From contig NZ_LR027574.1 in NCBI RefSeq assembly GCF_900605015.1, forward strand, positions 512,479-576,478: a stretch of 64,000 nt of DNA, in the 5' to 3' direction. The position numbers and the translations under genes were made by a program. Within the stretch, counting starts at the first letter, position 1. Each line of letters opens with the position of its first letter. Below the pieces are notes generated by a model, which worked only from the letters and a program-made list of their open reading frames with translations, was not told where the DNA came from and searched no databases. Below, piece by piece: positions 1 through 64,000 of this stretch. The DNA is from Olsenella sp. Marseille-P4559. Lineage in GTDB: Bacteria > Actinomycetota > Coriobacteriia > Coriobacteriales > Atopobiaceae.

Positions 1-492
1 CATGGCCGCAATGAGTATGCGAGAGAAACCACCATGGGTGACAAGGGCGGTTCTGCCGACAAGCGGAATCAGCTCGCTCATGAGGTGGCACGCGCGGGCA
101 GTTGCGTGCTCAAACGACTCCGCCCCCGGTACGGGAAGCGAATGGCCCTCGTCGTCAAGCGGCCAGGGGAAGAGCGCGCGACCAGAGTTGCTCGACTCGA
201 AGCGCGTGCCCTCAAGCTCACCAAAGTCAAGCTCCACAAGGTCATCATCTACGCGCACGGGGATGCCCAGACGCTCGCCTGCCTCCTCGGCCAGGTCGCG
301 GCAGCGCGAGAGCGGCGAGCACCAAATGCGCTCGGGGGCAAAGGCCACGAGCGCCTCCACGCCATGCGCGCGCTGCTCCAAGCCACGCTCAGTGAGGGGA
401 ACGTCCCTTCGCCCTGAGAAGAAGTGCTCGGTGTTTGCGGGTGTCTCCGGGTGCCTCATGACCAAGATCCGCTGCTTCATGCCAAAATCCAC
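1..492 (-). CDS. Histidine phosphatase superfamily protein (partial, C-terminus outside window)
   Basis: Reading leftwards from about 492, the frame stays open to the window edge and encodes a phosphoglycerate-mutase-like histidine phosphatase. The N-terminus has ILVMRHPETPAN (the phospho-accepting His, but RHP where the family usually has RHG), followed by PLTERG, SPLSRCRDLAEE and the second conserved His in LVTHGGFSR. Members dephosphorylate small phosphorylated metabolites; the substrate here is unknown. I prefer the GTG at 492, one base after the rluB stop and 9 bases after AGGGAAGG; ATGs at 501 (8-bp overlap with rluB) and 480 are alternatives. It is the last visible gene of the scpAB-rluB operon. 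Family is clear; specific function is not. Confidence 0.8.
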   Translation of the reverse strand, partial: MDFGMKQRILVMRHPETPANTEHFFSGRRDVPLTERGLEQRAHGVEALVAFAPERIWCSPLSRCRDLAEEAGERLGIPVRVDDDLVELDFGELEGTRFESSNSGRALFPWPLDDEGHSLPVPGAESFEHATARACHLMSELIPLVGRTALVTHGGFSRILIAAM

Positions 493-493
493 G

Positions 494-1330
494 CTAGCCA
501 TCCTTCCCTAGGGCGCTTGTGTCTCCAGCGCAGACGGCCTCTATGGCCGCGACCTCGTGCGGCATGAGCTCGCGCCAGTGGCCCTCCTTGACTCCCGTGA
601 GCACGAGAGGCCCAAACGCATCACGGTGCAGGCGCAAGACCTTGTGGCCAACGGCCTGCAGCATCTTTTTTACCTGATGCTTCCGGCCCTCGTGGATGGT
701 GAGTCCCACCACCGCATTGGGCTCTCCCCCACCGGTTCGGCCCGCGCCGTGTGGGGCCACCACCGCATAGAGGGGATCGCCCTTGGCGAGCAGCTCTGTC
801 CTGGCGGGCGAGGCCGGACCGTCCTCAAGCATCACGCCGCGGCGCAGACGGTCGAGGTCATGGGCCGAGGGAGTGCCCGACACCAGAGCCACGTAGTGTT
901 TCTCGATGTGGCGCGACGGATGGAGCAGGGCCTGGCCAACGCTGCCGTTCGTGGTGAACAAGAGGAGTCCTGTTGTGTCCATGTCGAGGCGCCCGACCGG
1001 GAAAATCCCAGGGTAGGTCTCTGTGGGGACAAGCTCTGCCACCGTGGGCCTTCCCTGTGGGTCACTCATGGTGGTCACATAGCCTGATGGCTTGTAGAGC
1101 ATGAGGTAGCGGGGCTTCTCGAGGATGCGGCACTCGATGCCGTCGACGCTCACCACGTCGGCGGCAGGGTCCACCTTGCTGCCCAGCTCGCTCACAACCT
1201 TGCCGTTCACGCACACGCGACCAGCTGTCATGAGCCTCTCGGCACCCCTCCTGCTTGCGACGCCGGCCCGTGCAAGAAAGCGCTGCAGGCGCATGGGGTA
1301 GAGCCCGTCCTCGCGCAGCGGGTCACTCAT
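494..1330 (-). CDS. rluB: 23S rRNA pseudouridine synthase, RluB/RsuA family
   Basis: A 278-residue protein. Residues about 13-60 form an S4 RNA-binding domain (RLQRFLARAGVASRRGAE...). The pseudouridine synthase domain follows, with the catalytic Asp in PVGRLDMDTTGLLLF (about residue 116) and a KxxGRKHQVKKML-type segment near the end. The family isomerises a uridine in 23S rRNA (RluB, position 2605) or 16S rRNA (RsuA); the close link to scpA/scpB is the usual context for RluB. I chose the ATG at 1330, which overlaps the scpB stop by 8 bases, because the S4 domain starts 12 residues later; a longer frame to 1354 adds nothing conserved. Confidence 0.93.
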   Translation of the reverse strand: MSDPLREDGLYPMRLQRFLARAGVASRRGAERLMTAGRVCVNGKVVSELGSKVDPAADVVSVDGIECRILEKPRYLMLYKPSGYVTTMSDPQGRPTVAELVPTETYPGIFPVGRLDMDTTGLLLFTTNGSVGQALLHPSRHIEKHYVALVSGTPSAHDLDRLRRGVMLEDGPASPARTELLAKGDPLYAVVAPHGAGRTGGGEPNAVVGLTIHEGRKHQVKKMLQAVGHKVLRLHRDAFGPLVLTGVKEGHWRELMPHEVAAIEAVCAGDTSALGKDG

Positions 1331-2045
1331 CGCTGGCATCGCCCCCTGCGGCATCAGTGGCGCTATCGGCGCCTACCTCAGGCGCCTCCTCCTCGGCACC
1401 GTCGCCCAGAAGCTCGCGCTCGTCATCGATGTCATCGGACGTCTCCTCAAGGGTCGACTCGAGCGAGCGACCCGAGAGTCGCTCGCGAATGAACTGGCGG
1501 GACTGCTCGTCGGGTGCAAAGTCCTCGAGCGGAGGGAGGTCGCGGATGCTTCCCAGCCCAAAGCGCTCGAGGAAGGCGCGGGTGGTGCCAAAGAGGATGG
1601 CCTGCCCATGCTCGGCATCGTGGCCAACCTCGCGTATCAGGCCCTTCTCGCGCAGAGAAGCAATCACGCCATCGGAGTTCACCCCGCGCACCGCGCGTAC
1701 GCCCTCGCGCGAGACGGGCTGGTGGTAGGCAATGACGGCGAGGGTCTCGAGCGCGGCCTGCGAGAGACGGCGCTGGTCCCATGAGAGGACGTAGGCCGCA
1801 ACCTGGTCGTGAAACGCGGGATGCGTGAAGAGCCGCCACCCGCCGGCCACCTCGCGCAGCTGGAAGCCGCGGTTGGCATCGGCGTACTCGGCGGAGAGCT
1901 CGGCCAGGGCCGAGGCCACGTCCCCCGGTGCTGATCCCGTCGCCTTTGCAAGGTCGATTGCCGATACGGAGTCGTCCGACACGAGGAGCAGGGCTTCAAG
2001 AAGCCCCTTCAGCGACCCATCCCCAAGCCTATCCAGACTCGCCAT
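1323..2045 (-). CDS. scpB: Segregation and condensation protein B
   Basis: A 240-residue ScpB: two tandem winged-helix domains (about residues 5-90 and 95-175; motifs GLLEALLLVSDDSVSAIDLA and LETLAVIAYHQPVSREGVRAVRG). Family knowledge: ScpB dimers bind the kleisin ScpA and with Smc form the bacterial condensin. The last 50-60 residues are acidic and low-complexity (many Asp/Glu/Ser), probably a disordered tail. The ATG at 2045 overlaps the scpA stop as TGATG, showing translational coupling; a GTG immediately upstream (2048) would add one residue. Confidence 0.95.
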   Translation of the reverse strand: MASLDRLGDGSLKGLLEALLLVSDDSVSAIDLAKATGSAPGDVASALAELSAEYADANRGFQLREVAGGWRLFTHPAFHDQVAAYVLSWDQRRLSQAALETLAVIAYHQPVSREGVRAVRGVNSDGVIASLREKGLIREVGHDAEHGQAILFGTTRAFLERFGLGSIRDLPPLEDFAPDEQSRQFIRERLSGRSLESTLEETSDDIDDERELLGDGAEEEAPEVGADSATDAAGGDASDE

Positions 2046-2953
2046 CACGCGTCCTCCCCCGTATCTTCGTGTGTCTCGCTGTCGTCCGTAGGAGCTCCGC
2101 GGCCAAGCTCGGTAAGGCCATGCGCATCAAAGCCCTGCTCGTCCAGCTCGTAGAGCACCGACTCGTCCAGCTCGTAGGGAGTGGCGCCCTCCACGTGCTC
2201 GAGGTCTATGTCACCAAAGTTGTGCTCCTGGTACATGCGCAGCTTATCCCTGTGGTAGAGGTCGAGAACCGCCAGGAAGTTCGCGACGATGGTCTCTGGT
2301 GCCTTGGATCCGTCGAGCAGGTCCGAGAAGGTCAGACAACCGCGAGACCGCGCCATGCGGTCGACCGAAGCCACCGTGAGCGCGATGGGAAGCCGCTTGG
2401 GTGCGATGTGCTCGGATTCCAGAAGGAAGGACTCGCGGTGCGCGTCGACGTCCGCGCAGATGACGGCAAGGCTTCGCAGCGTGATTCCCTCGAGATAGTC
2501 GGGCATGAGGCCCAAAAACTCAGGATCAGGGCCTACGGTGCGCGGCACCATGCGCGACTCCGCCTCCATACGGCTGCCCAGCGCCGCACCGGCATTGCGG
2601 AACTGCTTGTACGTGATGAGGCGAGCAATGAGGACCTCACGGGCCTCGTCGGGCGAAAGCCCCGCAAGGTCGTCACCCTCGTCCAGCCCGTCGCCCTCCA
2701 TGGGGGTGGCGCGTGCGTTGCTGCCCTCGGGAACGAGCGCCGCCGCCTTCATGTCCAGAAGCGTCGAGGCAACGAGCAGAAAATCGCTTGCGACATCGAG
2801 GTCGAGGTCACCCATGCGCTCAACTTCAGCCAGATACTGATCGGCGACCTCGGCCACCGAGATGGAGCCAATGGCCACCTTCTGCCGGCTTACGAGCTGC
2901 AGGAGAAGATCGAAGGGTCCCGTGTACCCGTCTGTCTTCACATGCCAAGACAT
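2045..2953 (-). CDS. scpA: Segregation and condensation protein A (kleisin)
   Basis: A 302-residue ScpA. The N-terminus carries the Smc-binding signature GYTGPFDLLLQLVSRQKVAI, followed by a helical segment ending DFLLVASTLLDMKAAALVP; the C-terminal winged helix (MARSRGCLTFSDLLDG...ETIVANFLAVLDLYH) contacts the Smc head. The middle (about residues 100-190) is variable and partly acidic. It bridges the Smc head pair and recruits ScpB, encoded immediately downstream with a 1-base overlap. Start at ATG 2953, six bases after the M50 protease stop, so the operon continues from that gene. Confidence 0.95.
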   Translation of the reverse strand: MSWHVKTDGYTGPFDLLLQLVSRQKVAIGSISVAEVADQYLAEVERMGDLDLDVASDFLLVASTLLDMKAAALVPEGSNARATPMEGDGLDEGDDLAGLSPDEAREVLIARLITYKQFRNAGAALGSRMEAESRMVPRTVGPDPEFLGLMPDYLEGITLRSLAVICADVDAHRESFLLESEHIAPKRLPIALTVASVDRMARSRGCLTFSDLLDGSKAPETIVANFLAVLDLYHRDKLRMYQEHNFGDIDLEHVEGATPYELDESVLYELDEQGFDAHGLTELGRGAPTDDSETHEDTGEDA

Positions 2954-2959
2954 CGAACG

Positions 2960-3667
2960 CTAGGCCCCCATGAAAAGATCGTAGAGCGAGCCTGCCGTGG
3001 AGTCTAGAATCCACCCAAGAGGGTCTACGTTAAAGGCGTAGGGGATGAGGTAGAGCGCCACAACGAGAATGGGCATCGCATACTGTTGCACCTGGTAGTA
3101 GATACGGCGGGAGCGCTCGCTTCTAAAGAGCGGCGAGATGACCTTGGAGCCGTCGAGCGGGGGCAGCGGTATGAGGTTGAAGCACATGAGCATGAGGTTC
3201 ACGTAGACGTACGTCGAGAGGACCATGAGCGTCCAATACGCCACCTGGTACCAGGGATTCACGGCGAGCGCCCCAGAGTTGAGCCCCGAAGTGAACCCCC
3301 AATACGCGAGGCGGCAGACAGCTGCTCCGGCAAGTGCCTGCAGGAGGTTGCAGACCGGGCCGGCAAGAGCCACCAGCGCCTCGTCGCGGCCGCGCGTCTT
3401 GGAATCGAAGTTCATGGGATTGTAGGGCACGGGCTTTGCATAGGCAAAGATTGGCCCCCCAAAGGCACCCATGATGAGCGGAAGGATGACAGAGCCAAAG
3501 GGGTCAATATGTGCGGCAGGGTTAAGCGTGAGGCGCCCTGCGTTCTTGGCCGTGGGGTCTCCAAGCCGGTTGGCCATCCAGCCGTGGGCCACCTCGTGCG
3601 GAATGGCCGAAAGCATGACGAGGCCCACCGAAATGAGAATCGAGATGACGCGAGAGGTCGAGAACAC
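2960..3667 (-). CDS. Site-2 protease family membrane metalloprotease (M50B)
   Basis: A 235-residue polytopic membrane protein. The first hydrophobic helix carries the zinc-binding HEVAHG motif (IPHEVAHGWMANRLGD), and the second zinc site is within NLIPLPPLDGSKV near residue 175 (the Asp of the family NPDG-like motif). Four or more membrane helices are visible. This short form lacks a PDZ domain and matches the group routinely found just upstream of scpA in Gram-positive bacteria; the substrate is unknown. It lies in an operon between a small membrane protein (17-base gap) and scpA (6-base gap). Confidence 0.88.
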   Translation of the reverse strand: MFSTSRVISILISVGLVMLSAIPHEVAHGWMANRLGDPTAKNAGRLTLNPAAHIDPFGSVILPLIMGAFGGPIFAYAKPVPYNPMNFDSKTRGRDEALVALAGPVCNLLQALAGAAVCRLAYWGFTSGLNSGALAVNPWYQVAYWTLMVLSTYVYVNLMLMCFNLIPLPPLDGSKVISPLFRSERSRRIYYQVQQYAMPILVVALYLIPYAFNVDPLGWILDSTAGSLYDLFMGA

Positions 3668-3684
3668 GTCACACCCCTTTCTGA

Positions 3685-3976
3685 CTAGATACGGTAGGCG
3701 GCCCTTGCGAGCAGCCAGTCTATGACAAAGAGCACAATGGCGACAAGGGCGAAGTCACCCCTGAAAGCTCCGCCCATGGGCGTGCGAAAGACGAGGAGGC
3801 CTTGGATGGGCTCCGGGACCATGCCGGTTGCAACGCCGTTGATGCCAAGAAGCGCCGTATGGAGCATACCCACATCGAGCGAATCGGCAATCACCAGGAT
3901 GCAGAGGGCCACGGCAATCACACGCGTGACGAGCGCGACCGCGCGCAGGACAGCGCGAGCCCCAGGGCGTCCGAGG

Positions 3977-3984
<8 letters not shown>
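3685..3984 (-). CDS. Small membrane protein, function unknown
   Basis: A 99-residue protein starting at the ATG at 3984, which overlaps the ABC-F stop by 8 bases in the same style as the other joints of this operon. A basic N-terminus ([15 protein letters not shown]) leads into a hydrophobic helix at about 12-35; a second helix ([16 protein letters not shown]) lies near the C-terminus, with a short Pro/Gly-containing loop between. No family recognised. The frame upstream of 3984 is a shadow of the ABC-F gene. Position suggests co-translation with the ABC-F ATPase and the M50 protease. Confidence 0.65.
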
Positions 3985-5983
<1,999 letters not shown>

Positions 5984-6124
5984 GTGAACCCCTCGGGATG
6001 CCAAATTTACCAAGGGGTGAGTATACGGTACACACGTGCAGATGAGGTGGGGATGGAGGCAGCGTGCGGCGGGGCGGGAAATGGCCGCGGCTGGTATAAC
6101 GTCCCCATGACGCCGTCGGCTCCC

Positions 6125-6502
6125 CTACTCCGCAACCGTAAGGTGAAGCGCGAACCCAGCAATCTGCCGCTTGAAGTAGACGAGAAACGTCGAGCCATCG
6201 GGATTGGTGACGCGCGAAGAATCGTCAACCTCAAGGCCACGCGCTGCAAACCACTTCTCAGCAGCAGCGATGTCGTTCACGTGGAAGCCAATGTGGCCCT
6301 TCTCCCCGCGCCCGCCGCGCTTCATGACCTCGACCAGGGTGCCGGCAAAGAAGGAGGGGGCCTTCTCGATGCGCGTGAGCCCCATCAGGGCCTCGAATTC
6401 CCCAGCGATACGGCTGGCCTCTTCCTCGTTTGCGGCATTGATGCCCACATGGGCCACGTGCATGTCGAAGAGCTCAACGGGGTTCTCAGCGTTCTGTGCC
6501 AT
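6125..6502 (-). CDS. VOC (glyoxalase/bleomycin resistance) family protein
   Basis: A 125-residue single-domain VOC protein: two beta-alpha-beta-beta-beta modules (FDMHVAHVGINAANEEEA...; KGHIGFHVNDIAAAEKWF...). It resembles the VOC domain sometimes fused to or encoded beside 2-keto-3-deoxy-6-phosphogluconate aldolase, but this similarity is from memory and no aldolase is adjacent. Candidate metal ligands are the His residues in HVAHVGIN and GHIGFHV and a late Glu. Start at ATG 6502, with GGAGG 7 bases upstream; the upstream frame (to 6601) has no support. Substrate unknown. Confidence 0.75.
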   Translation of the reverse strand: MAQNAENPVELFDMHVAHVGINAANEEEASRIAGEFEALMGLTRIEKAPSFFAGTLVEVMKRGGRGEKGHIGFHVNDIAAAEKWFAARGLEVDDSSRVTNPDGSTFLVYFKRQIAGFALHLTVAE

Positions 6503-6629
6503 TTGGTTTCCTCCAAGCAACGTGCGTGGGTGACTTGCCCACACCAAGGCTATCACCACGATGGCTCCCACAGTCACCGAGAAAAGAGACAGGCCGGACA
6601 ACCAATGGTCATCCGACCTCTAAGGCAAA

Positions 6630-6704
6630 TGGTGGGCGATGCTGGATTCGAACCAGCGACCCCATCCGTGTGAAGGATGTGCTCTACCCCTGAGCCAATC
6701 GCCC
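6630..6704 (-). tRNA. tRNA-Val (anticodon CAC)
   Basis: The minus strand folds into a 75-nt cloverleaf: acceptor GGGCGAT pairing with ATCGCCC, D arm GCTC...GAGC, anticodon stem CATCC/GGATG with loop TTCACAC (anticodon CAC, Val), T arm with GGTTCGAATCC, discriminator A and an encoded CCA end. Confidence 0.95.
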
Positions 6705-6716
6705 GTGCGGCTTGCT

Positions 6717-6744
6717 ATGTTACCAAAACAAGCCGGCGGCGCAA
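6717..6744 (-). promoter_or_regulatory. Sigma-70-type promoter of tRNA-Val
   Basis: On the minus strand TTGCGC (6739-6744), a 16-base spacer and TAACAT (6717-6722) place the start about 6 bases before the tRNA 5' end. Seen in sequence; activity is inferred. Confidence 0.6.
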
Positions 6745-6754
6745 CCGAGAATTC

Positions 6755-8740
6755 TCACCTTCCCGTGATTGCTTCGCGAAGCATGAGGACGTAGGCGTCC
6801 GCGCCTTCGGGGCGCAGGTGCGTCCCATCGTCCCAGAAGTACTCGTCGTGACCCGCGCTCGTAGCGTACCAGTCGATGACCTCGCAGTTGGAATACTGGG
6901 CCGCCACCTGCCTGAAGAGGTCGTTGTTGAGGTCTTGCAGGGCGAGGGGGACGCGCGCTGTCACGAGGAACACCCTCTTGCCGGGGTCCACCGCCTCGAC
7001 GAGGGCCTTGACCTGATCCTCGGTCGCCACGCCATTATTGCCAAGCGACCACACCACAATGTCGCCATCATGGCCTGCGTCAACGTCCTGCGTATAGATA
7101 TCTGGACCGTCGTAGATCTGACGGCCCACGGTTGCGTCAATGTAGCCGTTGGGGAAGATGGTCTCAAACTGGTTGATGGCACCTGCCGGAACAGAGTCGC
7201 CGATGAGGATCACCTTTGCGTCGGTGGCACCGGTCTGTGCGTCTACGTCGTAGTTCACGTTGTTGATGGACGAGAAGGCCCCGTCGAATGCGGTCCTCTC
7301 AAAGTACGTGCCCGAGTCATCGTAGCTCTCGAGGCTCTCGGCCTGCTGGGTGAGAGCCGACTCCTGGCCGGCTGCCGCCGCCTGCGGCGTGTTTGCCGTC
7401 TCGGCGTCAAGCGGGACCAGCATGAGCACGAGGACCGCAAGCACGCCGATGCCCTCTATCACGAGCCTCGGTAGGGGCTGGGCAAGAAGTCCGCGCGTAA
7501 GCCTCGAGTGGGAGACGCCGCGCTGCGCTCCTGCCACTCGGCCGCCAACGTAGGTGGGAACGGACGGGAGCGGGCGGACGGGCGCCGTTTCCAAGAGCCG
7601 ATAGGACAGCTCCGAGAGAGCCGCAATGGCAGCAAACTCGAGGAGCCATCCCCACCAGGGCAGAGGCGCTGTGTTTGTGACTGGGTTCAGGATGACCAGG
7701 AGCGGGTAGTGCCAGAGATACAGCGAGTAGCCACGTTTGCCGACCTCGGCCAAGGCCGGTGCCCCAAGGACGCGACCAACGAGCGTGGGATTGGAGCGAG
7801 ACATGCATCCGACGATGAGCGCCGAGAGGATTGCGACAACGAGCATGCCGCCGCGGTACACAAAGTGGCTGTAGCCGTTAAAGGTGAACATTATGGTAAC
7901 TATCACGAAAAGCGATGTCGCTGCAATGATGTCATAGGCGATGGGGAGGACGCCACGCTCTCGAAGCGCCGGGACAAGCCTCTCCAGGCGCACGCCGCAC
8001 CCACCGGTAGCGATGGCGAGAAGCGCACCGACAAGCAGCTCGGCCGCACGGGTGTCAAGACCGTAGTAGATGCGAGCCGTGTCTCCCATGGGATCAAAGA
8101 GCACCCACATGGCAATCGAAGAGAGCGCGATGAGCGCGCAGACCACATAGCACGCATGGCGTCGAGTTGGCATCGTGCGCGAGAGCAAAAGGAGCACCGG
8201 TGGCCACACGATATAGAACTGCATCACAACGCCGAGGTACCAGAGATGCGTGAGCGGAGAAGGCGCACCCGCCGCGGCAAAGTAGGACACCTGGCGCACG
8301 ATGTAGTAGATGTTCTCGAAGAACAGGAGTGCCGGGAGGGCGTCGCTCTGGACCTTGGGGAGCAGGTAGGGTGCACGTATGGCCGCGAGGATAACGGTTA
8401 CGCCGACCACGGCAAGCATGGCGGGCCAAAGCCTCACGGCACGCTTGAGGAGAAGATGCCCGTACTCGATCGAACCCGTACGCGCGACTTCGCGCTGGAT
8501 GGAAAGCGTGAACAGATAGCCGCTTATCACGAAGAAGACGGTCACGCCAAAGAAGCCGCCCGGAAGCCAGCTTGGGTTGGCGTGGTAGATGACGATGCCG
8601 AGAATGGCTATCACACGAAGGCCGTCAAGCCCCAGCACGCGCCTCTTGCCCGAACGGGCGACGGACGACCGAGAAGATGCGCCAGCGTTGGGAACCGCCA
8701 AATTGCCGCACCCACTGATTACCGCACGCTCCACGCCCAC
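6755..8740 (-). CDS. OatA-like acyltransferase with SGNH domain (cell-surface O-acetyltransferase)
   Basis: A 661-residue protein with two parts. Residues about 30-420 form an acyltransferase-3 membrane domain of about ten helices, opening with LGLDGLRVIAILGIVIYHAN (the conserved His) and FFGVTVFFVISGYL. After a long linker, residues about 510-660 are an extracellular SGNH hydrolase/esterase domain, with the Ser in ILIGDSVPAGA and the Asp/His pair in DDGTHLRPEGADAY. Known relatives transfer acetyl groups from the cytoplasm to peptidoglycan MurNAc (lysozyme resistance) or to surface glycans; the acceptor here cannot be told. The start is a GTG at 8740 (another GTG lies two codons on). It is a single gene, with tRNA-Val downstream. 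Confidence 0.88.
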   Translation of the reverse strand: MGVERAVISGCGNLAVPNAGASSRSSVARSGKRRVLGLDGLRVIAILGIVIYHANPSWLPGGFFGVTVFFVISGYLFTLSIQREVARTGSIEYGHLLLKRAVRLWPAMLAVVGVTVILAAIRAPYLLPKVQSDALPALLFFENIYYIVRQVSYFAAAGAPSPLTHLWYLGVVMQFYIVWPPVLLLLSRTMPTRRHACYVVCALIALSSIAMWVLFDPMGDTARIYYGLDTRAAELLVGALLAIATGGCGVRLERLVPALRERGVLPIAYDIIAATSLFVIVTIMFTFNGYSHFVYRGGMLVVAILSALIVGCMSRSNPTLVGRVLGAPALAEVGKRGYSLYLWHYPLLVILNPVTNTAPLPWWGWLLEFAAIAALSELSYRLLETAPVRPLPSVPTYVGGRVAGAQRGVSHSRLTRGLLAQPLPRLVIEGIGVLAVLVLMLVPLDAETANTPQAAAAGQESALTQQAESLESYDDSGTYFERTAFDGAFSSINNVNYDVDAQTGATDAKVILIGDSVPAGAINQFETIFPNGYIDATVGRQIYDGPDIYTQDVDAGHDGDIVVWSLGNNGVATEDQVKALVEAVDPGKRVFLVTARVPLALQDLNNDLFRQVAAQYSNCEVIDWYATSAGHDEYFWDDGTHLRPEGADAYVLMLREAITGR

Positions 8741-8925
8741 CTACTCTCACACGAATGCCATCGGAACAACACGGACAACGCTGCTTATTCTATGGCAAAG
8801 TAGTCCAAATGCTTATGACACTTTTCAGGCAGGAAATCTTGGCTGTGCCGTCCATAACCAGCATGACAGGGAGCGAGACCGCCATGCAGGGTGGCTGCAC
8901 TGGTCGCAGTCTGGTCCCTAGGCGC

Positions 8926-9300
8926 CTAGACCCTCTCGACGCTCTTCTTTACGGCCGCCGTGGCGATAGTGACGAGAAGCGCAAGGACAAAGGCAATCAC
9001 GCCGACCACGACTGGCGCAATCTGGCCGTCGGCAAACGTAACATCACCAGCGCAGAGAGCCCCGGCGACAACCGTGGCACCAGCAGATGGACCCATGAGC
9101 TTTGGCGCGCCTGAGGGAACATTTGCGACTCTCGCTCCGCGCGCACCCACGAGGATCGCGAACGCCGAGGCAAGGACAACGAAGAGGTCTGTGATATCGA
9201 TGCCAAGGACTGCGAGCACGATACCCGCAACAACGCAGGCGCATCCTGCGACAAACGCAACTATTCCCGAGACCTTGAGCCGCTTAGCTTCTGGAGACAT
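8926..9300 (-). CDS. Small membrane protein, function unknown
   Basis: A 124-residue protein with about four hydrophobic stretches (KVSGIVAFVAGCACVVAGIV; DLFVVLASAFAILVGARGA; an Ala/Gly/Val-rich third; VVVGVIAFVLALLVTIATAA) and a basic tail. I start it at ATG 9300 (MSPEAKRLK), preceded by AGGGGTGGG; the frame upstream to 9432 runs through the terminator of the tRNA genes and is not credible. No family recognised. It appears monocistronic. Confidence 0.6.
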   Translation of the reverse strand: MSPEAKRLKVSGIVAFVAGCACVVAGIVLAVLGIDITDLFVVLASAFAILVGARGARVANVPSGAPKLMGPSAGATVVAGALCAGDVTFADGQIAPVVVGVIAFVLALLVTIATAAVKKSVERV

Positions 9301-9410
9301 GTCCCACCCCTGTTCGACGATGCAAGCCGTACCCTTGGCTTGGTGACCAAACGTGGCTTGTATACCCAATAGAGAACCAAGGGTAACCGACCAGGCTTGC
9401 AACCCAAGGT

Positions 9411-9454
9411 CGATAAAACGAAACCAGGTCACAGCCGCAATGGCTGTGACCTGG
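9411..9454 (-). terminator. Rho-independent terminator after the tRNA pair
   Basis: A perfect 13-bp stem (CCAGGTCACAGCC against its complement) with the 5-base loop ATTGC, then TTTCGTTTTA on the minus strand, 9 bases beyond the CAT-anticodon tRNA. Confidence 0.85.
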
Positions 9455-9463
9455 AAATGTTCA

Positions 9464-9539
9464 TGGTGGGCCCAGTAGGATTCGAACCTACAACCCAGGG
9501 ATTATGAGTCCCCTGCGCTAACCGTTGCGCCATGAGCCC
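9464..9539 (-). tRNA. tRNA with CAT anticodon (elongator Met or Ile2)
   Basis: A 76-nt cloverleaf: acceptor GGGCTCA/TGGGCCC (one G-T pair), anticodon stem GGGGA/TCCCT with loop CTCATAA, T arm AGGTTCGAATCCT, discriminator A and encoded CCA. The G1-C72 pair rules out initiator tRNA. CAT could be elongator Met or the lysidine-modified Ile2; the CTCATAA loop and A73 occur in both, and I cannot decide by eye. Confidence 0.9.
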
Positions 9540-9544
9540 GTACG

Positions 9545-9573
9545 AAAAAGGGCGACGGCAAACGCCGCCGCCC
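9545..9573 (-). terminator. Terminator-like hairpin between the two tRNA genes
   Basis: GGGCGGCGGC, loop GTTT, GCCGTCGCCC, then TTTTTCG on the minus strand. It lies between tRNA-Ala and the CAT tRNA although no separate promoter for the second tRNA is visible, so it may be a partial terminator or a processing signal. Confidence 0.7.
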
Positions 9574-9581
9574 TGAATGCA

Positions 9582-9657
9582 TGGTGGAGAATAGGGGGTT
9601 CGAACCCCTGACCTCGTGACTGCCAGTCACGCGCTCTCCCAACTGAGCTAATTCCCC
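9582..9657 (-). tRNA. tRNA-Ala (anticodon GGC)
   Basis: A 76-nt cloverleaf: acceptor GGGGAAT/ATTCTCC, D arm GCTC...GAGC, anticodon stem CGTGA/TCACG with loop CTGGCAG (GGC, Ala), T arm GGGGTTCGAACCCC, discriminator A and encoded CCA. Confidence 0.95.
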
Positions 9658-9676
9658 ATGGGTTGGTGCGGGAATT

Positions 9677-9704
9677 ACTATACCAGATGAGATTCATTGG
9701 TCAA
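9677..9704 (-). promoter_or_regulatory. Strong promoter of the tRNA-Ala / CAT-tRNA unit
   Basis: TTGACC (9699-9704), 16-base spacer, TATAGT (9677-9682) on the minus strand, about 20 bases before the tRNA-Ala 5' end. Close to the sigma-70 consensus. Confidence 0.75.
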
Positions 9705-9840
9705 CAACTATTTTGAAAAAGCCGGTGATCGTCGAGAGGACAAGAAGAGGCCATTTGCGGGGCTTCGGACGGCCTTCCGTCCAAACCTTGCCGAAGGTCT
9801 TTTGCGGAAGACATGGGAAGCACTCCCTAGGCTGTGCCTG

Positions 9841-9890
9841 CTGGCGAGAATAACCGGTCGTGCGTACGCACGAACGCCACTTCTCGCCAG
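9841..9890. repeat. Palindromic repeat copy 1 (nested hairpin)
   Basis: A perfect 16-bp palindrome centred on GTAC (TCGTGCGTACGCACGA, 9858-9873) lies inside a perfect 10-bp inverted repeat, CTGGCGAGAA (9841-9850) and TTCTCGCCAG (9881-9890). The whole block can form one long interrupted hairpin on either strand. Related copies follow at 9904-9966 and 9974-10038. Confidence 0.8.
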
Positions 9891-9903
9891 CCTGCCTACG
9901 TTT

Positions 9904-9966
9904 CCCGAGTTGGGTGAGAGGTGCCTGTCAACAGCTGAGGGTTGTGTGTACGCACGACCCCGGATT
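9904..9966. repeat. Palindromic repeat copy 2
   Basis: A 22-bp near-palindrome (9939-9960) centred on GTAC, with two positions that pair only as G-T. It shares flanks with copy 3: CCCGAG about 45 bases before the centre, AGAGGTGC about 26 bases before it, and CGGATT just after. Confidence 0.75.
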
Positions 9967-9973
9967 GCCGCCA

Positions 9974-10038
9974 CCCGAGACCCTTTCAGAGGTGCAAATG
10001 GCAGAAGTCGCAGGTTGTGCGTACGCACAACCCGGATT
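9974..10038. repeat. Palindromic repeat copy 3
   Basis: A perfect 20-bp palindrome (GGTTGTGCGTACGCACAACC, 10013-10032) with the same flanking blocks as copy 2 (CCCGAG, AGAGGTGC, CGGATT) at nearly the same distances. It lies just beyond the stop of the FMN oxidoreductase gene. Confidence 0.75.
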
Positions 10039-10068
10039 TTCGGTCGCCGCGCGCCTTCCAGTCAGCCC

Positions 10069-11100
10069 CTACCAGCTCACCATGCCGTCAGTGATGTCGG
10101 CAACGGTCTCGGCACCGCACATCTCCATCGTGTTCGAAAGCTCGCCCCGAAGCTGGGCGAGATAATCGCGCACACCCCGCTCTCCCCCACCGTACATGGC
10201 CACCACGAACGGCCGGCACATGAGGACCGCGCTCGCGCCAAGGGCAAGCGCGCGGAAGACGTCGATACCGGTGCGAATACCGCCGTCGACTAGCACGATG
10301 AGCTCCTCCCCGACGGCCCGCGCAATCTCGGGAAGCACGGTTGCTGTGGCCTCGACGCCATCCTGCACACGTCCACCGTGATTGGAGACCACGATGCCGT
10401 CGGCTCCGGCCTTGAGTGCCTTCTCGGCACCCCGCTCGGTCATGATCCCCTTGAGGACAAAGGGGGTATCCGCCGCGTGGCACGCTTTGGCGATCTCCCG
10501 CAGCTGCGAGACGCCCTTGGTCCCAGCAGGCGGCTGTTGCCCCTTGAGGAAGGGCAGACCGGCCCCGTCGATGTCCATAGCCACGGCCGCAGGACGGGCA
10601 GCCAGTGCAAGTTTCAGCTTGTCCCGCACCACATCTCTAGACCAGGGCTTGATGGTGCATATGCCACATCCATCAAGGCCGGAAATGGCACGACAGGCCC
10701 CCTCGTGCAATGACGCGGCGAGACCGTCGCCCGTCCAGCCCAGCGTGCCCGCTCCTGCCGCCGCCCGGAGCATGACGTCGTTATAAGAGTCCATGGTGTA
10801 CTTGGGGCCGTAGTGGAGGTTCACGTCACCGAGCGGGCCCACCATTACGGGAAGGGATAGCTGCCGGTCGAAGAGCGTCACTGAGGTGTCTGGGACAAAT
10901 GGCTCGTGAATCGTATCCATGTGCACCATCACCGACTGCCAGGCCTCGTAGTTGCGGATGGCCACCATCCCCGTACCCTTGGCACCTGGTCCCGGAATGT
11001 GGTTTTTGCAGGCCCTCCCATCACAGATGGGGCATGCCTTGCAGGCTCCCATCTGCCCGTGCGCCGCCTCCGCCAACTCTACGTAGCTCATGCCACCCAT
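10069..11100 (-). CDS. FMN-dependent alpha-hydroxy-acid oxidoreductase with N-terminal Cys cluster
   Basis: A 343-residue TIM-barrel flavoprotein of the lactate oxidase / (S)-2-hydroxy-acid dehydrogenase family. Seen: SNHGGR with the catalytic His at about 241 and flanking Arg 244, Lys 217 in VLKGIM, and the FMN phosphate loop VDGGIRTG with a later LMCRPF. The N-terminal 45 residues contain Cys 20, 23, 26 and 31 (CKACPICDGRAC), a CxxCxxCx4C spacing that could bind an iron-sulfur cluster; this is inference. The barrel is shorter than lactate oxidase at its N-terminus. ATG at 11100 has GGGGGAG 6 bases upstream; the long upstream frame is a proS shadow. Substrate unknown; probably an anaerobic dehydrogenase rather than an oxidase. 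Confidence 0.85.
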   Translation of the reverse strand: MGGMSYVELAEAAHGQMGACKACPICDGRACKNHIPGPGAKGTGMVAIRNYEAWQSVMVHMDTIHEPFVPDTSVTLFDRQLSLPVMVGPLGDVNLHYGPKYTMDSYNDVMLRAAAGAGTLGWTGDGLAASLHEGACRAISGLDGCGICTIKPWSRDVVRDKLKLALAARPAAVAMDIDGAGLPFLKGQQPPAGTKGVSQLREIAKACHAADTPFVLKGIMTERGAEKALKAGADGIVVSNHGGRVQDGVEATATVLPEIARAVGEELIVLVDGGIRTGIDVFRALALGASAVLMCRPFVVAMYGGGERGVRDYLAQLRGELSNTMEMCGAETVADITDGMVSW

Positions 11101-11111
11101 GGTGCTCCCCC

Positions 11112-11145
11112 AAATGCGAAAGGGGCCGCGGTTGTTCTGCGGCCC
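11112..11145 (-). terminator. Probable terminator after proS
   Basis: GGGCCGC, 9-base loop, GCGGCCC, then CTTTCGCATTT on the minus strand, 22 bases after the proS stop and just before the start of the FMN oxidoreductase gene. The T-tract is interrupted, so readthrough is possible. Confidence 0.5.
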
Positions 11146-11167
11146 ACATGCTGCTAAAGACAAGAGC

Positions 11168-12889
11168 TCACGCGCGCTCAGAGGCAACGCGTGCCGAGAG
11201 AACCGATGCCACCTCGTCGATGTGGACCTCGGTCCGCTCGCCCGTCGCACGCACCTTGAGTTCGACGTTTCCGTTCTTGATGGCCTTCTTGCCGCAGACG
11301 ACCTGATACGGGAAGCCCATGAGGTCCGCATCGGCAAACTTGACACCCGGGCGCTCCTTGCGATCGTCCACGACGACCTCCACGCCCCTCTCAACGAGTC
11401 CAGCGGCAATCCTATCGGCCACAGGCCACACCACGTCATCGCACACGTCAAGGGGCACAACCTCCACCTCGTACGGAGCCACGGCCACGGGGAACGAGAT
11501 GCCATGCTCATCGTGGTGCTGCTCGACCACGGCGGCAAGCATGCGAGAGACGCCTATGCCGTAGCAACCCATCTGGAGCAGGCGCTCCGTGCCATCGGGG
11601 TCGGTGTAGGTGGCTCCCATGGATTCGGAGTACTTGGTGCCGAGCTGGAACACCTGGCCCACCTCAATGCCGCGCGCCATGGAGAGGGGCTTTCCGCACT
11701 TGGGACAGAGGTCTCCAGCTTTGGCAGAGATCACGTCCACCCACTCTGCATCGGCAATCTGGAAGTCACGGCCGGGCTTGGCGTGCACGCAGTGGAAGCC
11801 CTCCTCGTTGGCACCGATGATCCACCATTGGGAGTCACGTAGCGACACGTCAAAGCACGCGCGCACCCCCTCGGGGAGGCCAATGGGCCCAATAAAGCCC
11901 TTGACCAGCCCAAACTGCGCGAGTTCCTCCTCGGTCATCATGTGATACGCACCAAAGGCGTGTTCGGCCTTCACGTCGTTCATGTCGTGGTCGCCGGGAA
12001 CAAAGCAGACGGCCGGGCTCCCGTCGCCATCTACGAGCGCCAGCGCCTTGCGTGTAGCGCTCTCGGGAACGTGCAGGAATGCCGCCAGCTCCGCGATGGT
12101 GCCGCATCCTGGCGTCTCGAGCTTCTGAAGCTCGCCCCGCTCACCCTCCTCGAGCTGGACCGGTGCGGCTGCCGCCTCGGTATCTGCTGCAAAGCCGCAC
12201 TCGTCACAGTAGGCGATCTCGGCCTCGCCAGCATCGGCCAAGGCCATGAACTCCACGGACGTGTCGCCGCCAATCTGGCCAGAATCTGCTGCCACGGGAA
12301 GCGCCCGCAGCCTCACCCGCTCGCAGATACGCGCATAGGCGCCCTTCTCGTCGTTGTAGGAGCGCTGCATGCCTTCCACGTCCGCATCAAAGGAGTAGGC
12401 GTCCTTCATGATGAACTCGCGGCCACGCATGAGCCCAAAGCGGGGGCGAAGCTCGTCGCGGAACTTGTCCTGAATCTGGTAGAGCGTCACAGGAAGCTGC
12501 TTGTAGCTGCGAAGCTCGTGACGGACCAAGTCGGTAAAGGACTCCTCGTGCGTGGGACCCAGCGCAAACTCGCGTTCGTGGCGGTCGGTCAGCCGCATGA
12601 GCTCAGGACCGTAGGCGCTCCAACGGCCCGACTGGCGCCAGAGCTCGCCATCGGTGAGGATGGGCACGAGCATCTCTTGGGCGCCAATGCCCTCCATCTC
12701 GTCGCGGATGATGGCCTCGATCTTCAAGAGCGAGCGCCACGCAAGCGGCAGATAGCTGTAGAGCCCCGATGCAGACCTGCGAATCATGCCCGCTCGGAGC
12801 AGGAGTCGGTGGCTGGCAAGCTCCGCCTCGGCAGGGTCCTCCTTAAGCGTAGGCGCGTAGAGCCCGGTCATCCTTGCATACGTTTTCAC
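11168..12889 (-). CDS. proS: Prolyl-tRNA synthetase (bacterial type)
   Basis: A 573-residue class II synthetase that charges tRNA-Pro. Motif 1/2 regions: LLRAGMIRRSASGLYSYLPL, LTDRHEREFALGPTHEE and FRDELRPRFGLMRGREFIMKD. About residues 230-390 is the YbaK-like editing insertion (Ala-tRNA-Pro hydrolysis; VCFVPGDHDMNDVKAEHAFG). Motif 3 is GCYGIGVSRMLAAVVEQHHD, followed by the anticodon-binding domain. I chose GTG 12889 (MKTYARMTGLYAPTL), 8 bases after GAGAGGA, matching family N-termini; ATG 12871 is the alternative. Last gene of the pyrH operon, before a probable terminator. Confidence 0.95.
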   Translation of the reverse strand: MKTYARMTGLYAPTLKEDPAEAELASHRLLLRAGMIRRSASGLYSYLPLAWRSLLKIEAIIRDEMEGIGAQEMLVPILTDGELWRQSGRWSAYGPELMRLTDRHEREFALGPTHEESFTDLVRHELRSYKQLPVTLYQIQDKFRDELRPRFGLMRGREFIMKDAYSFDADVEGMQRSYNDEKGAYARICERVRLRALPVAADSGQIGGDTSVEFMALADAGEAEIAYCDECGFAADTEAAAAPVQLEEGERGELQKLETPGCGTIAELAAFLHVPESATRKALALVDGDGSPAVCFVPGDHDMNDVKAEHAFGAYHMMTEEELAQFGLVKGFIGPIGLPEGVRACFDVSLRDSQWWIIGANEEGFHCVHAKPGRDFQIADAEWVDVISAKAGDLCPKCGKPLSMARGIEVGQVFQLGTKYSESMGATYTDPDGTERLLQMGCYGIGVSRMLAAVVEQHHDEHGISFPVAVAPYEVEVVPLDVCDDVVWPVADRIAAGLVERGVEVVVDDRKERPGVKFADADLMGFPYQVVCGKKAIKNGNVELKVRATGERTEVHIDEVASVLSARVASERA

Positions 12890-12964
12890 GGTGAGAGTCC
12901 TCTCCCCCGGCACCGCGGCCGGGCATCATGCGCCATAAGCGGCACCATGCAATTCTACGGCCGA

Positions 12965-14059
12965 TCAGGCATCAAAGGCGCCGGGGAAACGACGCGCAAT
13001 CTCGGCCATGAGTTCGTCCACGATTTTGTCAGCAGCCACTTTGCGCAAGGGCTTTCCACTCTCGAAGAGCATCGCCTGTCCGCGGCCACACGCAACGCCA
13101 AGGTCCGCATCGGAAGCCTCGCCGGGGCCGTTCACCACACATCCCATAACGGCCACCGAGATAGGCGCCTTGACGCCAGACAGGCGCTCGCCAACCTCCT
13201 CGGCAATGGGGATCATGTCGACCTGGCATCGCCCGCAGGTGGGACAGCTCACAAGCTCTGGGAAGCGACGGCGCATGCCGAGCGCCGAGAGGAGCTCCCA
13301 TGCCACACCCACCTCCTCGACGGGGTCTGCCGTGAGCGAGAGGCGCATGGTGTCGCCAATCCCCTTCTCAAGGAGGATGCCCACGCCTGCCGCATTCTTG
13401 ACCGTGCCCTGCCTAAGCGTTCCAGCCTCGGTAACGCCTACGTGGAGAGGCACGTCGGGCAGCGCCTCCGAGAGCGCGCGGTAGGTGGCCAGCGTGGTGG
13501 GAACGCTGTGAGCCTTGGCAGAGAGCACGATGTCGAGAAAGCCGCGGTCGCGGAAGTGCTCGACAAATCCCCGTGCCGAGGCAACGAGCTTCTCGGGAAG
13601 CGTAAGGTCCTGCCGGGTGGCAACCTTATCGTCGAGAGAGCCGGCGTTAACGCCAATGCGTATGGGAATGCCCGCCTCGCCGCAGGCATCAATCACCGCG
13701 TCAACGCGCTCCCAGGAGCCGATGTTTCCTGGATTCACGCGGAGCGCCGCGGCGCCGCGGGCCGCAGCCCCCAGGGCAAGCCGATAGTCAAAGTGGATGT
13801 CTGCAACAACGGGCAGCGGGGACTCCGCGCAGATGTGCTCGAAGCCGTCGAGCGACGCCGCGTCGGGGACGGCCACACGGATGATCTCGCAGCCGGCCTT
13901 GGCAAGCTTGTCGATCTGGGCGAGCGTGGCGGCAGCATCTGCGGTCCTGGTGGTGCACATCGATTGCACCGAGACGGGCGCTCCGCCGCCAACGGGAACG
14001 TCTCCCACCATGATGCGACGCGTGAGCTCGCGTGGGAGGGCCTTCTCATCAAGCTGCAT
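12965..14059 (-). CDS. ispG: 4-hydroxy-3-methylbut-2-en-1-yl diphosphate synthase
   Basis: A 364-residue GcpE/IspG, the 4Fe-4S enzyme converting MEcPP to HMBPP, the penultimate step of the MEP isoprenoid pathway. Seen: an N-terminal TIM barrel (GDVPVGGGAPVSVQSMCTT, ADIHFDYRLA, LRVNPGNIG, IRIGVNAGSLD) and a C-terminal reductase-like domain with cluster ligands in SCPTCGRCQVD and VMGCVVNGPGE. It begins 2 bases after the rseP stop region, in one operon with dxr, the other MEP gene in this window. Confidence 0.97.
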   Translation of the reverse strand: MQLDEKALPRELTRRIMVGDVPVGGGAPVSVQSMCTTRTADAAATLAQIDKLAKAGCEIIRVAVPDAASLDGFEHICAESPLPVVADIHFDYRLALGAAARGAAALRVNPGNIGSWERVDAVIDACGEAGIPIRIGVNAGSLDDKVATRQDLTLPEKLVASARGFVEHFRDRGFLDIVLSAKAHSVPTTLATYRALSEALPDVPLHVGVTEAGTLRQGTVKNAAGVGILLEKGIGDTMRLSLTADPVEEVGVAWELLSALGMRRRFPELVSCPTCGRCQVDMIPIAEEVGERLSGVKAPISVAVMGCVVNGPGEASDADLGVACGRGQAMLFESGKPLRKVAADKIVDELMAEIARRFPGAFDA

Positions 14060-14061
14060 GG

Positions 14062-15441
14062 TTAGCCGCCAATCACAAAGTTGAGGATGTCGTTTCTCAT
14101 GGCAACGACAAAGACGAAGAGGAAGAAAGCGAGGCCCACATAGCTCACGATGCTCTGGGTGCGGGCGGAGACCTGCCGCTTGGAGATTGCCTGGATGACC
14201 TCGATGAGAATCTTCCCGCCGTCAAGCGGCGGGATGGGGAGCAGGTTCATGAAGCCGAGCGACATCGAGATGGCACCCATGAAGAAGACAAGCGTAGGCA
14301 CGCCAGCCGACGCCGCCTCAGAGGCCATGACCGAGATGCCCACCACCGAGCTGGACTGGTCAAGCACCTCCATCGTGTGGGTGGGAACGATGAGCTTCGC
14401 CGCATACTCCGCCACAAGGCCCCCATATGCAACCGAAGCACGAAGCGACTGGCCCAGCGAGGGGTAGTATGTGACGACGTCATTGGTGATGCCCAGATAC
14501 TCAGCAGCCTGGCCGTCGACAAGGTCAACGGTGGTCTCGTATCGAACGCCGTCGCGCTCGTAGTCGATCGTGAAATCGGTTCCCGAGGAGAGGTAGGACT
14601 TGATCGCCGAGACGAGGCCCTCGTAGGTCGAGACCGACTGGCCGTCCACAGCGGTGATGCGGTCTCCGGCCTCAAGCCCGGCTGCCTCGGCGAACGAGTC
14701 CGCCGTAACGCTCCCGATTACGGGCTCGTTGGAGGCAACCTGGATGCCTGTGACCATGAAGGAGCCCGCGACAACCACGAGCGCCAAGAGCAGGTTCACG
14801 AGAGGACCAGCAAGGAGCATCGCGCAGCGGCGCCAGAAGCCGCATCCCAGGTAGGTGCGCGAGCGCTCGTGGGCGAGAAACTCCTCGGCATCCATGCCGG
14901 GATCGCGTGGCTCGCCATAGGCGGTGGTCCCAGCCAAAGAGAAGTCGTGTCCGCGATCGTACTCGGTGAGCAGGGCGCCATCACGGCGGAGGGTCTCGAA
15001 GCTCGCCGGCCAGTCGGACTGGCCCTCACGCTCGCCAAGCGCCGGGTCGTAGTGGGGCTTCACGGCGGCCCAGTCCGTAAGCGTGGCAAGAAGGCCATAC
15101 GCCCTGTCCATATCGCAGCCGAGCTTGGCGGCCAGGTCGGCAACAGAGATTCTGCCGGCGCGCTGGACGATCATAAGGGCAGGCGCCAGAAGCTCATCGG
15201 TGGTGTTCTCCATGCCACAGATGCGCGTGTAGCCACCAAGCAGGATGGGCGTCACGCCAACCTCAGTCCCGTGGCCCTTGCTCTTCCTCGAGAGCTTGAA
15301 CCGGCAGGGCATTCCCAGGAAGAACTCGGTCACGCGTACGCCGCAGACACGAGCCGCAAGGTAGTGGCCGCCCTCATGCACAAAGACAAGAAGCGAGAGG
15401 ACGATAACGCCCCAGAAGATTGCAGAGACGACCCCTATCAT
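14062..15441 (-). CDS. rseP: RseP-type intramembrane metalloprotease with large cytosolic insertion
   Basis: A 459-residue M50 site-2 protease. The first helix carries HEGGH (His 22, Glu 23, His 26); the GGY motif is at about 69-71; a PDZ domain (VIGSVTADSFAEAAGLEAGD RITAVDGQ) is central; the last helices contain LLPIPPLDGGKI, the third zinc ligand. Unusually, about 110 residues (80-190) are inserted between the GGYTRICGME strand and the helix GFWRRCAMLLAGPLVN; typical proteins have a short loop. The insert starts with a helix-turn-helix-like segment (ISVADLAAKLGCDMDRAYGL). RseP homologues cleave anti-sigma factors and signal peptide remnants. ATGA overlap with dxr. Confidence 0.9.
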   Translation of the reverse strand: MIGVVSAIFWGVIVLSLLVFVHEGGHYLAARVCGVRVTEFFLGMPCRFKLSRKSKGHGTEVGVTPILLGGYTRICGMENTTDELLAPALMIVQRAGRISVADLAAKLGCDMDRAYGLLATLTDWAAVKPHYDPALGEREGQSDWPASFETLRRDGALLTEYDRGHDFSLAGTTAYGEPRDPGMDAEEFLAHERSRTYLGCGFWRRCAMLLAGPLVNLLLALVVVAGSFMVTGIQVASNEPVIGSVTADSFAEAAGLEAGDRITAVDGQSVSTYEGLVSAIKSYLSSGTDFTIDYERDGVRYETTVDLVDGQAAEYLGITNDVVTYYPSLGQSLRASVAYGGLVAEYAAKLIVPTHTMEVLDQSSSVVGISVMASEAASAGVPTLVFFMGAISMSLGFMNLLPIPPLDGGKILIEVIQAISKRQVSARTQSIVSYVGLAFFLFVFVVAMRNDILNFVIGG

Positions 15442-16637
15442 GAGCGGGCCTCCCTCACTAGCTTGCGTGCAAGGTCACGCGATCGGGCATCGACCTCAGA
15501 AAGCTGCTCCAGGCTATCGACGGGCACGGATGTGGTCTGCTCCATGACCCGAGAGATGACGCGCTCGATATCGAGGAAGCCGCACTCGCCTGCGCGGAAC
15601 GCCGCATTGGCAACCTCGTTGGCCGCATTGGCAGCGCACGGCATCGTGCCCGCGATGCGCCCGGCCTCCTTGACGAGCGCCAGGCAGCCGAAGGTCCTCT
15701 CGTCAGCCTCGCCAAAGGTAATGGGAACCTCCTGGCACCAATCGACGGGCTTGGTGGGTGCACACCAACGCTCGGGGAAGCTCAATGCGTACTGGATGGG
15801 GATGTGCATGTCCGAGGGGCCAAGCTGCGCCTTAACCGAGCCATCTGCAAACTCGACCATCGAGTGGATGCGGCTCTGGCGCTGGATGAGCACCTGGATG
15901 TCGTCGACGCCCATGCCAAAGAGGTGGTGCGCCTCGATGACCTCCAAGCCCTTGTTGGTAAGGGTTGCGCTGTCGATGGTGATCTTGGCGCCCATGCTCC
16001 AGGTGGGGTGCACAAGGGCGGCTGCGGGGGTCACGCGTTCGAGCCCCTCTCTCGTCATGCCGTAGAAGGGACCACCCGAGCAGGTGAGCCAAATGCGTAC
16101 AAGGTCAGACTCCCGCTCACCAACGAGGCACTGGAAGATGGCGCTGTGCTCAGAATCGACGGGGATGAGCCTGCCCGGTTTGGCAAGCGGCATGAGAAGG
16201 TCGCCGGCAACGACGATGGACTCCTTGTTTGCATAGGCAAGAATCTTGTCGGCAGCCAGGGCGGCATAGCCGGCAGCCATGCCAGCCTCCCCCACCACGG
16301 CGTTGACCACGCAGTCTACGTCGGAAAGCTCGGCAAGCCCGGTTACCGCTTGGGGGCCAAAGCCCACCTCGCACCCCTCGGGAAGCTCGGCAAGGGCCGG
16401 GTCTCCCCTGTGCGAGGCGTCCGCAACGGCCAGGTGCGTAGCGCCAAGCTCCCTCGCGGCGGAAACAAGCGCCTTGCACGACGAGCTTACCGACAGGGCA
16501 ACGACTTTGAGGCGGTCAGGGTGCTGGCGGCACACGTCAAGCGTCTGCTTGCCAATGGAGCCCGAGCACCCCAGGATGGCGACCCTAAGCACCTCGGGGC
16601 GCATGGGGCGCTTGTCCGGGGACGGGAACAAACTCAT
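15438..16637 (-). CDS. dxr: 1-deoxy-D-xylulose 5-phosphate reductoisomerase
   Basis: A 399-residue IspC/Dxr, the NADPH-dependent enzyme making MEP from DXP. Seen: the Rossmann motif LRVAILGCSGSIGKQTLD, the LAYANKESIVVAGDLL segment, the PVDSEHSAIFQCL metal/substrate loop (Asp, Glu), the flexible-loop SGGPFYG and WSMGAKITIDSATLTNKGLE, and MHIPIQYALSFPER. The ATG at 16637 overlaps the cdsA stop (ATGA), and its own stop overlaps rseP, so the three genes are translationally coupled. Confidence 0.97.
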   Translation of the reverse strand: MSLFPSPDKRPMRPEVLRVAILGCSGSIGKQTLDVCRQHPDRLKVVALSVSSSCKALVSAARELGATHLAVADASHRGDPALAELPEGCEVGFGPQAVTGLAELSDVDCVVNAVVGEAGMAAGYAALAADKILAYANKESIVVAGDLLMPLAKPGRLIPVDSEHSAIFQCLVGERESDLVRIWLTCSGGPFYGMTREGLERVTPAAALVHPTWSMGAKITIDSATLTNKGLEVIEAHHLFGMGVDDIQVLIQRQSRIHSMVEFADGSVKAQLGPSDMHIPIQYALSFPERWCAPTKPVDWCQEVPITFGEADERTFGCLALVKEAGRIAGTMPCAANAANEVANAAFRAGECGFLDIERVISRVMEQTTSVPVDSLEQLSEVDARSRDLARKLVREARS

Positions 16638-17587
16638 AGGATTCCCCCAAAGAAGAGTACGAAGTATGCTGCCATGCTGCCAAAGAGCATGGAGTCAGAC
16701 CTGTCGAGAAGTCCGCCGTGGCCCGGCATGAGGTTGCCGGAGTCCTTGACGCCCACGCCTCGCTTGAGGCGAGACTCGAAGAGGTCTCCGATGACACCGG
16801 CGATGCCCACAAGAAGTCCACCCAAGACTGCACGGGGCATGTCGAGGCCCGCAATGCCAAAGGCGGCCAAGGCACCCCAGATGAAAACCGAGGCTATGAT
16901 GCCGCCGTAGAACCCCTCCCAGCTCTTGCGTGGGGAGATGCGAGGGGCAAGCTTGTGGATGCCAAACCTGGAACCCACGGCATAGGCAAACGCGTCATTG
17001 GCCCAGATCGAGGACATGACGCCGAAGGTAAGCGTCGCACCCGTGAAGCCCGTATCCACAACGCGGATGAGAACCAGGCTCGAGAAGGCGAGCGAGGTGT
17101 AAAGAGGGCCAAAGACCGTGATGGCAACATCGGCCACGTTCGCGCGGGGCGTAAACACGTACCAGGCGGCGCAAACGGCCAGGAGCAGGAAGGCGACGAT
17201 GACAAGCCCGCGGAGGCCGGTCGCGTACGCTGCGAGCGGGAAGAGGACGGCCGCACCAAGTCCCACGACCTCGTTGGGCATGCGACCACCCATGCGGGCA
17301 ATGCGGAAGAACTCCGAGCAGCAGAGCCATGCCATGGCACTGATCATGAGTGTGGTGGCAAGGGGTCCAAGGTACAGGCAGACGAGAACGACAATGGCAT
17401 AGATGGCACCCGACGTGGTGCGTGTAAGGAGCCGCTCCGTCCATCCCCGCGCGCGCTGTCCCACAAGCGCACCCGCAGTACGGCGCTCCTCCTTGGCATC
17501 GCGCCTGTCCTCGAGCTTGTCTATGTGGCGGTCGATGCCGACGCTCTCGCGCTGGTCCTGCGGCCTCTCGGGACCCTTCTCGCTCAA
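16634..17587 (-). CDS. cdsA: Phosphatidate cytidylyltransferase
   Basis: A 317-residue membrane enzyme making CDP-diacylglycerol for phospholipid synthesis. About 55 hydrophilic residues precede the first helix, followed by seven to eight membrane helices. The CDS family signature is near the C-terminus: RISPRKSWEGFYGG, then SRLKRGVGVKDSGNLMPGHGGLLDRSDS with its conserved Asp pair. The charged N-terminal extension (MSEKGPERPQDQR...) is longer than in E. coli CdsA. It overlaps uppS and dxr by 4 bases each. Confidence 0.94.
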   Translation of the reverse strand: MSEKGPERPQDQRESVGIDRHIDKLEDRRDAKEERRTAGALVGQRARGWTERLLTRTTSGAIYAIVVLVCLYLGPLATTLMISAMAWLCCSEFFRIARMGGRMPNEVVGLGAAVLFPLAAYATGLRGLVIVAFLLLAVCAAWYVFTPRANVADVAITVFGPLYTSLAFSSLVLIRVVDTGFTGATLTFGVMSSIWANDAFAYAVGSRFGIHKLAPRISPRKSWEGFYGGIIASVFIWGALAAFGIAGLDMPRAVLGGLLVGIAGVIGDLFESRLKRGVGVKDSGNLMPGHGGLLDRSDSMLFGSMAAYFVLFFGGIL

Positions 17588-18369
17588 TGCTCCACGACAC
17601 CCCCAAACCTACGGTGGCGCCCCTGGAACGCACGGACCGCACGCAGGAAGTCCCATCGCGAGAAGTCGGGCCACATGACGGGGGTCACATAGAACTCGGT
17701 GTAGGCAAGCTGCCAGAGCAGATAGTTCGAAAGGCGCATCTCGCCTGACGTGCGGATGAGAAGCTCCGGGTCTGGAAGGTCAGCCGTATAGAGACGAGAG
17801 GAGATGGCCTTCTCGTCAATGTCCTCGGAGCGCAGCGTTCCCAGCGCTACATCTTGGGCCACCTCACGGGCGGCGCGGGCAATCTCGGCACGCGACCCGT
17901 AGTTCACAGCCAAGGCGAAGGTCATGCCGGTATGGTCGGCTGTCTCGCGAAGGCCCTCATGGAACGCCTCTGCGGTCTCTGTGGGCAGGGCATCGATATC
18001 GCCAAAGAAGCGCAGGCGAACGTTTTCCTGGTGAAAGAGCGGAAGCTCGTTTAAGAGCGTGGTCGCGAAGAGGTGCATAAGGAGATTTACCTCGTGCTGA
18101 GGGCGGCACCAGTTCTCGGTCGAGAACGCATAGACCGAGAGCACGTCCAGACCGAGCCTCACGCTCGTGGTAACTGCCTCGCGCAGAGAGTCGACACCGG
18201 CCACGTGACCCTCAGAGCGATCGAGCCCCCGAGCCTGCGCCCAGCGTCCGTTGCCATCCATGATGATGGACACGTGACGGGGAATGCGCCCCAGGTCAAC
18301 GTTGGCAAGGCTTATGTCCTCGGGAGGGTTGGCGTAGTATTCCCCGAGCTTCTTCTCGTCTGCCCGCAC
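17584..18369 (-). CDS. uppS: Undecaprenyl diphosphate synthase (isoprenyl transferase)
   Basis: A 261-residue cis-prenyltransferase that extends FPP with IPP to the C55 lipid carrier for peptidoglycan synthesis. Motifs: HVSIIMDGNGRWAQARGL (catalytic Asp and P-loop), GHVAGVDSLREAV, LSVYAFSTENWCRP, ALAVNYGSRAEI, and the C-terminal PDPELLIRTSGEMRLSNYLL with LAYTEFYV. A short N-terminal extension of 25-30 residues precedes the core. Its start immediately follows the frr stop (no gap). Confidence 0.96.
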   Translation of the reverse strand: MRADEKKLGEYYANPPEDISLANVDLGRIPRHVSIIMDGNGRWAQARGLDRSEGHVAGVDSLREAVTTSVRLGLDVLSVYAFSTENWCRPQHEVNLLMHLFATTLLNELPLFHQENVRLRFFGDIDALPTETAEAFHEGLRETADHTGMTFALAVNYGSRAEIARAAREVAQDVALGTLRSEDIDEKAISSRLYTADLPDPELLIRTSGEMRLSNYLLWQLAYTEFYVTPVMWPDFSRWDFLRAVRAFQGRHRRFGGVVEH

Positions 18370-18915
18370 CTAGATCTCCATGACCTCGGCGGTCTTCTCC
18401 TTGAGCATGGCATCGACGCGCTTGACGTAGTCATCCGTGAGCTTCTGGACCGCCTTCTTCTCGCGGGAGACCTCGTCCTCGGAGAGCTCCTCGTCACGGT
18501 CGAGCTTGTTGTTGGTGTCACGGCGGACGTTGCGGATGGAGATGCGAGCCTCCTCGGCGATGTCCTTGCACTCTCGGGCGAGCTCGCGGCGACGCTCCTC
18601 GGTGGGCTTGGGGAACGGCAGGCGGATGGTGACACCGTCATTGGACGGAGTGATACCAAGGTCAGACGCCTCGATGGCCTTCTCGATGCTCCTGAGGGCA
18701 CTCTTGTCCCACGGCTCGATGACCATCATCGAGGCCTCGGGCACCTTCACGCCAGCAAGTTGCGTGATGGGCGTGGGCTGACCGTAGTAGTCGACCTTGA
18801 TGGGGTCGAGGATGCGTGGGTTGGCGCGACCGGTGCGGACGCGGGAGAAGTTCGTCTGGAGGGCTTCCAGGCACTTGTCCATGTGCTGCTTTGCCTTATC
18901 GGTGTACTGGCTCAT
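18370..18915 (-). CDS. frr: Ribosome recycling factor
   Basis: A 181-residue RRF, the usual length, which with EF-G splits post-termination ribosomes. Seen: NFSRVRTGRANPRIL (the conserved arginines of domain I), YYGQPTPITQLAGVKVPEA (domain II), and the C-terminal three-helix bundle RREL...AEEARISIRNVRRDTNNKLD...VREKK. It sits 2 bases after pyrH, the near-universal pyrH-frr pairing. Confidence 0.97.
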   Translation of the reverse strand: MSQYTDKAKQHMDKCLEALQTNFSRVRTGRANPRILDPIKVDYYGQPTPITQLAGVKVPEASMMVIEPWDKSALRSIEKAIEASDLGITPSNDGVTIRLPFPKPTEERRRELARECKDIAEEARISIRNVRRDTNNKLDRDEELSEDEVSREKKAVQKLTDDYVKRVDAMLKEKTAEVMEI

Positions 18916-18917
18916 GC

Positions 18918-19640
18918 TTACTCCTCCTCGATGACGGTGGTGCCCACGTTCTCGCCCACGAGGGCTTTCATGAAGATCCCATCCTGGTCCATGTCAAAGA
19001 CCATGATAGGCATCTTGTTGTCATGGCAAAGGGCGGTTGCCGTGGCATCCATTACCCTGAGGTCGCGGGCGAGGACCTCCTTGTAGGTAATGGTATCGAA
19101 CTTGATGGCCTCCGGATGAGAGACGGGGTCGGCGTCGTAGATGCCGTCGACCTTGGTGGCTTTCATCAAAACCTCAGCGCCCACCTCGCAGGCGCGGAGG
19201 GCAGCGGCGGTATCGGTCGTGAAGTAGGGATTGCCGGTGCCTGCGGCAAAAATAACGACGCGACCCTTCTCGAGGTGCCTTATCGCGCGGCGGCGGATAT
19301 AGGTCTCGCATACCTGGTGCATCTCGATTGCGCTCATGACGCGGCAGTCCATGCCGTTGCGCTCGAAGCAGTCCTGCAGCGATAGGGCATTGATGACCGT
19401 TGCGAGCATGCCCATGTTGTCACCCTGCGCGCGGTCCATGCCTGCAGCCGCGCCTTGGATGCCTCGGAAGATGTTGCCACCGCCCACGACGACGGCAATC
19501 TGGACACCGTCCTCCCACACGGGCTTGATTTCCTCGGCGAGCCTTTGCGGTACCTTAGGGTCGATGCCGAAGGCCTGGTCGCCCATGAGGGCCTCACCGG
19601 AAAGCTTCAGAAGAACGCGCTGGTACTTGTAGGTCGACAA
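18918..19640 (-). CDS. pyrH: UMP kinase
   Basis: A 240-residue amino-acid-kinase-fold UMP kinase (UMP to UDP). Motifs: [63 protein letters not shown], and [14 protein letters not shown] chose the TTG at 19640 because GGAGG lies 5 bases before it (inside ATGGAGGATTGC); an ATG at 19652 would put the Shine-Dalgarno inside the gene and has none of its own. First gene of the pyrH-frr-uppS-cdsA-dxr-rseP-ispG-proS operon. Confidence 0.95.
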
Positions 19641-19699
19641 GCAATCCTCCATTCATAGTAACGTCACGGCAGCCCTTCGCCTTAACCGTAACCCTGTCG

Positions 19700-19708
19700 A
19701 TTCTATCA
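19700..19708 (-). promoter_or_regulatory. Extended -10 promoter of the pyrH operon (candidate)
   Basis: TGATAGAAT on the minus strand (TAGAAT at 19700-19705 with an upstream TG), about 55 bases before the pyrH start. No good -35 is seen at 16-18 bases. It lies in the gap between the tsf terminator and pyrH, where a promoter is expected. Confidence 0.4.
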
Positions 19709-19796
19709 GAGCTCCAAGGTTGCTCCCGTGCGCCCTCGGCGAGTGTAGGGTCTCTGCATACGGAGGACATTTCATCTACCTAAGCCTGCGGACAAG

Positions 19797-19834
19797 ACAA
19801 GAAAACGCCCCATCAGGCCTACGCCTGACGGGGC
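19797..19834 (-). terminator. Rho-independent terminator of rpsB-tsf
   Basis: GCCCCGTCAGGC, loop GTAG, GCCTGATGGGGC (one G-T pair), then GTTTTCTTG on the minus strand, about 35 bases after the tsf stop. Confidence 0.9.
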
Positions 19835-19868
19835 TCGATGGAGAACTCTGTATGAACCAGGGTTTGTG

Positions 19869-20738
19869 TCACTCGCCGAAGTTGAATCGGACGAAAGTAA
19901 CAACCTTGATGTCGTCGCCAAGGTCCTTGGAGACCTTCTTGGCAAGGGAGGAGATGGTCTCGTTGGAATCCTTCACGAAGACCTGCTCGGTGAGGACGCT
20001 CTCCTTGTAGAACTTCTCGAGCTTGCCGAGGGCAATCCTCTCCTGGATGGCCTCGGGCTTGCCGGACTCGGCGGCCTGAGCCTTGTAGATGCCCATCTCG
20101 TGGTCAATAACGTCCTGGGGGACATCCTCGCGCACGGCGGAGACGGGGTTGGAAGCAACGACCTGCATGGCAACGTCATGCGCGAAGGTCTTGAACTCGT
20201 CGGCGGAAGCGGTCTCGGGCTTGGAGAAGGAGAAGCTCACCATGTCGGCGTGCTTGCCGTCGTGGTGGATGTAGCAGCCGATGGCACCATTCTCGGCGGT
20301 GAGACGCCCGAAGCGGTTGATCTTCATGTTCTCGCCGATGACGTGGATCATCTCGGTAAGCTCGGACTCGACGGTGCCCTGACCCATGGGGCAAGCCTTG
20401 AGGGCATCGACGTCGGAGGGGTTGCTCTTGGCGACAACCTCGGCAATCGCGTGGGCGAAGTCCTTGAACTTGCCGTTGGTGCCCACGAAGTCGGTCTCGC
20501 AGGTGAGCTCGACTATAGCGGCGACCTTGGCGTCATCGGAGACGTAAACGGCAATGGTGCCCTCGTTGGTCTCGCGGCCGGCGCGCTTGACGGCCTTGGC
20601 AAGACCCATCTTGCGGAGGACGTCGACGGCCTTGTCAAGGTCGCCATCGGCCTCGACGAGGGCCTTCTTGCACTCCATCATCGGGGAGTCAGTCATCTCG
20701 CGGAGCTGCTTGACGAGGGCGGCAGTAATCTGTGCCAT
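19869..20738 (-). CDS. tsf: Elongation factor Ts
   Basis: A 289-residue EF-Ts, the guanine exchange factor for EF-Tu. The N-terminal UBA-like domain is ALVKQLREMTDSPMMECKKA, then DKAVDVLRKMGLAKAVKR; the TDFV motif that contacts EF-Tu is in ELTCETDFVGTN; the C-terminal dimerisation/core region follows (MQVVASNPV..., VNDH-like DVIDHEMGIYK). It is cotranscribed with rpsB and followed by a strong terminator. Confidence 0.97.
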   Translation of the reverse strand: MAQITAALVKQLREMTDSPMMECKKALVEADGDLDKAVDVLRKMGLAKAVKRAGRETNEGTIAVYVSDDAKVAAIVELTCETDFVGTNGKFKDFAHAIAEVVAKSNPSDVDALKACPMGQGTVESELTEMIHVIGENMKINRFGRLTAENGAIGCYIHHDGKHADMVSFSFSKPETASADEFKTFAHDVAMQVVASNPVSAVREDVPQDVIDHEMGIYKAQAAESGKPEAIQERIALGKLEKFYKESVLTEQVFVKDSNETISSLAKKVSKDLGDDIKVVTFVRFNFGE

Positions 20739-20789
20739 GTGAACCTCCAGAAGTATTGGTGAGCGTGTCGGTTGTGCGGTGGGCGTGAC

Positions 20790-21575
20790 CTACTCAGCCG
20801 CAGGGGCCTCGGGGGCGGGGGCGGCGGCCTCCTCGGTTGCGACGGGCGCGGAAGCCTCGCCGGTCTGCATCTCCTCAGCGGTCACCTGGGTCTCACCGGT
20901 GCCGGCCAGCACGGCGTCAGCCGCAAGCTCGCACATAAGGGAGACGGAACGGATGGCGTCATCGTTTGCGGGCACGCCGTAGTCGATGACGTCGGGGTCG
21001 GAGTTGGTGTCGAGAAGCCCGACGACGGGGATGTGCAGGCGGTTGGCCTCACGGACGGCAATCTCCTCGCGCTTGGTGTCAACGACGAAGATGGCCTGGG
21101 GAAGCGAGGTCATGTCGCGGACGCCGCCGAGGTTCTTCTGGAGCTTGTCGAGCTCCTTGGTGAGAAGCGCCTGCTCCTTCTTGGGGAGGGCGCTCATGCG
21201 GCCATCCTCGACCATGGCCTCGAGCTCCTCCATGCGGGCGATGCGGGAGCGCATGGTCACGAAGTTGGTGAGCATGCCGCCAAGCCAACGCTGGTTGATG
21301 TAGGGCATGTGGGCACGCTCTGCCTGGGTCTGGACGGGCTCCTGGGCCTGCTTCTTGGTGCCCACGAAGAGGACCTTGCCGCCCTTGGCAGCGGTCTCAC
21401 GCAGGAAGGTGTAGGCCTTGTCGGCATCAAACAGGGTCTGCTTGAGGTCGAGGATGTAGATGCCGTTGCGCTCGCCAAAGATGTAGGGCTTCATCTTGGG
21501 GTTCCAGCGGCGGGTCTGGTGACCGTAGTGGCAGCCTGCGTCGAGAAGGGTCTGGATGGTAACCTTAGCAGCCAT
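20790..21575 (-). CDS. rpsB: 30S ribosomal protein S2
   Basis: A 261-residue uS2: [24 protein letters not shown] at the N-terminus, then [22 protein letters not shown], and the [34 protein letters not shown] core. The last 25 residues are an Ala/Glu/Pro-rich tail ([17 protein letters not shown]). ATG at 21575 follows GGAGGTCAAAC; the frame upstream to 21824 is the leader. Transcribed from the promoter at 21734-21763 with a 5' UTR of about 150 nt. Confidence 0.97.
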
Positions 21576-21733
21576 GTTTGACCTCCATTGGTTGGTCCTC
21601 CGCGCGATGTCATCCCCGAAGTACCACCCCTGGCCTGGCTTAGAGCCCGGGGCACCACGGCCTTCGGGTCGTCGTGCGTGTGTGTTGTTGCCGCCTGGCA
21701 GCGACATGCTGGGCATCTGCACAGCGACTGAGA

Positions 21734-21763
21734 AGTATAGCAGGGAAAAGGCAACAGGGGCAA
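21734..21763 (-). promoter_or_regulatory. Promoter of rpsB-tsf
   Basis: TTGCCC (21758-21763), an 18-base spacer and TATACT (21734-21739, preceded by TGC) on the minus strand. The predicted start gives an rpsB leader of about 150 nt, long enough for S2 autoregulation; a small stem TGCC/GGCA is visible in it, but no known leader motif was recognised. Confidence 0.6.
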
Positions 21764-21836
21764 GCGGCGGACCCGGTGCGCGCGGGTTCACCGTTTCACC
21801 TTGATTTGAGCGGCTTGGGCCCAAAGCAGGAGTGCT

Positions 21837-22820
21837 TCACTGCGCCCTCGGATGTGCATGGCGGGTCGCGTCCTTCAGCCGGTCCACCGAGAGGTGCGTG
21901 TAGACCTGCGTGGTCGAGAGGCTCTCGTGTCCCAGGAGCTCCTGAACGCTCCTCAGGTCCGCTCCTCCCGCGACAAGCTCGGTGGCGTACGTGTGGCGCA
22001 TGGCGTGCGGCGTGAGCGTTGGGTCAAGCCCTGCAAGGCGCACGTGCGCCTCGAATGCGGTGCGCAAGGCGTCCGCACTCATGCGCCTTCCCCTGGTCGA
22101 GAGGAAAAGCGCCCCGGCGGGACCTTCTGGTGGCGTGCGCTTGGCAAGCGAGGCAAGCCCCTGGCGGGCCTCGTCGAGGTAGCGCCGCAGCCAGTCGAGG
22201 GCAACGCCATACAGTGGCACAATGCGCTCCTTGGAGCCCTTGCCAAAGAGCGTGGCTTGGGCCCGGCCAAAATCAATCGAGGGGACGTTGAGGCGAGACA
22301 CCTCGGAGATGCGGGCACCCGACGCGTAGAGAAGCTCGAGGAATGCGCGATCCCTCAGGCCCGTCGCCGTAGAAGGGTCGCACGTGGCAAGGAGCTTTTG
22401 CACGTCCTCATCCGACATCGTCTTGGGAAGGTGGCGCTCCCCCTTTGGCGTAGCGAGTGCCGCCGCGGGATCGATCGAGCAGGTCCCATCCCTAAGCATC
22501 CACCCGTAGAAGTCGCGCACCGCCGAGAGATGCCTGTCCACGGTACGCACGGTGTAGCCACCGCGGGTAAGGTCGGCAAGGTAGCCGCGTAGCTCGCGGT
22601 GGGTTGCGCACAGCGGATCCACTCCCTCGCGCTCGGCCCAGGAGGCAAACGAGGCGAGGTCTGCCCGATAGGCTCGTACGGTGTTCTCGGAAAGGCCCCG
22701 GACCCATCCAAGATAGGCGAGAAAGTCACGACGTTCTTTTGCGAGCACGCTTGCGCCCAAAGACGCCTCACGCCTGGACGGGCCCGAAGCAGAGCCACCC
22801 TCCCGATGATAGGGGCTCAT
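21837..22820 (-). CDS. xerC: Tyrosine recombinase XerC/XerD family
   Basis: A 327-residue site-specific tyrosine recombinase. An N-terminal SAM-like core-binding domain (about 24-115) precedes a complete catalytic domain: Arg 170 (SGARISEV), Lys 197 (GKGSKER), His 272 and Arg 275 (HAMRHTYA), His 298 (LLGHESLST) and Tyr 307 (TQVYTHL). Resolution of chromosome dimers at dif is the family role; whether this is the XerC or XerD partner, or a single Xer, cannot be told, though linkage to trmFO/dprA matches XerC (CodV). The first 23 residues are a non-conserved extension. Overlaps trmFO by ATGA. Confidence 0.9.
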   Translation of the reverse strand: MSPYHREGGSASGPSRREASLGASVLAKERRDFLAYLGWVRGLSENTVRAYRADLASFASWAEREGVDPLCATHRELRGYLADLTRGGYTVRTVDRHLSAVRDFYGWMLRDGTCSIDPAAALATPKGERHLPKTMSDEDVQKLLATCDPSTATGLRDRAFLELLYASGARISEVSRLNVPSIDFGRAQATLFGKGSKERIVPLYGVALDWLRRYLDEARQGLASLAKRTPPEGPAGALFLSTRGRRMSADALRTAFEAHVRLAGLDPTLTPHAMRHTYATELVAGGADLRSVQELLGHESLSTTQVYTHLSVDRLKDATRHAHPRAQ

Positions 22821-24160
22821 TGCTCCACGCCTCGCCTAGCGCTGGCAAAGAGGTCGCTTCTCTCCTCCACAAACGCGGCCATGTCGGTGCGGGCGCGCTC
22901 GGCCATGAGACGCCTGCGGTCATCCTTTCTCCTCGGGGCGTTCTCCAGGGGTGGAACCAGCCCAAAGTTGACGTGCATGGGCTGGTAGTCCACCGTTGCG
23001 GGGTTTGTCGCATAGGCGACAAGCGAGCCCAGGGCTCCCGTAACAGGAAGCTCCGCGTGGGGCAGTCTTGCTAGGTCGGCGTAGGTGTTCAGGGCGGCGA
23101 GAAGGCCAGACGCTATGGCCTCGACGTATCCCTCGGTTCCCGTGATCTGGCCGGCGAGGCGCGTCTTCGTCCCAGGGATGGCAAAAGTGGAGTCAAGGGC
23201 ATGGGGTGAGTCAACGAACGAGTTCCTGTGCATGACGCCGTACCTCAGAAACTCCGCCTCCCCAAGGCCGGGAATCATTCTGAAGACCCGACGCTGCTCA
23301 GGCCATGTGAGATTCGTCTGAAAGCCAACGAGGTTGTAGGCGCTGCGCTGGGCGTTCTCGGCACGCAGCTGTACCGCCGCCCAGGGTCGCCTGCCCGTAC
23401 GAGGGTCTGTGAGGCCCACAGGCTTCAGAGCCCCAAATCGTAGGGAGTCATGCCCCGTACGCGCCACCTCCTCGATGGGCTGGCAGGCGCAGAAGAGGTC
23501 CGTCTGCTCGAAGTCACGCGCGATGACGCGCTCGGCGGAGAGCAGGGCATCCATGAAGGTGTCGTATTCATCGCGTTCCATGGGGCAGTTGAGGTAGTCG
23601 CCCGTGCTCCCCTCCTCATAGCGCGACTGGGAGAAGGCGATGGCGCGATCGATGCTCTCGGCGGAGACGATTGGGGCCGCCGCGTCATAGAAGGACATGG
23701 ACCTCGCTCCCACTTTGGCCGAGATGGCCTCGAAGAGCGCATCCGAGCAGAGGGGGCCAGCGGCAATGACTGAGGGCCCATCGGGAATCTGCGTGACCTC
23801 CTCGCGAACGACCTCGATCAGAGGGTGTGCCAGGACCGTATCGGTAACCGCCTGCGAGAACCGGTCGCGGTCAACCGCCAGGGCCCCTCCAGCGGGAACC
23901 GAACAATCACGGGCGATGGGCAGAAGACGGCAGCCCATGGCCTCGAGCTCCCACTTGAGCACACCCGGGGCACCCTCGGGCCTGGTCGACTTGAGCGAGT
24001 TGGAGCACACAAGCTCGGCGAAGCGATCGGTGTGATGGGCTGGCGACATGCGCACGGGGCGCTCCTCGTGAAGCCTCACCCTCACGCCCCTCTCGGCAAG
24101 CTCCAGGGCACACTCGCTTCCCGCGAGGCCTGCGCCCACAACGTCAACTGTCTGGTCCAT
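22817..24160 (-). CDS. trmFO: tRNA (uracil-5-)-methyltransferase TrmFO (folate/FAD-dependent)
   Basis: A 447-residue FAD protein that makes m5U54 in the tRNA T loop using methylenetetrahydrofolate. Seen: the FAD-binding VDVVGAGLAGSECALELAERG, the conserved PVRMSPAHHTDRFAELVCSNSL, RFSQAVT, the catalytic cysteine-containing LNCPMERDEYD, and the C-terminal GQITGTEGYVEAIASGLLAALN and YQPMHVNFGL. I chose ATG 24160 (MDQTVDVVGAG) after GAGGAGGAGC; it overlaps the dprA stop by 17 bases. Upstream frame to 24250 belongs to dprA. Confidence 0.95.
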   Translation of the reverse strand: MDQTVDVVGAGLAGSECALELAERGVRVRLHEERPVRMSPAHHTDRFAELVCSNSLKSTRPEGAPGVLKWELEAMGCRLLPIARDCSVPAGGALAVDRDRFSQAVTDTVLAHPLIEVVREEVTQIPDGPSVIAAGPLCSDALFEAISAKVGARSMSFYDAAAPIVSAESIDRAIAFSQSRYEEGSTGDYLNCPMERDEYDTFMDALLSAERVIARDFEQTDLFCACQPIEEVARTGHDSLRFGALKPVGLTDPRTGRRPWAAVQLRAENAQRSAYNLVGFQTNLTWPEQRRVFRMIPGLGEAEFLRYGVMHRNSFVDSPHALDSTFAIPGTKTRLAGQITGTEGYVEAIASGLLAALNTYADLARLPHAELPVTGALGSLVAYATNPATVDYQPMHVNFGLVPPLENAPRRKDDRRRLMAERARTDMAAFVEERSDLFASARRGVEQ

Positions 24161-25109
24161 GCTCCTCCTCAGCGCCTGCCGTGTCTCCCTTGGCCGCGGC
24201 AGGACCATTGTGCGACAAATAGAACTCGCGTGTCGGTGCGTATCTTCCATCTGGAAGCTTGGTCACCACGCCCGCGGCCTCGTAGTCCGAGAGTGCGCTC
24301 AGGACGGTGATGACGCCCTCCCCCAACCGTGCGGCAAGGTCGTCGGCACGAGACGGCGAGGCGACAAGAGCCGAGAGCACGCGACCGATGTCCTCGGGCC
24401 TTCCGGGGGCGTCGGTGAAACGCAGGCGCCCGTAGTCCAGAGAGATCGCCGCCTCGAGCGAGGCCTCGTCGCAGATGACGCGAGCACCCTCAGATATGAG
24501 CCAATTCGTACCGGCAGAAAGGGGCGAGAAGATCGAGCCCGGAATGCCGTAGACCTTCCGGCCGAGCTCTACCGCCACGTCTGCCGTGCTCATGGTACCC
24601 GAACGCATGCCCGCCTCGGTGACAAAGAGGCAGCTTGAGAGCGCCGCAATGATGGAGTTGCGTTTGGGGAAGGCGTAGCGCCTTGGTTGTGCGCCCCATC
24701 GCTCGAGCGAGATGACCGCGCCACCGGTCGCCACGGCCCCCTCAAAGACATCGACCGAGCTAGAGGGGTACACAAGGTCTGCTCCGCACCCCGATACCAC
24801 GACGGTCCTCCCACCCGCCCCCAGCGCGGCGCGACCCGCCGCACAGTCGCATCCCATGGCACCACCCGAGACAACGACAATTCCACATTCTGCCGCAACC
24901 CTACCAGCCATCTCCGCAACAGCTATGCCATACGGCGTTGCCCTTCTCGCGCCTATGACAGAAAGGCAGGGGCCCGAGAGCACGGTGGGGTCTCCCCTGC
25001 CATAGAGCACAGGGGGTGCAGGGTCCAGGTCGAGGAGCGCTGACGGATATGCGTCATCCTCGGGCTCGAGTTCCCAGCGCTTGTCTGAGCAGGATGCAAA
25101 GCCGCTCAT
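24144..25109 (-). CDS. dprA: DNA-processing protein DprA (Smf)
   Basis: A 321-residue DprA, which loads RecA on incoming single-stranded DNA. The Rossmann-like core is seen as LSVIGARRATPYGIAVAEMAGRVA, IVVVSGGAMGCDCAAGRAAL, VVVSGCGADLVYPSSS, and the ssDNA-binding KRNSIIAALSSCLFVTEAGMRSGTM. About 75 residues near the C-terminus (ALVASPSRADDLAARLGEGVITVLSALSDYEAAGVV) form the DML1-like winged helix. It overlaps comM by 4 bases and trmFO by 17. topA, often between dprA and trmFO, is absent here. Confidence 0.94.
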   Translation of the reverse strand: MSGFASCSDKRWELEPEDDAYPSALLDLDPAPPVLYGRGDPTVLSGPCLSVIGARRATPYGIAVAEMAGRVAAECGIVVVSGGAMGCDCAAGRAALGAGGRTVVVSGCGADLVYPSSSVDVFEGAVATGGAVISLERWGAQPRRYAFPKRNSIIAALSSCLFVTEAGMRSGTMSTADVAVELGRKVYGIPGSIFSPLSAGTNWLISEGARVICDEASLEAAISLDYGRLRFTDAPGRPEDIGRVLSALVASPSRADDLAARLGEGVITVLSALSDYEAAGVVTKLPDGRYAPTREFYLSHNGPAAAKGDTAGAEEEHGPDS

Positions 25110-26617
25110 AGTTGCCTCCTCGACCTGTACTGCAGGGCCTCCCCCACATCATCACGCGAGACAAGCTCGTGACCCCCCAGATCGGCAATGGTCCTTGCCA
25201 CTCGCGCCACGCGCGCTATTCCGCGACCGCCAAGCGCCATCCTCTCGGCGGACTCCTCGAAAAACGTTCGTGCTGCAGGCTCGAATCCCAGTCGTGCAAC
25301 TCCGCGGATGCTGTCTCCCAGGCGTGCCTCGTCGCGCGCCTCTCGCCAGGAAGAGAATTCTCGCGCCGACATGACTTGATCGAGCATCTCTTCCGAGCTT
25401 GCGCCCACAGAGCCACGGATTACGTCAGTCGAAGCGGGCCGGTGAACATCAACGGCCACGTCGATGCGGTCCATCAGAGGCCCTCCGATGCGTCCCTGGT
25501 ATGAGGCGATCCTCGCGGGCGCACACGTGCACTCATGCCCCTCGTCGCCAAGGTGTCCGCAGGGGCAGGGGTTTGCTGCGGCCACCAGCTGAAAGTCGCA
25601 GGGGAAGACATAGACTCCGTCCACCCGCACAATGCGAACCTCGTGGTCCTCGAGTGGCTGGCGAAGCGACTGCAATGCGTTTGTCGCAAACTCCGGAAGC
25701 TCGTCTAAGAAGAGCACGCCTCCGTGGGCGAGAGACACCTCCCCCGGCATCACTGGCCTACCCCCGCCAACAAGGCCTCCCACCGAGATCGAGTGGTGCG
25801 GCGCCCGGAAGGGCCGCTCCCCTCGCTCGAGAGGCTCGATGGGCTGGCCTGCAACCGAGTGGATGAGCATGGACTCGGAGCGTTCGGTGTCCGAGAGCGG
25901 CGGCAGGATCGTGGGCATCCTGCGCGCAAGCATGGTCTTTCCCGCACCTGGAGGTCCCACCATCAGTATCCCATGACGGCCTGCAGCCGCGATGACCATG
26001 GCCCGCTTTGGGATGTCCTGGTCGGCAACGTCCGAGAAGTCCAGCGCGTGGGCCTCTTCGCTCGTATCCAGGCGCTCTGCTCCAAGCGCATGTGCCCCCA
26101 GAGGTGGAAGCTCTCTGGCACCCGCCCTTAGACGCGAGATGGCAGGAATGCCAAACGCTTGCGTGGAGAGGGCGCAAGGCAGCCGTGTCTGCTCGGAGCA
26201 GACAAGAGAGAGCCCCCCGCGTTCGGCCAGTGCCGCATATGCCACGGCACCTCTCGGAGGACAAACCCCGCCATCAAGCGCAAGCTCGCCAACGAAGAGC
26301 AGCCTGGAGAGACCCTCAAGCGGAATCTGCCCTGTTGCGGCTAGCACCGCAACAGCAATGGGGAGGTCGAACGCGGTTCCTGTCTTGCGAATCTCTGCTG
26401 GAGCAAGGTTCACCGTCACGTGAAGCCTGGGAATCTTGTATCCGCACGCCTTCAGGGCACAGCGCACCCGTGACCTTGCCTCAAGCACAGAGGCATCTGG
26501 CATGCCGACGATGGAAAGACCGGGAATGCCGCCCGAGACGCTCACCTCAACGGCCACGGGAACAGCCTCGACTCCTCTCAGCGTCGCCGTGGGGATGCGC
26601 ACATCCGGGCTTCCCAT
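25106..26617 (-). CDS. comM: ComM/YifB family Mg-chelatase-like AAA ATPase
   Basis: A 503-residue protein. An N-terminal Lon-like domain (SGGIPGLSIVGMPDASVLEARSRV, TVNLAPAEIRKTGTAFDLPI) precedes an AAA+ core with Walker A MVGPPGAGKTMLARR, Walker B GVLFLDELPEF and sensor region FQLVAAANPCPCG. A Cys set (CPCG...CTC) may bind a metal. A C-terminal lid follows. ComM is a branch-migration helicase acting in natural transformation, in accord with dprA next door. TGATG overlap with the yraN stop. Confidence 0.93.
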   Translation of the reverse strand: MGSPDVRIPTATLRGVEAVPVAVEVSVSGGIPGLSIVGMPDASVLEARSRVRCALKACGYKIPRLHVTVNLAPAEIRKTGTAFDLPIAVAVLAATGQIPLEGLSRLLFVGELALDGGVCPPRGAVAYAALAERGGLSLVCSEQTRLPCALSTQAFGIPAISRLRAGARELPPLGAHALGAERLDTSEEAHALDFSDVADQDIPKRAMVIAAAGRHGILMVGPPGAGKTMLARRMPTILPPLSDTERSESMLIHSVAGQPIEPLERGERPFRAPHHSISVGGLVGGGRPVMPGEVSLAHGGVLFLDELPEFATNALQSLRQPLEDHEVRIVRVDGVYVFPCDFQLVAAANPCPCGHLGDEGHECTCAPARIASYQGRIGGPLMDRIDVAVDVHRPASTDVIRGSVGASSEEMLDQVMSAREFSSWREARDEARLGDSIRGVARLGFEPAARTFFEESAERMALGGRGIARVARVARTIADLGGHELVSRDDVGEALQYRSRRQL

Positions 26618-27228
26618 CAGTCGTCCCAGGTGAACGCACCGAGAAGGTGCCGAAGCTTTGCTTGCCCCTCGCCTACGATGTTGATGGCGACAACATCAAA
26701 GCGAACTGAGTCAAGCTCGGTGTGCTGCACTAGATAGTAGAGGCCAAGCATGCGGTAGCGGAGCTTCTTCTGAGGGTCAACCGCGAGTTCGGGCACGTAA
26801 TCCGCCTCATCTCCCAAGGCGAGCCTGGTCTTCACCTCAACGAGGATTGCGCTGCGACGAAGGCCTTCATCGGGGTCGTCCATGGTGGCGACAATATCAA
26901 TCTCGCCGGCTGGGCACCGCCAGTTCATGTCCAGGATGCGATAGCCATGGTCTGCCAGGAAGCTCGCCGCAATACGTTCACCCTGTGCACCGAGTTCCTT
27001 TGTCGTGTACTCGTCAAGAGGCTTCCTCGGTGAGCTTGAGTTGCCTCCACATCCGGCACCATCGCCCTCGTCAAAATCGACGAGTTTTGTCTCGCCGACA
27101 CCACCGAAACCCAGCCCGTCATCGTCATGGTCTCGAGGGATATGCCCAAAGCAGAACTCGCTATGCGCATACCCTCCACCGCCAGGCCAACCAGATATGC
27201 CACTTGTACCAAACGCCGACTTACCCAT
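26617..27228 (-). CDS. YraN/UPF0102 family nuclease-fold protein with long N-terminal extension
   Basis: A 203-residue protein whose residues about 76-203 match the UPF0102 family: LGAQGERIAASFLADHGYRILDMNW, the PAGEIDIVATMDD and ILVEVKTRLAL active-site-like motifs of the Holliday-junction resolvase fold. The first 75 residues (MGKSAFGTSGISGWPGGGG..., then acidic and Gly-rich to GGNSSSPRK) are unlike the family and probably disordered. ATG 27228 has GGGAGAGC before it, so the extension looks real. First gene of the yraN-comM-dprA-trmFO-xerC operon; no convincing promoter was found in 27229-27448. Confidence 0.82.
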   Translation of the reverse strand: MGKSAFGTSGISGWPGGGGYAHSEFCFGHIPRDHDDDGLGFGGVGETKLVDFDEGDGAGCGGNSSSPRKPLDEYTTKELGAQGERIAASFLADHGYRILDMNWRCPAGEIDIVATMDDPDEGLRRSAILVEVKTRLALGDEADYVPELAVDPQKKLRYRMLGLYYLVQHTELDSVRFDVVAINIVGEGQAKLRHLLGAFTWDD

Positions 27229-27448
27229 CGAGCTCTCCCTTCTCGTAACCAAACGGGAGAGCGATGATGCCACCGTGCGCTTGCACGCTTCTGACGCTGC
27301 GTGGACGCATGCCTTTCAGATGGCCGACGGTTCAAAATGGCCGAAGCGAATACGCCCAGCGAGAGGGCCTGGAGTGACCGGCTCCATCTCTAAGTGTCAA
27401 AATCAAAACACGTTGGGAGAATTTTGGGGACTCGGGACCAGAGCCGCT

Positions 27449-28231
27449 CTAGAACAGTGGCGGTGTCTCGAGGAAGTTCCCGCAGAACGAGACGCGGTGA
27501 ATGGGCGTGAGCCCGTGCGCCTTGATGGCCGCGATGTGCTCGGCAGACCCATAGCCCTTGCATTCGGCAAGGTGGTAGCCGGGGTACTCCTCTGCAAGCG
27601 AGACCATCAGGGCATCCCTTGTCACCTTTGCCACAATGGACGCAGCCGCAATGCACGAGACGCGCGCGTCTCCCTTGACAAGTGTGACCTCCCTGGGACT
27701 CACGTGCACGGGGTTGCCGTCAATGAGAACCGCACCCGCGTCGACGTCCGCATCATCAATTGCGCGCCTCATGGCCATGCGCAGGGCAACGGCCATACCC
27801 AAGGCATCGATGGATGCAGGCTCAACATGGGCGATGCCAATCGCTAACGCAACATCGGCTATCCGCGCGGCGAGGATCTCGCGCTGGGTGGGAGTCAGCT
27901 GCTTGGAATCATTGATGCCCCACACAACCGGCTCGTCCGGCAGTGCCACGGCGGCAACGGTGAGGGGACCGGCGAGGGCCCCGCGACCAACCTCGTCGAC
28001 GCCAAGCACAAGCCCTGGGCCACCAAGCTCTCGAGCCTTGGCGTACATGCCCAGTACGCGCTCATGCTCCGCCCGCTCGCGTCCCAGCCTTCTTGCTGCC
28101 ACCTCGCGCGCATGCTGAACCTGCTTGCGGGGGTCATCGGCATAGCGGGCATCGAGTTTGGCAAACTCGCTTTCATCAGCTGAGGAGAAAAGCGCAGCCA
28201 CCTCATGAGCCGTGGTAGCAGGTCTAGCCAT
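27449..28231 (-). CDS. rnhB: Ribonuclease HII
   Basis: A 260-residue RNase HII, which removes RNA from RNA-DNA hybrids and single misincorporated ribonucleotides. Active-site elements: GVDEVGRGALAGPLTVAAVAL (Asp-Glu), INDSKQLT, VLIDGNPVH, CIAAASIVAKVTRD (Asp) and the GYGSAEHIAAI...HRVSF tail. About 75 residues precede the catalytic core and form a helical, charged region. ATG 28231 follows GGAGGAAG. It lies downstream of rplS, a frequent association, but a hairpin separates the two. Confidence 0.95.
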   Translation of the reverse strand: MARPATTAHEVAALFSSADESEFAKLDARYADDPRKQVQHAREVAARRLGRERAEHERVLGMYAKARELGGPGLVLGVDEVGRGALAGPLTVAAVALPDEPVVWGINDSKQLTPTQREILAARIADVALAIGIAHVEPASIDALGMAVALRMAMRRAIDDADVDAGAVLIDGNPVHVSPREVTLVKGDARVSCIAAASIVAKVTRDALMVSLAEEYPGYHLAECKGYGSAEHIAAIKAHGLTPIHRVSFCGNFLETPPLF

Positions 28232-28295
28232 GGGACTTCCTCCAGCCAAAGACAACGAACACCGCGTCCAAAGCGCAGAACGAATGCATAGCGAA

Positions 28296-28324
28296 GAGGG
28301 GCCACCCTATGCGGGCAGCCCCTC
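28296..28324 (-). terminator. Possible terminator between rplS and rnhB
   Basis: GAGGGGC, 15-base loop, GCCCCTC, then TTCGCTATG on the minus strand. The T-tract is poor, so it may only attenuate transcription into rnhB or stabilise the rplS mRNA. Confidence 0.45.
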
Positions 28325-28345
28325 CAAGACAGGCAAAGGGAAACG

Positions 28346-28687
28346 CTAGCGCTTCTCGGGAATGCGAGCAGCCTTGCCCACGCGATCGCGCAGGTAGTAG
28401 AGCTTCGCACGACGCACGGCACCGTGACGGACAACCTCGAGCTTGGCAATCTTGGGGCTGTGAAGGGGGAAGGTGCGCTCCACGCCAACGCCAAAGCTAA
28501 TCTTGCGGACGGTGAAGGTCTCGCGGGAGCCAGCGCCGCTCATGCGGATGACATCACCCTGGAAGACCTGCTCACGGGTGCGGTCGCCCTCGATGATGCG
28601 ATAGTGTACCTTGACGTTGTCGCCAACCAGGACCGTGGGGATGTCCTCACGAATCTGCTGACGCTCGATGGCGCGAATGTAATCCAT
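28346..28687 (-). CDS. rplS: 50S ribosomal protein L19
   Basis: A 113-residue bL19 at the usual length: [78 protein letters not shown] 28687 follows GATGAGGAAGAGC; the frame upstream to 28750 is the leader. It has its own promoter (28759-28787), giving a leader of about 65 nt with two small stems, the second (CTCTG/CAGAG) close to the ribosome-binding site. Confidence 0.97.
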
Positions 28688-28758
28688 GCTCTTCCTCATC
28701 TCTGACCAGAGGTGCCGACGCGCGTGCGAACGGCACATAGGCTTGCACACAAGCGAGA

Positions 28759-28787
28759 ATTATAGAGCACAGAGCCCGATGGGACAA
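28759..28787 (-). promoter_or_regulatory. Promoter of rplS
   Basis: TTGTCC (28782-28787), 17-base spacer, consensus TATAAT (28759-28764) on the minus strand, about 72 bases before the rplS start. Confidence 0.8.
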
Positions 28788-29009
28788 GAACTACATATGT
28801 GACCCGCACTATCGCCTTGGGCGCGCATACTCCCAACCCGTGCTTTCCGAATGCTTAGCCACGGTTAAGCGTTCGAAATCTTCAGCCATAACCATCAACT
28901 CATAATAAATCGCCGGTTAGACCTGCCATACGTTCGGGAAATCCCTAAACGGCGCGAATGCGGATACAAAGCCATGCCGCCAAGGCAGCCCACTCACACC
29001 GGAACAACG
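28788..29009. other. Intergenic region upstream of the rplS promoter
   Basis: About 220 bases, visibly more AT-rich than the surroundings. It holds a 10-bp stem (CGAATGCTTA at 28848-28857 against TAAGCGTTCG at 28866-28875, one G-T pair, 8-base loop) without a T-tract on either strand. The stem could end transcripts of the DUF6273 gene. No small gene with a ribosome-binding site is seen. Confidence 0.5.
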
Positions 29010-30044
29010 CTATAGGCAGAAGCCCGCCACAACGCCGGAGGTAGTATTCGCTTGCCCCACCGAGGATGGGTAGCCCGTCTCGCTTGCCCTAAAGAAGTAC
29101 GCGCTCGAGCTGGTGTCTGCGTAGTTCAATGGGTACGCAGAACGGTACCACCAGGGGCGAGCGGAACCACGGTACGTTAGTGCAAGGGCGCCAGACGCCC
29201 CCCCGGTCTCCCCGGTCACACCTGCTGCCGAGAAATACGCATACTGCGTGCCCTCGGCGTTGAGAACCTCGTCTAGGCCTGCCGTATAAGATATCTCGGA
29301 GGAAAACTCATCCTCGAACCAGGTAATCTGTCCACAGACCTCTACGGCAGAGAAGGCCCAGAGCGCGTCCTCCGTCTGTGTGACCGACGCCACATCAGAG
29401 GTCACGCCGGTATTGTTGGTCGGCTTCGAGACGCTCACGATGCGTGAGGAAAGGTCGTCCGGTAGAAGTGCGAGGCCATCGGAAGCGAGCCAGGCCCTAA
29501 GCGACGATGCCTCCCATCCGCCATCGCTTGTATTTACTGACTCCATGGGCTGCTCGGCAAGCATGGAGACCATGAGCGTGATGCCCGCGACCCCGGAGCC
29601 ATCTGCGCGCTGGTCATGGCGGAATCCGACAATTCGCGCGTAGGCCAGCGTGTTGTCATCGAGCACAACCTCGCGCGCATCCGAGACGGGAACCCCAAAG
29701 GCGTCCGCCAGGTTGTACTCACGGGCAATCTCGATGCCCTCCTCATCTGAAGCAGCACAGGCGAGCTTTGCCGAGATCTGCGAGAGCTCATCCCAGGTGT
29801 AATCGGTAAACGCCTTGGGCTCCAAAGCCTGCGCAGGTGACGCATCCTGCGCGTCTGCCTGCCGCTGGGTCTCCCCAGCAGTGGTTTCCACCAAATTGGG
29901 AAACACCCTCTCGACAAGCGGGCGAAGGTTGCCCGTCATGGCCAGTGCCAACACGCCCACGGCAAGCGCCACAAACACACAGGCCACGACGAGAAGCCCC
30001 CGCCCCGTGCCCTTCTCTTTGCCGCGACTGTGCTTTCCAGCCAT
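29010..30044 (-). CDS. DUF6273-containing membrane-anchored protein
   Basis: A 344-residue protein with a basic N-terminus (MAGKHSRGKEKGTGRG), one membrane helix at about 18-40 (LLVVACVFVALAVGVLALAM) and a long extracellular part. Residues about 70-120 include an acidic linker and helical segment; about 130-344 match DUF6273: W-x-ASSLRAWLASDGLALLP, VSVSKPTNNTGV, LWAFSAVEV, and a C-terminal WWYRSAYP with YFFRASETGYPSS. The domain recurs in surface proteins of gut Coriobacteriia and Firmicutes and its function is unknown. ATG 30044 follows GGGAGGGTGC. Confidence 0.75.
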   Translation of the reverse strand: MAGKHSRGKEKGTGRGLLVVACVFVALAVGVLALAMTGNLRPLVERVFPNLVETTAGETQRQADAQDASPAQALEPKAFTDYTWDELSQISAKLACAASDEEGIEIAREYNLADAFGVPVSDAREVVLDDNTLAYARIVGFRHDQRADGSGVAGITLMVSMLAEQPMESVNTSDGGWEASSLRAWLASDGLALLPDDLSSRIVSVSKPTNNTGVTSDVASVTQTEDALWAFSAVEVCGQITWFEDEFSSEISYTAGLDEVLNAEGTQYAYFSAAGVTGETGGASGALALTYRGSARPWWYRSAYPLNYADTSSSAYFFRASETGYPSSVGQANTTSGVVAGFCL

Positions 30045-30116
30045 GCACCCTCCCAAGCCGTAAACCAGAACGTGAAGAGCCTACCAGAAAACCGTCCGCC
30101 AGAGATATCCGCCACC

Positions 30117-31178
30117 TCAATGCGCACGGGTCATGACGCCCTTCCACGAGCGCGGTACCGTGAGGTCCTCGAAGACGCGCACGGCATAGCGGTCGGTCAT
30201 GCCCGAGACGTAGTCTGCCACCTGCACGTCCGGGTGGTCCGCATCGTGCTTGAGATACTCCTCGGGCACCTCATCCATGTGGACCACGAGGTAGTCGAAC
30301 AGAAGCTCGATCATGCGCGAGGCCTTCGGCTCCTCCTCCTTGGCGTCGCCTTTGGTATACAGGGACTCGAAGAGGAAGGAGCGGAGCCGCATCATCGCGT
30401 CCCACACGCCATCCGACATGCGTATGTCACCAGCCTCGGCACTGCCAGCACAGATGTCTCGCACCATCGTGTCGATGCGCCCCGAAGAGCTGTCGCCGAG
30501 AAGCTCGCGCGGCGCCAGGGGAAGGTCGTTCTCGGTGAGAAGCCCCGCGCGCTCCGCATCGTCGATGTCGTGGCAGACGTAGGCAATCCTGTCTGCGCAC
30601 GCCACAACCCTCCCCTCGAGCGTCTGGGCGCGCTTCGAGCCCGTGTGGCAGAAGATGCCGTCCCGAACCTCCCAGGTGAGGTTGAGGCCGCGGCCGTCCT
30701 TCTCGAGACACTCGACTAGCCGCACGCTCTGCCTGTTGTGTCGGAAGAGGTGTTGAGCCGCCGTGGAACATGGATCGATGCCTCGATAGCGCGCGATGGC
30801 GTGCGAGAGGGCCTGCTCGCCGCAGTGGCCAAAGGGCGTGTGCCCAAGGTCGTGCCCGAGCGCAATGGCCTCCGTGAGGTCTTCGTTCAGCCCTAGCGCG
30901 CGCGAGATGGTGCGGGCAATCTGCGCGACCTCAAGCGTGTGTGTGAGTCGCGTGCGGTAGTGGTCGCCCTCGGGCGCGAGAAAGACCTGGGTCTTGTTGG
31001 CAAGCCTCCTAAAGCTCTTGCAGTGGAGGATTCGATCACGATCGCGCTGGTAGCAGGGCCTGAGGTAGTCCTCCTCCTCGTAGACGTCCCTCCCCTGTGA
31101 CTGCGCGCTCCTTGCGGCGTGCTCGGAGAGCGCCTCCTCCTCGTAAGCGAGCTGGTCATCTCTGTCGTAAACCCTCAT
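30117..31178 (-). CDS. dgt: Deoxyguanosinetriphosphate triphosphohydrolase-like protein
   Basis: A 353-residue HD-domain dNTP triphosphohydrolase that cleaves dNTP to nucleoside and triphosphate. Motifs: CKSFRRLANKTQVF, DHYRTRLTHTLEVAQIAR (His), EAIALGHDLGHTPFGHCGE (His-Asp) and CADRIAYVCHDIDDA (Asp), completing the H...HD...D set. Length and sequence suit the Gram-positive dGTPase-like group. ATG 31178 follows AAGGGGTTCTC. It lies just beyond the ppdK terminator, so it needs its own promoter, which was not convincingly seen. Confidence 0.92.
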   Translation of the reverse strand: MRVYDRDDQLAYEEEALSEHAARSAQSQGRDVYEEEDYLRPCYQRDRDRILHCKSFRRLANKTQVFLAPEGDHYRTRLTHTLEVAQIARTISRALGLNEDLTEAIALGHDLGHTPFGHCGEQALSHAIARYRGIDPCSTAAQHLFRHNRQSVRLVECLEKDGRGLNLTWEVRDGIFCHTGSKRAQTLEGRVVACADRIAYVCHDIDDAERAGLLTENDLPLAPRELLGDSSSGRIDTMVRDICAGSAEAGDIRMSDGVWDAMMRLRSFLFESLYTKGDAKEEEPKASRMIELLFDYLVVHMDEVPEEYLKHDADHPDVQVADYVSGMTDRYAVRVFEDLTVPRSWKGVMTRAH

Positions 31179-31207
31179 GAGAACCCCTTATGGGACAAAC
31201 CCCTGTC

Positions 31208-31246
31208 AAAAAAATGGGGGGAGAGGCGCCAGGCCTCTCCCCCCAT
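31208..31246 (-). terminator. Rho-independent terminator of ppdK
   Basis: A perfect 14-bp stem (ATGGGGGGAGAGGC with its complement) around loop CTGGC, followed by seven T on the minus strand, 29 bases after the ppdK stop. The strongest terminator in the window. Confidence 0.95.
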
Positions 31247-31275
31247 TGAGCTAGACGCGCATCAGCATCCGCCGA

Positions 31276-34032
31276 CTAGGCAACCTTGGCAGGGCCGCCG
31301 TTGGAGTTGATCTTTGCCTGTGCAGCCGCAAGGCGTGCGATGGGCACGCGATACGGCGAGCAGGACACGTAGTCGAGGCCGAGGTCGTAGTAGACCTGGA
31401 TGGACTCGGGATCGCCACCGGTCTCGCCGCAGACGCCGCAGACGATGTCGGGGTTGGCCTTGTGGCCACCCTCGACGCCCATCTGGACGAGCTTGGCAAC
31501 GCCGGGGTCGACGGTCGCGAACGGGTTGCGCTTGACGATCTTCTTCTCGAGATAGAGCGGCATGAACGCAGACTCGACGTCGTCACGGGAGAACCCGAGG
31601 CAGGTCTGGGTGAGGTCGTTGGTGCCGAAGGAGAAGAAGTCGGCGTGCTTGCCGATCTCGTCGGCAGTGATGGCAGCGCGAGGGAGCTCAATCATGGTGC
31701 CGATGGGGATCTCGAGCTTGACGCCCGTCTCCTCCTCGACCTCCTTCAGGGTCTTCTCGACGCCGGCGCGGACGAGCTCAATCTCGGTCTCGAAGGCGAC
31801 GAGCGGGATCATGATCTCGGGCTTGGGGTCGAAGCCCTCCTTCTTGAGCTCGGCAGCAGCGCCCGCGATGGCGCGGACCTGCATGACGTTGAGCTCGGGG
31901 TACACGATGCCCAGGCGGCAGCCGCGGAGGCCGAGCATGGGGTTGGCCTCCTGGAAGGAGTCGAGCTTGGCGAGAAGGGCGCGCTTCTCGGTGCAGTCCT
32001 TGCCGGTGCACTCCTCCTTGGCAATCTCGACCTCGAGGTCACGCGGGCTGTCGAGGAACTCGTGCAGGGGCGGATCGAGCAGGCGCACGATGACGGTCTT
32101 GCCGTCCATGGCCTTGAGCATGCCGAGGAAGTCGCCCTTCTGGGCCTCGCCGAGCTTCTTGAGGGAATCCTGCTTGACGTCGTCGGACTCAGCGAGGATG
32201 AAGTTCTGGATGAGCTGCTTGCGCTCGCCAAGGAACATGTGCTCGGTACGGTCGAGACCGATGCCCTCGGCGCCGTTGTCGGCGGAGAGCTGGGCGTCGG
32301 CGGGGTTGTCGGCGTTTGCGCGGACGCCGATCACGCGGCCACACGAAGAATCCTTGCGGACCTCGTCTGCCCAGTCGAGGATGGTCTCGAGGTCTCCGCC
32401 GAGCTCGGGGCGGACCAGGGGCACCTCGCCCAGGATGACGTCACCCGTGGTGCCGTCGATGGAGATGATGTCACCCTCGTGGAGGACGACGTCGGTACCT
32501 GCGACCTTGCACTCCTTGTTGGGTGCGTCGATGTGGAGGGCCTCGACGCCGCAGACGCAGGGGGCGCCCATGCCACGGGCGATGACGGCCGCGTGGGACG
32601 TCTTGCCGCCGTGGGACGTGAGGATGCCCTCAGCAGCGACCATGCCCTTGAGGTCATCGGGCGTGGTCTCCCAGCGCACGAGGATGGAGGGCTTGCCGGC
32701 CTCCCTGAAGGCCTCCGCGTCGGCAGAGGAGAAGACGACGGCACCGGTGGCGGCACCAGGGGAGGCGTTCAGGCCCTTGGCGAGGACCTCGTACTTGGCC
32801 TTGGGGTCGAACTGCGGGTGCAGGAGCTGGTCGAGCTGCTCCGGAGCGACGCGCATGACGGCGGTCTCGCGGGAGATGCGACCCTCCTCGTACATCTGGA
32901 TGGCGACCTTGAGCGCGGAGAGCGCCGTGCGCTTGCCGACGCGGGTCTGGAGCATCCAGAGCTTGCCCTCCTGGATGGTGAACTCGAGGTCCATCATGTC
33001 GGCGTAGTGATCCTCGAGGATCTCGAAGACGTGATAGAGCTCCTTGCCAGCCTCCTCGAGACCAGGGGTCTTGGGAAGGTCGGAGATGGGCTCGGTGTTG
33101 CGGATGCCGGCAACGACGTCCTCGCCCTGTGCGTTCACCAGGAAGTCGCCATAGCGCTCGTTGGTGCCGTCGGCGGGGTTGCGGGTGAACGCGACGCCGG
33201 TAGCCGAGGTGTCGCCCATGTTGCCGAAGACCATGCACTGGACGTTGACTGCGGTGCCGAGGTCATCGGGGATCTTGTTCTGCTTGCGGTAGAGGATGGC
33301 GCGCGGGGTGTTCCAAGATCCAAAGACGGCCTGCTCAGCAAGACGCAGCTGGAGGTACGGGTCGTGCGGGAACACGGGCTTGCCGTCAACGACGACCTCG
33401 GGGTACTTCACGGGGTCGACGTTATCGGAGAAGATCTGCTTGAACGTGACGACGAGGTCCTTGAGGTCGTCAGCATCGAGCTCGGTGTCGAGCTTCACGC
33501 CGCGCTCGGCCTTCTTGGCGTTGATGGCATCCTCGAAGAGCTGGCCATCGACGCCCATGACAACGCCCGAGAACATCTGGACGAAGCGGCGATAGGAGTC
33601 GTAGCCAAAGCGGGGGTTGCCGGTCTTCTTGATGAGGCCCTGGACGGAGTCGTCGTTGAGGCCGAGGTTGAGGACCGTGTCCATCATGCCGGGCATGGAG
33701 AAGGGCGCACCGGAGCGAACGGAGACGAGCAGCGGGTCGTCCTTGTCACCGAGCCTCTTGCCCATGCGCTTCTCGAGGTCCTTGCGGTAGGCGTCAATCT
33801 CGTCAAGGACGCCGTCGGGCCAGACGTTGCCGGCCGAAGAATAGGCGACGCAGGTCTGGCAGGTAATGGAGAACCCCGGAGGAACGGGAAGGCCGATGTT
33901 GGCCATCTCCGCCAGGTTGGCGCCCTTGCCGCCGGTGATCCACTTCGCCTCGTCGACGGTAGCGCCGGCAACTTCGGTCACGTTGTTGCCGTTCTCGTCC
34001 TTTCCGAAGCGGTACACGTGCTTCTCAGACAT
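31276..34032 (-). CDS. ppdK: Pyruvate, phosphate dikinase
   Basis: A 918-residue PPDK, interconverting pyruvate + ATP + Pi and PEP + AMP + PPi. The N-terminal ATP-grasp domain has ITGGKGANLAEMANIGLPVPPGF, SVRSGAPFSMPGMMDTVLN and VMVFGNMGDTSATGVAFTR-like segments; the central swivel domain carries the catalytic His in GGKTSHAAVIARGMGAPCVCG, with the regulatory Thr directly before Ser-His; the C-terminal PEP/pyruvate TIM barrel has GIGLDRTEHMF, LGLRGCRLGI, FFSFGTNDLTQ and CGETGGD. ATG 34032 follows GGGAGTGAA. In anaerobes it typically works in glycolysis with PPi. A half-length homologue of its regulator lies just upstream. Confidence 0.96.
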   Translation of the reverse strand: MSEKHVYRFGKDENGNNVTEVAGATVDEAKWITGGKGANLAEMANIGLPVPPGFSITCQTCVAYSSAGNVWPDGVLDEIDAYRKDLEKRMGKRLGDKDDPLLVSVRSGAPFSMPGMMDTVLNLGLNDDSVQGLIKKTGNPRFGYDSYRRFVQMFSGVVMGVDGQLFEDAINAKKAERGVKLDTELDADDLKDLVVTFKQIFSDNVDPVKYPEVVVDGKPVFPHDPYLQLRLAEQAVFGSWNTPRAILYRKQNKIPDDLGTAVNVQCMVFGNMGDTSATGVAFTRNPADGTNERYGDFLVNAQGEDVVAGIRNTEPISDLPKTPGLEEAGKELYHVFEILEDHYADMMDLEFTIQEGKLWMLQTRVGKRTALSALKVAIQMYEEGRISRETAVMRVAPEQLDQLLHPQFDPKAKYEVLAKGLNASPGAATGAVVFSSADAEAFREAGKPSILVRWETTPDDLKGMVAAEGILTSHGGKTSHAAVIARGMGAPCVCGVEALHIDAPNKECKVAGTDVVLHEGDIISIDGTTGDVILGEVPLVRPELGGDLETILDWADEVRKDSSCGRVIGVRANADNPADAQLSADNGAEGIGLDRTEHMFLGERKQLIQNFILAESDDVKQDSLKKLGEAQKGDFLGMLKAMDGKTVIVRLLDPPLHEFLDSPRDLEVEIAKEECTGKDCTEKRALLAKLDSFQEANPMLGLRGCRLGIVYPELNVMQVRAIAGAAAELKKEGFDPKPEIMIPLVAFETEIELVRAGVEKTLKEVEEETGVKLEIPIGTMIELPRAAITADEIGKHADFFSFGTNDLTQTCLGFSRDDVESAFMPLYLEKKIVKRNPFATVDPGVAKLVQMGVEGGHKANPDIVCGVCGETGGDPESIQVYYDLGLDYVSCSPYRVPIARLAAAQAKINSNGGPAKVA

Positions 34033-34202
34033 TTCACTCCCCTGTTCGTACAACCAGACACGCCTCGTGGCGCGCACTCACATCGGATGCCCAGGTTCGG
34101 GCTACCGTAACGCTCAATTTTAAACAGACCAATTTCCAACCGACGCCAAATTCAAGTATCAACTGGTGGACGGGAAAATAAGCCGGTGAACGGATGGGAA
34201 AT

Positions 34203-34226
34203 GGGGCCAGACGTTAGTCCAGCCCC
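34203..34226 (-). terminator. Hairpin after the half-length PPDK regulator gene
   Basis: GGGGCTGGAC, loop TAAC, GTCTGGCCCC (10 pairs, two of them G-T) then ATTTCCC on the minus strand, 31 bases after the stop. A modest terminator candidate; ppdK would then need its own promoter within 34033-34200, where TAAAAT near 34120 is the best -10 seen. Confidence 0.5.
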
Positions 34227-34256
34227 CTGAACGGAGTGCACCCTGATTGGCTAACG

Positions 34257-34661
34257 CTACTCGTTCTCTGCGGGACGCCCAGAGTACGTGGCACCAATCG
34301 CGTGGCTCGGCTCCTCGCCCGTAAGTGTCGAGATGACCGTGACGGCAGGCCCCAGAAGGTCGATGGAGGGAATGCCCCTCCTGTCGAGCTCGCGGCGAAT
34401 CTCGCGGCGAAGCTGGCCGTTTGCAAAGGTGTGGAAGACGGCGCTGGGCCTGTCGGGGTCGAAGTTCTTGTCGAAGTAGTCTCGGACCTGCTCGACGCTC
34501 TCGACGCCCGACACGCGGATAATATCGACGGAGCCATCGCCAAACTGTGCGGCTGCGGCTTCCACAACGGCCTTTGCAGTCTCGCCACGTGCGTCAGAGA
34601 GCACGTAGATGGCGGGGACAACGTGGCTGAAGACATCGTCGTCCAGATCAAGTTTCCTCAT
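34257..34661 (-). CDS. N-terminal half of a PPDK/PEP synthase regulatory protein (PDRP/DUF299 family)
   Basis: A 134-residue protein. Residues 17-120 match the N-terminal half of the bifunctional kinase/pyrophosphorylase family PF03618: AIYVLSDARGETAKAVVEAAAAQF, then VRDYFDK, SAVFHTFANGQLRREI and GIPSIDLLGPAV. Full proteins are about 270 residues and continue with the YFxRIxAIEFA segment and the catalytic GVSRTSKTP P-loop; here the frame ends at SGRPAENE and none of that follows in any frame before ppdK. ATG 34661 follows GGGAGGATCG. Placement directly upstream of ppdK fits a regulatory link, but without the P-loop it should not be catalytic. Could be a specialised domain or a stable truncation. 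Confidence 0.75.
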   Translation of the reverse strand: MRKLDLDDDVFSHVVPAIYVLSDARGETAKAVVEAAAAQFGDGSVDIIRVSGVESVEQVRDYFDKNFDPDRPSAVFHTFANGQLRREIRRELDRRGIPSIDLLGPAVTVISTLTGEEPSHAIGATYSGRPAENE

Positions 34662-34724
34662 AATCGATCCTCCCAAATGACGCAATCGTGTGGGGACGTT
34701 GCAGCAAGTGTAACCGCTCTTGCA

Positions 34725-36821
34725 CTACTTTCGCTTCGAAAGCGCGCCAATATCGGCGACGTCACCAAAGACTCCAGCGAAACGGTTAAGAAGGCGAAGC
34801 CTATTGTCCCTCACGGACGGGTCGGAATCCATCACGAGGACGTCGGTGAAGAAGCGGTCGATGGGTGCGCGCAGACCCGCCAGCGCCTCGCAGGCACCAG
34901 CAAAGTCGCCAGACCCAAGGGCAGAGGAGACGGCCTTCTCGCCCTCCTCACAGGCAGCGAGAAGCGCCTTCTCGGCGTTTCCCAGAAGGTGCTCGTCAAC
35001 CTCGGTGCCAAGCGCGGCGTCGGCGAGGTGGGCGGCGCGGGCATAGGCCGTGGCGAGGTCTTCGAAGAGCTCGGGGCTCTCGGAGCGGGCGTGGTCAAGG
35101 GCTGCCGCGCGGCGAACGAACTCGTTGGGGTCGATGACGCCAATGGCACTCACGGCCTCGATGGCGTCGGGTGCGACCCCCTCATCCTTGGCGATGGCAG
35201 CAAGGCGACCCTGGAAGAAGGAGGCCACGGCCGCGGCTACGGCATCCGCATCGAAGGCAATGCCCTGTTCGGCGTAAGACGAGAGCGCAAGGTTGATGAG
35301 AGGACGCAGGTGGACGGCAGGAAGCGTGCGCAGCATGGCAATCACACCGATGGCAGCGCGGCGCACGGCGAAGGGATCGGAGGAGCCCGTGGGCGGCTCG
35401 TCGATGGCAAAGATGCCGCAGGCGGTGTCGAGCTTATCGGCAATGGCCACGCACTTGCCTGCAAGGCCAGAGGGAAGCTCGTCGCCGGCAAAGCGAGGGC
35501 GATAGTGCTCGCGGATGGCGTCACAGACCTCCTGGGGCTCGCCTGCGGCCTTTGCATAGTAGCCGCCCATAACGCCCTGCTGGTTGGTGAACTCGACCAC
35601 GGCCTGGCTCACGAGGTCTGCCTTGGCGAGATGCGCGGCGCGCCTTGCGAGCCCGCAGGCCTTCTCGTCTGCGCCGGCGGACTGTGCCACCGCAGAGGCA
35701 AGGACCTCCATGCGGGAGACCTTCTGGCGCACGGTGCCGAGCCTCTCCTGGAAGACGACGGTGTCAAGGCGCTCCACGAACTCGTCCATGGGCACCTTCA
35801 GGTCCTCCTCGTAGAAGAACTTGGCATCGTCGAGGCGGGCGCGGACAACACGTTCGTTGCCGTCGACCACGGTCGCTGAGACCTTGGGGTCGGCGTTGGA
35901 GACAACCACGAACTCGCGCGTGAGGTTGCCCTCGCCGTCGTAGACGGGGAAGTAGCGCTGGTTCGAAAGCATGGACTCGCAGATGATCTCGTGCGGGACC
36001 TTGAGGAACTCCTCGTCGAAGGTGCCGACAAGGACCGTCGGCCACTCGCAGAGGTTCACGACCTCATCGAGCGTGCGCTTGGGCGTGTCAACGTGGGAGC
36101 CAGGGCGCTCTGCCTCGACCTGCCGGACGCCCTCGAGGATGGCCGCGCGGCGCTCGCCCTCGAGCAGCACGCCATTCTCGCGCAGTACATCGGCGTAGAC
36201 CGCGGGACTTTCTACCCTGTGGTCCCCTGGCCCCAGCACACGGTGCCCGCATGTGGTGCCGGAGCTTGTGACGTCGGCATAGCTTACGGGGACGACCTCG
36301 TTGCCGAGAAGGGCGCAGATCCACCGGATGGGACGCACAAAGGTCTGGTGCTCGGAGCCCCAGCGCTGGCTTCTGTAGTTGGGCCACTCGATTGAGCCGA
36401 TGACCCGCTCAGAGAGGGCCGAGAGGATGGGCGCGGCAGGTCGGGCATCCACGTGCTTCTCGGCAAAGACGTACTCCCGGCCGTCGGTGTCCACGCGACG
36501 TGCGAGCCCGGATGCGTCAACGCCAAACTTGCGGGCAAAGCCCTGGGCGGCCTTGGTGGGTGCACCGGTAGCGTCAAACGCGATGCTTGCCGCCGGGCCA
36601 CGCCTGACCTCATTGAGCTCGTCGGTAGCAGGGGCGACGTCGTGGACGCGCGCTACGAGCCTACGCGGAGACTGGTGGGTCTCCACGTTGCCGTGCGCAA
36701 GGCCCGCCTCGTCAAGACCCTTGCGCATCAGGTCACCAAGCTGCACCACGGCGTGGCTCAGCGGGGCGGACGGCATCTCCTCGCAGCCTATCTCGAGCAG
36801 GAAGTCCCTCGTCTCGGCCAT
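34725..36821 (-). CDS. glyS: Glycyl-tRNA synthetase beta subunit
   Basis: A 698-residue beta subunit of the alpha2-beta2 glycyl-tRNA synthetase, responsible for tRNA binding. Seen: FLLEIGCEEMPSAPLSHAVVQL at the N-terminus, SPRRLVARV, QGFARKFGV, YVFAEK, MRWGS-type region RSQRWGSEHQTFVRPIRWICALL, KRTLDEV, HEIICESMLSNQRYFPV, ANFFYEEDLK-like and the HD-like AKADLVSQAVVEFTNQQGVMGGYYA, with a C-terminal anticodon-binding region. It begins directly after the glyQ stop. Confidence 0.96.
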   Translation of the reverse strand: MAETRDFLLEIGCEEMPSAPLSHAVVQLGDLMRKGLDEAGLAHGNVETHQSPRRLVARVHDVAPATDELNEVRRGPAASIAFDATGAPTKAAQGFARKFGVDASGLARRVDTDGREYVFAEKHVDARPAAPILSALSERVIGSIEWPNYRSQRWGSEHQTFVRPIRWICALLGNEVVPVSYADVTSSGTTCGHRVLGPGDHRVESPAVYADVLRENGVLLEGERRAAILEGVRQVEAERPGSHVDTPKRTLDEVVNLCEWPTVLVGTFDEEFLKVPHEIICESMLSNQRYFPVYDGEGNLTREFVVVSNADPKVSATVVDGNERVVRARLDDAKFFYEEDLKVPMDEFVERLDTVVFQERLGTVRQKVSRMEVLASAVAQSAGADEKACGLARRAAHLAKADLVSQAVVEFTNQQGVMGGYYAKAAGEPQEVCDAIREHYRPRFAGDELPSGLAGKCVAIADKLDTACGIFAIDEPPTGSSDPFAVRRAAIGVIAMLRTLPAVHLRPLINLALSSYAEQGIAFDADAVAAAVASFFQGRLAAIAKDEGVAPDAIEAVSAIGVIDPNEFVRRAAALDHARSESPELFEDLATAYARAAHLADAALGTEVDEHLLGNAEKALLAACEEGEKAVSSALGSGDFAGACEALAGLRAPIDRFFTDVLVMDSDPSVRDNRLRLLNRFAGVFGDVADIGALSKRK

Positions 36822-37733
36822 CTAGGCCACCTCCCCCTTCTTGGCGGGCGCGCTCTTCTCGCCAGCGACCTCGGTGAGGTAGGCCTCGCAGCATTCCTTG
36901 GCAACGGTGCGGACGCGCAGGATGTAGTTGGCACGCTCCGTGGCGGAGATTGCCCCGCGGGAGTCAAGCAGGTTAAACGCATGGCTGCACTTCATCACGC
37001 AGTCGTAGGCGGGAAGCGGCAGGTGGGCGTCCAGGCAGGAGTGGCATTCGGCCTCGTACTCGTCGAACTTCTCGCGCATGAGGTCAACGTTCGCCACCTC
37101 AAAGTTGTAGGAAGAGAACTCGCGCTCGTTCTCGTAGAAGACGTCTCCGTAGGTCATGGGGGTGCCGTCGGGCAGGTAGCTCCACGTGATGTCATAGACG
37201 GAGTTCACACCCTGCGCATACATGGCAATGCGCTCGAGACCGTAGGTGATCTCTGCCGGCACCGGGTCAACCTCGATGCCACCGACCTGCTGGAAGTAGG
37301 TGAACTGTGTGACCTCCATGCCATCCATCCACACCTCCCAGCCAAGGCCCCAGGCACCCAGCGTCGGGCTCTCCCAGTCGTCCTCGACAAAGCGCACATC
37401 GTGCTCGGCAGGGTCAAGGCCAATGGCGGCAAGAGAGCCAAGGTAGAGGTCTTGGGAGTCGATTGGCGAGGGCTTGAGGAGCACCTGGAACTGATAATAG
37501 TGCTGCAGGCGGTTGGGGTTCTCGCCATAGCGGCCGTCAGCGGGGCGGCGGCACGGCTGCGGATAGCAGGTCCGCCAGGCAGCAGGACCGAGCGAGCGCA
37601 GAAGCGTAGCCGTGTGGAATGTTCCCGCGCCCACCTCTGAGTCGTATGGCTGCATAACGGTACAGCCCTTGTCGGCCCAGTAATGCTCAAGGGCGAGAAT
37701 CGTGTCTTGGAACGTCAGCGGGCTTTCGCTCAT
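36822..37733 (-). CDS. glyQ: Glycyl-tRNA synthetase alpha subunit
   Basis: A 303-residue class II catalytic subunit: [62 protein letters not shown]-like (here [17 protein letters not shown]), [33 protein letters not shown], and [13 protein letters not shown]. The C-terminal 15 residues are Ala/Lys-rich. ATG 37733 follows GGAGGAAGGACAGAT; the upstream frame to 37802 is in the gap to lepB, which holds only a 7-bp stem (CAGACGC/GCGTCTG). No T-box leader is visible. Confidence 0.97.
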
Positions 37734-37798
37734 ATCTGTCCTTCCTCCTGACGGGGGTCGCGACGCAGACGCTACAGCGCCTTCGCGTCTGAGATCGG

Positions 37799-38332
37799 TC
37801 AATAGATGCAGAGTATCTTCGATGTCACGGCACTCACCCTCACCGCGCCAAAGTAGCGCGAGTCGAGCGAGTTGGTGCGATTGTCACCCATGACCCAGAC
37901 GCAGCCATCCGGGACCGTGTAGGGGTAGGCAATGCCCGCAGAGCCAGCCTGGTCCGAGAGTGAGTAGCTGGGCTTGCCAAGCGTATAGGAGGACTCGTCG
38001 AGCTGGGTGCCGTCTACATAGACGTTGCCGTCACGCAGGTCGACGGTCTGCCCCGCCACGGCAATGACGCGCTTCACCAGGGTGGTACCGGGCTCACGGG
38101 GGCTCTCGAAGGTCACGATGTCGCCCGCCCTGGGCGACTCCCAGTTGAGAGAGACCTTCTCGCCAAGGAGCAGGTCGCCCTCCTGGATGGTCTCGAGCAT
38201 CGAGCCCGAGGGCACCTCGTAGACCTCCACGACAAAGGTGCGCAGGAGAAGCGCCACACCAAGTGCCACGAGTATGGTCACGACGATATCGAGAAGGCCT
38301 CCGTGCCTCTCTTTGGTGGGACCCTTGGCCAC
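37799..38332 (-). CDS. lepB: Signal peptidase I
   Basis: A 177-residue type I signal peptidase, cleaving secretory signal peptides outside the membrane. One N-terminal membrane helix ([23 protein letters not shown]), the catalytic Ser in [12 protein letters not shown], the catalytic Lys in [12 protein letters not shown], and the box [16 protein letters not shown] chose GTG 38332, one base after the trmD stop, because GGAGG lies 8 bases before it; an ATG at 38359/38362 inside trmD lacks a site. Last gene of the rpsP-khpA-rimM-trmD-lepB operon. Confidence 0.94.
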
Positions 38333-38333
38333 G

Positions 38334-39113
38334 CTATTCGCCTCCTGTTGCAGAACCATCATCGCCAGGCTCGTGCGGAGCCTGGCCCTCCCCCATCACG
38401 CGACGGGCGAGCTCCCACTCCTCATCCGAGAGCCCCGCGCCATCGAGCAGGTCGGGACGCCATCGAGCGGTGCGCTCAATGGCGCTTCTCCTGCGCCATG
38501 CGTCCACGGCGCCGTGGTCGCCGGAAAGCAGGACCTCCGGCACACGCAGGCCATCGTAGTCCGCGGGCCTCGTATACTGCGCATATTCGAGAAGCCCACC
38601 AGAGAAGGACTCGTCCTGCGCGCTCATCTCATCACCGAGAGCCCCGGGGAGAAGCCTCACGATGGCGTCGATGGCCACGAGGGCGGGGAGCTCCCCGCCC
38701 GTAAGGACATAGTCCCCAAGCGAGAGCACATCGTCTGCCAGGCTATAGGCCCGCTCGTCCATACCCTCGTAGCGGCCGCATACAAAGAGGAGTCGCTCCT
38801 CTTTGGCCAGGCGGGCGGCTGTCGCCTCGTCAAAGCGCGTACCACAGGGCGAGAAGAACACGACGTGCGGGGCACACTCCCCACGCGAGGAGAGGCCCTG
38901 CACCGCCTCGAAGATGGGCGCGGGCTTCATGAGCATGCCCTGCCCTCCCCCAAAGGGAGCGTCGTCCACCGTTCGATGGCGGTCATGCGTCCAGTCGCGA
39001 AGGTCATGCGCGGTAAACGAGAAGATGCCCCTCGCCTGTGCCCGCCCCATGATCGACGCATCGAGATAGGGCGAGAAGACTCCTGGAAAAACGGAGAGGG
39101 TCTCGATGATCAC
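38334..39113 (-). CDS. trmD: tRNA (guanine-N1-)-methyltransferase
   Basis: A 259-residue SPOUT-class enzyme that makes m1G37 in tRNA, preventing +1 frameshifts. Motifs: IETLSVFPGVFSPYLDASIMGRA, DDAPFGGGQGMLMKP, LLFVCGRYEGMDERA, and the trefoil-knot LSLGDYVLTGGELPALVAIDA. A 35-residue C-terminal extension ends in an acidic/Gly-rich tail. Overlaps rimM by ATGA. Confidence 0.97.
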   Translation of the reverse strand: MIIETLSVFPGVFSPYLDASIMGRAQARGIFSFTAHDLRDWTHDRHRTVDDAPFGGGQGMLMKPAPIFEAVQGLSSRGECAPHVVFFSPCGTRFDEATAARLAKEERLLFVCGRYEGMDERAYSLADDVLSLGDYVLTGGELPALVAIDAIVRLLPGALGDEMSAQDESFSGGLLEYAQYTRPADYDGLRVPEVLLSGDHGAVDAWRRRSAIERTARWRPDLLDGAGLSDEEWELARRVMGEGQAPHEPGDDGSATGGE

Positions 39114-39634
39114 TGGTCCCCGCCCCCATCGACGAGGCCGGAGGGGGTGCGCACCGCAATGGGGCCATTGTCGGGAACCTCGGAGACCACCTCGTCCACG
39201 ACGGGTACGAGGACCTCGCCAAAGGGACCCTCGATAACCCAGACGTCGTTGGCTGGGCCAACCATGACCTCGCCGATGGTTCCGAGGAAGCCGAGTCTCT
39301 CGTCTTCCACCTCACGCCCAAGGAGCGCCTCGGCGTCATGAAGCGCCACGTCGTCAGGAAGGTCGCACTCTCGAGCCAGGAGGTAGCGTCCGCGCAGGGC
39401 ATCGGCCCCCTCGATGCCGCCCACCCCAGAGAGCGAGACGAGCTGGCCACGAGGCCCGTCGCTCACACTTGCGACCACATGCGACCTAGGGCCCTTAAGG
39501 CGGGGCGGCACCACGAAGACCTCGAGGCCCTCGCGAACAAGAGGGGGAAGGCCGTGAACGGCAACCGTCACGACCTCCCCCCCTCTTCCGTGCGACTTCT
39601 CTACACGGGCTATGACTCTGTAGCGATCCCGCAA
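39110..39634 (-). CDS. rimM: Ribosome maturation factor RimM
   Basis: A 174-residue RimM, a 16S processing factor that binds S19. The N-terminal domain starts RYRVIARVEKSHGRGGEVVTV (family: GxIxkphGlrGevkv), with ALRGRYLLARE near residue 80; the C-terminal PRC barrel is seen as LLGREVEDERLGFLGTIGEVMVGPANDVWVI and EVLVPVVDEVV. The start is a TTG (39634) six bases after the khpA stop, with only a weak AGG upstream; no ATG or GTG is better placed. Confidence 0.9.
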   Translation of the reverse strand: MRDRYRVIARVEKSHGRGGEVVTVAVHGLPPLVREGLEVFVVPPRLKGPRSHVVASVSDGPRGQLVSLSGVGGIEGADALRGRYLLARECDLPDDVALHDAEALLGREVEDERLGFLGTIGEVMVGPANDVWVIEGPFGEVLVPVVDEVVSEVPDNGPIAVRTPSGLVDGGGDQ

Positions 39635-39640
39635 GGTTGC

Positions 39641-39928
39641 CTAGCCTACGACCTCGACCTCGACAGAAGTCCCCACGCGCTGCCCCAGGGCACGCGCGAG
39701 GGTACGGATGGCTTTGATGGTACGGCCCTTACGGCCGATGACCCTGCCGGCATCCGCCTCGGCGCAGGTGACCTCGATGAGCGCACCCTCGTCGCCGTCG
39801 GTCACGTCAAGTGACACGGCGCCCTCATTGTCAACGAGACCGCAGACGATGTACTCGACGAGGTCGGCGACCTTGTCAGAGGGAATCTCCTGCTCCTCGT
39901 TGACCTCGTCGTTCATGGTGTCATCCAT
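39641..39928 (-). CDS. khpA: KH-domain RNA-binding protein KhpA
   Basis: A 95-residue protein with one KH domain: DKVADLVEYIVCGLVDNEGAVSLDV, VTCAEADAGRVIGRKGRTIKAIRTLARAL, with the GRKG loop. An acidic N-terminus of about 15 residues is extra. KhpA partners with KhpB to bind RNA and affects cell elongation in Gram-positives; the rpsP-khpA-rimM-trmD arrangement is standard. Confidence 0.92.
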   Translation of the reverse strand: MDDTMNDEVNEEQEIPSDKVADLVEYIVCGLVDNEGAVSLDVTDGDEGALIEVTCAEADAGRVIGRKGRTIKAIRTLARALGQRVGTSVEVEVVG

Positions 39929-39940
39929 TGTGGAACGCCC

Positions 39941-40276
39941 CTACTCGGCAGCGGCCTCAGCAGCCTCCTCGGCTGCCATGGCAGCCTTGGCAGCGGCCTT
40001 CTTGGAGATCTTGGTCTTCTTCTCGACGACGGGCTGACCGTTGCGGACAACGTCGATGAGGTGAGAGACGGAGTTGGTTGGCTGAGCACCCTTGGTGATC
40101 CAGGCGTCGACCTTCTCGAGGTCGATCTCGATGGTCTTGGGGTTGGTCAGGGGGTTGTAGCGACCCACCTGCTCGATGTAACGGCCATCGCGAGGCATGC
40201 GGCTGTCCGCAACGACGATGCGATAGTACGGGCGCTTCTTGGCACCGTGACGGGCCAGACGAATCTTAACTGCCAA
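39941..40276 (-). CDS. rpsP: 30S ribosomal protein S16
   Basis: A 111-residue bS16: [41 protein letters not shown]. The core ends near residue 80 and is followed by a Lys/Ala then Ala/Glu tail ([20 protein letters not shown]). The start is the TTG at 40276, giving MAVKI as in the family, with GGAGGAG 6 bases before it; the upstream ATG (MEEFS) would contain the Shine-Dalgarno. First gene of its operon. Confidence 0.95.
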
Positions 40277-40350
40277 TGAAAACTCCTCCATACGAGCGGT
40301 GCCCTGGTGTGGTGTCATGGCTGCACCGCATAGCCACATAGCAACAAGAC

Positions 40351-40378
40351 ATTCTACGCCCACGTGGCATGTGCGCAA
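40351..40378 (-). promoter_or_regulatory. Promoter of the rpsP operon
   Basis: TTGCGC (40373-40378), 16-base spacer, TAGAAT (40351-40356) on the minus strand, about 75 bases before rpsP. Confidence 0.6.
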
Positions 40379-40492
40379 GTTGCAGATTTTGTGAACCAAG
40401 GGTCAACGAGCTGTATCAGCTTTGAATTTAAGCGGGATTTAAGTCTCACAACGTACGATTATGCAGGCAAGGCACAAGTGAAGGAGGACCCC

Positions 40493-41170
40493 ATGAACGT
40501 TCTCGTTGTCGAAGATGAGCGAAACCTCGCCGACGCCATTGTCCGTATCCTCTCCGATGCGGGCTACAACGCCGAGGCTGTCTACGATGGCACGTCTGGC
40601 CTGTCAAGCGCAAAGAGCGGCCTTTATGACGCAATCATCCTTGATGTGATGCTGCCTGGCATGAACGGCTACGACGTGGTGCACGAGCTCCGTCGTGCAG
40701 ACATCTCGACGCCAGTCCTCATGCTTACGGCACTCAACTCCACCGAGGACAAGGTCGAGGGCCTTGATGCCGGTGCCGATGACTACATGACGAAGCCCTT
40801 CGAGGCCCAGGAGCTCCTCGCCCGCCTGAGGGCAGTCACTCGCCGTAAGGGCGAGGTCATGATTGACGAGATCAAGTTTGCCGACCTCACGCTGGACCTC
40901 ACGACGCACGACCTCTCTTGCGGAGACAAGAGGATCCACCTCTCGGGTAAGGAGTTCGAGCTCATGCGCATGCTCATGAGCGCCTCCTCGCGCGTCATTT
41001 CGAAGCAGGACCTCCTCACGAGGGTCTGGGGTGCCGATGCGGAGGCCTCGGAGAACTCCGTTGAGGCCTACGTCTCCTTCCTGCGCAAGAAGCTCAACCA
41101 CGTTGGCTCCAAGGTCCAGATCACCACGCTCAGGATGCTTGGCTACAGGCTGGAGCTCTTCGAGGACTAG
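40493..41170 (+). CDS. OmpR/PhoB-family response regulator
   Basis: A 225-residue two-component regulator. The receiver domain (1-118) has VLVVEDERNLADAI, phospho-acceptor Asp 51 (IILDVMLPGMNGYDVV), the Thr of LMLTALN and the Lys of DDYMTKPFEAQEL. A winged-helix DNA-binding domain follows (FADLTLDLTTHDLSC, LSGKEFELMRMLM, SKQDLLTRVWG, VEAYVSFLRKKL). ATG 40493 follows GGAGGACCCC. It starts a plus-strand unit with the kinase and dinB; signal and targets are unknown. Confidence 0.93.
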   Translation: MNVLVVEDERNLADAIVRILSDAGYNAEAVYDGTSGLSSAKSGLYDAIILDVMLPGMNGYDVVHELRRADISTPVLMLTALNSTEDKVEGLDAGADDYMTKPFEAQELLARLRAVTRRKGEVMIDEIKFADLTLDLTTHDLSCGDKRIHLSGKEFELMRMLMSASSRVISKQDLLTRVWGADAEASENSVEAYVSFLRKKLNHVGSKVQITTLRMLGYRLELFED

Positions 41171-41198
41171 CGACGGGGCCTGCCGGGCGGTTAGGGGG

Positions 41199-42437
41199 AT
41201 GCTAGGGATGCTTCAGAAGCTTCGCAGGGAGTTCGTGGTCATCACCATGGCGCTCGTAGGCCTGGTGCTTGTGGTTGCGCTCGGTTCCACGCTGGTGAGC
41301 GGCTACATCAACCAGACAAACATGGTCAACACAGCGCTCACCCGCGGACTCACGGGCGACCTTGACTTTACGCCGCATTTTGGGGAGCCCGATGGCGACA
41401 AGGACTCGCATGGGACCAACTTGCTCACGCTCTCCGCCGACGTCTCAACCGACGGCACGATAATCGCCAAGAGTTCCTACTACATCGACCCCGACATCCT
41501 CACGCAAATCATCTCCGAGGTGCTTTCGTCGAGCGAGGACTCTGGCCACAACCCCCAGCTTCGCCTCTCGTGGATGCGCGCCCAAAACAGTACGGGATGG
41601 CGCATCTCGATCGTTGACACGCAGTATGTGGAATCCTCGCTCGCCAGGCAGACCATGACCGACGTCGTCATTGTCCTCGTCTCCATGGTCGTGCTCTTCC
41701 TCATTGTCTGGGTGCTCTCGGCGTGGATCTTAAAGCCAATCCAGAAGTCGTGGGAATCTCAGCGACGCTTTGTCTCGGACGCGTCGCACGAGCTCAAGAC
41801 GCCCTTGGCGGTAATCCTTGCAAACACGCAGATATTGCTCGACGACCCACGCATGCCGCCAGACACAAGGACATGGGTCGAGAGCACCAATGACGAAGCG
41901 ACCCACATGAAGGCGCTTGTCGAGGACCTGCTCACGCTTGCGCGCACCGACGAGGCCCAGGCAGACGGGGCAAAGCGCGTCCTGGCTCTCGAGAATATCG
42001 ACTTCTCGGAGGTCGTGGACGAGTGCGCCATCGAGTTCGATGCCGTGGCGTATGAGCGCGGCAGCTCCATCGAGAAGGACATCGAGCCCAACATCTATCT
42101 GCAGGGAGACCGTACGCAGCTCGCACGTGCCGTGCGCACCCTCATCGACAATGCGACCAAGTACGCCATCAAAGGCACTGTCGTCAATGTGCAGCTCAGG
42201 AAGGCCGACAAGCACGCGGTGCTTACGGTAAACAACGCGAGCGCCCCGATGGGCCCCGATGACCACGAGCACATCTTCGACCGCTTCTATCGCTCGGACA
42301 AGGCGCGCAGCCGCGAGGAGACCGGCGGCTTTGGGCTGGGGCTTGCCATCTGCAAGGGAATCATTGACGCTCACGGCGGCTCCATCAAGGCCACAAGCAC
42401 CGTTGAGAAGGGCACCACGTTCACGGTCACCCTATAA
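41199..42437 (+). CDS. Sensor histidine kinase
   Basis: A 412-residue membrane kinase, cognate to the preceding regulator (28-base gap). A membrane helix at about 12-35, an extracellular sensor region of about 130 residues, a second helix (VIVLVSMVVLFLIVWVLSAWIL), then HisKA with the phospho-acceptor His 197 (SDASHELKTPLAVI) and HATPase with N box TLIDNATKYA and G boxes GGFGLGLAICKGIIDAHGG. The linker between helix 2 and the H box is short, so a full HAMP domain seems absent. ATGs at 41199 and 41208 are both possible. Confidence 0.92.
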   Translation: MLGMLQKLRREFVVITMALVGLVLVVALGSTLVSGYINQTNMVNTALTRGLTGDLDFTPHFGEPDGDKDSHGTNLLTLSADVSTDGTIIAKSSYYIDPDILTQIISEVLSSSEDSGHNPQLRLSWMRAQNSTGWRISIVDTQYVESSLARQTMTDVVIVLVSMVVLFLIVWVLSAWILKPIQKSWESQRRFVSDASHELKTPLAVILANTQILLDDPRMPPDTRTWVESTNDEATHMKALVEDLLTLARTDEAQADGAKRVLALENIDFSEVVDECAIEFDAVAYERGSSIEKDIEPNIYLQGDRTQLARAVRTLIDNATKYAIKGTVVNVQLRKADKHAVLTVNNASAPMGPDDHEHIFDRFYRSDKARSREETGGFGLGLAICKGIIDAHGGSIKATSTVEKGTTFTVTL

Positions 42438-42444
42438 TCGGGGC

Positions 42445-43710
42445 ATGGACGAGCATTCACATGACATTCTCGAGTGGGACGGTCCGGCCATAGGCCTCAT
42501 GGACCTCGATGCCTTCTTTGCCTCGGTCGAGCAGCTCGACCATCCGGAGTGGCGAGGGCTGCCTGTGATAGTTGGCGGCTCGGCAGACCACCGCGGCGTG
42601 GTCTCCACGGCATCCTACGAGGCGAGACGCTATGGCGTCCACTCGGCCATGCCATCAGCCCAGGCTAGAAGGCTCTGCCCCAACGCCATCTGGACGCACG
42701 GCAACTTCACGCGCTATCGCGAGGTGAGCGCGGCCGTGATGGGCATCCTCTCCGCCGAGACCCCACGCGTCGAGCAGGTCTCCATCGATGAGGCATTCTT
42801 CGACGTGACGCCAGGGCGCTTCTCGCGCGAGAGCCCCCTCGAGATTTGCCGCCGCATCCAGGCACGCGTTTCCGTTCTTGGCGTGAGCTGCTCCATTGGC
42901 CTTGGCATCAACAAGACGGTCGCAAAAATTGCTTCCGATAGGGACAAGCCACGCGGGCTTACCGTGGTCTTTCCTGGTACGGAAGAAGCGTTTCTCGCCC
43001 CACTGCCCGTAAGCACCATGAGCGGCGTTGGCCCAGCCACCGAAAAACGCCTGGCGGCCATGGGAATCCAGGTGCTTGGCGACCTTGCGAAGGCGAGCCC
43101 GGTTAAGCTCGAGCGCACATTTGGCGTCATGGGTCCTCGTATGGCAGTAAGGGCAGCCGGGCTCGAGCGGAGCGTTGTGGCCGAACGTGCTAAGCCCGAG
43201 GAGGCCAAGTCCGTCTCGAACGAGCGGACCTTCGACCACGACCTCACGACGGGGGACGAGGTGCGTGCGGCCATACTCCACATCTCGTCGATGACGGGAA
43301 GGCGCCTGCGAAGGCGTGGGCTCACAGGCGGGACGGTCACGCTCAAGCTCCGCTACGCCGACCTCCACGTGCGCACAACACAGCGGCAGCTCTCCTCGCC
43401 AACCAATGACGAGCACGTCTTTGGCCCCGTCGCCGTAAGACTTCTGGAGGGGCTCTGGCAGGAGGGTACGCCCGTGCGCCTCGTGGGCGTGGGAATCTCT
43501 GACTTCTCTGGGGCCCACGGGCAGCAGATGGGGCTCTTCGACGAGGCTGCAGCCGAAGAAGACGGCCATGCCCACGACCACGCAGCCCTCTCGCAGCTCA
43601 CAGACGCCCTACGCGACCGCTTTGGCGATGACGCGGTGAGCTATGGGCGAGACCTGCGCTTCAAGGATCGCACCACGGGTACGGCCCCCATGGGGAAAAA
43701 CGACGACTGA
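42445..43710 (+). CDS. dinB: DNA polymerase IV (Y-family)
   Basis: A 421-residue translesion polymerase. Catalytic motifs: LMDLDAFFASVEQ, SYEARRYGVHSAMPSAQARRLCP and VEQVSIDEAFFDVT; SIGLGINKTVAKIASD and the HhH-containing thumb GVGPATEKRLAAMGIQVLGDL; then the little-finger domain. The C-terminus (QQMGLFDE) contains the beta-clamp motif QxxLF-like QMGLF. It starts 7 bases after the kinase stop with only a short GGGG upstream; a consensus TATAAT (42433-42438) overlaps the kinase stop and would start a transcript at or near the ATG. Confidence 0.95.
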   Translation: MDEHSHDILEWDGPAIGLMDLDAFFASVEQLDHPEWRGLPVIVGGSADHRGVVSTASYEARRYGVHSAMPSAQARRLCPNAIWTHGNFTRYREVSAAVMGILSAETPRVEQVSIDEAFFDVTPGRFSRESPLEICRRIQARVSVLGVSCSIGLGINKTVAKIASDRDKPRGLTVVFPGTEEAFLAPLPVSTMSGVGPATEKRLAAMGIQVLGDLAKASPVKLERTFGVMGPRMAVRAAGLERSVVAERAKPEEAKSVSNERTFDHDLTTGDEVRAAILHISSMTGRRLRRRGLTGGTVTLKLRYADLHVRTTQRQLSSPTNDEHVFGPVAVRLLEGLWQEGTPVRLVGVGISDFSGAHGQQMGLFDEAAAEEDGHAHDHAALSQLTDALRDRFGDDAVSYGRDLRFKDRTTGTAPMGKNDD

Positions 43711-43727
43711 GCGTGAGACAGGCCGTC

Positions 43728-44126
43728 CTACTCAGCGGCCTCTGCTGCCTCGCCCGTGTTGTCTGCGGCATCTCCAAAATCCATTTCGACCTCGGGGGCA
43801 TCTCCCCAGAGCTTCTCCAGGCGATAGAAGTCACGGGTCTCGGGCTTGAAGACGTGCACAACGACGCTGCCAAAGTCGATGAGAACCCAGTTCCTGCCCT
43901 CGCGCCCCTCAGTCGAGACTGCCATGGCGCCGCAATTGGTGCGAACCTTCTCGCGAATCTCGTCGACAATGGCGTCAGACTGGGGGTTGCTCGTGGCAGA
44001 GCAGATCACAAAATAGTCGCAGACGTCCGTCTTGGCCGTAAGATCGAGAACAACGATGTCCTGTGCCTTCTTGGAGTCTGCCGCCATGCTGGCGACGCGT
44101 GCAATTTCATACGGTGTTACCGACAT
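43728..44126 (-). CDS. rsfS: Ribosomal silencing factor RsfS
   Basis: A 132-residue RsfS (Iojap), which binds L14 and blocks subunit joining in starvation. Seen: DIVVLDLTAKTDVCDYFVICSATSNPQSDAIVDEI, then NWVLIDFGSVVVHVFKPETRDFYRLEKLWGDAP. The last 20 residues are acidic and Ala/Glu-rich (GDAADNTGEAAEAAE). It is the last gene of the obg-proBA-nadD-yqeK-rsfS unit and converges on dinB with a 17-base gap and no clear terminator. Confidence 0.95.
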   Translation of the reverse strand: MSVTPYEIARVASMAADSKKAQDIVVLDLTAKTDVCDYFVICSATSNPQSDAIVDEIREKVRTNCGAMAVSTEGREGRNWVLIDFGSVVVHVFKPETRDFYRLEKLWGDAPEVEMDFGDAADNTGEAAEAAE

Positions 44127-44138
44127 GTCTCTCTCCCG

Positions 44139-44789
44139 TTAAGCGCCACTGCCAGCCCTGGCGGCGGCGAGCTTGTTGTATGTATCGATGGTACCCGGCC
44201 AGAGGTACCGTGAGCCTTTGAGCACGTAGATAATGCCGCCAACAAAAGAATCCCAGAAGAGGTCCGGAAGAGCCACCTTGCCCACAAGTGCGCGCGTCTC
44301 CTCGATTCCAGGGCTCTTTTGTCTTAGGGGCTCAATGCCATCCGCCACAAAGAGCACCATGTCGAGCGGGCTCATCTCCGGAGCGGCGGTCGTGTGGACC
44401 TCGATGGCATGCCAGACCTCGGAAGGGACTTCGGGGTAGCGCACGGGCAGGTCCCGGGCCGCAACAATGCCGTGGAGCAGGGGCACAACCAGGACAGGGT
44501 CGACGCCCATGTCGACGCCGAGCTCGCGGGCACGAGCAAGGACCTGCTCGGACGTAAGGGCCTTATCCCAGTCATGGAGAGTCCCTGCCAGCCTGGCCTC
44601 GAACGGATCGGCCCCATAGGCCAAAGCCAGCCCCTCGGCACATGACGCAACCGAGAGCGAGTGCGCAAGGCGATGCTTCTTGCGTTCGAGCTGGATTGCA
44701 AGATCGGCCTCCAGACGAGCGATGAGAGACCGCTGGGCCTCGCTGTAGTCAGGCTCACGATGGTGTACGACCTCTTCGTACCCCGTCAC
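44139..44789 (-). CDS. yqeK: YqeK-type HD-domain hydrolase (putative symmetrical Ap4A hydrolase)
   Basis: A 216-residue HD protein. Metal motif: HRLAHSLSVASCAEGLA (His), LAGTLHDWDKALT (His-Asp), LHGIVAARDL, HTTAAPEMSPLDMVLFVADGIEP (His, Asp). Characterised YqeK proteins hydrolyse diadenosine tetraphosphate. About 30 residues precede the domain. Start at 44789 overlaps nadD by ATGA; the nadD-yqeK-rsfS order is standard. Confidence 0.92.
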   Translation of the reverse strand: MTGYEEVVHHREPDYSEAQRSLIARLEADLAIQLERKKHRLAHSLSVASCAEGLALAYGADPFEARLAGTLHDWDKALTSEQVLARARELGVDMGVDPVLVVPLLHGIVAARDLPVRYPEVPSEVWHAIEVHTTAAPEMSPLDMVLFVADGIEPLRQKSPGIEETRALVGKVALPDLFWDSFVGGIIYVLKGSRYLWPGTIDTYNKLAAARAGSGA

Positions 44790-45493
44790 GCAACCACCTC
44801 CGAGGTGTGGCCGTAGCGGTTGGTTGCGGTCCCATAGAGGCCGCGTTTGTGGAGGTATCCCGTCACGGGATCTGGCGTGAGGTAGCGAAGGCTCTGACCC
44901 GCCCTGACGCGGTCGCGCAGGTGGCTTGAGGAGATGGCCAGGGCGGGAACGGAGAGGTACGTCACGTCAAAGCTCAGGCCCGAGGCGTCGATGGCATCCC
45001 AGGCACGGTCGAGGTCATAGCCCGGCCGCGTCGCCGCAACCAGATGCGCGAGGCGGGCGATGTCGGCAGTGTCACGCCACCTGACTATCTCGGTGATGGC
45101 ATCCGCTCCGGTGATGAAGTAGAACTCGACGTTTTCCGGGTAAAACTCGCGAAGGAGACGCAGGGTGTCCGCCGTGTAGGTGACGCCCTCACGATCGATC
45201 TCGAAGCGCGAGGCAACGAAGTGCGGATTGTCGGCCGTTGCAAGAAGCGTCATGGCATAGCGGTCCTCGCCCGAGCTCACGCTGCGGTCCTGCTTGAAGG
45301 CAGGCTTTCCCGCAGGCATGAAGACCACCAGGTCAAGCGCAAGATCGTCGAAGGCCTGCTCGGCCGCCACAAGGTGCCCGTTGTGGATGGGGTCAAAGGT
45401 GCCGCCCATGATACCCAGGCGATAGATGCGGCCATCGTCTGTTCCGAGCACCGGAAGGTCGCGCTCCCTCAGGGTTCCCACGTCGACGCTCAT
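44786..45493 (-). CDS. nadD: Nicotinate-nucleotide adenylyltransferase
   Basis: A 235-residue NadD converting nicotinate mononucleotide to deamido-NAD. The nucleotidyltransferase signature is RLGIMGGTFDPIHNGHLVAAEQA, with VVFMPAGKPAFKQ, YFITGADAITEIVRW and the ISSSHLRDRVRAGQSLRYLTPDPVTGYL tail (ISSTxIR motif variant). About 25 residues precede the core; an internal start is possible. Overlaps proA by 4 bases. Confidence 0.95.
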   Translation of the reverse strand: MSVDVGTLRERDLPVLGTDDGRIYRLGIMGGTFDPIHNGHLVAAEQAFDDLALDLVVFMPAGKPAFKQDRSVSSGEDRYAMTLLATADNPHFVASRFEIDREGVTYTADTLRLLREFYPENVEFYFITGADAITEIVRWRDTADIARLAHLVAATRPGYDLDRAWDAIDASGLSFDVTYLSVPALAISSSHLRDRVRAGQSLRYLTPDPVTGYLHKRGLYGTATNRYGHTSEVVA

Positions 45494-46749
45494 CGTACCT
45501 GACCATCCCCTCGCACGACGTACTTGGTGGTGGTGAGAGCCGAGGCACCCATGGGGCCACGGGCATGCAGCTTCTGGGTGGAGATGCCAATCTCGCCACC
45601 CAGACCAAAGACGCCCCCGTCCGTGAAGCGCGTGGACGCGTTAGCATAGACCACCGCAGCGTCAACGCCTGCGAGAAACGCCTCGCAGGCATCGTAGGAG
45701 TCGCTCACAATGGCCTCGGAGTGGCCGGTGCCGTAGCGGTTGATGTGGGCGATGGCCTCGGCCACGTCCTGGACGCACTTGACGCTCATCTTGAGGTCGA
45801 GGTACTCCCTACCCCAGTCGTCCTCGGCCGCCTTGCCCATGGGAACCTCGCAGCCAGCGGCGATCTTGCACGCAAGAGCATCGCCCACAAGCTCCACGCC
45901 ACGCTCGTCAAGCGCCACAAGGACAGGCGGCAGCAGCCTCTCGGCGGCGCAGGCATCGACGAGAAGCGACTCGGCAGCGTTGCAGACGCCAGGCCTTGAG
46001 CACTTGGCGTTGACAACAATGCCTACGGCCTTCTCAGCGTTGGCTTCGCCGTGAAGGTAGATGTGGCAGTTGCCGATGCCCGTCTCGATTACGGGAACCG
46101 TGGCGTTCTCCACGCAGTAGCGGATGAGTGAGGCGCCACCGCGCGGGATGAGGACGTCTACGAGTCCCGTGGCGTGGACAAGCTCCGAGGTCTGGGTGTG
46201 CTCGGCATCATCTTCGACGTACTGGATGGCGTCGGCAGGAAGCCCCGCATCTACAAGGGCGTCACGACAGCAGGCAGCAAGTGCCATGCAGGACTCGCGA
46301 GCTGCAGCGCCGCCCTTAAGGACGCAGGCGTTGCCCGTGCGAACGCATAGCCCAAAGGCATCGGCCGTGACGTTGGGCCTTGCCTCGTAGATCATGGCGA
46401 CCACGCCCATGGGAACCGATATGCGCTCAACACGCACACCCGAGTCGAGCGTGCGCCCCCAGCTCACACGACCCAGGGGGTCCTCCTGACGCGACATCTC
46501 CTCGAGGGAAGACGAGATGGCCTCAAGTCGGTCGGCGTCCAGCAGGAGCCTGTCAAGCAGGGGGGCAGGCATGCCTGCCTTGCGGGAGCGCTCCATATCC
46601 CTGGCGTTGGCCGAGGCGATAGCATCGTTTCGTTCGCGGATGAGCCGCGCCGCAGCACGAATGGCAGCGGACCTCTTGGCGGCGGAGGCTTGCCCAAGCG
46701 TGTGCGAGGCCTCTCTTGCGAGCTCCGCCTTTGTTCGAGCCTCTGACAT
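45490..46749 (-). CDS. proA: Glutamate-5-semialdehyde dehydrogenase (gamma-glutamyl phosphate reductase)
   Basis: A 419-residue ProA, second step of proline synthesis from glutamate. Seen: RISVPMGVVAMIYEARPNVTADAFGLCVRTGNACVLKGG, the catalytic Cys in NAKCSRPGVCNAAESLLVD, and a C-terminal GRGPMGASALTTTKYVVRGDGQ-like end. It lies 76 bases downstream of proB, same strand; the gap shows no clear promoter. Confidence 0.96.
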   Translation of the reverse strand: MSEARTKAELAREASHTLGQASAAKRSAAIRAAARLIRERNDAIASANARDMERSRKAGMPAPLLDRLLLDADRLEAISSSLEEMSRQEDPLGRVSWGRTLDSGVRVERISVPMGVVAMIYEARPNVTADAFGLCVRTGNACVLKGGAAARESCMALAACCRDALVDAGLPADAIQYVEDDAEHTQTSELVHATGLVDVLIPRGGASLIRYCVENATVPVIETGIGNCHIYLHGEANAEKAVGIVVNAKCSRPGVCNAAESLLVDACAAERLLPPVLVALDERGVELVGDALACKIAAGCEVPMGKAAEDDWGREYLDLKMSVKCVQDVAEAIAHINRYGTGHSEAIVSDSYDACEAFLAGVDAAVVYANASTRFTDGGVFGLGGEIGISTQKLHARGPMGASALTTTKYVVRGDGQVR

Positions 46750-46825
46750 TGGGTAGCTCCCTTCCGAGCCATGGCAGTTATCGATATCGTACCAGCACGG
46801 GGCCGGTCATCGCATGCGGCAAATG

Positions 46826-47943
46826 CTAGAAGACGAGCAGCTCGTCGCGATGCACTGCGGGCTGCGCGGCCTCCGGACCCAGGAAGCGGGCAATGACATC
46901 GAGCTTGAGGCCCCTCACGCGCGACATGTCCTCGGAGGAGTAACGCACGGCACCCCGGCCGAGGAGCGTTCCCGAGAGGTCGCACACGTCCACCACGTCG
47001 CCCGCGACATACGCACCACGGGTCTCGAAGACGCCAACGGGAAGGACGGAGGCGCCTCGCTCTGTAACAGCCCGAGCCGCCCCGTCGTCAAGAACGAGGG
47101 TGCCGCGCACGACCTCGGCAAGGCCTATCCAAAGCTTGCGCCCGAGTTCGTGCGACGCCTCCTTGGTGCCAGCCTCAAAACGCGTACCCACCCCCGTGCC
47201 GTGAACGGCGTCGAGAAGGGCCCTGTCGTTTCTCCCGCGGCAGATGACCATGGGGATGCCGGCTGCGAGCATGGCACGACCAGCACGCACCTTGGAGGCC
47301 ATGCCACCCGTGCCATAGCTGGTGCCCGCGCCTCCGGCCATTGACGAGACGCGCCCGTCTACCTCGCACACGCGCTCGACGAGCTTGGCCGTGGAGTCTG
47401 TCTGCGGGTTTGCGGTATAAAGGCCGCCGACGTCCGACAGGACCACATAGAGGTCAGCCGAGACAAGGCCGGCCACGATGGCACCGAGCATGTCGTTGTC
47501 ACCAAAGGCGAACTCGGCAACGGAGACGGTATCGTTCTCGTTGACCACGGGCATGGCGCCAAGCTCGACGAGGCGCATGAGGGTGTTGCGCGCGTTGAGG
47601 TAGGCTTCTCGGTCGACAACGTCACGCCTCGTGAGAAGAACCTGGCCGCAGGGGATGCCGCGCTCGGCGAGAACGTCTGCGTAGGCCTCGGTGAGCTTTG
47701 CCTGCCCAGCAGCTGCGCACGCCTGCAGCGTCACGGTGTCTGTGGGCCTCTCGGCCAGGCCGAGCTCCTCTCGTCCTGCCGCTGCGGCGCCTGAGGAGAC
47801 AAGGACGACCTGCGTCCCCTCGCGGGCAAGCTCGACCACCTGGTCGCAGAGTGAGCGGATGAAGCCGCGGTCGAGAGCACCCGTCTCATCCACAAGGGTG
47901 GACGAGCCGACCTTAGCGACTACGAGCGAGGGGGCCTGCGACA

Positions 47944-47944
<1 letters not shown>
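46826..47944 (-). CDS. proB: Glutamate 5-kinase
   Basis: A 372-residue ProB, first step of proline synthesis and the usual proline-inhibited enzyme. The amino-acid-kinase domain has VVAKVGSSTLVDETG, VLVSSGAAAAGREELGL, VVNENDTVSVAEFAFGDND and GTGGMASKVRAGRAMLAAGI. A C-terminal PUA domain (about 280-370) follows (VRGTLVLDDGAARAVTERGASVLPVGV). Its start overlaps the obg stop by one base (TGATG). Confidence 0.96.
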
Positions 47945-49446
<1,502 letters not shown>

Positions 49447-49461
49447 CTATAGTATGCGCCG

Positions 49462-49710
49462 CTATTCGGTGACGACGTTGACGACGTGCTTCCTGCCCTT
49501 CTTGAACTGCACGACGCCATCGGCGAGAGCGAAGAGGGTGTCATCCTTGCCACGGCCAACGTTGTTGCCGGGGGTGATGTGGGTGCCGCGCTGCCGAACG
49601 ATAATCTGACCGGTCTTGATGGCCTGACCGCCGTAGATCTTCACGCCAAGGCGCTGCGCGTGGGAGTCACGGCCGTTGCGGGACGAGCCGAGGCCTTTCT
49701 TGTGTGCCAT
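49462..49710 (-). CDS. rpmA: 50S ribosomal protein L27
   Basis: An 82-residue bL27: [56 protein letters not shown]. It starts directly with AHKKG, without the cleavable N-terminal extension found in Staphylococcus and relatives. The gap to rplU is 41 bases. Confidence 0.97.
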
Positions 49711-49751
49711 AAGTGCTACCTGCCTAACTGAAGTGGACGGAGTGGTTGAGG

Positions 49752-50063
49752 CTACGCGGTTGGGAGTTCGGAGATCCTCAGCTTGGTGAGGTTCTGACGG
49801 TGACCCTTGGTGCGGTGGTAGCGCTTGCGCTTCTTGAACTTGAAGACGAGGAGCTTCTCGCCCTTGTGCTGGTCGACGACCTCGGCGGTGACCTTCTTGT
49901 CCTCGAGGGCGGCAGGGTCAGCGATGGTCTTCTCGCCGTCGTTCAGAAGGAGAACGTCGAGCTGGACCGAATCGCCAGGCTGCGCGTCGAGCTTCTCGAC
50001 GTCGAGGACGTCGCCCTTGGCGACCTTATACTGCTTGCCACCAGTTGCTACGATTGCGTACAT
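49752..50063 (-). CDS. rplU: 50S ribosomal protein L21
   Basis: A 103-residue bL21: [81 protein letters not shown]. First gene of the rplU-rpmA unit, with a strong promoter upstream. Confidence 0.97.
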
Positions 50064-50105
50064 GTGTGTAACCCTTCATTGCTGGCGTGAGTGCAACAGT
50101 AAGCT

Positions 50106-50134
50106 ATCTTACTAGCCGCGCGGGAAACCGTCAA
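50106..50134 (-). promoter_or_regulatory. Promoter of rplU-rpmA
   Basis: TTGACG (50129-50134), 17-base spacer, TAAGAT (50106-50111) on the minus strand; predicted leader about 35 nt. One of the best promoter matches here. Confidence 0.8.
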
Positions 50135-50251
50135 CGAAAGATTGCCTTGACCTGCGGTGCCGCAAGGGAAACCGAATCGGGAACCATGGCCTGGCGCTTT
50201 TCCGCACAACCTTAGCAAGTCTAGCCTGCTTGCTGCCCTTGGCAAAAGCCG

Positions 50252-50959
50252 CTACATTGGCTCCACAAGACTCCCATCTTCGGCCTCGTGCCACTGCCCA
50301 AGCCTGCAAACCGAGATGGCGGGCATGGAGAACCCAGCCTCCCGTGCTGCCTCGGAGATGAGAATGGCAGGCCTAAGCGACCCCTCCTCAGTGGAGCGAC
50401 AATCCAAGAGAAAGCCGTTCGAGCTTGGACGGGCCTCGACCGAGACGAGCGTGCGCGTGAGGTCCACGCGCTTCTCCTTCTCGCCGCGCAGATAGGTGAA
50501 GCTCCCCCTTGCTCGCACGGCACCGATGCCCCATGCCAGCGCATCGGTGCTTGTCTCGTCAATCACAGTGACGCTCCACAGAGATCGCGTGAGCCACACC
50601 TCAAGGGCAGGCAGCCCATAGGGAACGTACGCCGAGGCAATGGGCGCCAAAAGACTGGGGCTCGATGCGGCAAGCTCCTCCAATACCTCCTCGGGATCGA
50701 GCCCCTCAGTGAGGAAGAGGTCGAAATACTCCCCCATCGAGGCCGCACCCACGGGGAGCGCCTGCGAGAACTGCAGGCGCATGCGACGCGCAAAGCCATT
50801 CCCCACCGCAAAGGGCAGCTGCGAGCGCCTAACGCTCCTGTTGATGGTGTTGATGACCTCGAGGTGGCCGAGATGTGCCAGGCGACCGTCCTTGCGATAC
50901 CTCACGCGGAGGCGGTGCTGGTTGAGCCTGCTGTTGGTGATGGCGGCGGTGTTGATCAT
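50252..50959 (-). CDS. TIGR03936 / DUF2344 family protein (radical SAM partner)
   Basis: A 235-residue protein of the DUF2344 family: RLRVRYRKDGRLAHLGHLEVINTINRSVRRSQLPF, then FARRMRLQFSQALPVGAASMGEYFDLFLTE, matching the family opening (KxGxxxxxSHLdlxrxxxRaxRRaxLp) and PLPxGxxSxxE motif. It is nearly always encoded beside, or fused to, the TIGR03960 radical SAM protein, as here with an ATGA overlap. Function is not established. ATG 50959 is the coupled start; the longer upstream frame is a shadow. Confidence 0.85.
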   Translation of the reverse strand: MINTAAITNSRLNQHRLRVRYRKDGRLAHLGHLEVINTINRSVRRSQLPFAVGNGFARRMRLQFSQALPVGAASMGEYFDLFLTEGLDPEEVLEELAASSPSLLAPIASAYVPYGLPALEVWLTRSLWSVTVIDETSTDALAWGIGAVRARGSFTYLRGEKEKRVDLTRTLVSVEARPSSNGFLLDCRSTEEGSLRPAILISEAAREAGFSMPAISVCRLGQWHEAEDGSLVEPM

Positions 50960-52833
50960 GCGCGCTTGCCCCACACGACGTTGCCGACGCCAAGCGTTGG
51001 GCACACGCCACAGCCGACGCAGGATTCGCGGGTGCAGTCCGGCGTGGTAACGCCCTGGGCGGCGCGGCGCCACTCGCGCTGCAGGAAGCCCTTCGAGACG
51101 CCGGGAGAGGTGTGGTCCCATGGGAGCCGCGCGTCGAGAGGAAATCCCTCCGAGGCAATGGAAGGCAGGTCGTAGCCCAGATCGGCCGCGGCGGCCTCCC
51201 AGTTCTCGTAGTGGAATTCGCTCGTCCACGCATCAAAGCGGCAGCCGTGGCGCCAGGCGGCCATCACAAGGTCGAAGCCGGCGCGCCCCATCTTCGAGAG
51301 AGCCCCCTCGACAAGTGAGGTTCTAGGGTCGTGGTAGGAGATCTTCGCGTCGTGGTCGGTGTTTGCCCCCAGAAGAAGCCGTGCGCGACGCTCCACCTCG
51401 GCCACTTCGAGCTGCCCCGCCCACTGGAAGGGCGTGTAGGCCTTGGGCACAAATACCGCGACAGACGCCGACACCTGCACCTTGCTCTTCTTGCCGCGCC
51501 CTACAACCCGATGCCCAATCTCGAGCACGCGGTGCACGGCGGCGGGAATGGCGAGGATGTCTTCGTCCGTCTCGGTGGGGAGACCCATCATGAAGTAGAG
51601 CTTGACGCGACGCCAGCCGTTCTCGAAGGCGTTGGTCGCAGCTCGCTCGAGGTCCCCCTCGGTCACGTTCTTGTTGATCACGTCGCGGAGGCGCTGCGTG
51701 CCCGCCTCGGGCGCGAACGTGAGGCCACCTCGCCTGGAGCCGGAGACCGCGTTTGCCATCTCCACCCCAAAGGAGTCCAGACGCTGCGAGGGGATGGAGA
51801 CCCTAATGCCCCGGCCCGAGAGCTGCCGGTCAAGCTCGTGCAGCATGGGGGCGCACTGGGAGTGGTCTGTGGTCGAGAGCGACGTGAGCGAGAGCTCGTC
51901 ATAGCCCGTCTCGGCAAGGCCGTGCCTGCCTGCTTCCACAACTTGCTCCATGGGCCTCTCGCGCACGGGACGATAGGTCATGCCTGCCTGGCAGAAACGG
52001 CACCCGCGGGCACACCCGCGCAGCACCTCGATGGCAAGACGGTCCTGAACGATGCCCATATAGGGAACGATGCGCTCGGCGCAGGCCGGCATAGACGAAA
52101 GGTCCGCCACGCAGCGCTTGACGACAACCGCAGGTGCGTCGGTACCAGGCTTGGGAACCGCATAGCCCCACCTGGTTGACGTCTCGTCAATAACTATGTC
52201 GTATAGGGCGGGGACGTAGACGCCCTGGATCTGCGAGAGCGCCAGGAGGATGCCTTCGCGAGAAGACCCGGCGGCACGACCGTCTCGCACGCATGCGGCC
52301 ATCTCGACGATGGCATCCTCGCCGTCTCCGAGAAGGATGGCATCGAACATGGGGGCGAGGGGTTCCGCATTCCACACGGAGGGCCCGCCTGCGATGACGA
52401 TTGCGTCATCCTCGGTGCGCTCGTCTGCGCGAACCGGAATGCCTGCAAGGTCAAGCGTCTCGACGATGTTTGTGACAACCAGCTCGTGGGCCAGCGTAAA
52501 GCCCACAAGGTCGAAGGAGGCCACCGGCGCCGCAGACTCAAGCGCCAGCAGCGGTACGCGTCGCTCGCGCATAAGGTCTGCCATGTCATGCCACGGGAGG
52601 TAGCACCTCTCGCAGGAGATGCCCTCCGCCGCATTGAGGGCATCGTAGAGGATGGCGATGCCGAGGTTTGGCTGGCCAACCTCATAGGCGTCAGGGTAGA
52701 TAAGGCAGGCGTGGAAGGGACCGGGTTGGTCCTCGATGGCACCCCACTCGTGATCTAAGTAGCGCGAGGGCTTCTCGACCAGGGGCAGCAGGGGCTCAAT
52801 GAGTCTGAAGAGGTCCTCTCGGGCTTGGCGCAA
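50956..52833 (-). CDS. TIGR03960 family B12-binding-type radical SAM protein
   Basis: A 625-residue protein. An N-terminal Rossmann-like domain resembling a B12-binding fold (ACLIYPDAYEVGQPNLGIAILYDAL, VGFTLAHELVVTNIVETL, IVIAGGPSVWNAEPLAP) precedes a radical SAM barrel with the 4Fe-4S motif CARGCRFCQAG. The C-terminal end has a second Cys cluster (CTRESCVGCGVC) that could hold another cluster. The start is TTG 52833, two bases after the preceding stop, behind AGGGGTGAG. The reaction is unknown; links to rplU/rpmA and DUF2344 suggest RNA or ribosome modification (inference). Confidence 0.88.
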   Translation of the reverse strand: MRQAREDLFRLIEPLLPLVEKPSRYLDHEWGAIEDQPGPFHACLIYPDAYEVGQPNLGIAILYDALNAAEGISCERCYLPWHDMADLMRERRVPLLALESAAPVASFDLVGFTLAHELVVTNIVETLDLAGIPVRADERTEDDAIVIAGGPSVWNAEPLAPMFDAILLGDGEDAIVEMAACVRDGRAAGSSREGILLALSQIQGVYVPALYDIVIDETSTRWGYAVPKPGTDAPAVVVKRCVADLSSMPACAERIVPYMGIVQDRLAIEVLRGCARGCRFCQAGMTYRPVRERPMEQVVEAGRHGLAETGYDELSLTSLSTTDHSQCAPMLHELDRQLSGRGIRVSIPSQRLDSFGVEMANAVSGSRRGGLTFAPEAGTQRLRDVINKNVTEGDLERAATNAFENGWRRVKLYFMMGLPTETDEDILAIPAAVHRVLEIGHRVVGRGKKSKVQVSASVAVFVPKAYTPFQWAGQLEVAEVERRARLLLGANTDHDAKISYHDPRTSLVEGALSKMGRAGFDLVMAAWRHGCRFDAWTSEFHYENWEAAAADLGYDLPSIASEGFPLDARLPWDHTSPGVSKGFLQREWRRAAQGVTTPDCTRESCVGCGVCPTLGVGNVVWGKRA

Positions 52834-52835
52834 GG

Positions 52836-53843
52836 CTACTCACCCCTGGCTACGGAGCCGTCGGGACAAATGATGACGTAGGTGGGTGCGGAGGAACAAG
52901 AAGCACGCCTTGGTTGCGCTGCGCCCCCCTCGGCCTTGCCCGGCTCCCCCACCTTCTTGGGCAACTCAAGGTGGCGCGCCGGCACCTGGCGTGATATTTC
53001 CTCACCGTGTGGGCGAACCGAGCCATCCTCGAAGTCAAAGCGAACTTGCAGAACACGTCCGGTAACCATGGTGCCGGCATAGCCCATGGCCCCCTTGAAG
53101 GCCCAGCCGAGTCCCGGAACAAGGTTCGAGGCAGCGCGGGCGAGCGCACGGTAGCCAAAGCCGGCGCCCACAACCCCCACCAGCTCAAGCGCACGGGAGA
53201 GGTCAAGGCCACGCCCATAGGCAACGGCAACGTCGAGGGCAAGCTTTGCCTGGTTGGCGGTCATGACGACCATGTCGGAACCGGGAATAAGCGTCACGGC
53301 ACCCACGGCGGCGTTCTCCATGGCGCAATGCCTCACCAGGTTGTCGACCTCGGCGGGCCGGCAGAAGGGGAAATTGGCGGCAAGGGCCAGGCCCTTGCCC
53401 GTGGCCTTCACGAGCCACGTGCCAAGCCTCGGGACAAGGTCGCGGGCATCGGCGCTCGCGAGCACCTCTACAAAGGGAGCAGTCTCGTCGGGAAGATTGA
53501 GGTCGGGGACTTCAAGCACAGATTCGGCCACAAGGGCAACGGGGACGCCACGCCGTGCGGCATCGCGGGCAAGGGCAGCCTCAGCACCGCCCTGGCTGCC
53601 ACAGACGACAATGACAGCGTCAGGGGCCATACCGTCGGGCGCGGGAGCGTCAACGGGACGGACGTCCACGATGCCGGATGCCCCACGGGCAACAAGCGCC
53701 TCCTTGATGGCGAGGACAAGTCCTCGAGGCGCCGCCGAAGAGATGCGCACCCAGAGGCGCACCACCTGAGAGCCACCTTCCTGGGCTTCCTTGCCCGCTC
53801 CGACGACCTCGAAGACCTTTCCCCATGGAAACTTGCGCGCCAT
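52836..53843 (-). CDS. DUF697-containing protein, function unknown
   Basis: A 335-residue protein. The first 130 residues look like a Rossmann-type alpha/beta domain (VVRLWVRISSAAPRGLVLAIK, DAVIVVCGSQGG, GVPVALVAESVLEVP). Residues about 155-270 match DUF697 (NFPFCRPAEVDNLVRHCAMENAAVGAVTLIPGSDMVVMTANQAKLALDVAVAYG and GAGFGYRALARAASNLVPGLGW), a hydrophobic helical domain seen in YcjF and after some GTPases. No P-loop is present. The C-terminus is basic/Pro-rich. It sits between rodA and the radical SAM gene, with small gaps to both, in the cell-shape operon. Confidence 0.75.
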   Translation of the reverse strand: MARKFPWGKVFEVVGAGKEAQEGGSQVVRLWVRISSAAPRGLVLAIKEALVARGASGIVDVRPVDAPAPDGMAPDAVIVVCGSQGGAEAALARDAARRGVPVALVAESVLEVPDLNLPDETAPFVEVLASADARDLVPRLGTWLVKATGKGLALAANFPFCRPAEVDNLVRHCAMENAAVGAVTLIPGSDMVVMTANQAKLALDVAVAYGRGLDLSRALELVGVVGAGFGYRALARAASNLVPGLGWAFKGAMGYAGTMVTGRVLQVRFDFEDGSVRPHGEEISRQVPARHLELPKKVGEPGKAEGGAAQPRRASCSSAPTYVIICPDGSVARGE

Positions 53844-53867
53844 GTTCCTCCTTATGAGCAGCAGCCG

Positions 53868-55085
53868 CTACGCGGACTTCTGCCGGTGTCTCCACACAGA
53901 CTGTACCATCCCCACGGCCATGAGCTGCGCAATCATCGAGGTGGCACCATAGCTGACAAACGGAAGCGGGATGCCTGTGATGGGCATGATGCCCATGCAC
54001 ATGCCGACCTCCTCGAGCACCTGGAATGTCCACATTGCAGCGCATCCCACGCACACGAGCTTACCGAACATCGACTCGCAGCGCATGGCAAGAAGTACCG
54101 TCGAGAAGATCATCCAGGCAAAGAGGCCGAGCAGCGCGACGCCGCCCACAAAGCCAAACTCCTCGGCAAGTAGCGCAAAGACGAAGTCCGTCTGCGCCTC
54201 GGGGAGGAATCCGTTGCCTGCCTGCGTGGCACCGCCAATGCCCTTGCCGAGAAGCCCGCCGGAGCCCACGGCGATCTTTGCCTGTTGGAGGTTGTAACCG
54301 TTATTGGTCGGGTCGACCGATGGGTCCACAAAGACGATCAGGCGATTGAGCTGATATGTCTTCAGGAGGTGCGGGAACCCATCAAGCATGGACGTAATGA
54401 TGATGACGGCAGACCCCGCGACGATAAGTGCGATGGTCATCAGCACCCAGCTGCGCTTTGCTCCCGAGCAGATGATAATGGCGGCACCAAACACCAGGAC
54501 GACAAGGCCGGTGCCGAGGTCTGGCTGAAGCAGGATCAGCGCGAACGGCACAAGCAGGATGGCACACAGGCGAACGTAGTCGCGGAGTGACTCGATTCTG
54601 CCGTTGTACTGGGCGCCAAGCGCAGCCATGAGGTAGATGACCACAAGCTTCGCAAGCTCGGAAGGCTGGAAGGTGACGCCAATGCCGGGAATCTTGACCC
54701 AGCCCGTGATGCCCTTGGCGGAGTAGCTCAGGCCTGGAATCTTTGGCGCAATCATGAGCGCGCACGCGATAATGAAGAGCGCGCGCGTCATGCCCTGGAG
54801 GTTTCTGTAGTCATGGCGCCACATGAGCACGGCACCCACAAGCCCCATGGCAATGCCCACCAGATGCCGCGGGAAGCTTGCCTCGGCAATGGTGAGCGAG
54901 GCGGACCAAATCACGACCACACCGTAGACAACGAGCAGAAGCGCAGGTATGAGCTGAGAGAGGTACAGACCGTCTAGCGCCTTGCCAATACGACCCGAAC
55001 CCGAGGAGGCAGACCTCGAGGAGCCACGGTTGAGGTGATTGCTCGCCGAGTTGAGAAGTCCCTGCCGTCTTTCCATTTCTGCCAT
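53868..55085 (-). CDS. rodA: RodA (SEDS peptidoglycan glycosyltransferase)
   Basis: A 405-residue SEDS protein with ten membrane helices that polymerises lipid II during elongation. Motifs: LIPALLLVVYGVVVIWSAS, GVTFQPSELAKLVVI, LLQPDLGTGLVVL (the catalytic Asp region), YNLQQAKIAVGSGGLLGKG, LPEAQTDFVFALLAEEFGFVG, and ITGIPLPFVSYGATSMIAQL. About 35 basic/Ser-rich residues precede helix 1. It follows its partner PBP2 by 11 bases. Confidence 0.95.
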   Translation of the reverse strand: MAEMERRQGLLNSASNHLNRGSSRSASSGSGRIGKALDGLYLSQLIPALLLVVYGVVVIWSASLTIAEASFPRHLVGIAMGLVGAVLMWRHDYRNLQGMTRALFIIACALMIAPKIPGLSYSAKGITGWVKIPGIGVTFQPSELAKLVVIYLMAALGAQYNGRIESLRDYVRLCAILLVPFALILLQPDLGTGLVVLVFGAAIIICSGAKRSWVLMTIALIVAGSAVIIITSMLDGFPHLLKTYQLNRLIVFVDPSVDPTNNGYNLQQAKIAVGSGGLLGKGIGGATQAGNGFLPEAQTDFVFALLAEEFGFVGGVALLGLFAWMIFSTVLLAMRCESMFGKLVCVGCAAMWTFQVLEEVGMCMGIMPITGIPLPFVSYGATSMIAQLMAVGMVQSVWRHRQKSA

Positions 55086-55096
55086 AGGTGCACCCC

Positions 55097-57130
55097 CTAT
55101 CGGTCGACGTTCGTCGTGTCATATGGCTGGTCGTCTGGCTGGCCATAGATAGCGCCGATGATGTCTCGCACGATGTACATGCCAGAGGAGGCACCGGAGA
55201 GTACGCGGTCAACGTTGGCTCCAACCACATACTTGGGATTCTCCGCTGGCACAAAGGCCATGAACCAGCCAACGGGCTCACCCACGGACGTCTGCTCGGC
55301 CGTACCCGTCTTGCCACGCACGGAAACGTCGAGGTTGGTCCAGTGGGCAGCCTGGGTGACAGACTCTTGATATACGACACCCGAGAGGCCCTCGTCCACG
55401 ATGTCAAGGTTGGCGGAATCCTCGTCGGCGTTGATGATGACCTCGGGGCTGTAGTCGATGACCGTGCCAGATCCCGTACCGCTCTTGACGCTCTTGAGCA
55501 CGTGCGGCTTGTAGATGGGCCCCCGGTTGGCGATGCCGGCATAAGCGTCGACCATCTGCATGCATGTCACAAGCAGGTCGCCCTGGCCGATGGCAAGGTT
55601 GCAGTTGTCACCGCCCTGCCACGTGCGCTGCTCGTCGGTGGCACTTGACCAGTAGCTCCACTTCCACTCGGCGTCCGGCACGCGGCCTTGCGCCTCGCTG
55701 GGCAGGTCAATGCCCGTAAGGGAGCCAAGTCCGAACTTCCTGAAGGTCTCCTGCATCCCCTCGGGGTTGTTCTGGTCGTAGTAGAAACCCTTGCCTATCT
55801 CATAGAAGACGACGTCGCAGGAGTAGGTGATGCCGGTGACGAGGTTCATCTCGCCGTGCCCCGTCGTCCACCAGCACTTCATTGGGTAATCGTCTCCAAA
55901 CCCCGTCCACCAGCCCGTGCAGTACCACGAGGAGCTGGCGGTGGCAATGCCGTTGCTCAGGGCGGCGAGCGTGGTGAGGGACTTGATGATGGAACCCGAT
56001 GGATACTGGCCGGCTATGGCACGGTTCATGAGCGGGTAGTTCGATGCCTCAGACTGGAGCGTCTCCCAGTCGCTTGTCGAGATGCCGCCAACAAAGACGC
56101 TCGGGTTATAGGTGGGATAGCTCGCCATGGCGATCACCTCGCCATTTGTGCAGTCGATGGCAACGGCGCACGCACCCATAGCGGAGTAGCCGGCCTTCTT
56201 CTGGTACTCAACTACCTTGACAATCGACTCCTCGGCCGCCTGCTGGATATCCGCATCCAGCGTGAGAATGACGTCCGACCCACTCCTGGGCTCCACATAA
56301 GTCGAGTAATCAAGGACGTTACCATCAGCGTCAACGTAAACGGTCTGCTCGCCCGCAACGCCCTGAAGCACGCTCTCATACTCGAGCTCCACGCCCGACT
56401 GACCCACCGTATCGCCAGAGCTGTAGTGCACGGCACCTTCGTCGGAGGAATCCGTAGAGTTGAGCTGTTCGGATGTTACGGTGCCAGTATAGCCGACAAC
56501 GTGTGCCGCAAGAGACCCGTAGGGATAGGAACGCTGCGTGCGCTGGTCCACCGAAACTCCCGGGAATACCGTGGGATGCTCACCGAGGAATGCCACGACC
56601 CTTCGTGAGACGTCGACAGACACGGGACGCAGGCTCTGGGCGCCGGCAGAGGAGTCTTCGACCTTGCGCTTGACGGCAAGGGCCGGCATGCCAATGAGGT
56701 TGCCGATGAGCGTGACCTCTATGTCGTCATCTGCCACGTCTGCCTCAGCAAGGACCGTAAGGCTCGATCGGTTGGCAACGATCTCCCTCCCGTTTCGGTC
56801 AAGGATGCGCCCGCGCGGCGCGGGGACGGAAACGGTACGCGTGCGGTTTGACTCTGCCTGCTGGGTGTACTCGTCGGAGGAGAGGAGCTGCATCGACCAG
56901 AGTTTGCCGAGAAGCACCGTGAAGATGCCGCCAGTGACGACCGCCTGGCCCACGAGGCGCCCCTGTGTGGTTGTCTCGGCCGAGGTGTCCGATCCTCCGG
57001 ATGCCTTGGGACCGTTGCCACCGATATCAAATTTGAAGTTGGCCTCAGAGCGCCCAAACACGAGGAACACCGCAATGAGCACCGCCGCCACAGCGACACA
57101 GAGGATGATGATAATGATCGTAAGGTTCAT
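55097..57130 (-). CDS. mrdA: Penicillin-binding protein 2 (class B transpeptidase)
   Basis: A 677-residue class B PBP that crosslinks peptidoglycan for elongation with RodA. Active-site motifs: S380-I-I-K383 (YPSGSIIKSL), S437-C-D439 and K607-T-G609 (RGKTGTAEQ). A pedestal domain (PRGRILDRNGREIVANR) precedes. The N-terminus has a hydrophobic segment at 2-25, a Gly/Ser linker, and a second at 58-80; ordinary PBP2 has one. A GTG at 56953 (residue 60), 6 bases after AGGGG, would give the single-helix form. Two Cys (404 and 419) near WYCTGWW and KCWW could form a disulfide. Confidence 0.92.
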   Translation of the reverse strand: MNLTIIIIILCVAVAAVLIAVFLVFGRSEANFKFDIGGNGPKASGGSDTSAETTTQGRLVGQAVVTGGIFTVLLGKLWSMQLLSSDEYTQQAESNRTRTVSVPAPRGRILDRNGREIVANRSSLTVLAEADVADDDIEVTLIGNLIGMPALAVKRKVEDSSAGAQSLRPVSVDVSRRVVAFLGEHPTVFPGVSVDQRTQRSYPYGSLAAHVVGYTGTVTSEQLNSTDSSDEGAVHYSSGDTVGQSGVELEYESVLQGVAGEQTVYVDADGNVLDYSTYVEPRSGSDVILTLDADIQQAAEESIVKVVEYQKKAGYSAMGACAVAIDCTNGEVIAMASYPTYNPSVFVGGISTSDWETLQSEASNYPLMNRAIAGQYPSGSIIKSLTTLAALSNGIATASSSWYCTGWWTGFGDDYPMKCWWTTGHGEMNLVTGITYSCDVVFYEIGKGFYYDQNNPEGMQETFRKFGLGSLTGIDLPSEAQGRVPDAEWKWSYWSSATDEQRTWQGGDNCNLAIGQGDLLVTCMQMVDAYAGIANRGPIYKPHVLKSVKSGTGSGTVIDYSPEVIINADEDSANLDIVDEGLSGVVYQESVTQAAHWTNLDVSVRGKTGTAEQTSVGEPVGWFMAFVPAENPKYVVGANVDRVLSGASSGMYIVRDIIGAIYGQPDDQPYDTTNVDR

Positions 57131-57139
57131 GGCGCGACC

Positions 57140-57700
57140 CTAGAGGCCCCTGGTACTGAGATGCGCGCCGCCACGACCGCGCCTACCCATGGAGAGGCCC
57201 GGCCTGCCACCTCCAAAGCGCGAATAGAACCAGGCAAAGGGCAGAAAGGCGACGATGGTGAGCAGCGCTGTGGGAAGCATACGCAAAAGCAGGACGTCAA
57301 GCAGGGAGGATGACTGTCCGACCATGAGCATGGCCAGGTGGTAGATGAGAGACACCACAAGTGCGGCAATCGAGAACTCCACGACGCAGGCACCAAACTC
57401 CCCTGCCATGCGGTTTCTTCCATCCTGGCCCATCAGGTAGGCGGCAACGGCACAGCACCCCGCCATGAGGCCCACCGGACCCGTGGTAGAAAGGTCAAAG
57501 ACGAGACCTGCGGCAAAGCCGGCAAGAACACCATTTCTCCCACCAGCATTGAACGCGACACACGCGGTAAAGACGAGGGCGAAGTTCGCGCACCCATTAC
57601 CAAGAGCAATGTTGGGAGCGAGGGCAAGCTGGAGCACCAAGCACACAAGGACGAGGATGAGAGCGCCTCGCCGGTCCCTGTTCTTATCAGCCACCTGCAC
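57140..57700 (-). CDS. mreD: Rod shape-determining protein MreD
   Basis: A 186-residue membrane protein with five or six helices (ALILVLVCLVLQLALAP, NFALVFTACVAFNAGG, GVLAGFAAGLVFDLST, ACVVEFSIAALVVSLIYHLAML, LPTALLTIVAFLPFAWFYSRFGGG), typical of MreD in size and in the FDLST segment. Position between mreC and PBP2 supports it. Start is GTG 57700 after GGAGGGTTCGCC; the C-terminus is Arg/Gly-rich. Confidence 0.85.
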   Translation of the reverse strand: MQVADKNRDRRGALILVLVCLVLQLALAPNIALGNGCANFALVFTACVAFNAGGRNGVLAGFAAGLVFDLSTTGPVGLMAGCCAVAAYLMGQDGRNRMAGEFGACVVEFSIAALVVSLIYHLAMLMVGQSSSLLDVLLLRMLPTALLTIVAFLPFAWFYSRFGGGRPGLSMGRRGRGGAHLSTRGL

Positions 57701-57715
57701 GGCGAACCCTCCTTC

Positions 57716-58729
57716 CTAGTTGCCGGTGGTCGTCGTTGTGGACGACGTTGTCGAGGTCGTGCCGTCTGACGTGGTCGAGCCAGCGCTTTCGGTATCGGCC
57801 GTGGTTGCAGCACTCGCCGAGGTCTCCTGGACGTCTGCAGACGCAACATCTTCGGATGTTGCTATCTGGGAATCCGTGAGCGACGTGATGACAAGGACCT
57901 CCTCGGCATTCTCCATGTGCGCGTAGGGCTCAACGACGATCGTGTAGTACATCGAGCCGGGGTTCTTCTCGACGCTCGTTACCTTGCCCAGAGGGAGTCC
58001 CTTGGGGAAGACGCCTCCCAGGCCGCTTGTGACCACAATGTCCCCGACCTCGACCGTCTGGTCGGTGCGAATCATATCGAGGCGGACCTCCCCTGCCGCA
58101 GACCCATCGAGCATGCCTTGGGCCCTGCTCGACTGAACCATGGCAGAGATGCTCGAAGACTCATCGGTCATGAGAAGGACCGTGGATGATGTGGCCCCGC
58201 ATTGGACGATCTGCCCGATGACGCCAGACGACGAGGTCACAGGCATCCCGACGGAGAGCCCGGAGCTGGTGCCCTTGTCGATGGTGACCGTCGACGACCA
58301 CGAATCGCTGGACCCCGAGATGATATGGGCAGCGGTCGACTGGAGGTCGTATGTGCTCTGGAGGTTGAGAAGCCCCTGCAGGCGAGTTGCCGTCTGCTCG
58401 GCCTCTTCGAGCTCGGCGTTCCTAGTGCGCAGTTCGTCGTTTTCGGCCTGGAGCTCCGAGAGCGTCGCCTGGTCTGCAGTGAGGTTGGAGAAGATGTTGC
58501 CCAGGCCCTGGAAGGGCATCGATATGGCAGACCCTGCCAGCCTCACCGGCGCGGTGATGGTCTGGAATCCGCCACGCACAACGCCAAGCGGGCCGCTCTC
58601 CCCCGTGCGAACGCCAATGGTGAAGAGGACGACCGAGATGATGAGGCACACCACGAGCTCGCGCCCACCCGTACCCTGGTTGTTGTTGCCCAGCCCCGAC
58701 GTAGGGACCCTGTTGCCTCTGCGCGGCAC
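57716..58729 (-). CDS. mreC: Rod shape-determining protein MreC
   Basis: A 337-residue protein: cytoplasmic basic start, one membrane helix (LVVCLIISVVLFTIGVR), a coiled coil at about 85-125 (LSELQAENDELRTRNAELEEAEQTATRLQGLL) and beta domains with IISGSSDSWSSTVTIDKGTSSGLSVGMPVTSSSGVIGQIVQCGATSSTVLLMTDESSSISAMV, the MreC core. The C-terminal 60 residues are a Ser/Thr-rich tail ending in Thr repeats. It bridges MreB/PBP2/RodA. It follows mreB by 2 bases. Confidence 0.94.
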   Translation of the reverse strand: MPRRGNRVPTSGLGNNNQGTGGRELVVCLIISVVLFTIGVRTGESGPLGVVRGGFQTITAPVRLAGSAISMPFQGLGNIFSNLTADQATLSELQAENDELRTRNAELEEAEQTATRLQGLLNLQSTYDLQSTAAHIISGSSDSWSSTVTIDKGTSSGLSVGMPVTSSSGVIGQIVQCGATSSTVLLMTDESSSISAMVQSSRAQGMLDGSAAGEVRLDMIRTDQTVEVGDIVVTSGLGGVFPKGLPLGKVTSVEKNPGSMYYTIVVEPYAHMENAEEVLVITSLTDSQIATSEDVASADVQETSASAATTADTESAGSTTSDGTTSTTSSTTTTTGN

Positions 58730-58731
58730 GC

Positions 58732-59775
58732 CTACTGTCCCGTACTCTGGACGAAGCCACCGGAAAGCGCATTTGCCTCAAGGACCTTAGCACAACCGGT
58801 AACGACGTTTTCGAGAGCCGTGGGGCTCACGTTGACAGGCACGCCGGTCTCCTCGCGAAGCCGCTGGTCAAGGCCGCGGAGAAGGCCTCCGCCACCGGTG
58901 AGCAGAATGCCGTAGAACATGAGGTCAGACGCAAGGTCTGGCGGCGTTACATCGAGAGCGTCCTTGACGGCCTTCGTGACCTCGTCGAGGGGGCGATCAA
59001 GGGCGCGGCGAATCTCCTCGCTCTCGATGCGAACCGTCTTGGGCAGGCCGCTCATGACGTCACGGCCATTGACCTCAACGTCGAGCTCCTCGGCCAGGGG
59101 TGCGGCGGAGCCAACCTTGATCTTGATGTCCTCAGCGGTGCGCTCGCCGATGGAGAGGTTGTAGGCGTCACGAACGTGCTCGAGGATGGTCTGGTCAAAC
59201 TCGTCACCGGCGGTACGGATCGACTGCGAGACGACGATGCCGCCCATGGAAATGACGGCGACCTCGGTGGTACCGCCACCAATGTCAACGACCATCGAAC
59301 CCGTTGGGTCCTCGATGGGAAGGTCCGCGCCAATGGCGGCGGCCATGGGCTCCTCGATGAGGTATGCCTGACGAGCGCCCGCCTGGATGGTCGCCTCGAA
59401 GACAGCGCGCTTCTCGACGGACGTGACGCCAGATGGAACGCACACAACAACACGAGGGCGAGGGGACCAGGGGTAGCGACGCTCTCGGGCCTTCTCGATG
59501 AAGTACCTGAGCATGACCTCGGTGACATCGAAGTCGGCAATGACACCGTCCTTGAGCGGACGCTCGGCAATGATGGAGCCAGGGGTGCGGCCTATCATGC
59601 GCTTTGCATCGGCGCCAACGGCAAGGACACGGCTCTCGCTCTTGTCGATGGCAACAACGGAGGGCTCGTTGATGACGATGCCCTGGCCTCGCACGGCTAC
59701 GAGCGTGTTGGCGGTGCCCAGGTCAATAGCCAGGTCGCCACCGTATTCGCCAAACAGTGAGTCGAAGATCGACAT
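58732..59775 (-). CDS. mreB: Rod shape-determining actin homologue MreB
   Basis: A 347-residue actin-fold ATPase: DLAIDLGTANTLVAVRGQGIVINEPSVVAID (phosphate 1), ERPLKDGVIADFDVTEVMLRYFI, VVDIGGGTTEVAVIS (phosphate 2), EEIRRALDRPLDEV, and GILLTGGGGLLRGLDQ (adenosine). Filaments direct the elongation machinery. Start MSIFDSLFGEYGG at 59775 matches the family; an ATG three codons upstream and the longer frame are less likely. Confidence 0.97.
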   Translation of the reverse strand: MSIFDSLFGEYGGDLAIDLGTANTLVAVRGQGIVINEPSVVAIDKSESRVLAVGADAKRMIGRTPGSIIAERPLKDGVIADFDVTEVMLRYFIEKARERRYPWSPRPRVVVCVPSGVTSVEKRAVFEATIQAGARQAYLIEEPMAAAIGADLPIEDPTGSMVVDIGGGTTEVAVISMGGIVVSQSIRTAGDEFDQTILEHVRDAYNLSIGERTAEDIKIKVGSAAPLAEELDVEVNGRDVMSGLPKTVRIESEEIRRALDRPLDEVTKAVKDALDVTPPDLASDLMFYGILLTGGGGLLRGLDQRLREETGVPVNVSPTALENVVTGCAKVLEANALSGGFVQSTGQ

Positions 59776-59834
59776 AGCTTCCATATCCCGTCTGCACGCC
59801 AAGGCTGGCATGCGTTGCATGGTGCAGAGAGTGA

Positions 59835-61181
59835 CTAGCCCTGGGTCGAGGTGCCCGTGGTCGTTCCAGTGGTGGTCGTCGTGGTGGTCATGGTCGAAGC
59901 CGCAGACGCAACGTCGCTCGTTACATTGGTGACCTTCCAAGAGATGCCATCACGCACGAGAGAAACGGTGTAGGTCTGGCTCTCCCCGCTTGGGAGGGAG
60001 GCCGTGACCGTAACCGTGGACTCGGTCATGCTCCTGTCAACCTCGGTGGACTTGATGGTTGCTCCAGAGGGCACCGTGGCCTCGATGGCCCCGGCATCAG
60101 AGGCAGGCACCGAGGCGGCCAAGAAGCTCCCCAGATCCGTACCGGAGGTCTTGGCATCAAAGAGCTGCTCGACCACGGCCTCCTGGGTAGGCCAACCGTA
60201 GCCGCGATAGTATGCGTAGCCTGCAGCGCCAAGCGCAACCACCAAGAGGATGAGAATCGCGATGAAGACCTTGAGACCGCGGTGGTTGTGCTTGCGGCGG
60301 ATCTTGCGCTCCTTCTTGTCCTGCTCGACAAGGTCCTCCTCGGAGACCGAGAAGAAGCCCGTGTCATCGGCAGAGGGCATAAGCTCGCCCGAGGCACCCG
60401 TCGGGTCGAGAGGGTCATATTCCCCGCCATATCCGGCTGCAGCCAGGAGCGCATCGGTATCAGATGGGCGCTTCTTGCCGGTGATGGCAGCCATAGCCTT
60501 GCGTGCCGCGTCATAAGACGCCTGGGCCTCGGGAGAAAGCGCGAGCGTGCCGTCGGCGGTGGCGTGGTCGAAGGCATCGACTGCCTCGGACATGCGGTTG
60601 GCGGCCACGTAGGCCAGGCCAAGGTCGCAATAGATCTGGTTCTGACTCTGGAGAGGAGCCGAGAAATCAAGCGCGGTGCGGTATGCCTCAACGGCATCGA
60701 CCGGACGCCCGAGCTGTATGAAGCAGCTGCCAAGGTCGCACAGCGCAGACGACGGGTTGGGGTTCGACTCGTCAATGGCGGCGTTTCGATAGGCAATGCC
60801 CGCGTTGCGAGGGTCGCCAAGACGCTCGTAGGCGGTACCAAGGGCCATGTGAGCCTTGTAGGGTGTAGCGTAGGAAGCGTCAGACAGCGCCTGAGCAAGC
60901 GCCGTGACCGCCTCTGCGGGGCGTCCCGCAGCGAGAAGTGCCCGGCCACGGTTACACGAGAGAGGTCCTATCTTACCGTACGCAGCGTCGCGCAGCGCGC
61001 TCTCGTATGCCGCAGCCGCAGACTCGTACTGACCAAGCTTCATATAGCAGTTGCCCACGAGGTGGTCGACAGCCCCAGAGACCTCTCCAGGGTTCTTGGC
61101 CTGGGAGAGCCTGTCGACCGCGGTGAGCCAGTCACCCTGCTGATAGGCGGACTTGCCTGCTTCGTATGCCTGCTGATTCAC
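59835..61181 (-). CDS. TPR-repeat membrane protein, function unknown
   Basis: A 448-residue protein. Residues 1-215 hold about five TPR-like repeats (YEAGKSAYQQGDWLTAVDRLSQAK; GNCYMKLGQYESAAAAYESAL; GRALLAAGRPAEAVTALAQAL; GTAYERLGDPRNAGIAYRNA; GSCFIQLGRPVDAVEAYRTAL; GLAYVAANRMSEAVDAFDHA). A basic stretch (KKERKIRRKHNHRG) precedes one membrane helix at about 303-325, then an extracellular domain of about 105 residues with beta-strands and a Thr-rich C-terminus. TPR inside, sensor-like domain outside. It lies immediately upstream of mreB (59-base gap). Confidence 0.8.
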   Translation of the reverse strand: MNQQAYEAGKSAYQQGDWLTAVDRLSQAKNPGEVSGAVDHLVGNCYMKLGQYESAAAAYESALRDAAYGKIGPLSCNRGRALLAAGRPAEAVTALAQALSDASYATPYKAHMALGTAYERLGDPRNAGIAYRNAAIDESNPNPSSALCDLGSCFIQLGRPVDAVEAYRTALDFSAPLQSQNQIYCDLGLAYVAANRMSEAVDAFDHATADGTLALSPEAQASYDAARKAMAAITGKKRPSDTDALLAAAGYGGEYDPLDPTGASGELMPSADDTGFFSVSEEDLVEQDKKERKIRRKHNHRGLKVFIAILILLVVALGAAGYAYYRGYGWPTQEAVVEQLFDAKTSGTDLGSFLAASVPASDAGAIEATVPSGATIKSTEVDRSMTESTVTVTASLPSGESQTYTVSLVRDGISWKVTNVTSDVASAASTMTTTTTTTGTTTGTSTQG

Positions 61182-61213
61182 GTGAGACCCCCTCGCTTCG
61201 ACACCGGCAAAAG

Positions 61214-61708
61214 CTATGCGCGGTGTTCGATGGTAATCGAGTTGATAGTGTCACCCTTGCGTAGGGCGGCAATGGTGTCGAGACCCTCGACGGTCTGCCC
61301 GAACACGGTATAGCCATTATCCAGGAAATGCTGGGGGCCGAGGCAGAAGTAGAACTGAGAGCCGGCAGAGTTGGGGTCAGATGCACGCGCCATGGCAAGC
61401 GCACCGTCCTCGTGGCTGTTATGCGGGTTGGTGGTGTACTCCTCGTGGATGCGATATCCAGGACCGCCGGTGCCGTTGCCTGCTGGGTCGCCACCCTGAA
61501 TCACAAAGGCGGGCTCATAACGGTGAAACGTGAGGCCATCGTAGAAGCCCTTCTCGGCAAGCTCGCAGAAGTTGGCTACGTGAATGGGGGCACCCTCGCC
61601 GTCAAGACGCACCACGACAGTGCCCCTGCTAGTATCGAACACTGCAACCTCGTCGCCCCTTACCTCGTACTTTGGGGTATAGAGTGGTGTGGAACCAAAG
61701 AGACCCAT
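61214..61708 (-). CDS. Cyclophilin-type peptidyl-prolyl cis-trans isomerase
   Basis: A 164-residue cytoplasmic cyclophilin with the compact bacterial signature: NFCELAEKGFYDGLTFHRYEPAFVIQGGDPAGNGTGGPGYRI (catalytic Arg in FHR), then GALAMARASDPNSAGSQFYFCLGPQ and DNGYTVFGQTVEGLDTI. About 25 residues precede the fold and no signal peptide is seen. ATG 61708 follows GGAGGGGAC. It is likely the first gene reading into the TPR-mre operon (gap 32 bases). Confidence 0.93.
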   Translation of the reverse strand: MGLFGSTPLYTPKYEVRGDEVAVFDTSRGTVVVRLDGEGAPIHVANFCELAEKGFYDGLTFHRYEPAFVIQGGDPAGNGTGGPGYRIHEEYTTNPHNSHEDGALAMARASDPNSAGSQFYFCLGPQHFLDNGYTVFGQTVEGLDTIAALRKGDTINSITIEHRA

Positions 61709-61837
61709 GTCCCCTCCAAAGCGTCCGCGCGCGGCGCCCACGCGGCACCGGCAGAGTCGTGCAATCATCTATCTATACGATAGTACCAGCAAGCAGCGGC
61801 CTGCACGCAATCGCCAGACGCCGATGATGACTTGCGG

Positions 61838-62884
61838 CTACTGCTCTGCCGGCTTCCACGATTTGTAATTCTCGTCAAAAAGCGTCTTGTAGCTGTCGGT
61901 GCCAGAGGAATAGCCAATCTTCTTGAGCGGTGCCATGGTCTTCTCCTCTGAGGCCATGGTGGCCGAGACCTCCCATGCCTCGCAGATGGCATCGGAACGG
62001 TTCCGCAGCCAGTTGCCCAGCGTAGCCATGTTGGCAATGTCGCTTGCATAGGTGCCATTGCCATCGTCGAGCGAGGAGATGTCGTCGATGAGGTTCGAGA
62101 GCGCGATGGCGGTCTGCTCGGCCGTCTCCTTTCCCTGCTCGCGCTCCGAGGAAGTGCCGCTCACGCCGACAGACACAAGGTCAGAGACGCTCTGGTCAAG
62201 CTCATCGGCATAAGTCCCCAGCTTGTCATAGTCATCACTGATTGCCTGGTAGACCGAGACGGTCCCAGAGCCAGAGTCCGTCGCGGCACCGTCGCTGGAA
62301 CCATCGCTTGAGCCATCCGTTGAGTCGGACGATCCATCCTGGCCGGTAAGCGAGGAAATATAGCCTGGGTAGCCCGCCATTGAGGTATCGGCATCCGTCT
62401 GTGCGTGTGTTACATAGAGACTGGGGTCCCAAGGGTGCGTAATCCAGAGGGCCGTGCCCCCAGCCAACGCAATGGCAGCAACGGCCGCCACCATGAGCAC
62501 GCGCGTGCGTGGCATGCGGTCATGGCGCACGGTTGCAGACTCCGGACTGGCCTCGGAGGGAATGGCGCTCTCGATGCGAGGTATGGCACGAGTGGAATCT
62601 GCCCCTCCCCCAGGGGCGTCTCCCCCATCTTGGTCGCTTGCCCCCTCGATGGTAGGGATGCCCAGGTCACGAACCGCGCGACCGGTCTTCGAACGAGCGG
62701 GGGCACCCAGGGGGGCACCGCACTTGGGACATGAGTGCGCCTCGGGTGGAACGAGCGCCCCACAGGTGGGACACCACACAACCTTAGTTACAGGAATTCT
62801 CTGCGTAAGGCCAAGATCGTAGTGACAGACAGAACAGGTGGCAGCACCCGCAGGCACCTCCGCACCACAGTTTGGACACCTCAT
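61838..62884 (-). CDS. Double zinc-ribbon membrane protein, function unknown
   Basis: A 348-residue protein. Two zinc ribbons at the N-terminus: Cys 3, 6, 17, 20 (CPNCG...CSVC) and Cys 38, 41, 52, 55 (CPTCG...CPKCG). An acidic/Gly linker leads to one membrane helix at about 128-150 (VLMVAAVAAIALAGGTALWIT). The extracellular part opens with a Ser/Asp/Gly linker (SSDSTDGSSDGSSDG) and ends in a helical domain of about 130 residues (YDKLGTYADELDQSVSDLV...). ATG 62884 follows GGGAGGGTTGCGC. Similar zinc-ribbon membrane proteins are common in Gram-positives; function unknown. Confidence 0.75.
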   Translation of the reverse strand: MRCPNCGAEVPAGAATCSVCHYDLGLTQRIPVTKVVWCPTCGALVPPEAHSCPKCGAPLGAPARSKTGRAVRDLGIPTIEGASDQDGGDAPGGGADSTRAIPRIESAIPSEASPESATVRHDRMPRTRVLMVAAVAAIALAGGTALWITHPWDPSLYVTHAQTDADTSMAGYPGYISSLTGQDGSSDSTDGSSDGSSDGAATDSGSGTVSVYQAISDDYDKLGTYADELDQSVSDLVSVGVSGTSSEREQGKETAEQTAIALSNLIDDISSLDDGNGTYASDIANMATLGNWLRNRSDAICEAWEVSATMASEEKTMAPLKKIGYSSGTDSYKTLFDENYKSWKPAEQ

Positions 62885-62988
62885 GCGCAACCCTCCCGTC
62901 TGACTCTTACCCACCGAAGCCCGCCTAGGCGCACATTCTCCTCATTCCGACAGACCCGCACAATACCATCAAGCGAGAACCCACAGGT

Positions 62989-64000
62989 CTAGGAAATCTC
63001 ATCAAGCACATAGGGCAGGATGCCTCCCTTTTCGAGGAAGCGGCCCTCCATGGGCGTATCCACCCTCACGACGCAGGAGAAGACGGTTGTTGTGCCATCG
63101 GGCCTTGTCGCAGTGACCTCAACCTCGTGGGGGCTGGGGAGCCCGCCGGCAAGGCTCACGGGAGCAACGGTGAAGGCCTCTTCACCGGTAAGGCCGAGCG
63201 TGGTGGCGCTCTCACCTTCCTTGAACTGGAGCGGAAGCACGCCCATTTGCACCAGGTTGGAGCGGTGAATGCGCTCGAAGCTCTGGGCAATGACCGCCTG
63301 GACGCCCAGGAGCAGCGGCCCCTTGCCCGCCCAGTCGCGGCTGGAGCCAGACCCATAAAGCTTGCCCGCGATGACCACGAGAGGAACGCCTTGCTCGGCG
63401 TAGTCCACGGCAGCGTCGTAGATGCTCTTGACCTCGCCGTCGGAGAAGTCGCGCGTCCAGCCACCAACACGGCCACCCGCCAGCGCGTTTCTCAGCTTGA
63501 CGTTGGCAAAGGTGCCGCGAGCCATGACCTCGTGGTTACCCCTGCGGCTGCCATAGGTGTTGAAGTCCTTCTGCACAACGCCATGCTCGGTGAGGTAGCG
63601 CGCCGCCGGGGAGTCGGCCGCAATGGCGCCCGCGGGAGAGATGTGGTCGGTGGTCACAAAGTCGCCGAGAAGCGCCAGCGCCCGCGCGTCCTTTACCTCG
63701 ACCGTCTCGCGTCGCTTGGCGATGTCGAAGTACGGTGCACGGCGCACGTACGTAGAGCCCTCGTCCCAGGGGAAGGTCGAGGACGAGGAGGACTCGATGG
63801 CATGCCAGGAGGCAGAGCCCTCCTTGAGCGAACCCTTGGCTTCGGCAAAGAGCGACGATGTGAGGACCTGCGCGAGAAGATCGTCGACCTCCTCGTTGGT
63901 GGGAACCAGATCCGCCAGCATCACGGGCTTGCCTTCGGCATCCGTGCCCACGGGCTCGTGCGCAAGGTCGACGTCCATGGTGCCCACCAGCGAGTAGGCA
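62989..64000 (-). CDS. acnA: Aconitate hydratase, C-terminal part (partial, start outside window)
   Basis: The frame is open from the window end and covers about 335 C-terminal residues of an AcnA/IRP-type aconitase (citrate to isocitrate). Seen: LLGDFVTTDHISPAGAIAADSPA, FNTYGSRRGNHEVMARGTFAN, the swivel-domain GKLYGSGSSRDWAGKGPLLLGVQAVIAQSFERIHRSNLVQMGVLPLQF. The 4Fe-4S cysteines lie upstream, outside the window. No terminator follows; the gap to the zinc-ribbon gene is 104 bases. Confidence 0.94.
   Translation of the reverse strand, partial: AYSLVGTMDVDLAHEPVGTDAEGKPVMLADLVPTNEEVDDLLAQVLTSSLFAEAKGSLKEGSASWHAIESSSSSTFPWDEGSTYVRRAPYFDIAKRRETVEVKDARALALLGDFVTTDHISPAGAIAADSPAARYLTEHGVVQKDFNTYGSRRGNHEVMARGTFANVKLRNALAGGRVGGWTRDFSDGEVKSIYDAAVDYAEQGVPLVVIAGKLYGSGSSRDWAGKGPLLLGVQAVIAQSFERIHRSNLVQMGVLPLQFKEGESATTLGLTGEEAFTVAPVSLAGGLPSPHEVEVTATRPDGTTTVFSCVVRVDTPMEGRFLEKGGILPYVLDEIS

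Follow-up and report, generated by a model that had tools for sequence, protein, structure and literature searches.

What are the three related palindromes that lie in a gene-free interval of the stretch of Olsenella sp. Marseille-P4559 DNA analysed here (64,000 nucleotides; the window)? The palindromes are each 20 bp long and occupy positions 9856–9875, 9940–9959 and 10013–10032, with their centres 84 and then 73 bp apart, which confirms the copies that an earlier reading of the letters alone (the sequence-only reading) had placed near 9865, 9949 and 10022. Their location between a tRNA gene and the 3' end of a protein gene was also correctly described. On one side lie the minus-strand genes for tRNA-Ala (ggc; 9582–9657) and, beside it, tRNA-Met (9464–9539), and on the other is a minus-strand gene (10069–11100) whose 3' end is 22 bp from the array and which the sequence-only reading took for an FMN-dependent oxidoreductase. 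FMN_dh (PF01070) was matched in one gene, not further specified, of the 72 array neighbours scanned across the genome.

The repeating unit is a 48-bp dyad with the consensus TGGCAgaaaa-n5-gTyGTGCGTACGCACrAc-n5-ttttcTGCCA, a symmetric arrangement built around a core that is a perfect 12-bp palindrome. When 44 arrays are read outward from their outermost palindromes, conservation extends through ttttcTGCCA as far as position 24, counted from the dyad, beyond which the information is at background (~0). The unit is thereby defined as 48 bp, in a reading that leaves out one of two near-identical array copies. A unit of about 65–75 bp had been proposed earlier and is corrected to 48 bp, with linkers of 36 and 25 bp between units. 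The window array spans 9842–10046 (205 bp, unstranded, as are its units) and consists of three such dyads. Unit 1 (9842–9889) has its palindrome between the half-sites TGGCGAGAA (9842–9850) and TTCTCGCCA (9881–9889), a pair that accounts for the 10-bp inverted repeat already noticed around the first copy and whose counterparts flank the palindromes of the whole family. Unit 2 (9926–9973) carries TGTCAACAG (9926–9934) and TTGCCGCCA (9965–9973), and unit 3 (9999–10046) carries TGGCAGAAG (9999–10007) and a weak outer half-site, TTTCGGTCG (10038–10046).

The window array belongs to a large family, in keeping with the multi-copy interspersed element suggested at the outset. In the genome of the window (G000; 3.09 Mb, 10 contigs, 98.7% complete), the segment 9820–10060 has 47 BLAST matches, and pattern and model searches together with a weight matrix run over the fetched stretches gave at least 45 arrays, comprising 161 sites, in a catalogue whose construction favours good palindromes and may under-count decayed copies. 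Within C1:1–400,000, a stretch read in whole, TGCGTACGCA occurs 42 times against 0.4 expected, and all 42 occurrences fall within its 14 arrays. Genome-wide, 81 of the 84 exact copies of GTGCGTACGCAC are catalogued array sites; the other three were not placed, and an array may therefore be missing from the catalogue. No exact core stands alone in 400 kb of C1. A solitary degenerate 48-bp unit is present in a gap between called genes at C1:222503 and is possibly the relic of an array.

Several further features of this chromosome were seen beside the arrays. A 527-bp segment that contains an array with its flanks is present twice at 99.8% identity (C1:44985–45511 and C1:52134–52660), evidently a recent duplication of a segment longer than the array it carries, and one copy sits at the 3' end of a gene with a ribosomal S10 domain. 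The GC content of C1:1–60000 is 0.71 to 0.66, versus ~0.63 over the remainder of the first 400 kb. Inverted repeats of a second kind, GATGAGACAAAGGG..CCCTTTGTCTCATC, occur repeatedly between genes in both G000 and its congener G233, and some of them adjoin an array (L095 ~1905–1945; the flanks of L031 and L032; the empty L093 site in G233).

The arrays follow strict spacing. Among 116 centre-to-centre distances, 55 are 73 bp and 46 are 84 bp, followed by 72 bp (nine) and 83 bp (three), with 61, 81 and 85 bp seen once each. Arrays hold two to six sites, mostly three or four, and the commonest orders of spacing are 84-73, 73-84 and 73-84-73. Whether an 84-type unit has an outer neighbour at 73 bp is nearly always clear-cut: 17 of 49 oriented units have one on both sides, 26 on one side and 6 on neither. 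Measured from outer half-site to outer half-site, the most frequent length is 205 bp (18 of 44 arrays), which corresponds to three units as in the window, and a further 16 arrays are 277–278 bp long, corresponding to four; the remaining 10 have other lengths.

Two kinds of linker separate the units. Those of the 84-type are 36 bp long, have a mean pairwise identity of 0.64 and share the motif GTTTGCCCAGTTGGGCGAGA, which in the window array reads GTTTCCCGAGTTGGGTGAGA (9900–9919) within the linker at 9890–9925 on the plus strand. Those of the 73-type are 25 bp long with a mean pairwise identity of 0.43, and the window example (9974–9998, plus strand) is likewise poorly conserved. Whereas the 73-linkers are close to random in sequence, the sites have kept their letters, a pattern that suggests selection acting on each copy, although arrays in an advanced state of decay would have been missed by the search. 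The spacings of 73 and 84 bp amount to about 7 and 8 helical turns, and 114 spacings give a resultant length of 0.954 at a period of 10.5 bp and 0.973 at 11.0 bp; as there are just two main spacings, 11 bp apart, these values are consistent with helical phasing but do not prove it.

Would such units act as RNA or as DNA? The sequence-only reading held that the arms keep pairing while their bases change and saw in these compensating changes a folded RNA or a dimeric-protein site. The compensating changes were not confirmed: when each pair of arm positions in 158 sites from 44 arrays was compared with shuffled right arms, no palindrome arm position was found to covary. At the pair singled out by that reading, the most variable in the arms, the combinations are C-G (48), C-A (36), T-G (30) and T-A (20; Fisher p = 0.86), such that C-A mismatches are as common as T-G, the G·U of an RNA. 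No Watson-Crick excess is significant at the ten innermost arm pairs (all p > 0.29), and among 22 arm pairs one alone reached p = 0.03. The RNAalifold covariation term is 0 for 29 units, and no array searched matched an Rfam family; in one search tRNAs alone reached the gathering score and in another nothing did. Since the arms vary independently and C·A is as common as G·U, neither compensatory change nor an RNA fold is supported. A structured small RNA or an mRNA processing element could be imagined because the palindromes could fold and because REPs of other organisms are thought to be transcribed (PMC3733652, in part), but independent arms, the RNAalifold result and the Rfam searches led us to reject it as very improbable. 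The RNA half of the original suggestion thus falls, and the dimeric-protein half is strengthened by the dyads and their spacing in helical turns. In their variation the two arms resemble copies of one half-site, each of which would be read independently in double-stranded DNA.

Dyad sites, independent variation of half-sites and helical phasing are hallmarks of arrays for dimeric proteins, and all three are found here. On balance we consider it probable, if by a small measure, that the arrays are a lineage-specific family of multi-site, phased docking elements on DNA for a candidate oligomerising DNA-binding protein, with a role that is likely architectural or insulating. A putative homodimer would contact the central GTGCGTACGCAC and, at a distance of about two turns to either side, TTTCTGCCA, so that one dimer would cover one 48-bp unit. 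Neighbouring dimers, lying on the same face of the DNA, could then oligomerise to form a wrapped or looped complex. Each copy would be kept because binding matters, and the likely role of the complex would be in nucleoid architecture or in insulation between transcription units.

The placement of the arrays bears on this role. With genes called by our own codon-model script in place of a curated annotation, 44 of the 45 arrays are intergenic and the remaining one overlaps a low-scoring open reading frame by 3 bp. Apart from that case, the flanking genes are codirectional at 26 loci, convergent at 13 and divergent at 5; compared with background gaps in C1:1–400,000 (codirectional 144, convergent 39, divergent 44), the shift toward convergent gaps is weak. 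In that stretch the arrays lie a median of 111 bp from 3' ends and 192 bp from 5' ends. With 13 of 45 arrays lying between convergent genes, a promoter-proximal role cannot be general. No functional theme was found among the neighbours (72 of the 85 listed were scanned): HAD hydrolases were matched in 5 of the 72, and other families, overlapping HAD models aside, in two at most. Some arrays adjoin genes with ribosomal L7/L12 and S10 domains, and others lie near what we take from gene order to be rpoB, fusA and tuf. High expression of the neighbours was considered as a common theme and set aside, as their codon adaptation is at most marginally above that of other genes (p = 0.058).

These placements also weigh on the idea that the arrays are operators, through which a transcription factor controlling an exceptionally large regulon would silence or activate adjacent genes from multiple sites. 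Dyads separated by 7 and 8 turns would suit a loop-forming regulator, and short-range lac loops in vivo span 6–8 helical turns (PMC5081198, in part). The arrays may be likened in their working to lac-type repressor sites, which also comprise paired dyads and form short loops, and the difference between 84 and 73, 11 bp, is close to the fitted in vivo helical repeat of lac looping, ~11 bp (PMC1762422, in part). The arrays differ from the lac type in usually having three or four phased dyads, in occurring at 45 or more loci and in often lying away from promoters. The regulon idea also gains from hipBA-like operons of Hugonella and a Collinsella MAG that are each preceded by three copies of the same core. 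Against it stand the 13 convergent and 5 divergent placements among 45, the lack of solitary exact cores in the 400 kb of C1 and the lack of a theme among the neighbours, and no close HipB homologue was found in G000. We regard it as improbable.

The hipBA-like operators merit description in their own right. In Hugonella massiliensis (L088, 4005–4102) and an uncultured Collinsella (L087, 3943–4041), members of two Coriobacteriia families, three copies of the core ATGCGTACGC spaced ~39–40 bp apart make up what appears to be a shared HipB-type operator beside a hipB-hipA-like pair, these gene names being our reading of the translations. They resemble the arrays in containing TGCGTACGCA in three regularly spaced copies and differ in their spacing, in their ATGCGTACGCAT-type flanks, in their position beside that gene pair and in not being dispersed in arrays. 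Although the common core made HipB a candidate binder, it was not adopted, since the best match in G000 is weak (C1:167375; E = 0.002, 31% identity); similarly weak matches occur in four congeners.

How widely is the family distributed? The paired-core pattern is present in 4 of 296 genomes of the class: at 72 places in G000, at three in the congener G157 and at one each in two others. A search of 84,980 GTDB species, among which the window's own genome may not be represented, returned ten stretches. One is from Olsenella sp. UW_MP_ATO3_1 and two are the triple operators just described; the others lack the array architecture in a weight-matrix scan, among them a stretch from a Bacteroidia MAG (L110) with three weak sites. 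A 104-bp model matches 2 of 140 genomes of the family at E up to 1e-4 and, within the genus, 4 of 8 at E up to 0.01, of which two, G176 and G296, were not accepted as carriers because their matches are weak (E ~6e-4) and without the palindrome. Phages and plasmids gave no match, and among viral contigs three stretches matched, none with a pair of well-scoring sites. Across the GTDB species, phages, plasmids and the 139 other genomes of the family, the only close family member found outside G000 is a single array in an Olsenella MAG (G157). The sequence-only reading had named an absence from relatives, together with a lack of transcription, as evidence against its proposal, and the absence is largely seen within the genus, where six of seven congeners have no convincing copy; the many copies are in G000 itself.

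The array of G157 lies within a 3,656-bp block that is 93% identical to the G000 locus L096, whereas the adjoining DNA is 76% identical, so that recombination with DNA of a G000-like donor is the most likely source of the array. Also inside this block is an inverted repeat, AAAAGTGAACACG..CGTGTTCACTTTT, which lies between a glycosyltransferase-like gene and the array (L086 ~3140–3230 in G157, and the same place in L096). At the window locus, congeners have kept the flanking genes and none has the array. In G233 the array is absent from all five loci at which both flanks could be aligned; at four of them G000 has an additional 230, 336, 219 and 206 bp, and at the fifth it is G233 that carries extra DNA. 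The exact junctions of these empty sites are blurred, as the intergenic DNA has diverged between the two genomes. No analogous arrays built on another palindrome were found in G233 C10:200–600 kb. From this distribution we infer that the element spread on the lineage of the window species.

Such a spread could be that of a non-autonomous, MITE-like mobile element, in which the 48-bp units would be binding sites of a transposase or recombinase and the arrays self-serving, with no role for the host. Lineage-specific dispersal, the empty sites in G233, sharp ends and standard sizes all fit, as do the 206–230 bp by which G000 is longer at three loci that hold a 205-bp array and the 527-bp duplicate that carries one. 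However, no target-site duplication is evident (observed mean 1.77 versus 1.73 in shuffled comparisons, 44 arrays), and the copies have diverged, their 73-linkers being 43% alike, while the sites stay intact, unlike simple decay after insertion. The genes scanned showed no array-linked transposase; by Pfam there was none in ten genes, mostly near closely spaced arrays, and the Y1 transposase is absent from G000. We consider this account unlikely as the whole explanation, although a mobile-element origin is plausible and may combine with a function for the host.

The Y1 result counts most directly against a REP/BIME-type repeat mobilised by a RAYT transposase. The arrays share with REP, BIME and REPIN families short intergenic palindromic units, few spacer classes (here a mosaic of two linker classes) and, in some families, restriction to one species. 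They also lie mostly in co-directional or convergent gaps, as REPs do (PMC3733652, in part), with a bias that is weak here. REPs are defined as imperfect hairpins with a GTAG or CGTC tag (same source, in part), whereas the array unit is symmetric over 48 bp, with a perfect 12-bp palindrome at its dyad, paired outer half-sites and arms that do not covary; its spacing seldom departs by more than 1 bp from 73 or 84, and neither tag is seen at the ends of the consensus. Moreover, Y1_Tnp (PF01797) has no match in the 98.7% complete G000 and one or two in each of the seven congeners, six of which lack a convincing array and the seventh of which has a single acquired one. Given the absent transposase and end tags, membership in this group was rejected, and we attach hardly any probability to it.

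BOX/RUP and the enterobacterial RU elements are also short, intergenic and multi-copy, and are set apart by description as MITE-like or stem-loop elements, not phased dyad arrays. Bacterial interspersed repeats are usually taken for hairpin RNAs or transposon debris. Among the papers listed from open-licence PMC we found no description of this array family, and those listed for the string TGCGTACGCA are unrelated; the parts of the RepRanger paper (PMC12306157) available to us do not mention Coriobacteriia.

The spacing rule of 7 or 8 turns, at most 1 bp off, the two array sizes and the independent arms point to a protein assembly on double-stranded DNA, and the family has expanded in one lineage while nearly absent from the rest of the genus. 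More tentatively, and with the odds against so specific a picture, the arrays may represent a chromosome-organising system private to one species, in which a dedicated oligomeric protein wraps or bridges three to four phased 48-bp dyads at 45 or more loci; the sites would have been dispersed in no other lineage and would now each be maintained individually. If the binder is found, the family would offer a direct test of whether, within one genus, a genome can gain a new system of architectural binding sites and retain it.

Follow-up and report, generated by a model that had tools for sequence, protein, structure and literature searches.

The gene directly upstream of ppdK in the window analyzed here (the whole stretch of 64,000 nucleotides) encodes a member of the PF03618 family which lacks the kinase half, is truncated at the domain boundary, and is kept under very strong purifying selection. 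Pyruvate phosphate dikinase (PPDK) is normally turned on and off by a two-domain enzyme, the PPDK regulatory protein (PDRP); the protein described here, which we call half-RP, is the N-terminal domain of such a regulator standing alone and, judging largely by analogy with the maize protein, is most likely a retained noncatalytic nucleotide- or phosphate-binding modulator of the PPDK encoded in the window.

The half gene and its neighborhood

PF03618 (DUF299) is the PDRP/PpsR family of PPDK and PEP synthase regulatory proteins, which includes maize PDRP1 (PDB 5d0n and 5d1f) and E. coli PSRP; none of the papers we searched names PF03618. Half-RP matches the Pfam profile at 67 bits (2.7e-18; cut-off 23.5) over profile positions 1-107 of 256 only, and matches the NCBIfam PPDK/PPS regulator model NF003742 over positions 7-114 of 270, below the cut-off of that model. 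A first-pass annotation, made from the sequence alone, had described half-RP as the first half of the family with the P-loop half missing downstream, and the genome bears out both points: i) the 224 bp between the half-RP stop and the ppdK ATG at 34032 are too few for a catalytic domain of about 160 residues, leaving no room for the kinase half downstream; ii) a direct domain search found no match to the catalytic domain with its P-loop GVSRTSKTP, either at the locus or in the whole genome; and iii) a whole-genome search for PF03618 returned half-RP as the sole match. The same searches rule out a split catalytic half encoded elsewhere, and they exclude for this genome the earlier suggestion that half-RP competes with a full-length regulator at another locus, a suggestion which likewise fails more widely because essentially all genomes with the half form lack the catalytic domain altogether. 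Since the catalytic domain is absent, neither the ADP-dependent kinase nor the Pi-dependent pyrophosphorylase activity is expected of half-RP.

Half-RP resembles PDRP/PpsR proteins in its HMM family, in the fold of the N-terminal domain, and in the signature SDxxGxT and FHT...R...D..GP, and it occupies the same position between glyS and ppdK as the full-length gene of related genera; it differs in that the whole C-terminal domain, including the GVSRTSKTP P-loop and the HDDG motif, is gone genome-wide, leaving 134 residues instead of approximately 270-300. According to a review (PMC9138534), maize PDRP can be superposed on HprK/P, a kinase/phosphorylase with a single site, but half-RP is without the domain carrying that active site, and its likeness to HPr kinase/phosphorylase (HprK) comes through the review only.

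The genes on the minus strand run in the order glyQ, glyS, half-RP, ppdK, and an HD-domain dGTPase-like gene (Table 1), with half-RP directly upstream of ppdK as first annotated and with the good ribosome-binding site noted at that time (GGGAGG, 7 nt ahead of the ATG). A scan for promoters and terminators in the spaces between these genes found nothing. The adjacent PPDK does keep its regulatory site, as had been pointed out, but the observation is uninformative: GGKTSHAA is invariant in the PPDKs of half-form, full-length, and outgroup loci, so the target Thr carries no information and was discarded as evidence.

Table 1. Features of the half-RP locus in the window, and loci encoding paralogous half proteins
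Feature	Position or loci	Strand	Basis or remark
half-RP, stand-alone N-terminal domain of PPDK regulatory protein, 134 aa (ATG at 34661, stop at 34257)	34257..34661	-	PF03618 match, AF2 model, fold match to maize PDRP, dN/dS
Residues 22-28 of half-RP (S-D-A-R-G-E-T), putative phosphate/nucleotide loop	34578..34598	-	Alignments, comparison with full-length proteins
ppdK, pyruvate phosphate dikinase, 918 aa, GGKTSHAA target/catalytic motif	31276..34032	-	ORF, Pfam, and motif
glyS, glycyl-tRNA synthetase beta subunit, upstream neighbor of half-RP (63 bp gap)	34725..36821	-	ORF and Pfam
glyQ, glycyl-tRNA synthetase alpha subunit	36822..37733	-	ORF and Pfam
HD-domain dGTPase-like gene, downstream end of the conserved order	30117..31178	-	Named by eye; order kept in relatives
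Type C loci	L110, L111, L112, L114, L116, L119, L135; around 4900-5400 in each
Half paralogs in DeoC-type aldolase operons	L113, L115, L118, L120, L121		With GntR-UTRA regulator

Distribution, selection, and descent of the half form

We surveyed 122 Atopobiaceae genomes, each at least 85% complete. The N-terminal domain is present in 118 of them and the catalytic domain in 12, all 12 of which carry a full-length gene; a few of the remaining N-terminal matches are fragments at contig edges. PPDK was found in 115 genomes and pyruvate kinase in 120, in half-form and full-length genomes alike, and loss of pyruvate kinase was accordingly rejected as the reason for loss of the kinase domain. In our sampling of the class and of the phylum, only Atopobiaceae showed the half form; matches outside the family, fragments apart, cover nearly the whole profile or reach a full-length score. 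A PDRP homologue has been said to accompany PPDK in all bacteria (PMC8100219), a statement that needs qualification, as most homologues in Atopobiaceae are without the catalytic half.

The first-pass annotation had proposed looking for the half form next to ppdK in relatives. It is conserved there in every close relative, half-RP being 95-96% identical to its counterparts in Tractidigestivibacter scatoligenes and T. montrealensis (Atopobiaceae), an identity that points to Tractidigestivibacter as the probable genus of the window, and full-length genes, which in sister strains would have indicated recent truncation, occupy the locus only in other genera. Specifically, the slot between glyS and ppdK holds a full-length regulator in g3, g5, g11, g13, g34, g42, and g137 (loci L122-L129, L132, and L133) and the half form in the other genera examined, the one exception being g18, where an altered full-length protein follows glyS and ppdK is not beside it. 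This g18 regulator (L130:4288-5115 and L131:3396-4223) has a long branch and the P-loop GLSGSAKTP instead of GVSRTSKTP, possibly a third route to losing kinase control; the g18 PPDK gene has been relocated, and its product is only 67% identical to the PPDK of the window. In 76 of 80 publicly named loci (78 half forms and 2 full-length), ppdK lies directly downstream of the regulator; 2 loci are cut short, and 2 lack ppdK at that position (Atopobium sp. oral taxon 199 and Lancefieldella rimae). The ppdK gene itself is interrupted by an in-frame TGA or frameshift in L084 (G012, near 1989) and L096 (G015, near 2870, with an unreadable codon), possibly through assembly errors.

Across eight genomes of the window's genus, the half-RP core has a median dN of 0.004, a dS of 0.54, and a dN/dS of 0.007, below the values of 0.027 for the N-terminal part of ppdK and 0.071 for the C-terminal part of glyS in the same genus; a second set, mostly from g4, gave a dN/dS of about 0.09 for the half form. 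These values, together with the survey count for the N-terminal domain, uphold the original impression that the gene is not decaying.

In a tree of PPDK, the main half clade holds together as one (100/100), with g11 as the nearest full-length genus, and the g35 half forms fall within another clade, one of full-length forms. The concatenated GlyQ, GlyS, and PPDK sequences reject a tree with all half loci in one clade (p-AU 1.9e-5), and no other data set does so: the result for PPDK alone is borderline (p-AU 0.064), and the N-terminal domain alone (p-AU 0.228) offers 110 columns, too few to resolve the question. The rejection implies that the kinase domain was lost at least twice independently, or that the half gene was transferred; two losses are the simplest account. 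The C-terminal ends also differ, g35 proteins stopping right after a conserved Gly (residue 123) and main-clade proteins about 10 residues later. Gene trees were also built separately because three loci (L083, L087, and L140) carry conflicting ppdK histories; their ppdK lineage differs from that of the flanking glyS, which suggests that ppdK may have been replaced there by recombination, and GlyS, unlike PPDK, groups L082 with L083, both from g4.

Structure and possible role of half-RP

An AF2 model of half-RP (43 sequences; pLDDT 87, pTM 0.80) has a confident alpha/beta fold over approximately residues 14-122, and the sole Foldseek match with E <= 0.001 was maize PDRP bound with AMP (PDB 5d0n, E 2.1e-4), the fold expected rather than a different one. 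Compared by VIA, the model and maize PDRP give a Z of 8.8 and an rmsd of 2.5 over 89 residues, only slightly above unrelated Rossmann-like folds which also reach Z 8, so it is sequence and fold together that carry the assignment of half-RP to the predicted Rossmann-like fold of the PDRP N-terminal domain. Within the loop S-D-x-x-G-x-T, S22, D23, and G26 are invariant and T28 is at least 90% conserved; all four are present in 28 of 28 main-clade halves, and all four are conserved across halves, full-length proteins, and paralogs. H77, T78, R85, D101, and G104 are invariant as well, and in the model the invariant residues appear to follow directly on strands, the places at which phosphates are bound in folds of this kind. 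Two arginines, Arg25 (26 of 28 main-clade halves) and Arg86 (28 of 28), are derived in the main half clade, the full-length proteins carrying Leu in place of Arg25 and a mixture of residues at position 86; Arg25 is absent from the half forms of g16 and g35.

The explanation we favor, and hold tentatively as a whole, is that i) a full-length PPDK regulatory protein (PDRP/PpsR, DUF299) lost its catalytic C-terminal domain in place, in an ancestor of most Atopobiaceae; ii) the remaining N-terminal domain folds alone and is kept by very strong selection; iii) its ligand would be an adenine nucleotide (by analogy with maize, AMP) or some other phosphorylated compound, bound in a proposed pocket formed by S22-D23-x-R25-G26-x-T28, H77-T78, R85-R86, and D101-G104; and iv) the ligand-bound protein would modulate PPDK reversibly and noncovalently, replacing the lost on/off phosphorylation, through a presumed contact and with an effect whose direction is likewise presumed. 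The analogy for AMP is with maize PDRP (PDB 5d0n, AMP complex) at about 26% identity. The N-terminal domain of the maize protein is folded like the catalytic domain and carries a phosphate-binding loop of its own; an allosteric role has been proposed for it, and it is described as regulatory, the single active site lying in the C-terminal domain (review, PMC9138534). Across Atopobiaceae, which are gut and oral bacteria, half-RP probably works as a small sensor protein without any kinase.

Paralogous half proteins and competing explanations

Half proteins of three other types, B, C, and D (e.g., L118, L114, and L117), form one clade (100/99) that includes genome G311, which still has a full-length regulator at ppdK. 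Like half-RP, they consist of the N-terminal domain only, cut near the same boundary and with the pocket conserved; unlike half-RP, to which they are approximately 35-50% identical, they are encoded away from ppdK and beside other enzymes. The type C gene comes immediately downstream of the gene for a glycyl-radical-enzyme activase (radical-SAM) at all 7 loci of this type, together with a divergent PFL-like glycyl radical enzyme, and on contigs that extend far enough a fructose-6-phosphate-aldolase-like gene is next; for type B the preceding gene encodes a DeoC/LacD-type aldolase (4 of 5 loci), with a GntR-UTRA regulator nearby and a transaldolase in some; and type D has an abhydrolase and an NrdG-like gene as neighbors (2 of 3 loci). 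Some of the DeoC-type operons contain a transaldolase and a transketolase part, and a 288-residue protein encoded in these operons (orf288) has no Pfam or NCBIfam match.

These neighborhoods argue that the isolated N-terminal domain is a usable module, one not tied to PPDK, so that PPDK need not be its partner. The noncatalytic modulator of the first-pass annotation therefore stands in part: a modulator is plausible because half-RP and the N-terminal domain of the regulator share a fold, but the proposed tie to PPDK is weakened by half paralogs adjoining other enzymes. These paralogs and the relocation of ppdK in some genomes both count against our favored explanation. A broader view, possible but in our estimation more doubtful than that explanation, is that the domain is a stand-alone nucleotide- or phosphate-sensing subunit, which may have separated from the kinase on two or more occasions at the ppdK locus and on one further occasion in the paralogous clade, and found new use next to glycyl-radical-enzyme activases and in aldolase operons, noncovalent control replacing control by phosphorylation.

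The main rival makes half-RP a general stand-alone regulator that senses a ligand and now has a partner other than PPDK, adjacency to ppdK being inherited from the full-length ancestor. Besides the separate half clade downstream of activases or DeoC-type aldolases, it can point to part of Lancefieldella (g15: G021, G085, and G188) and to G248 (g45), where ppdK has moved away and the half gene has stayed beside glyS (L086, L107, L188, and L222). Yet these genomes still encode PPDK, which is available in trans; about 95% of named loci, spanning a deep radiation, still have the regulator gene next to ppdK; and in L102 (G206) the half gene still adjoins ppdK while glyS and glyQ are no longer found upstream. 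We consider this rival unlikely.

Co-localization with ppdK and strong constraint would also suit a structural subunit or stabilizer of PPDK that senses no ligand, but the invariant residues gather round the expected nucleotide pocket and are not spread across a surface, and we regard such a role as improbable. Somewhat harder still to credit is the idea that half-RP is itself a catalyst, Arg25 and Arg86 restoring phosphate chemistry on PPDK or another target: the pocket is conserved, the two arginines arose once the catalytic domain was gone, and the N- and C-terminal domains share a fold (PMC9138534), but the loop has no lysine (SDARGET versus GVSRTSKTP in the catalytic domain), the maize N-terminal domain is regulatory with the one active site in the C-terminal domain (PMC9138534), and Arg25 is not shared by the half forms of g16 and g35. 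That half-RP is a remnant of the full-length regulator in decay, although this would account for a truncated gene at the ancestral locus, is extremely improbable given the dN/dS of 0.007, the complete fold, an intact gene in about 100 genomes and most genera of the family, and retention of the half after two separate losses or a transfer, and also after duplication.

We wish to stress that Atopobiaceae keep PPDK without the regulator kinase and, of the regulator, just the half with no explained role in maize. As that half has been isolated by nature more than once, and in culturable relatives (Lancefieldella rimae and Olsenella species), the role of the N-terminal domain is directly testable, and the finding bears on the replacement of covalent regulation at the PEP-pyruvate node.
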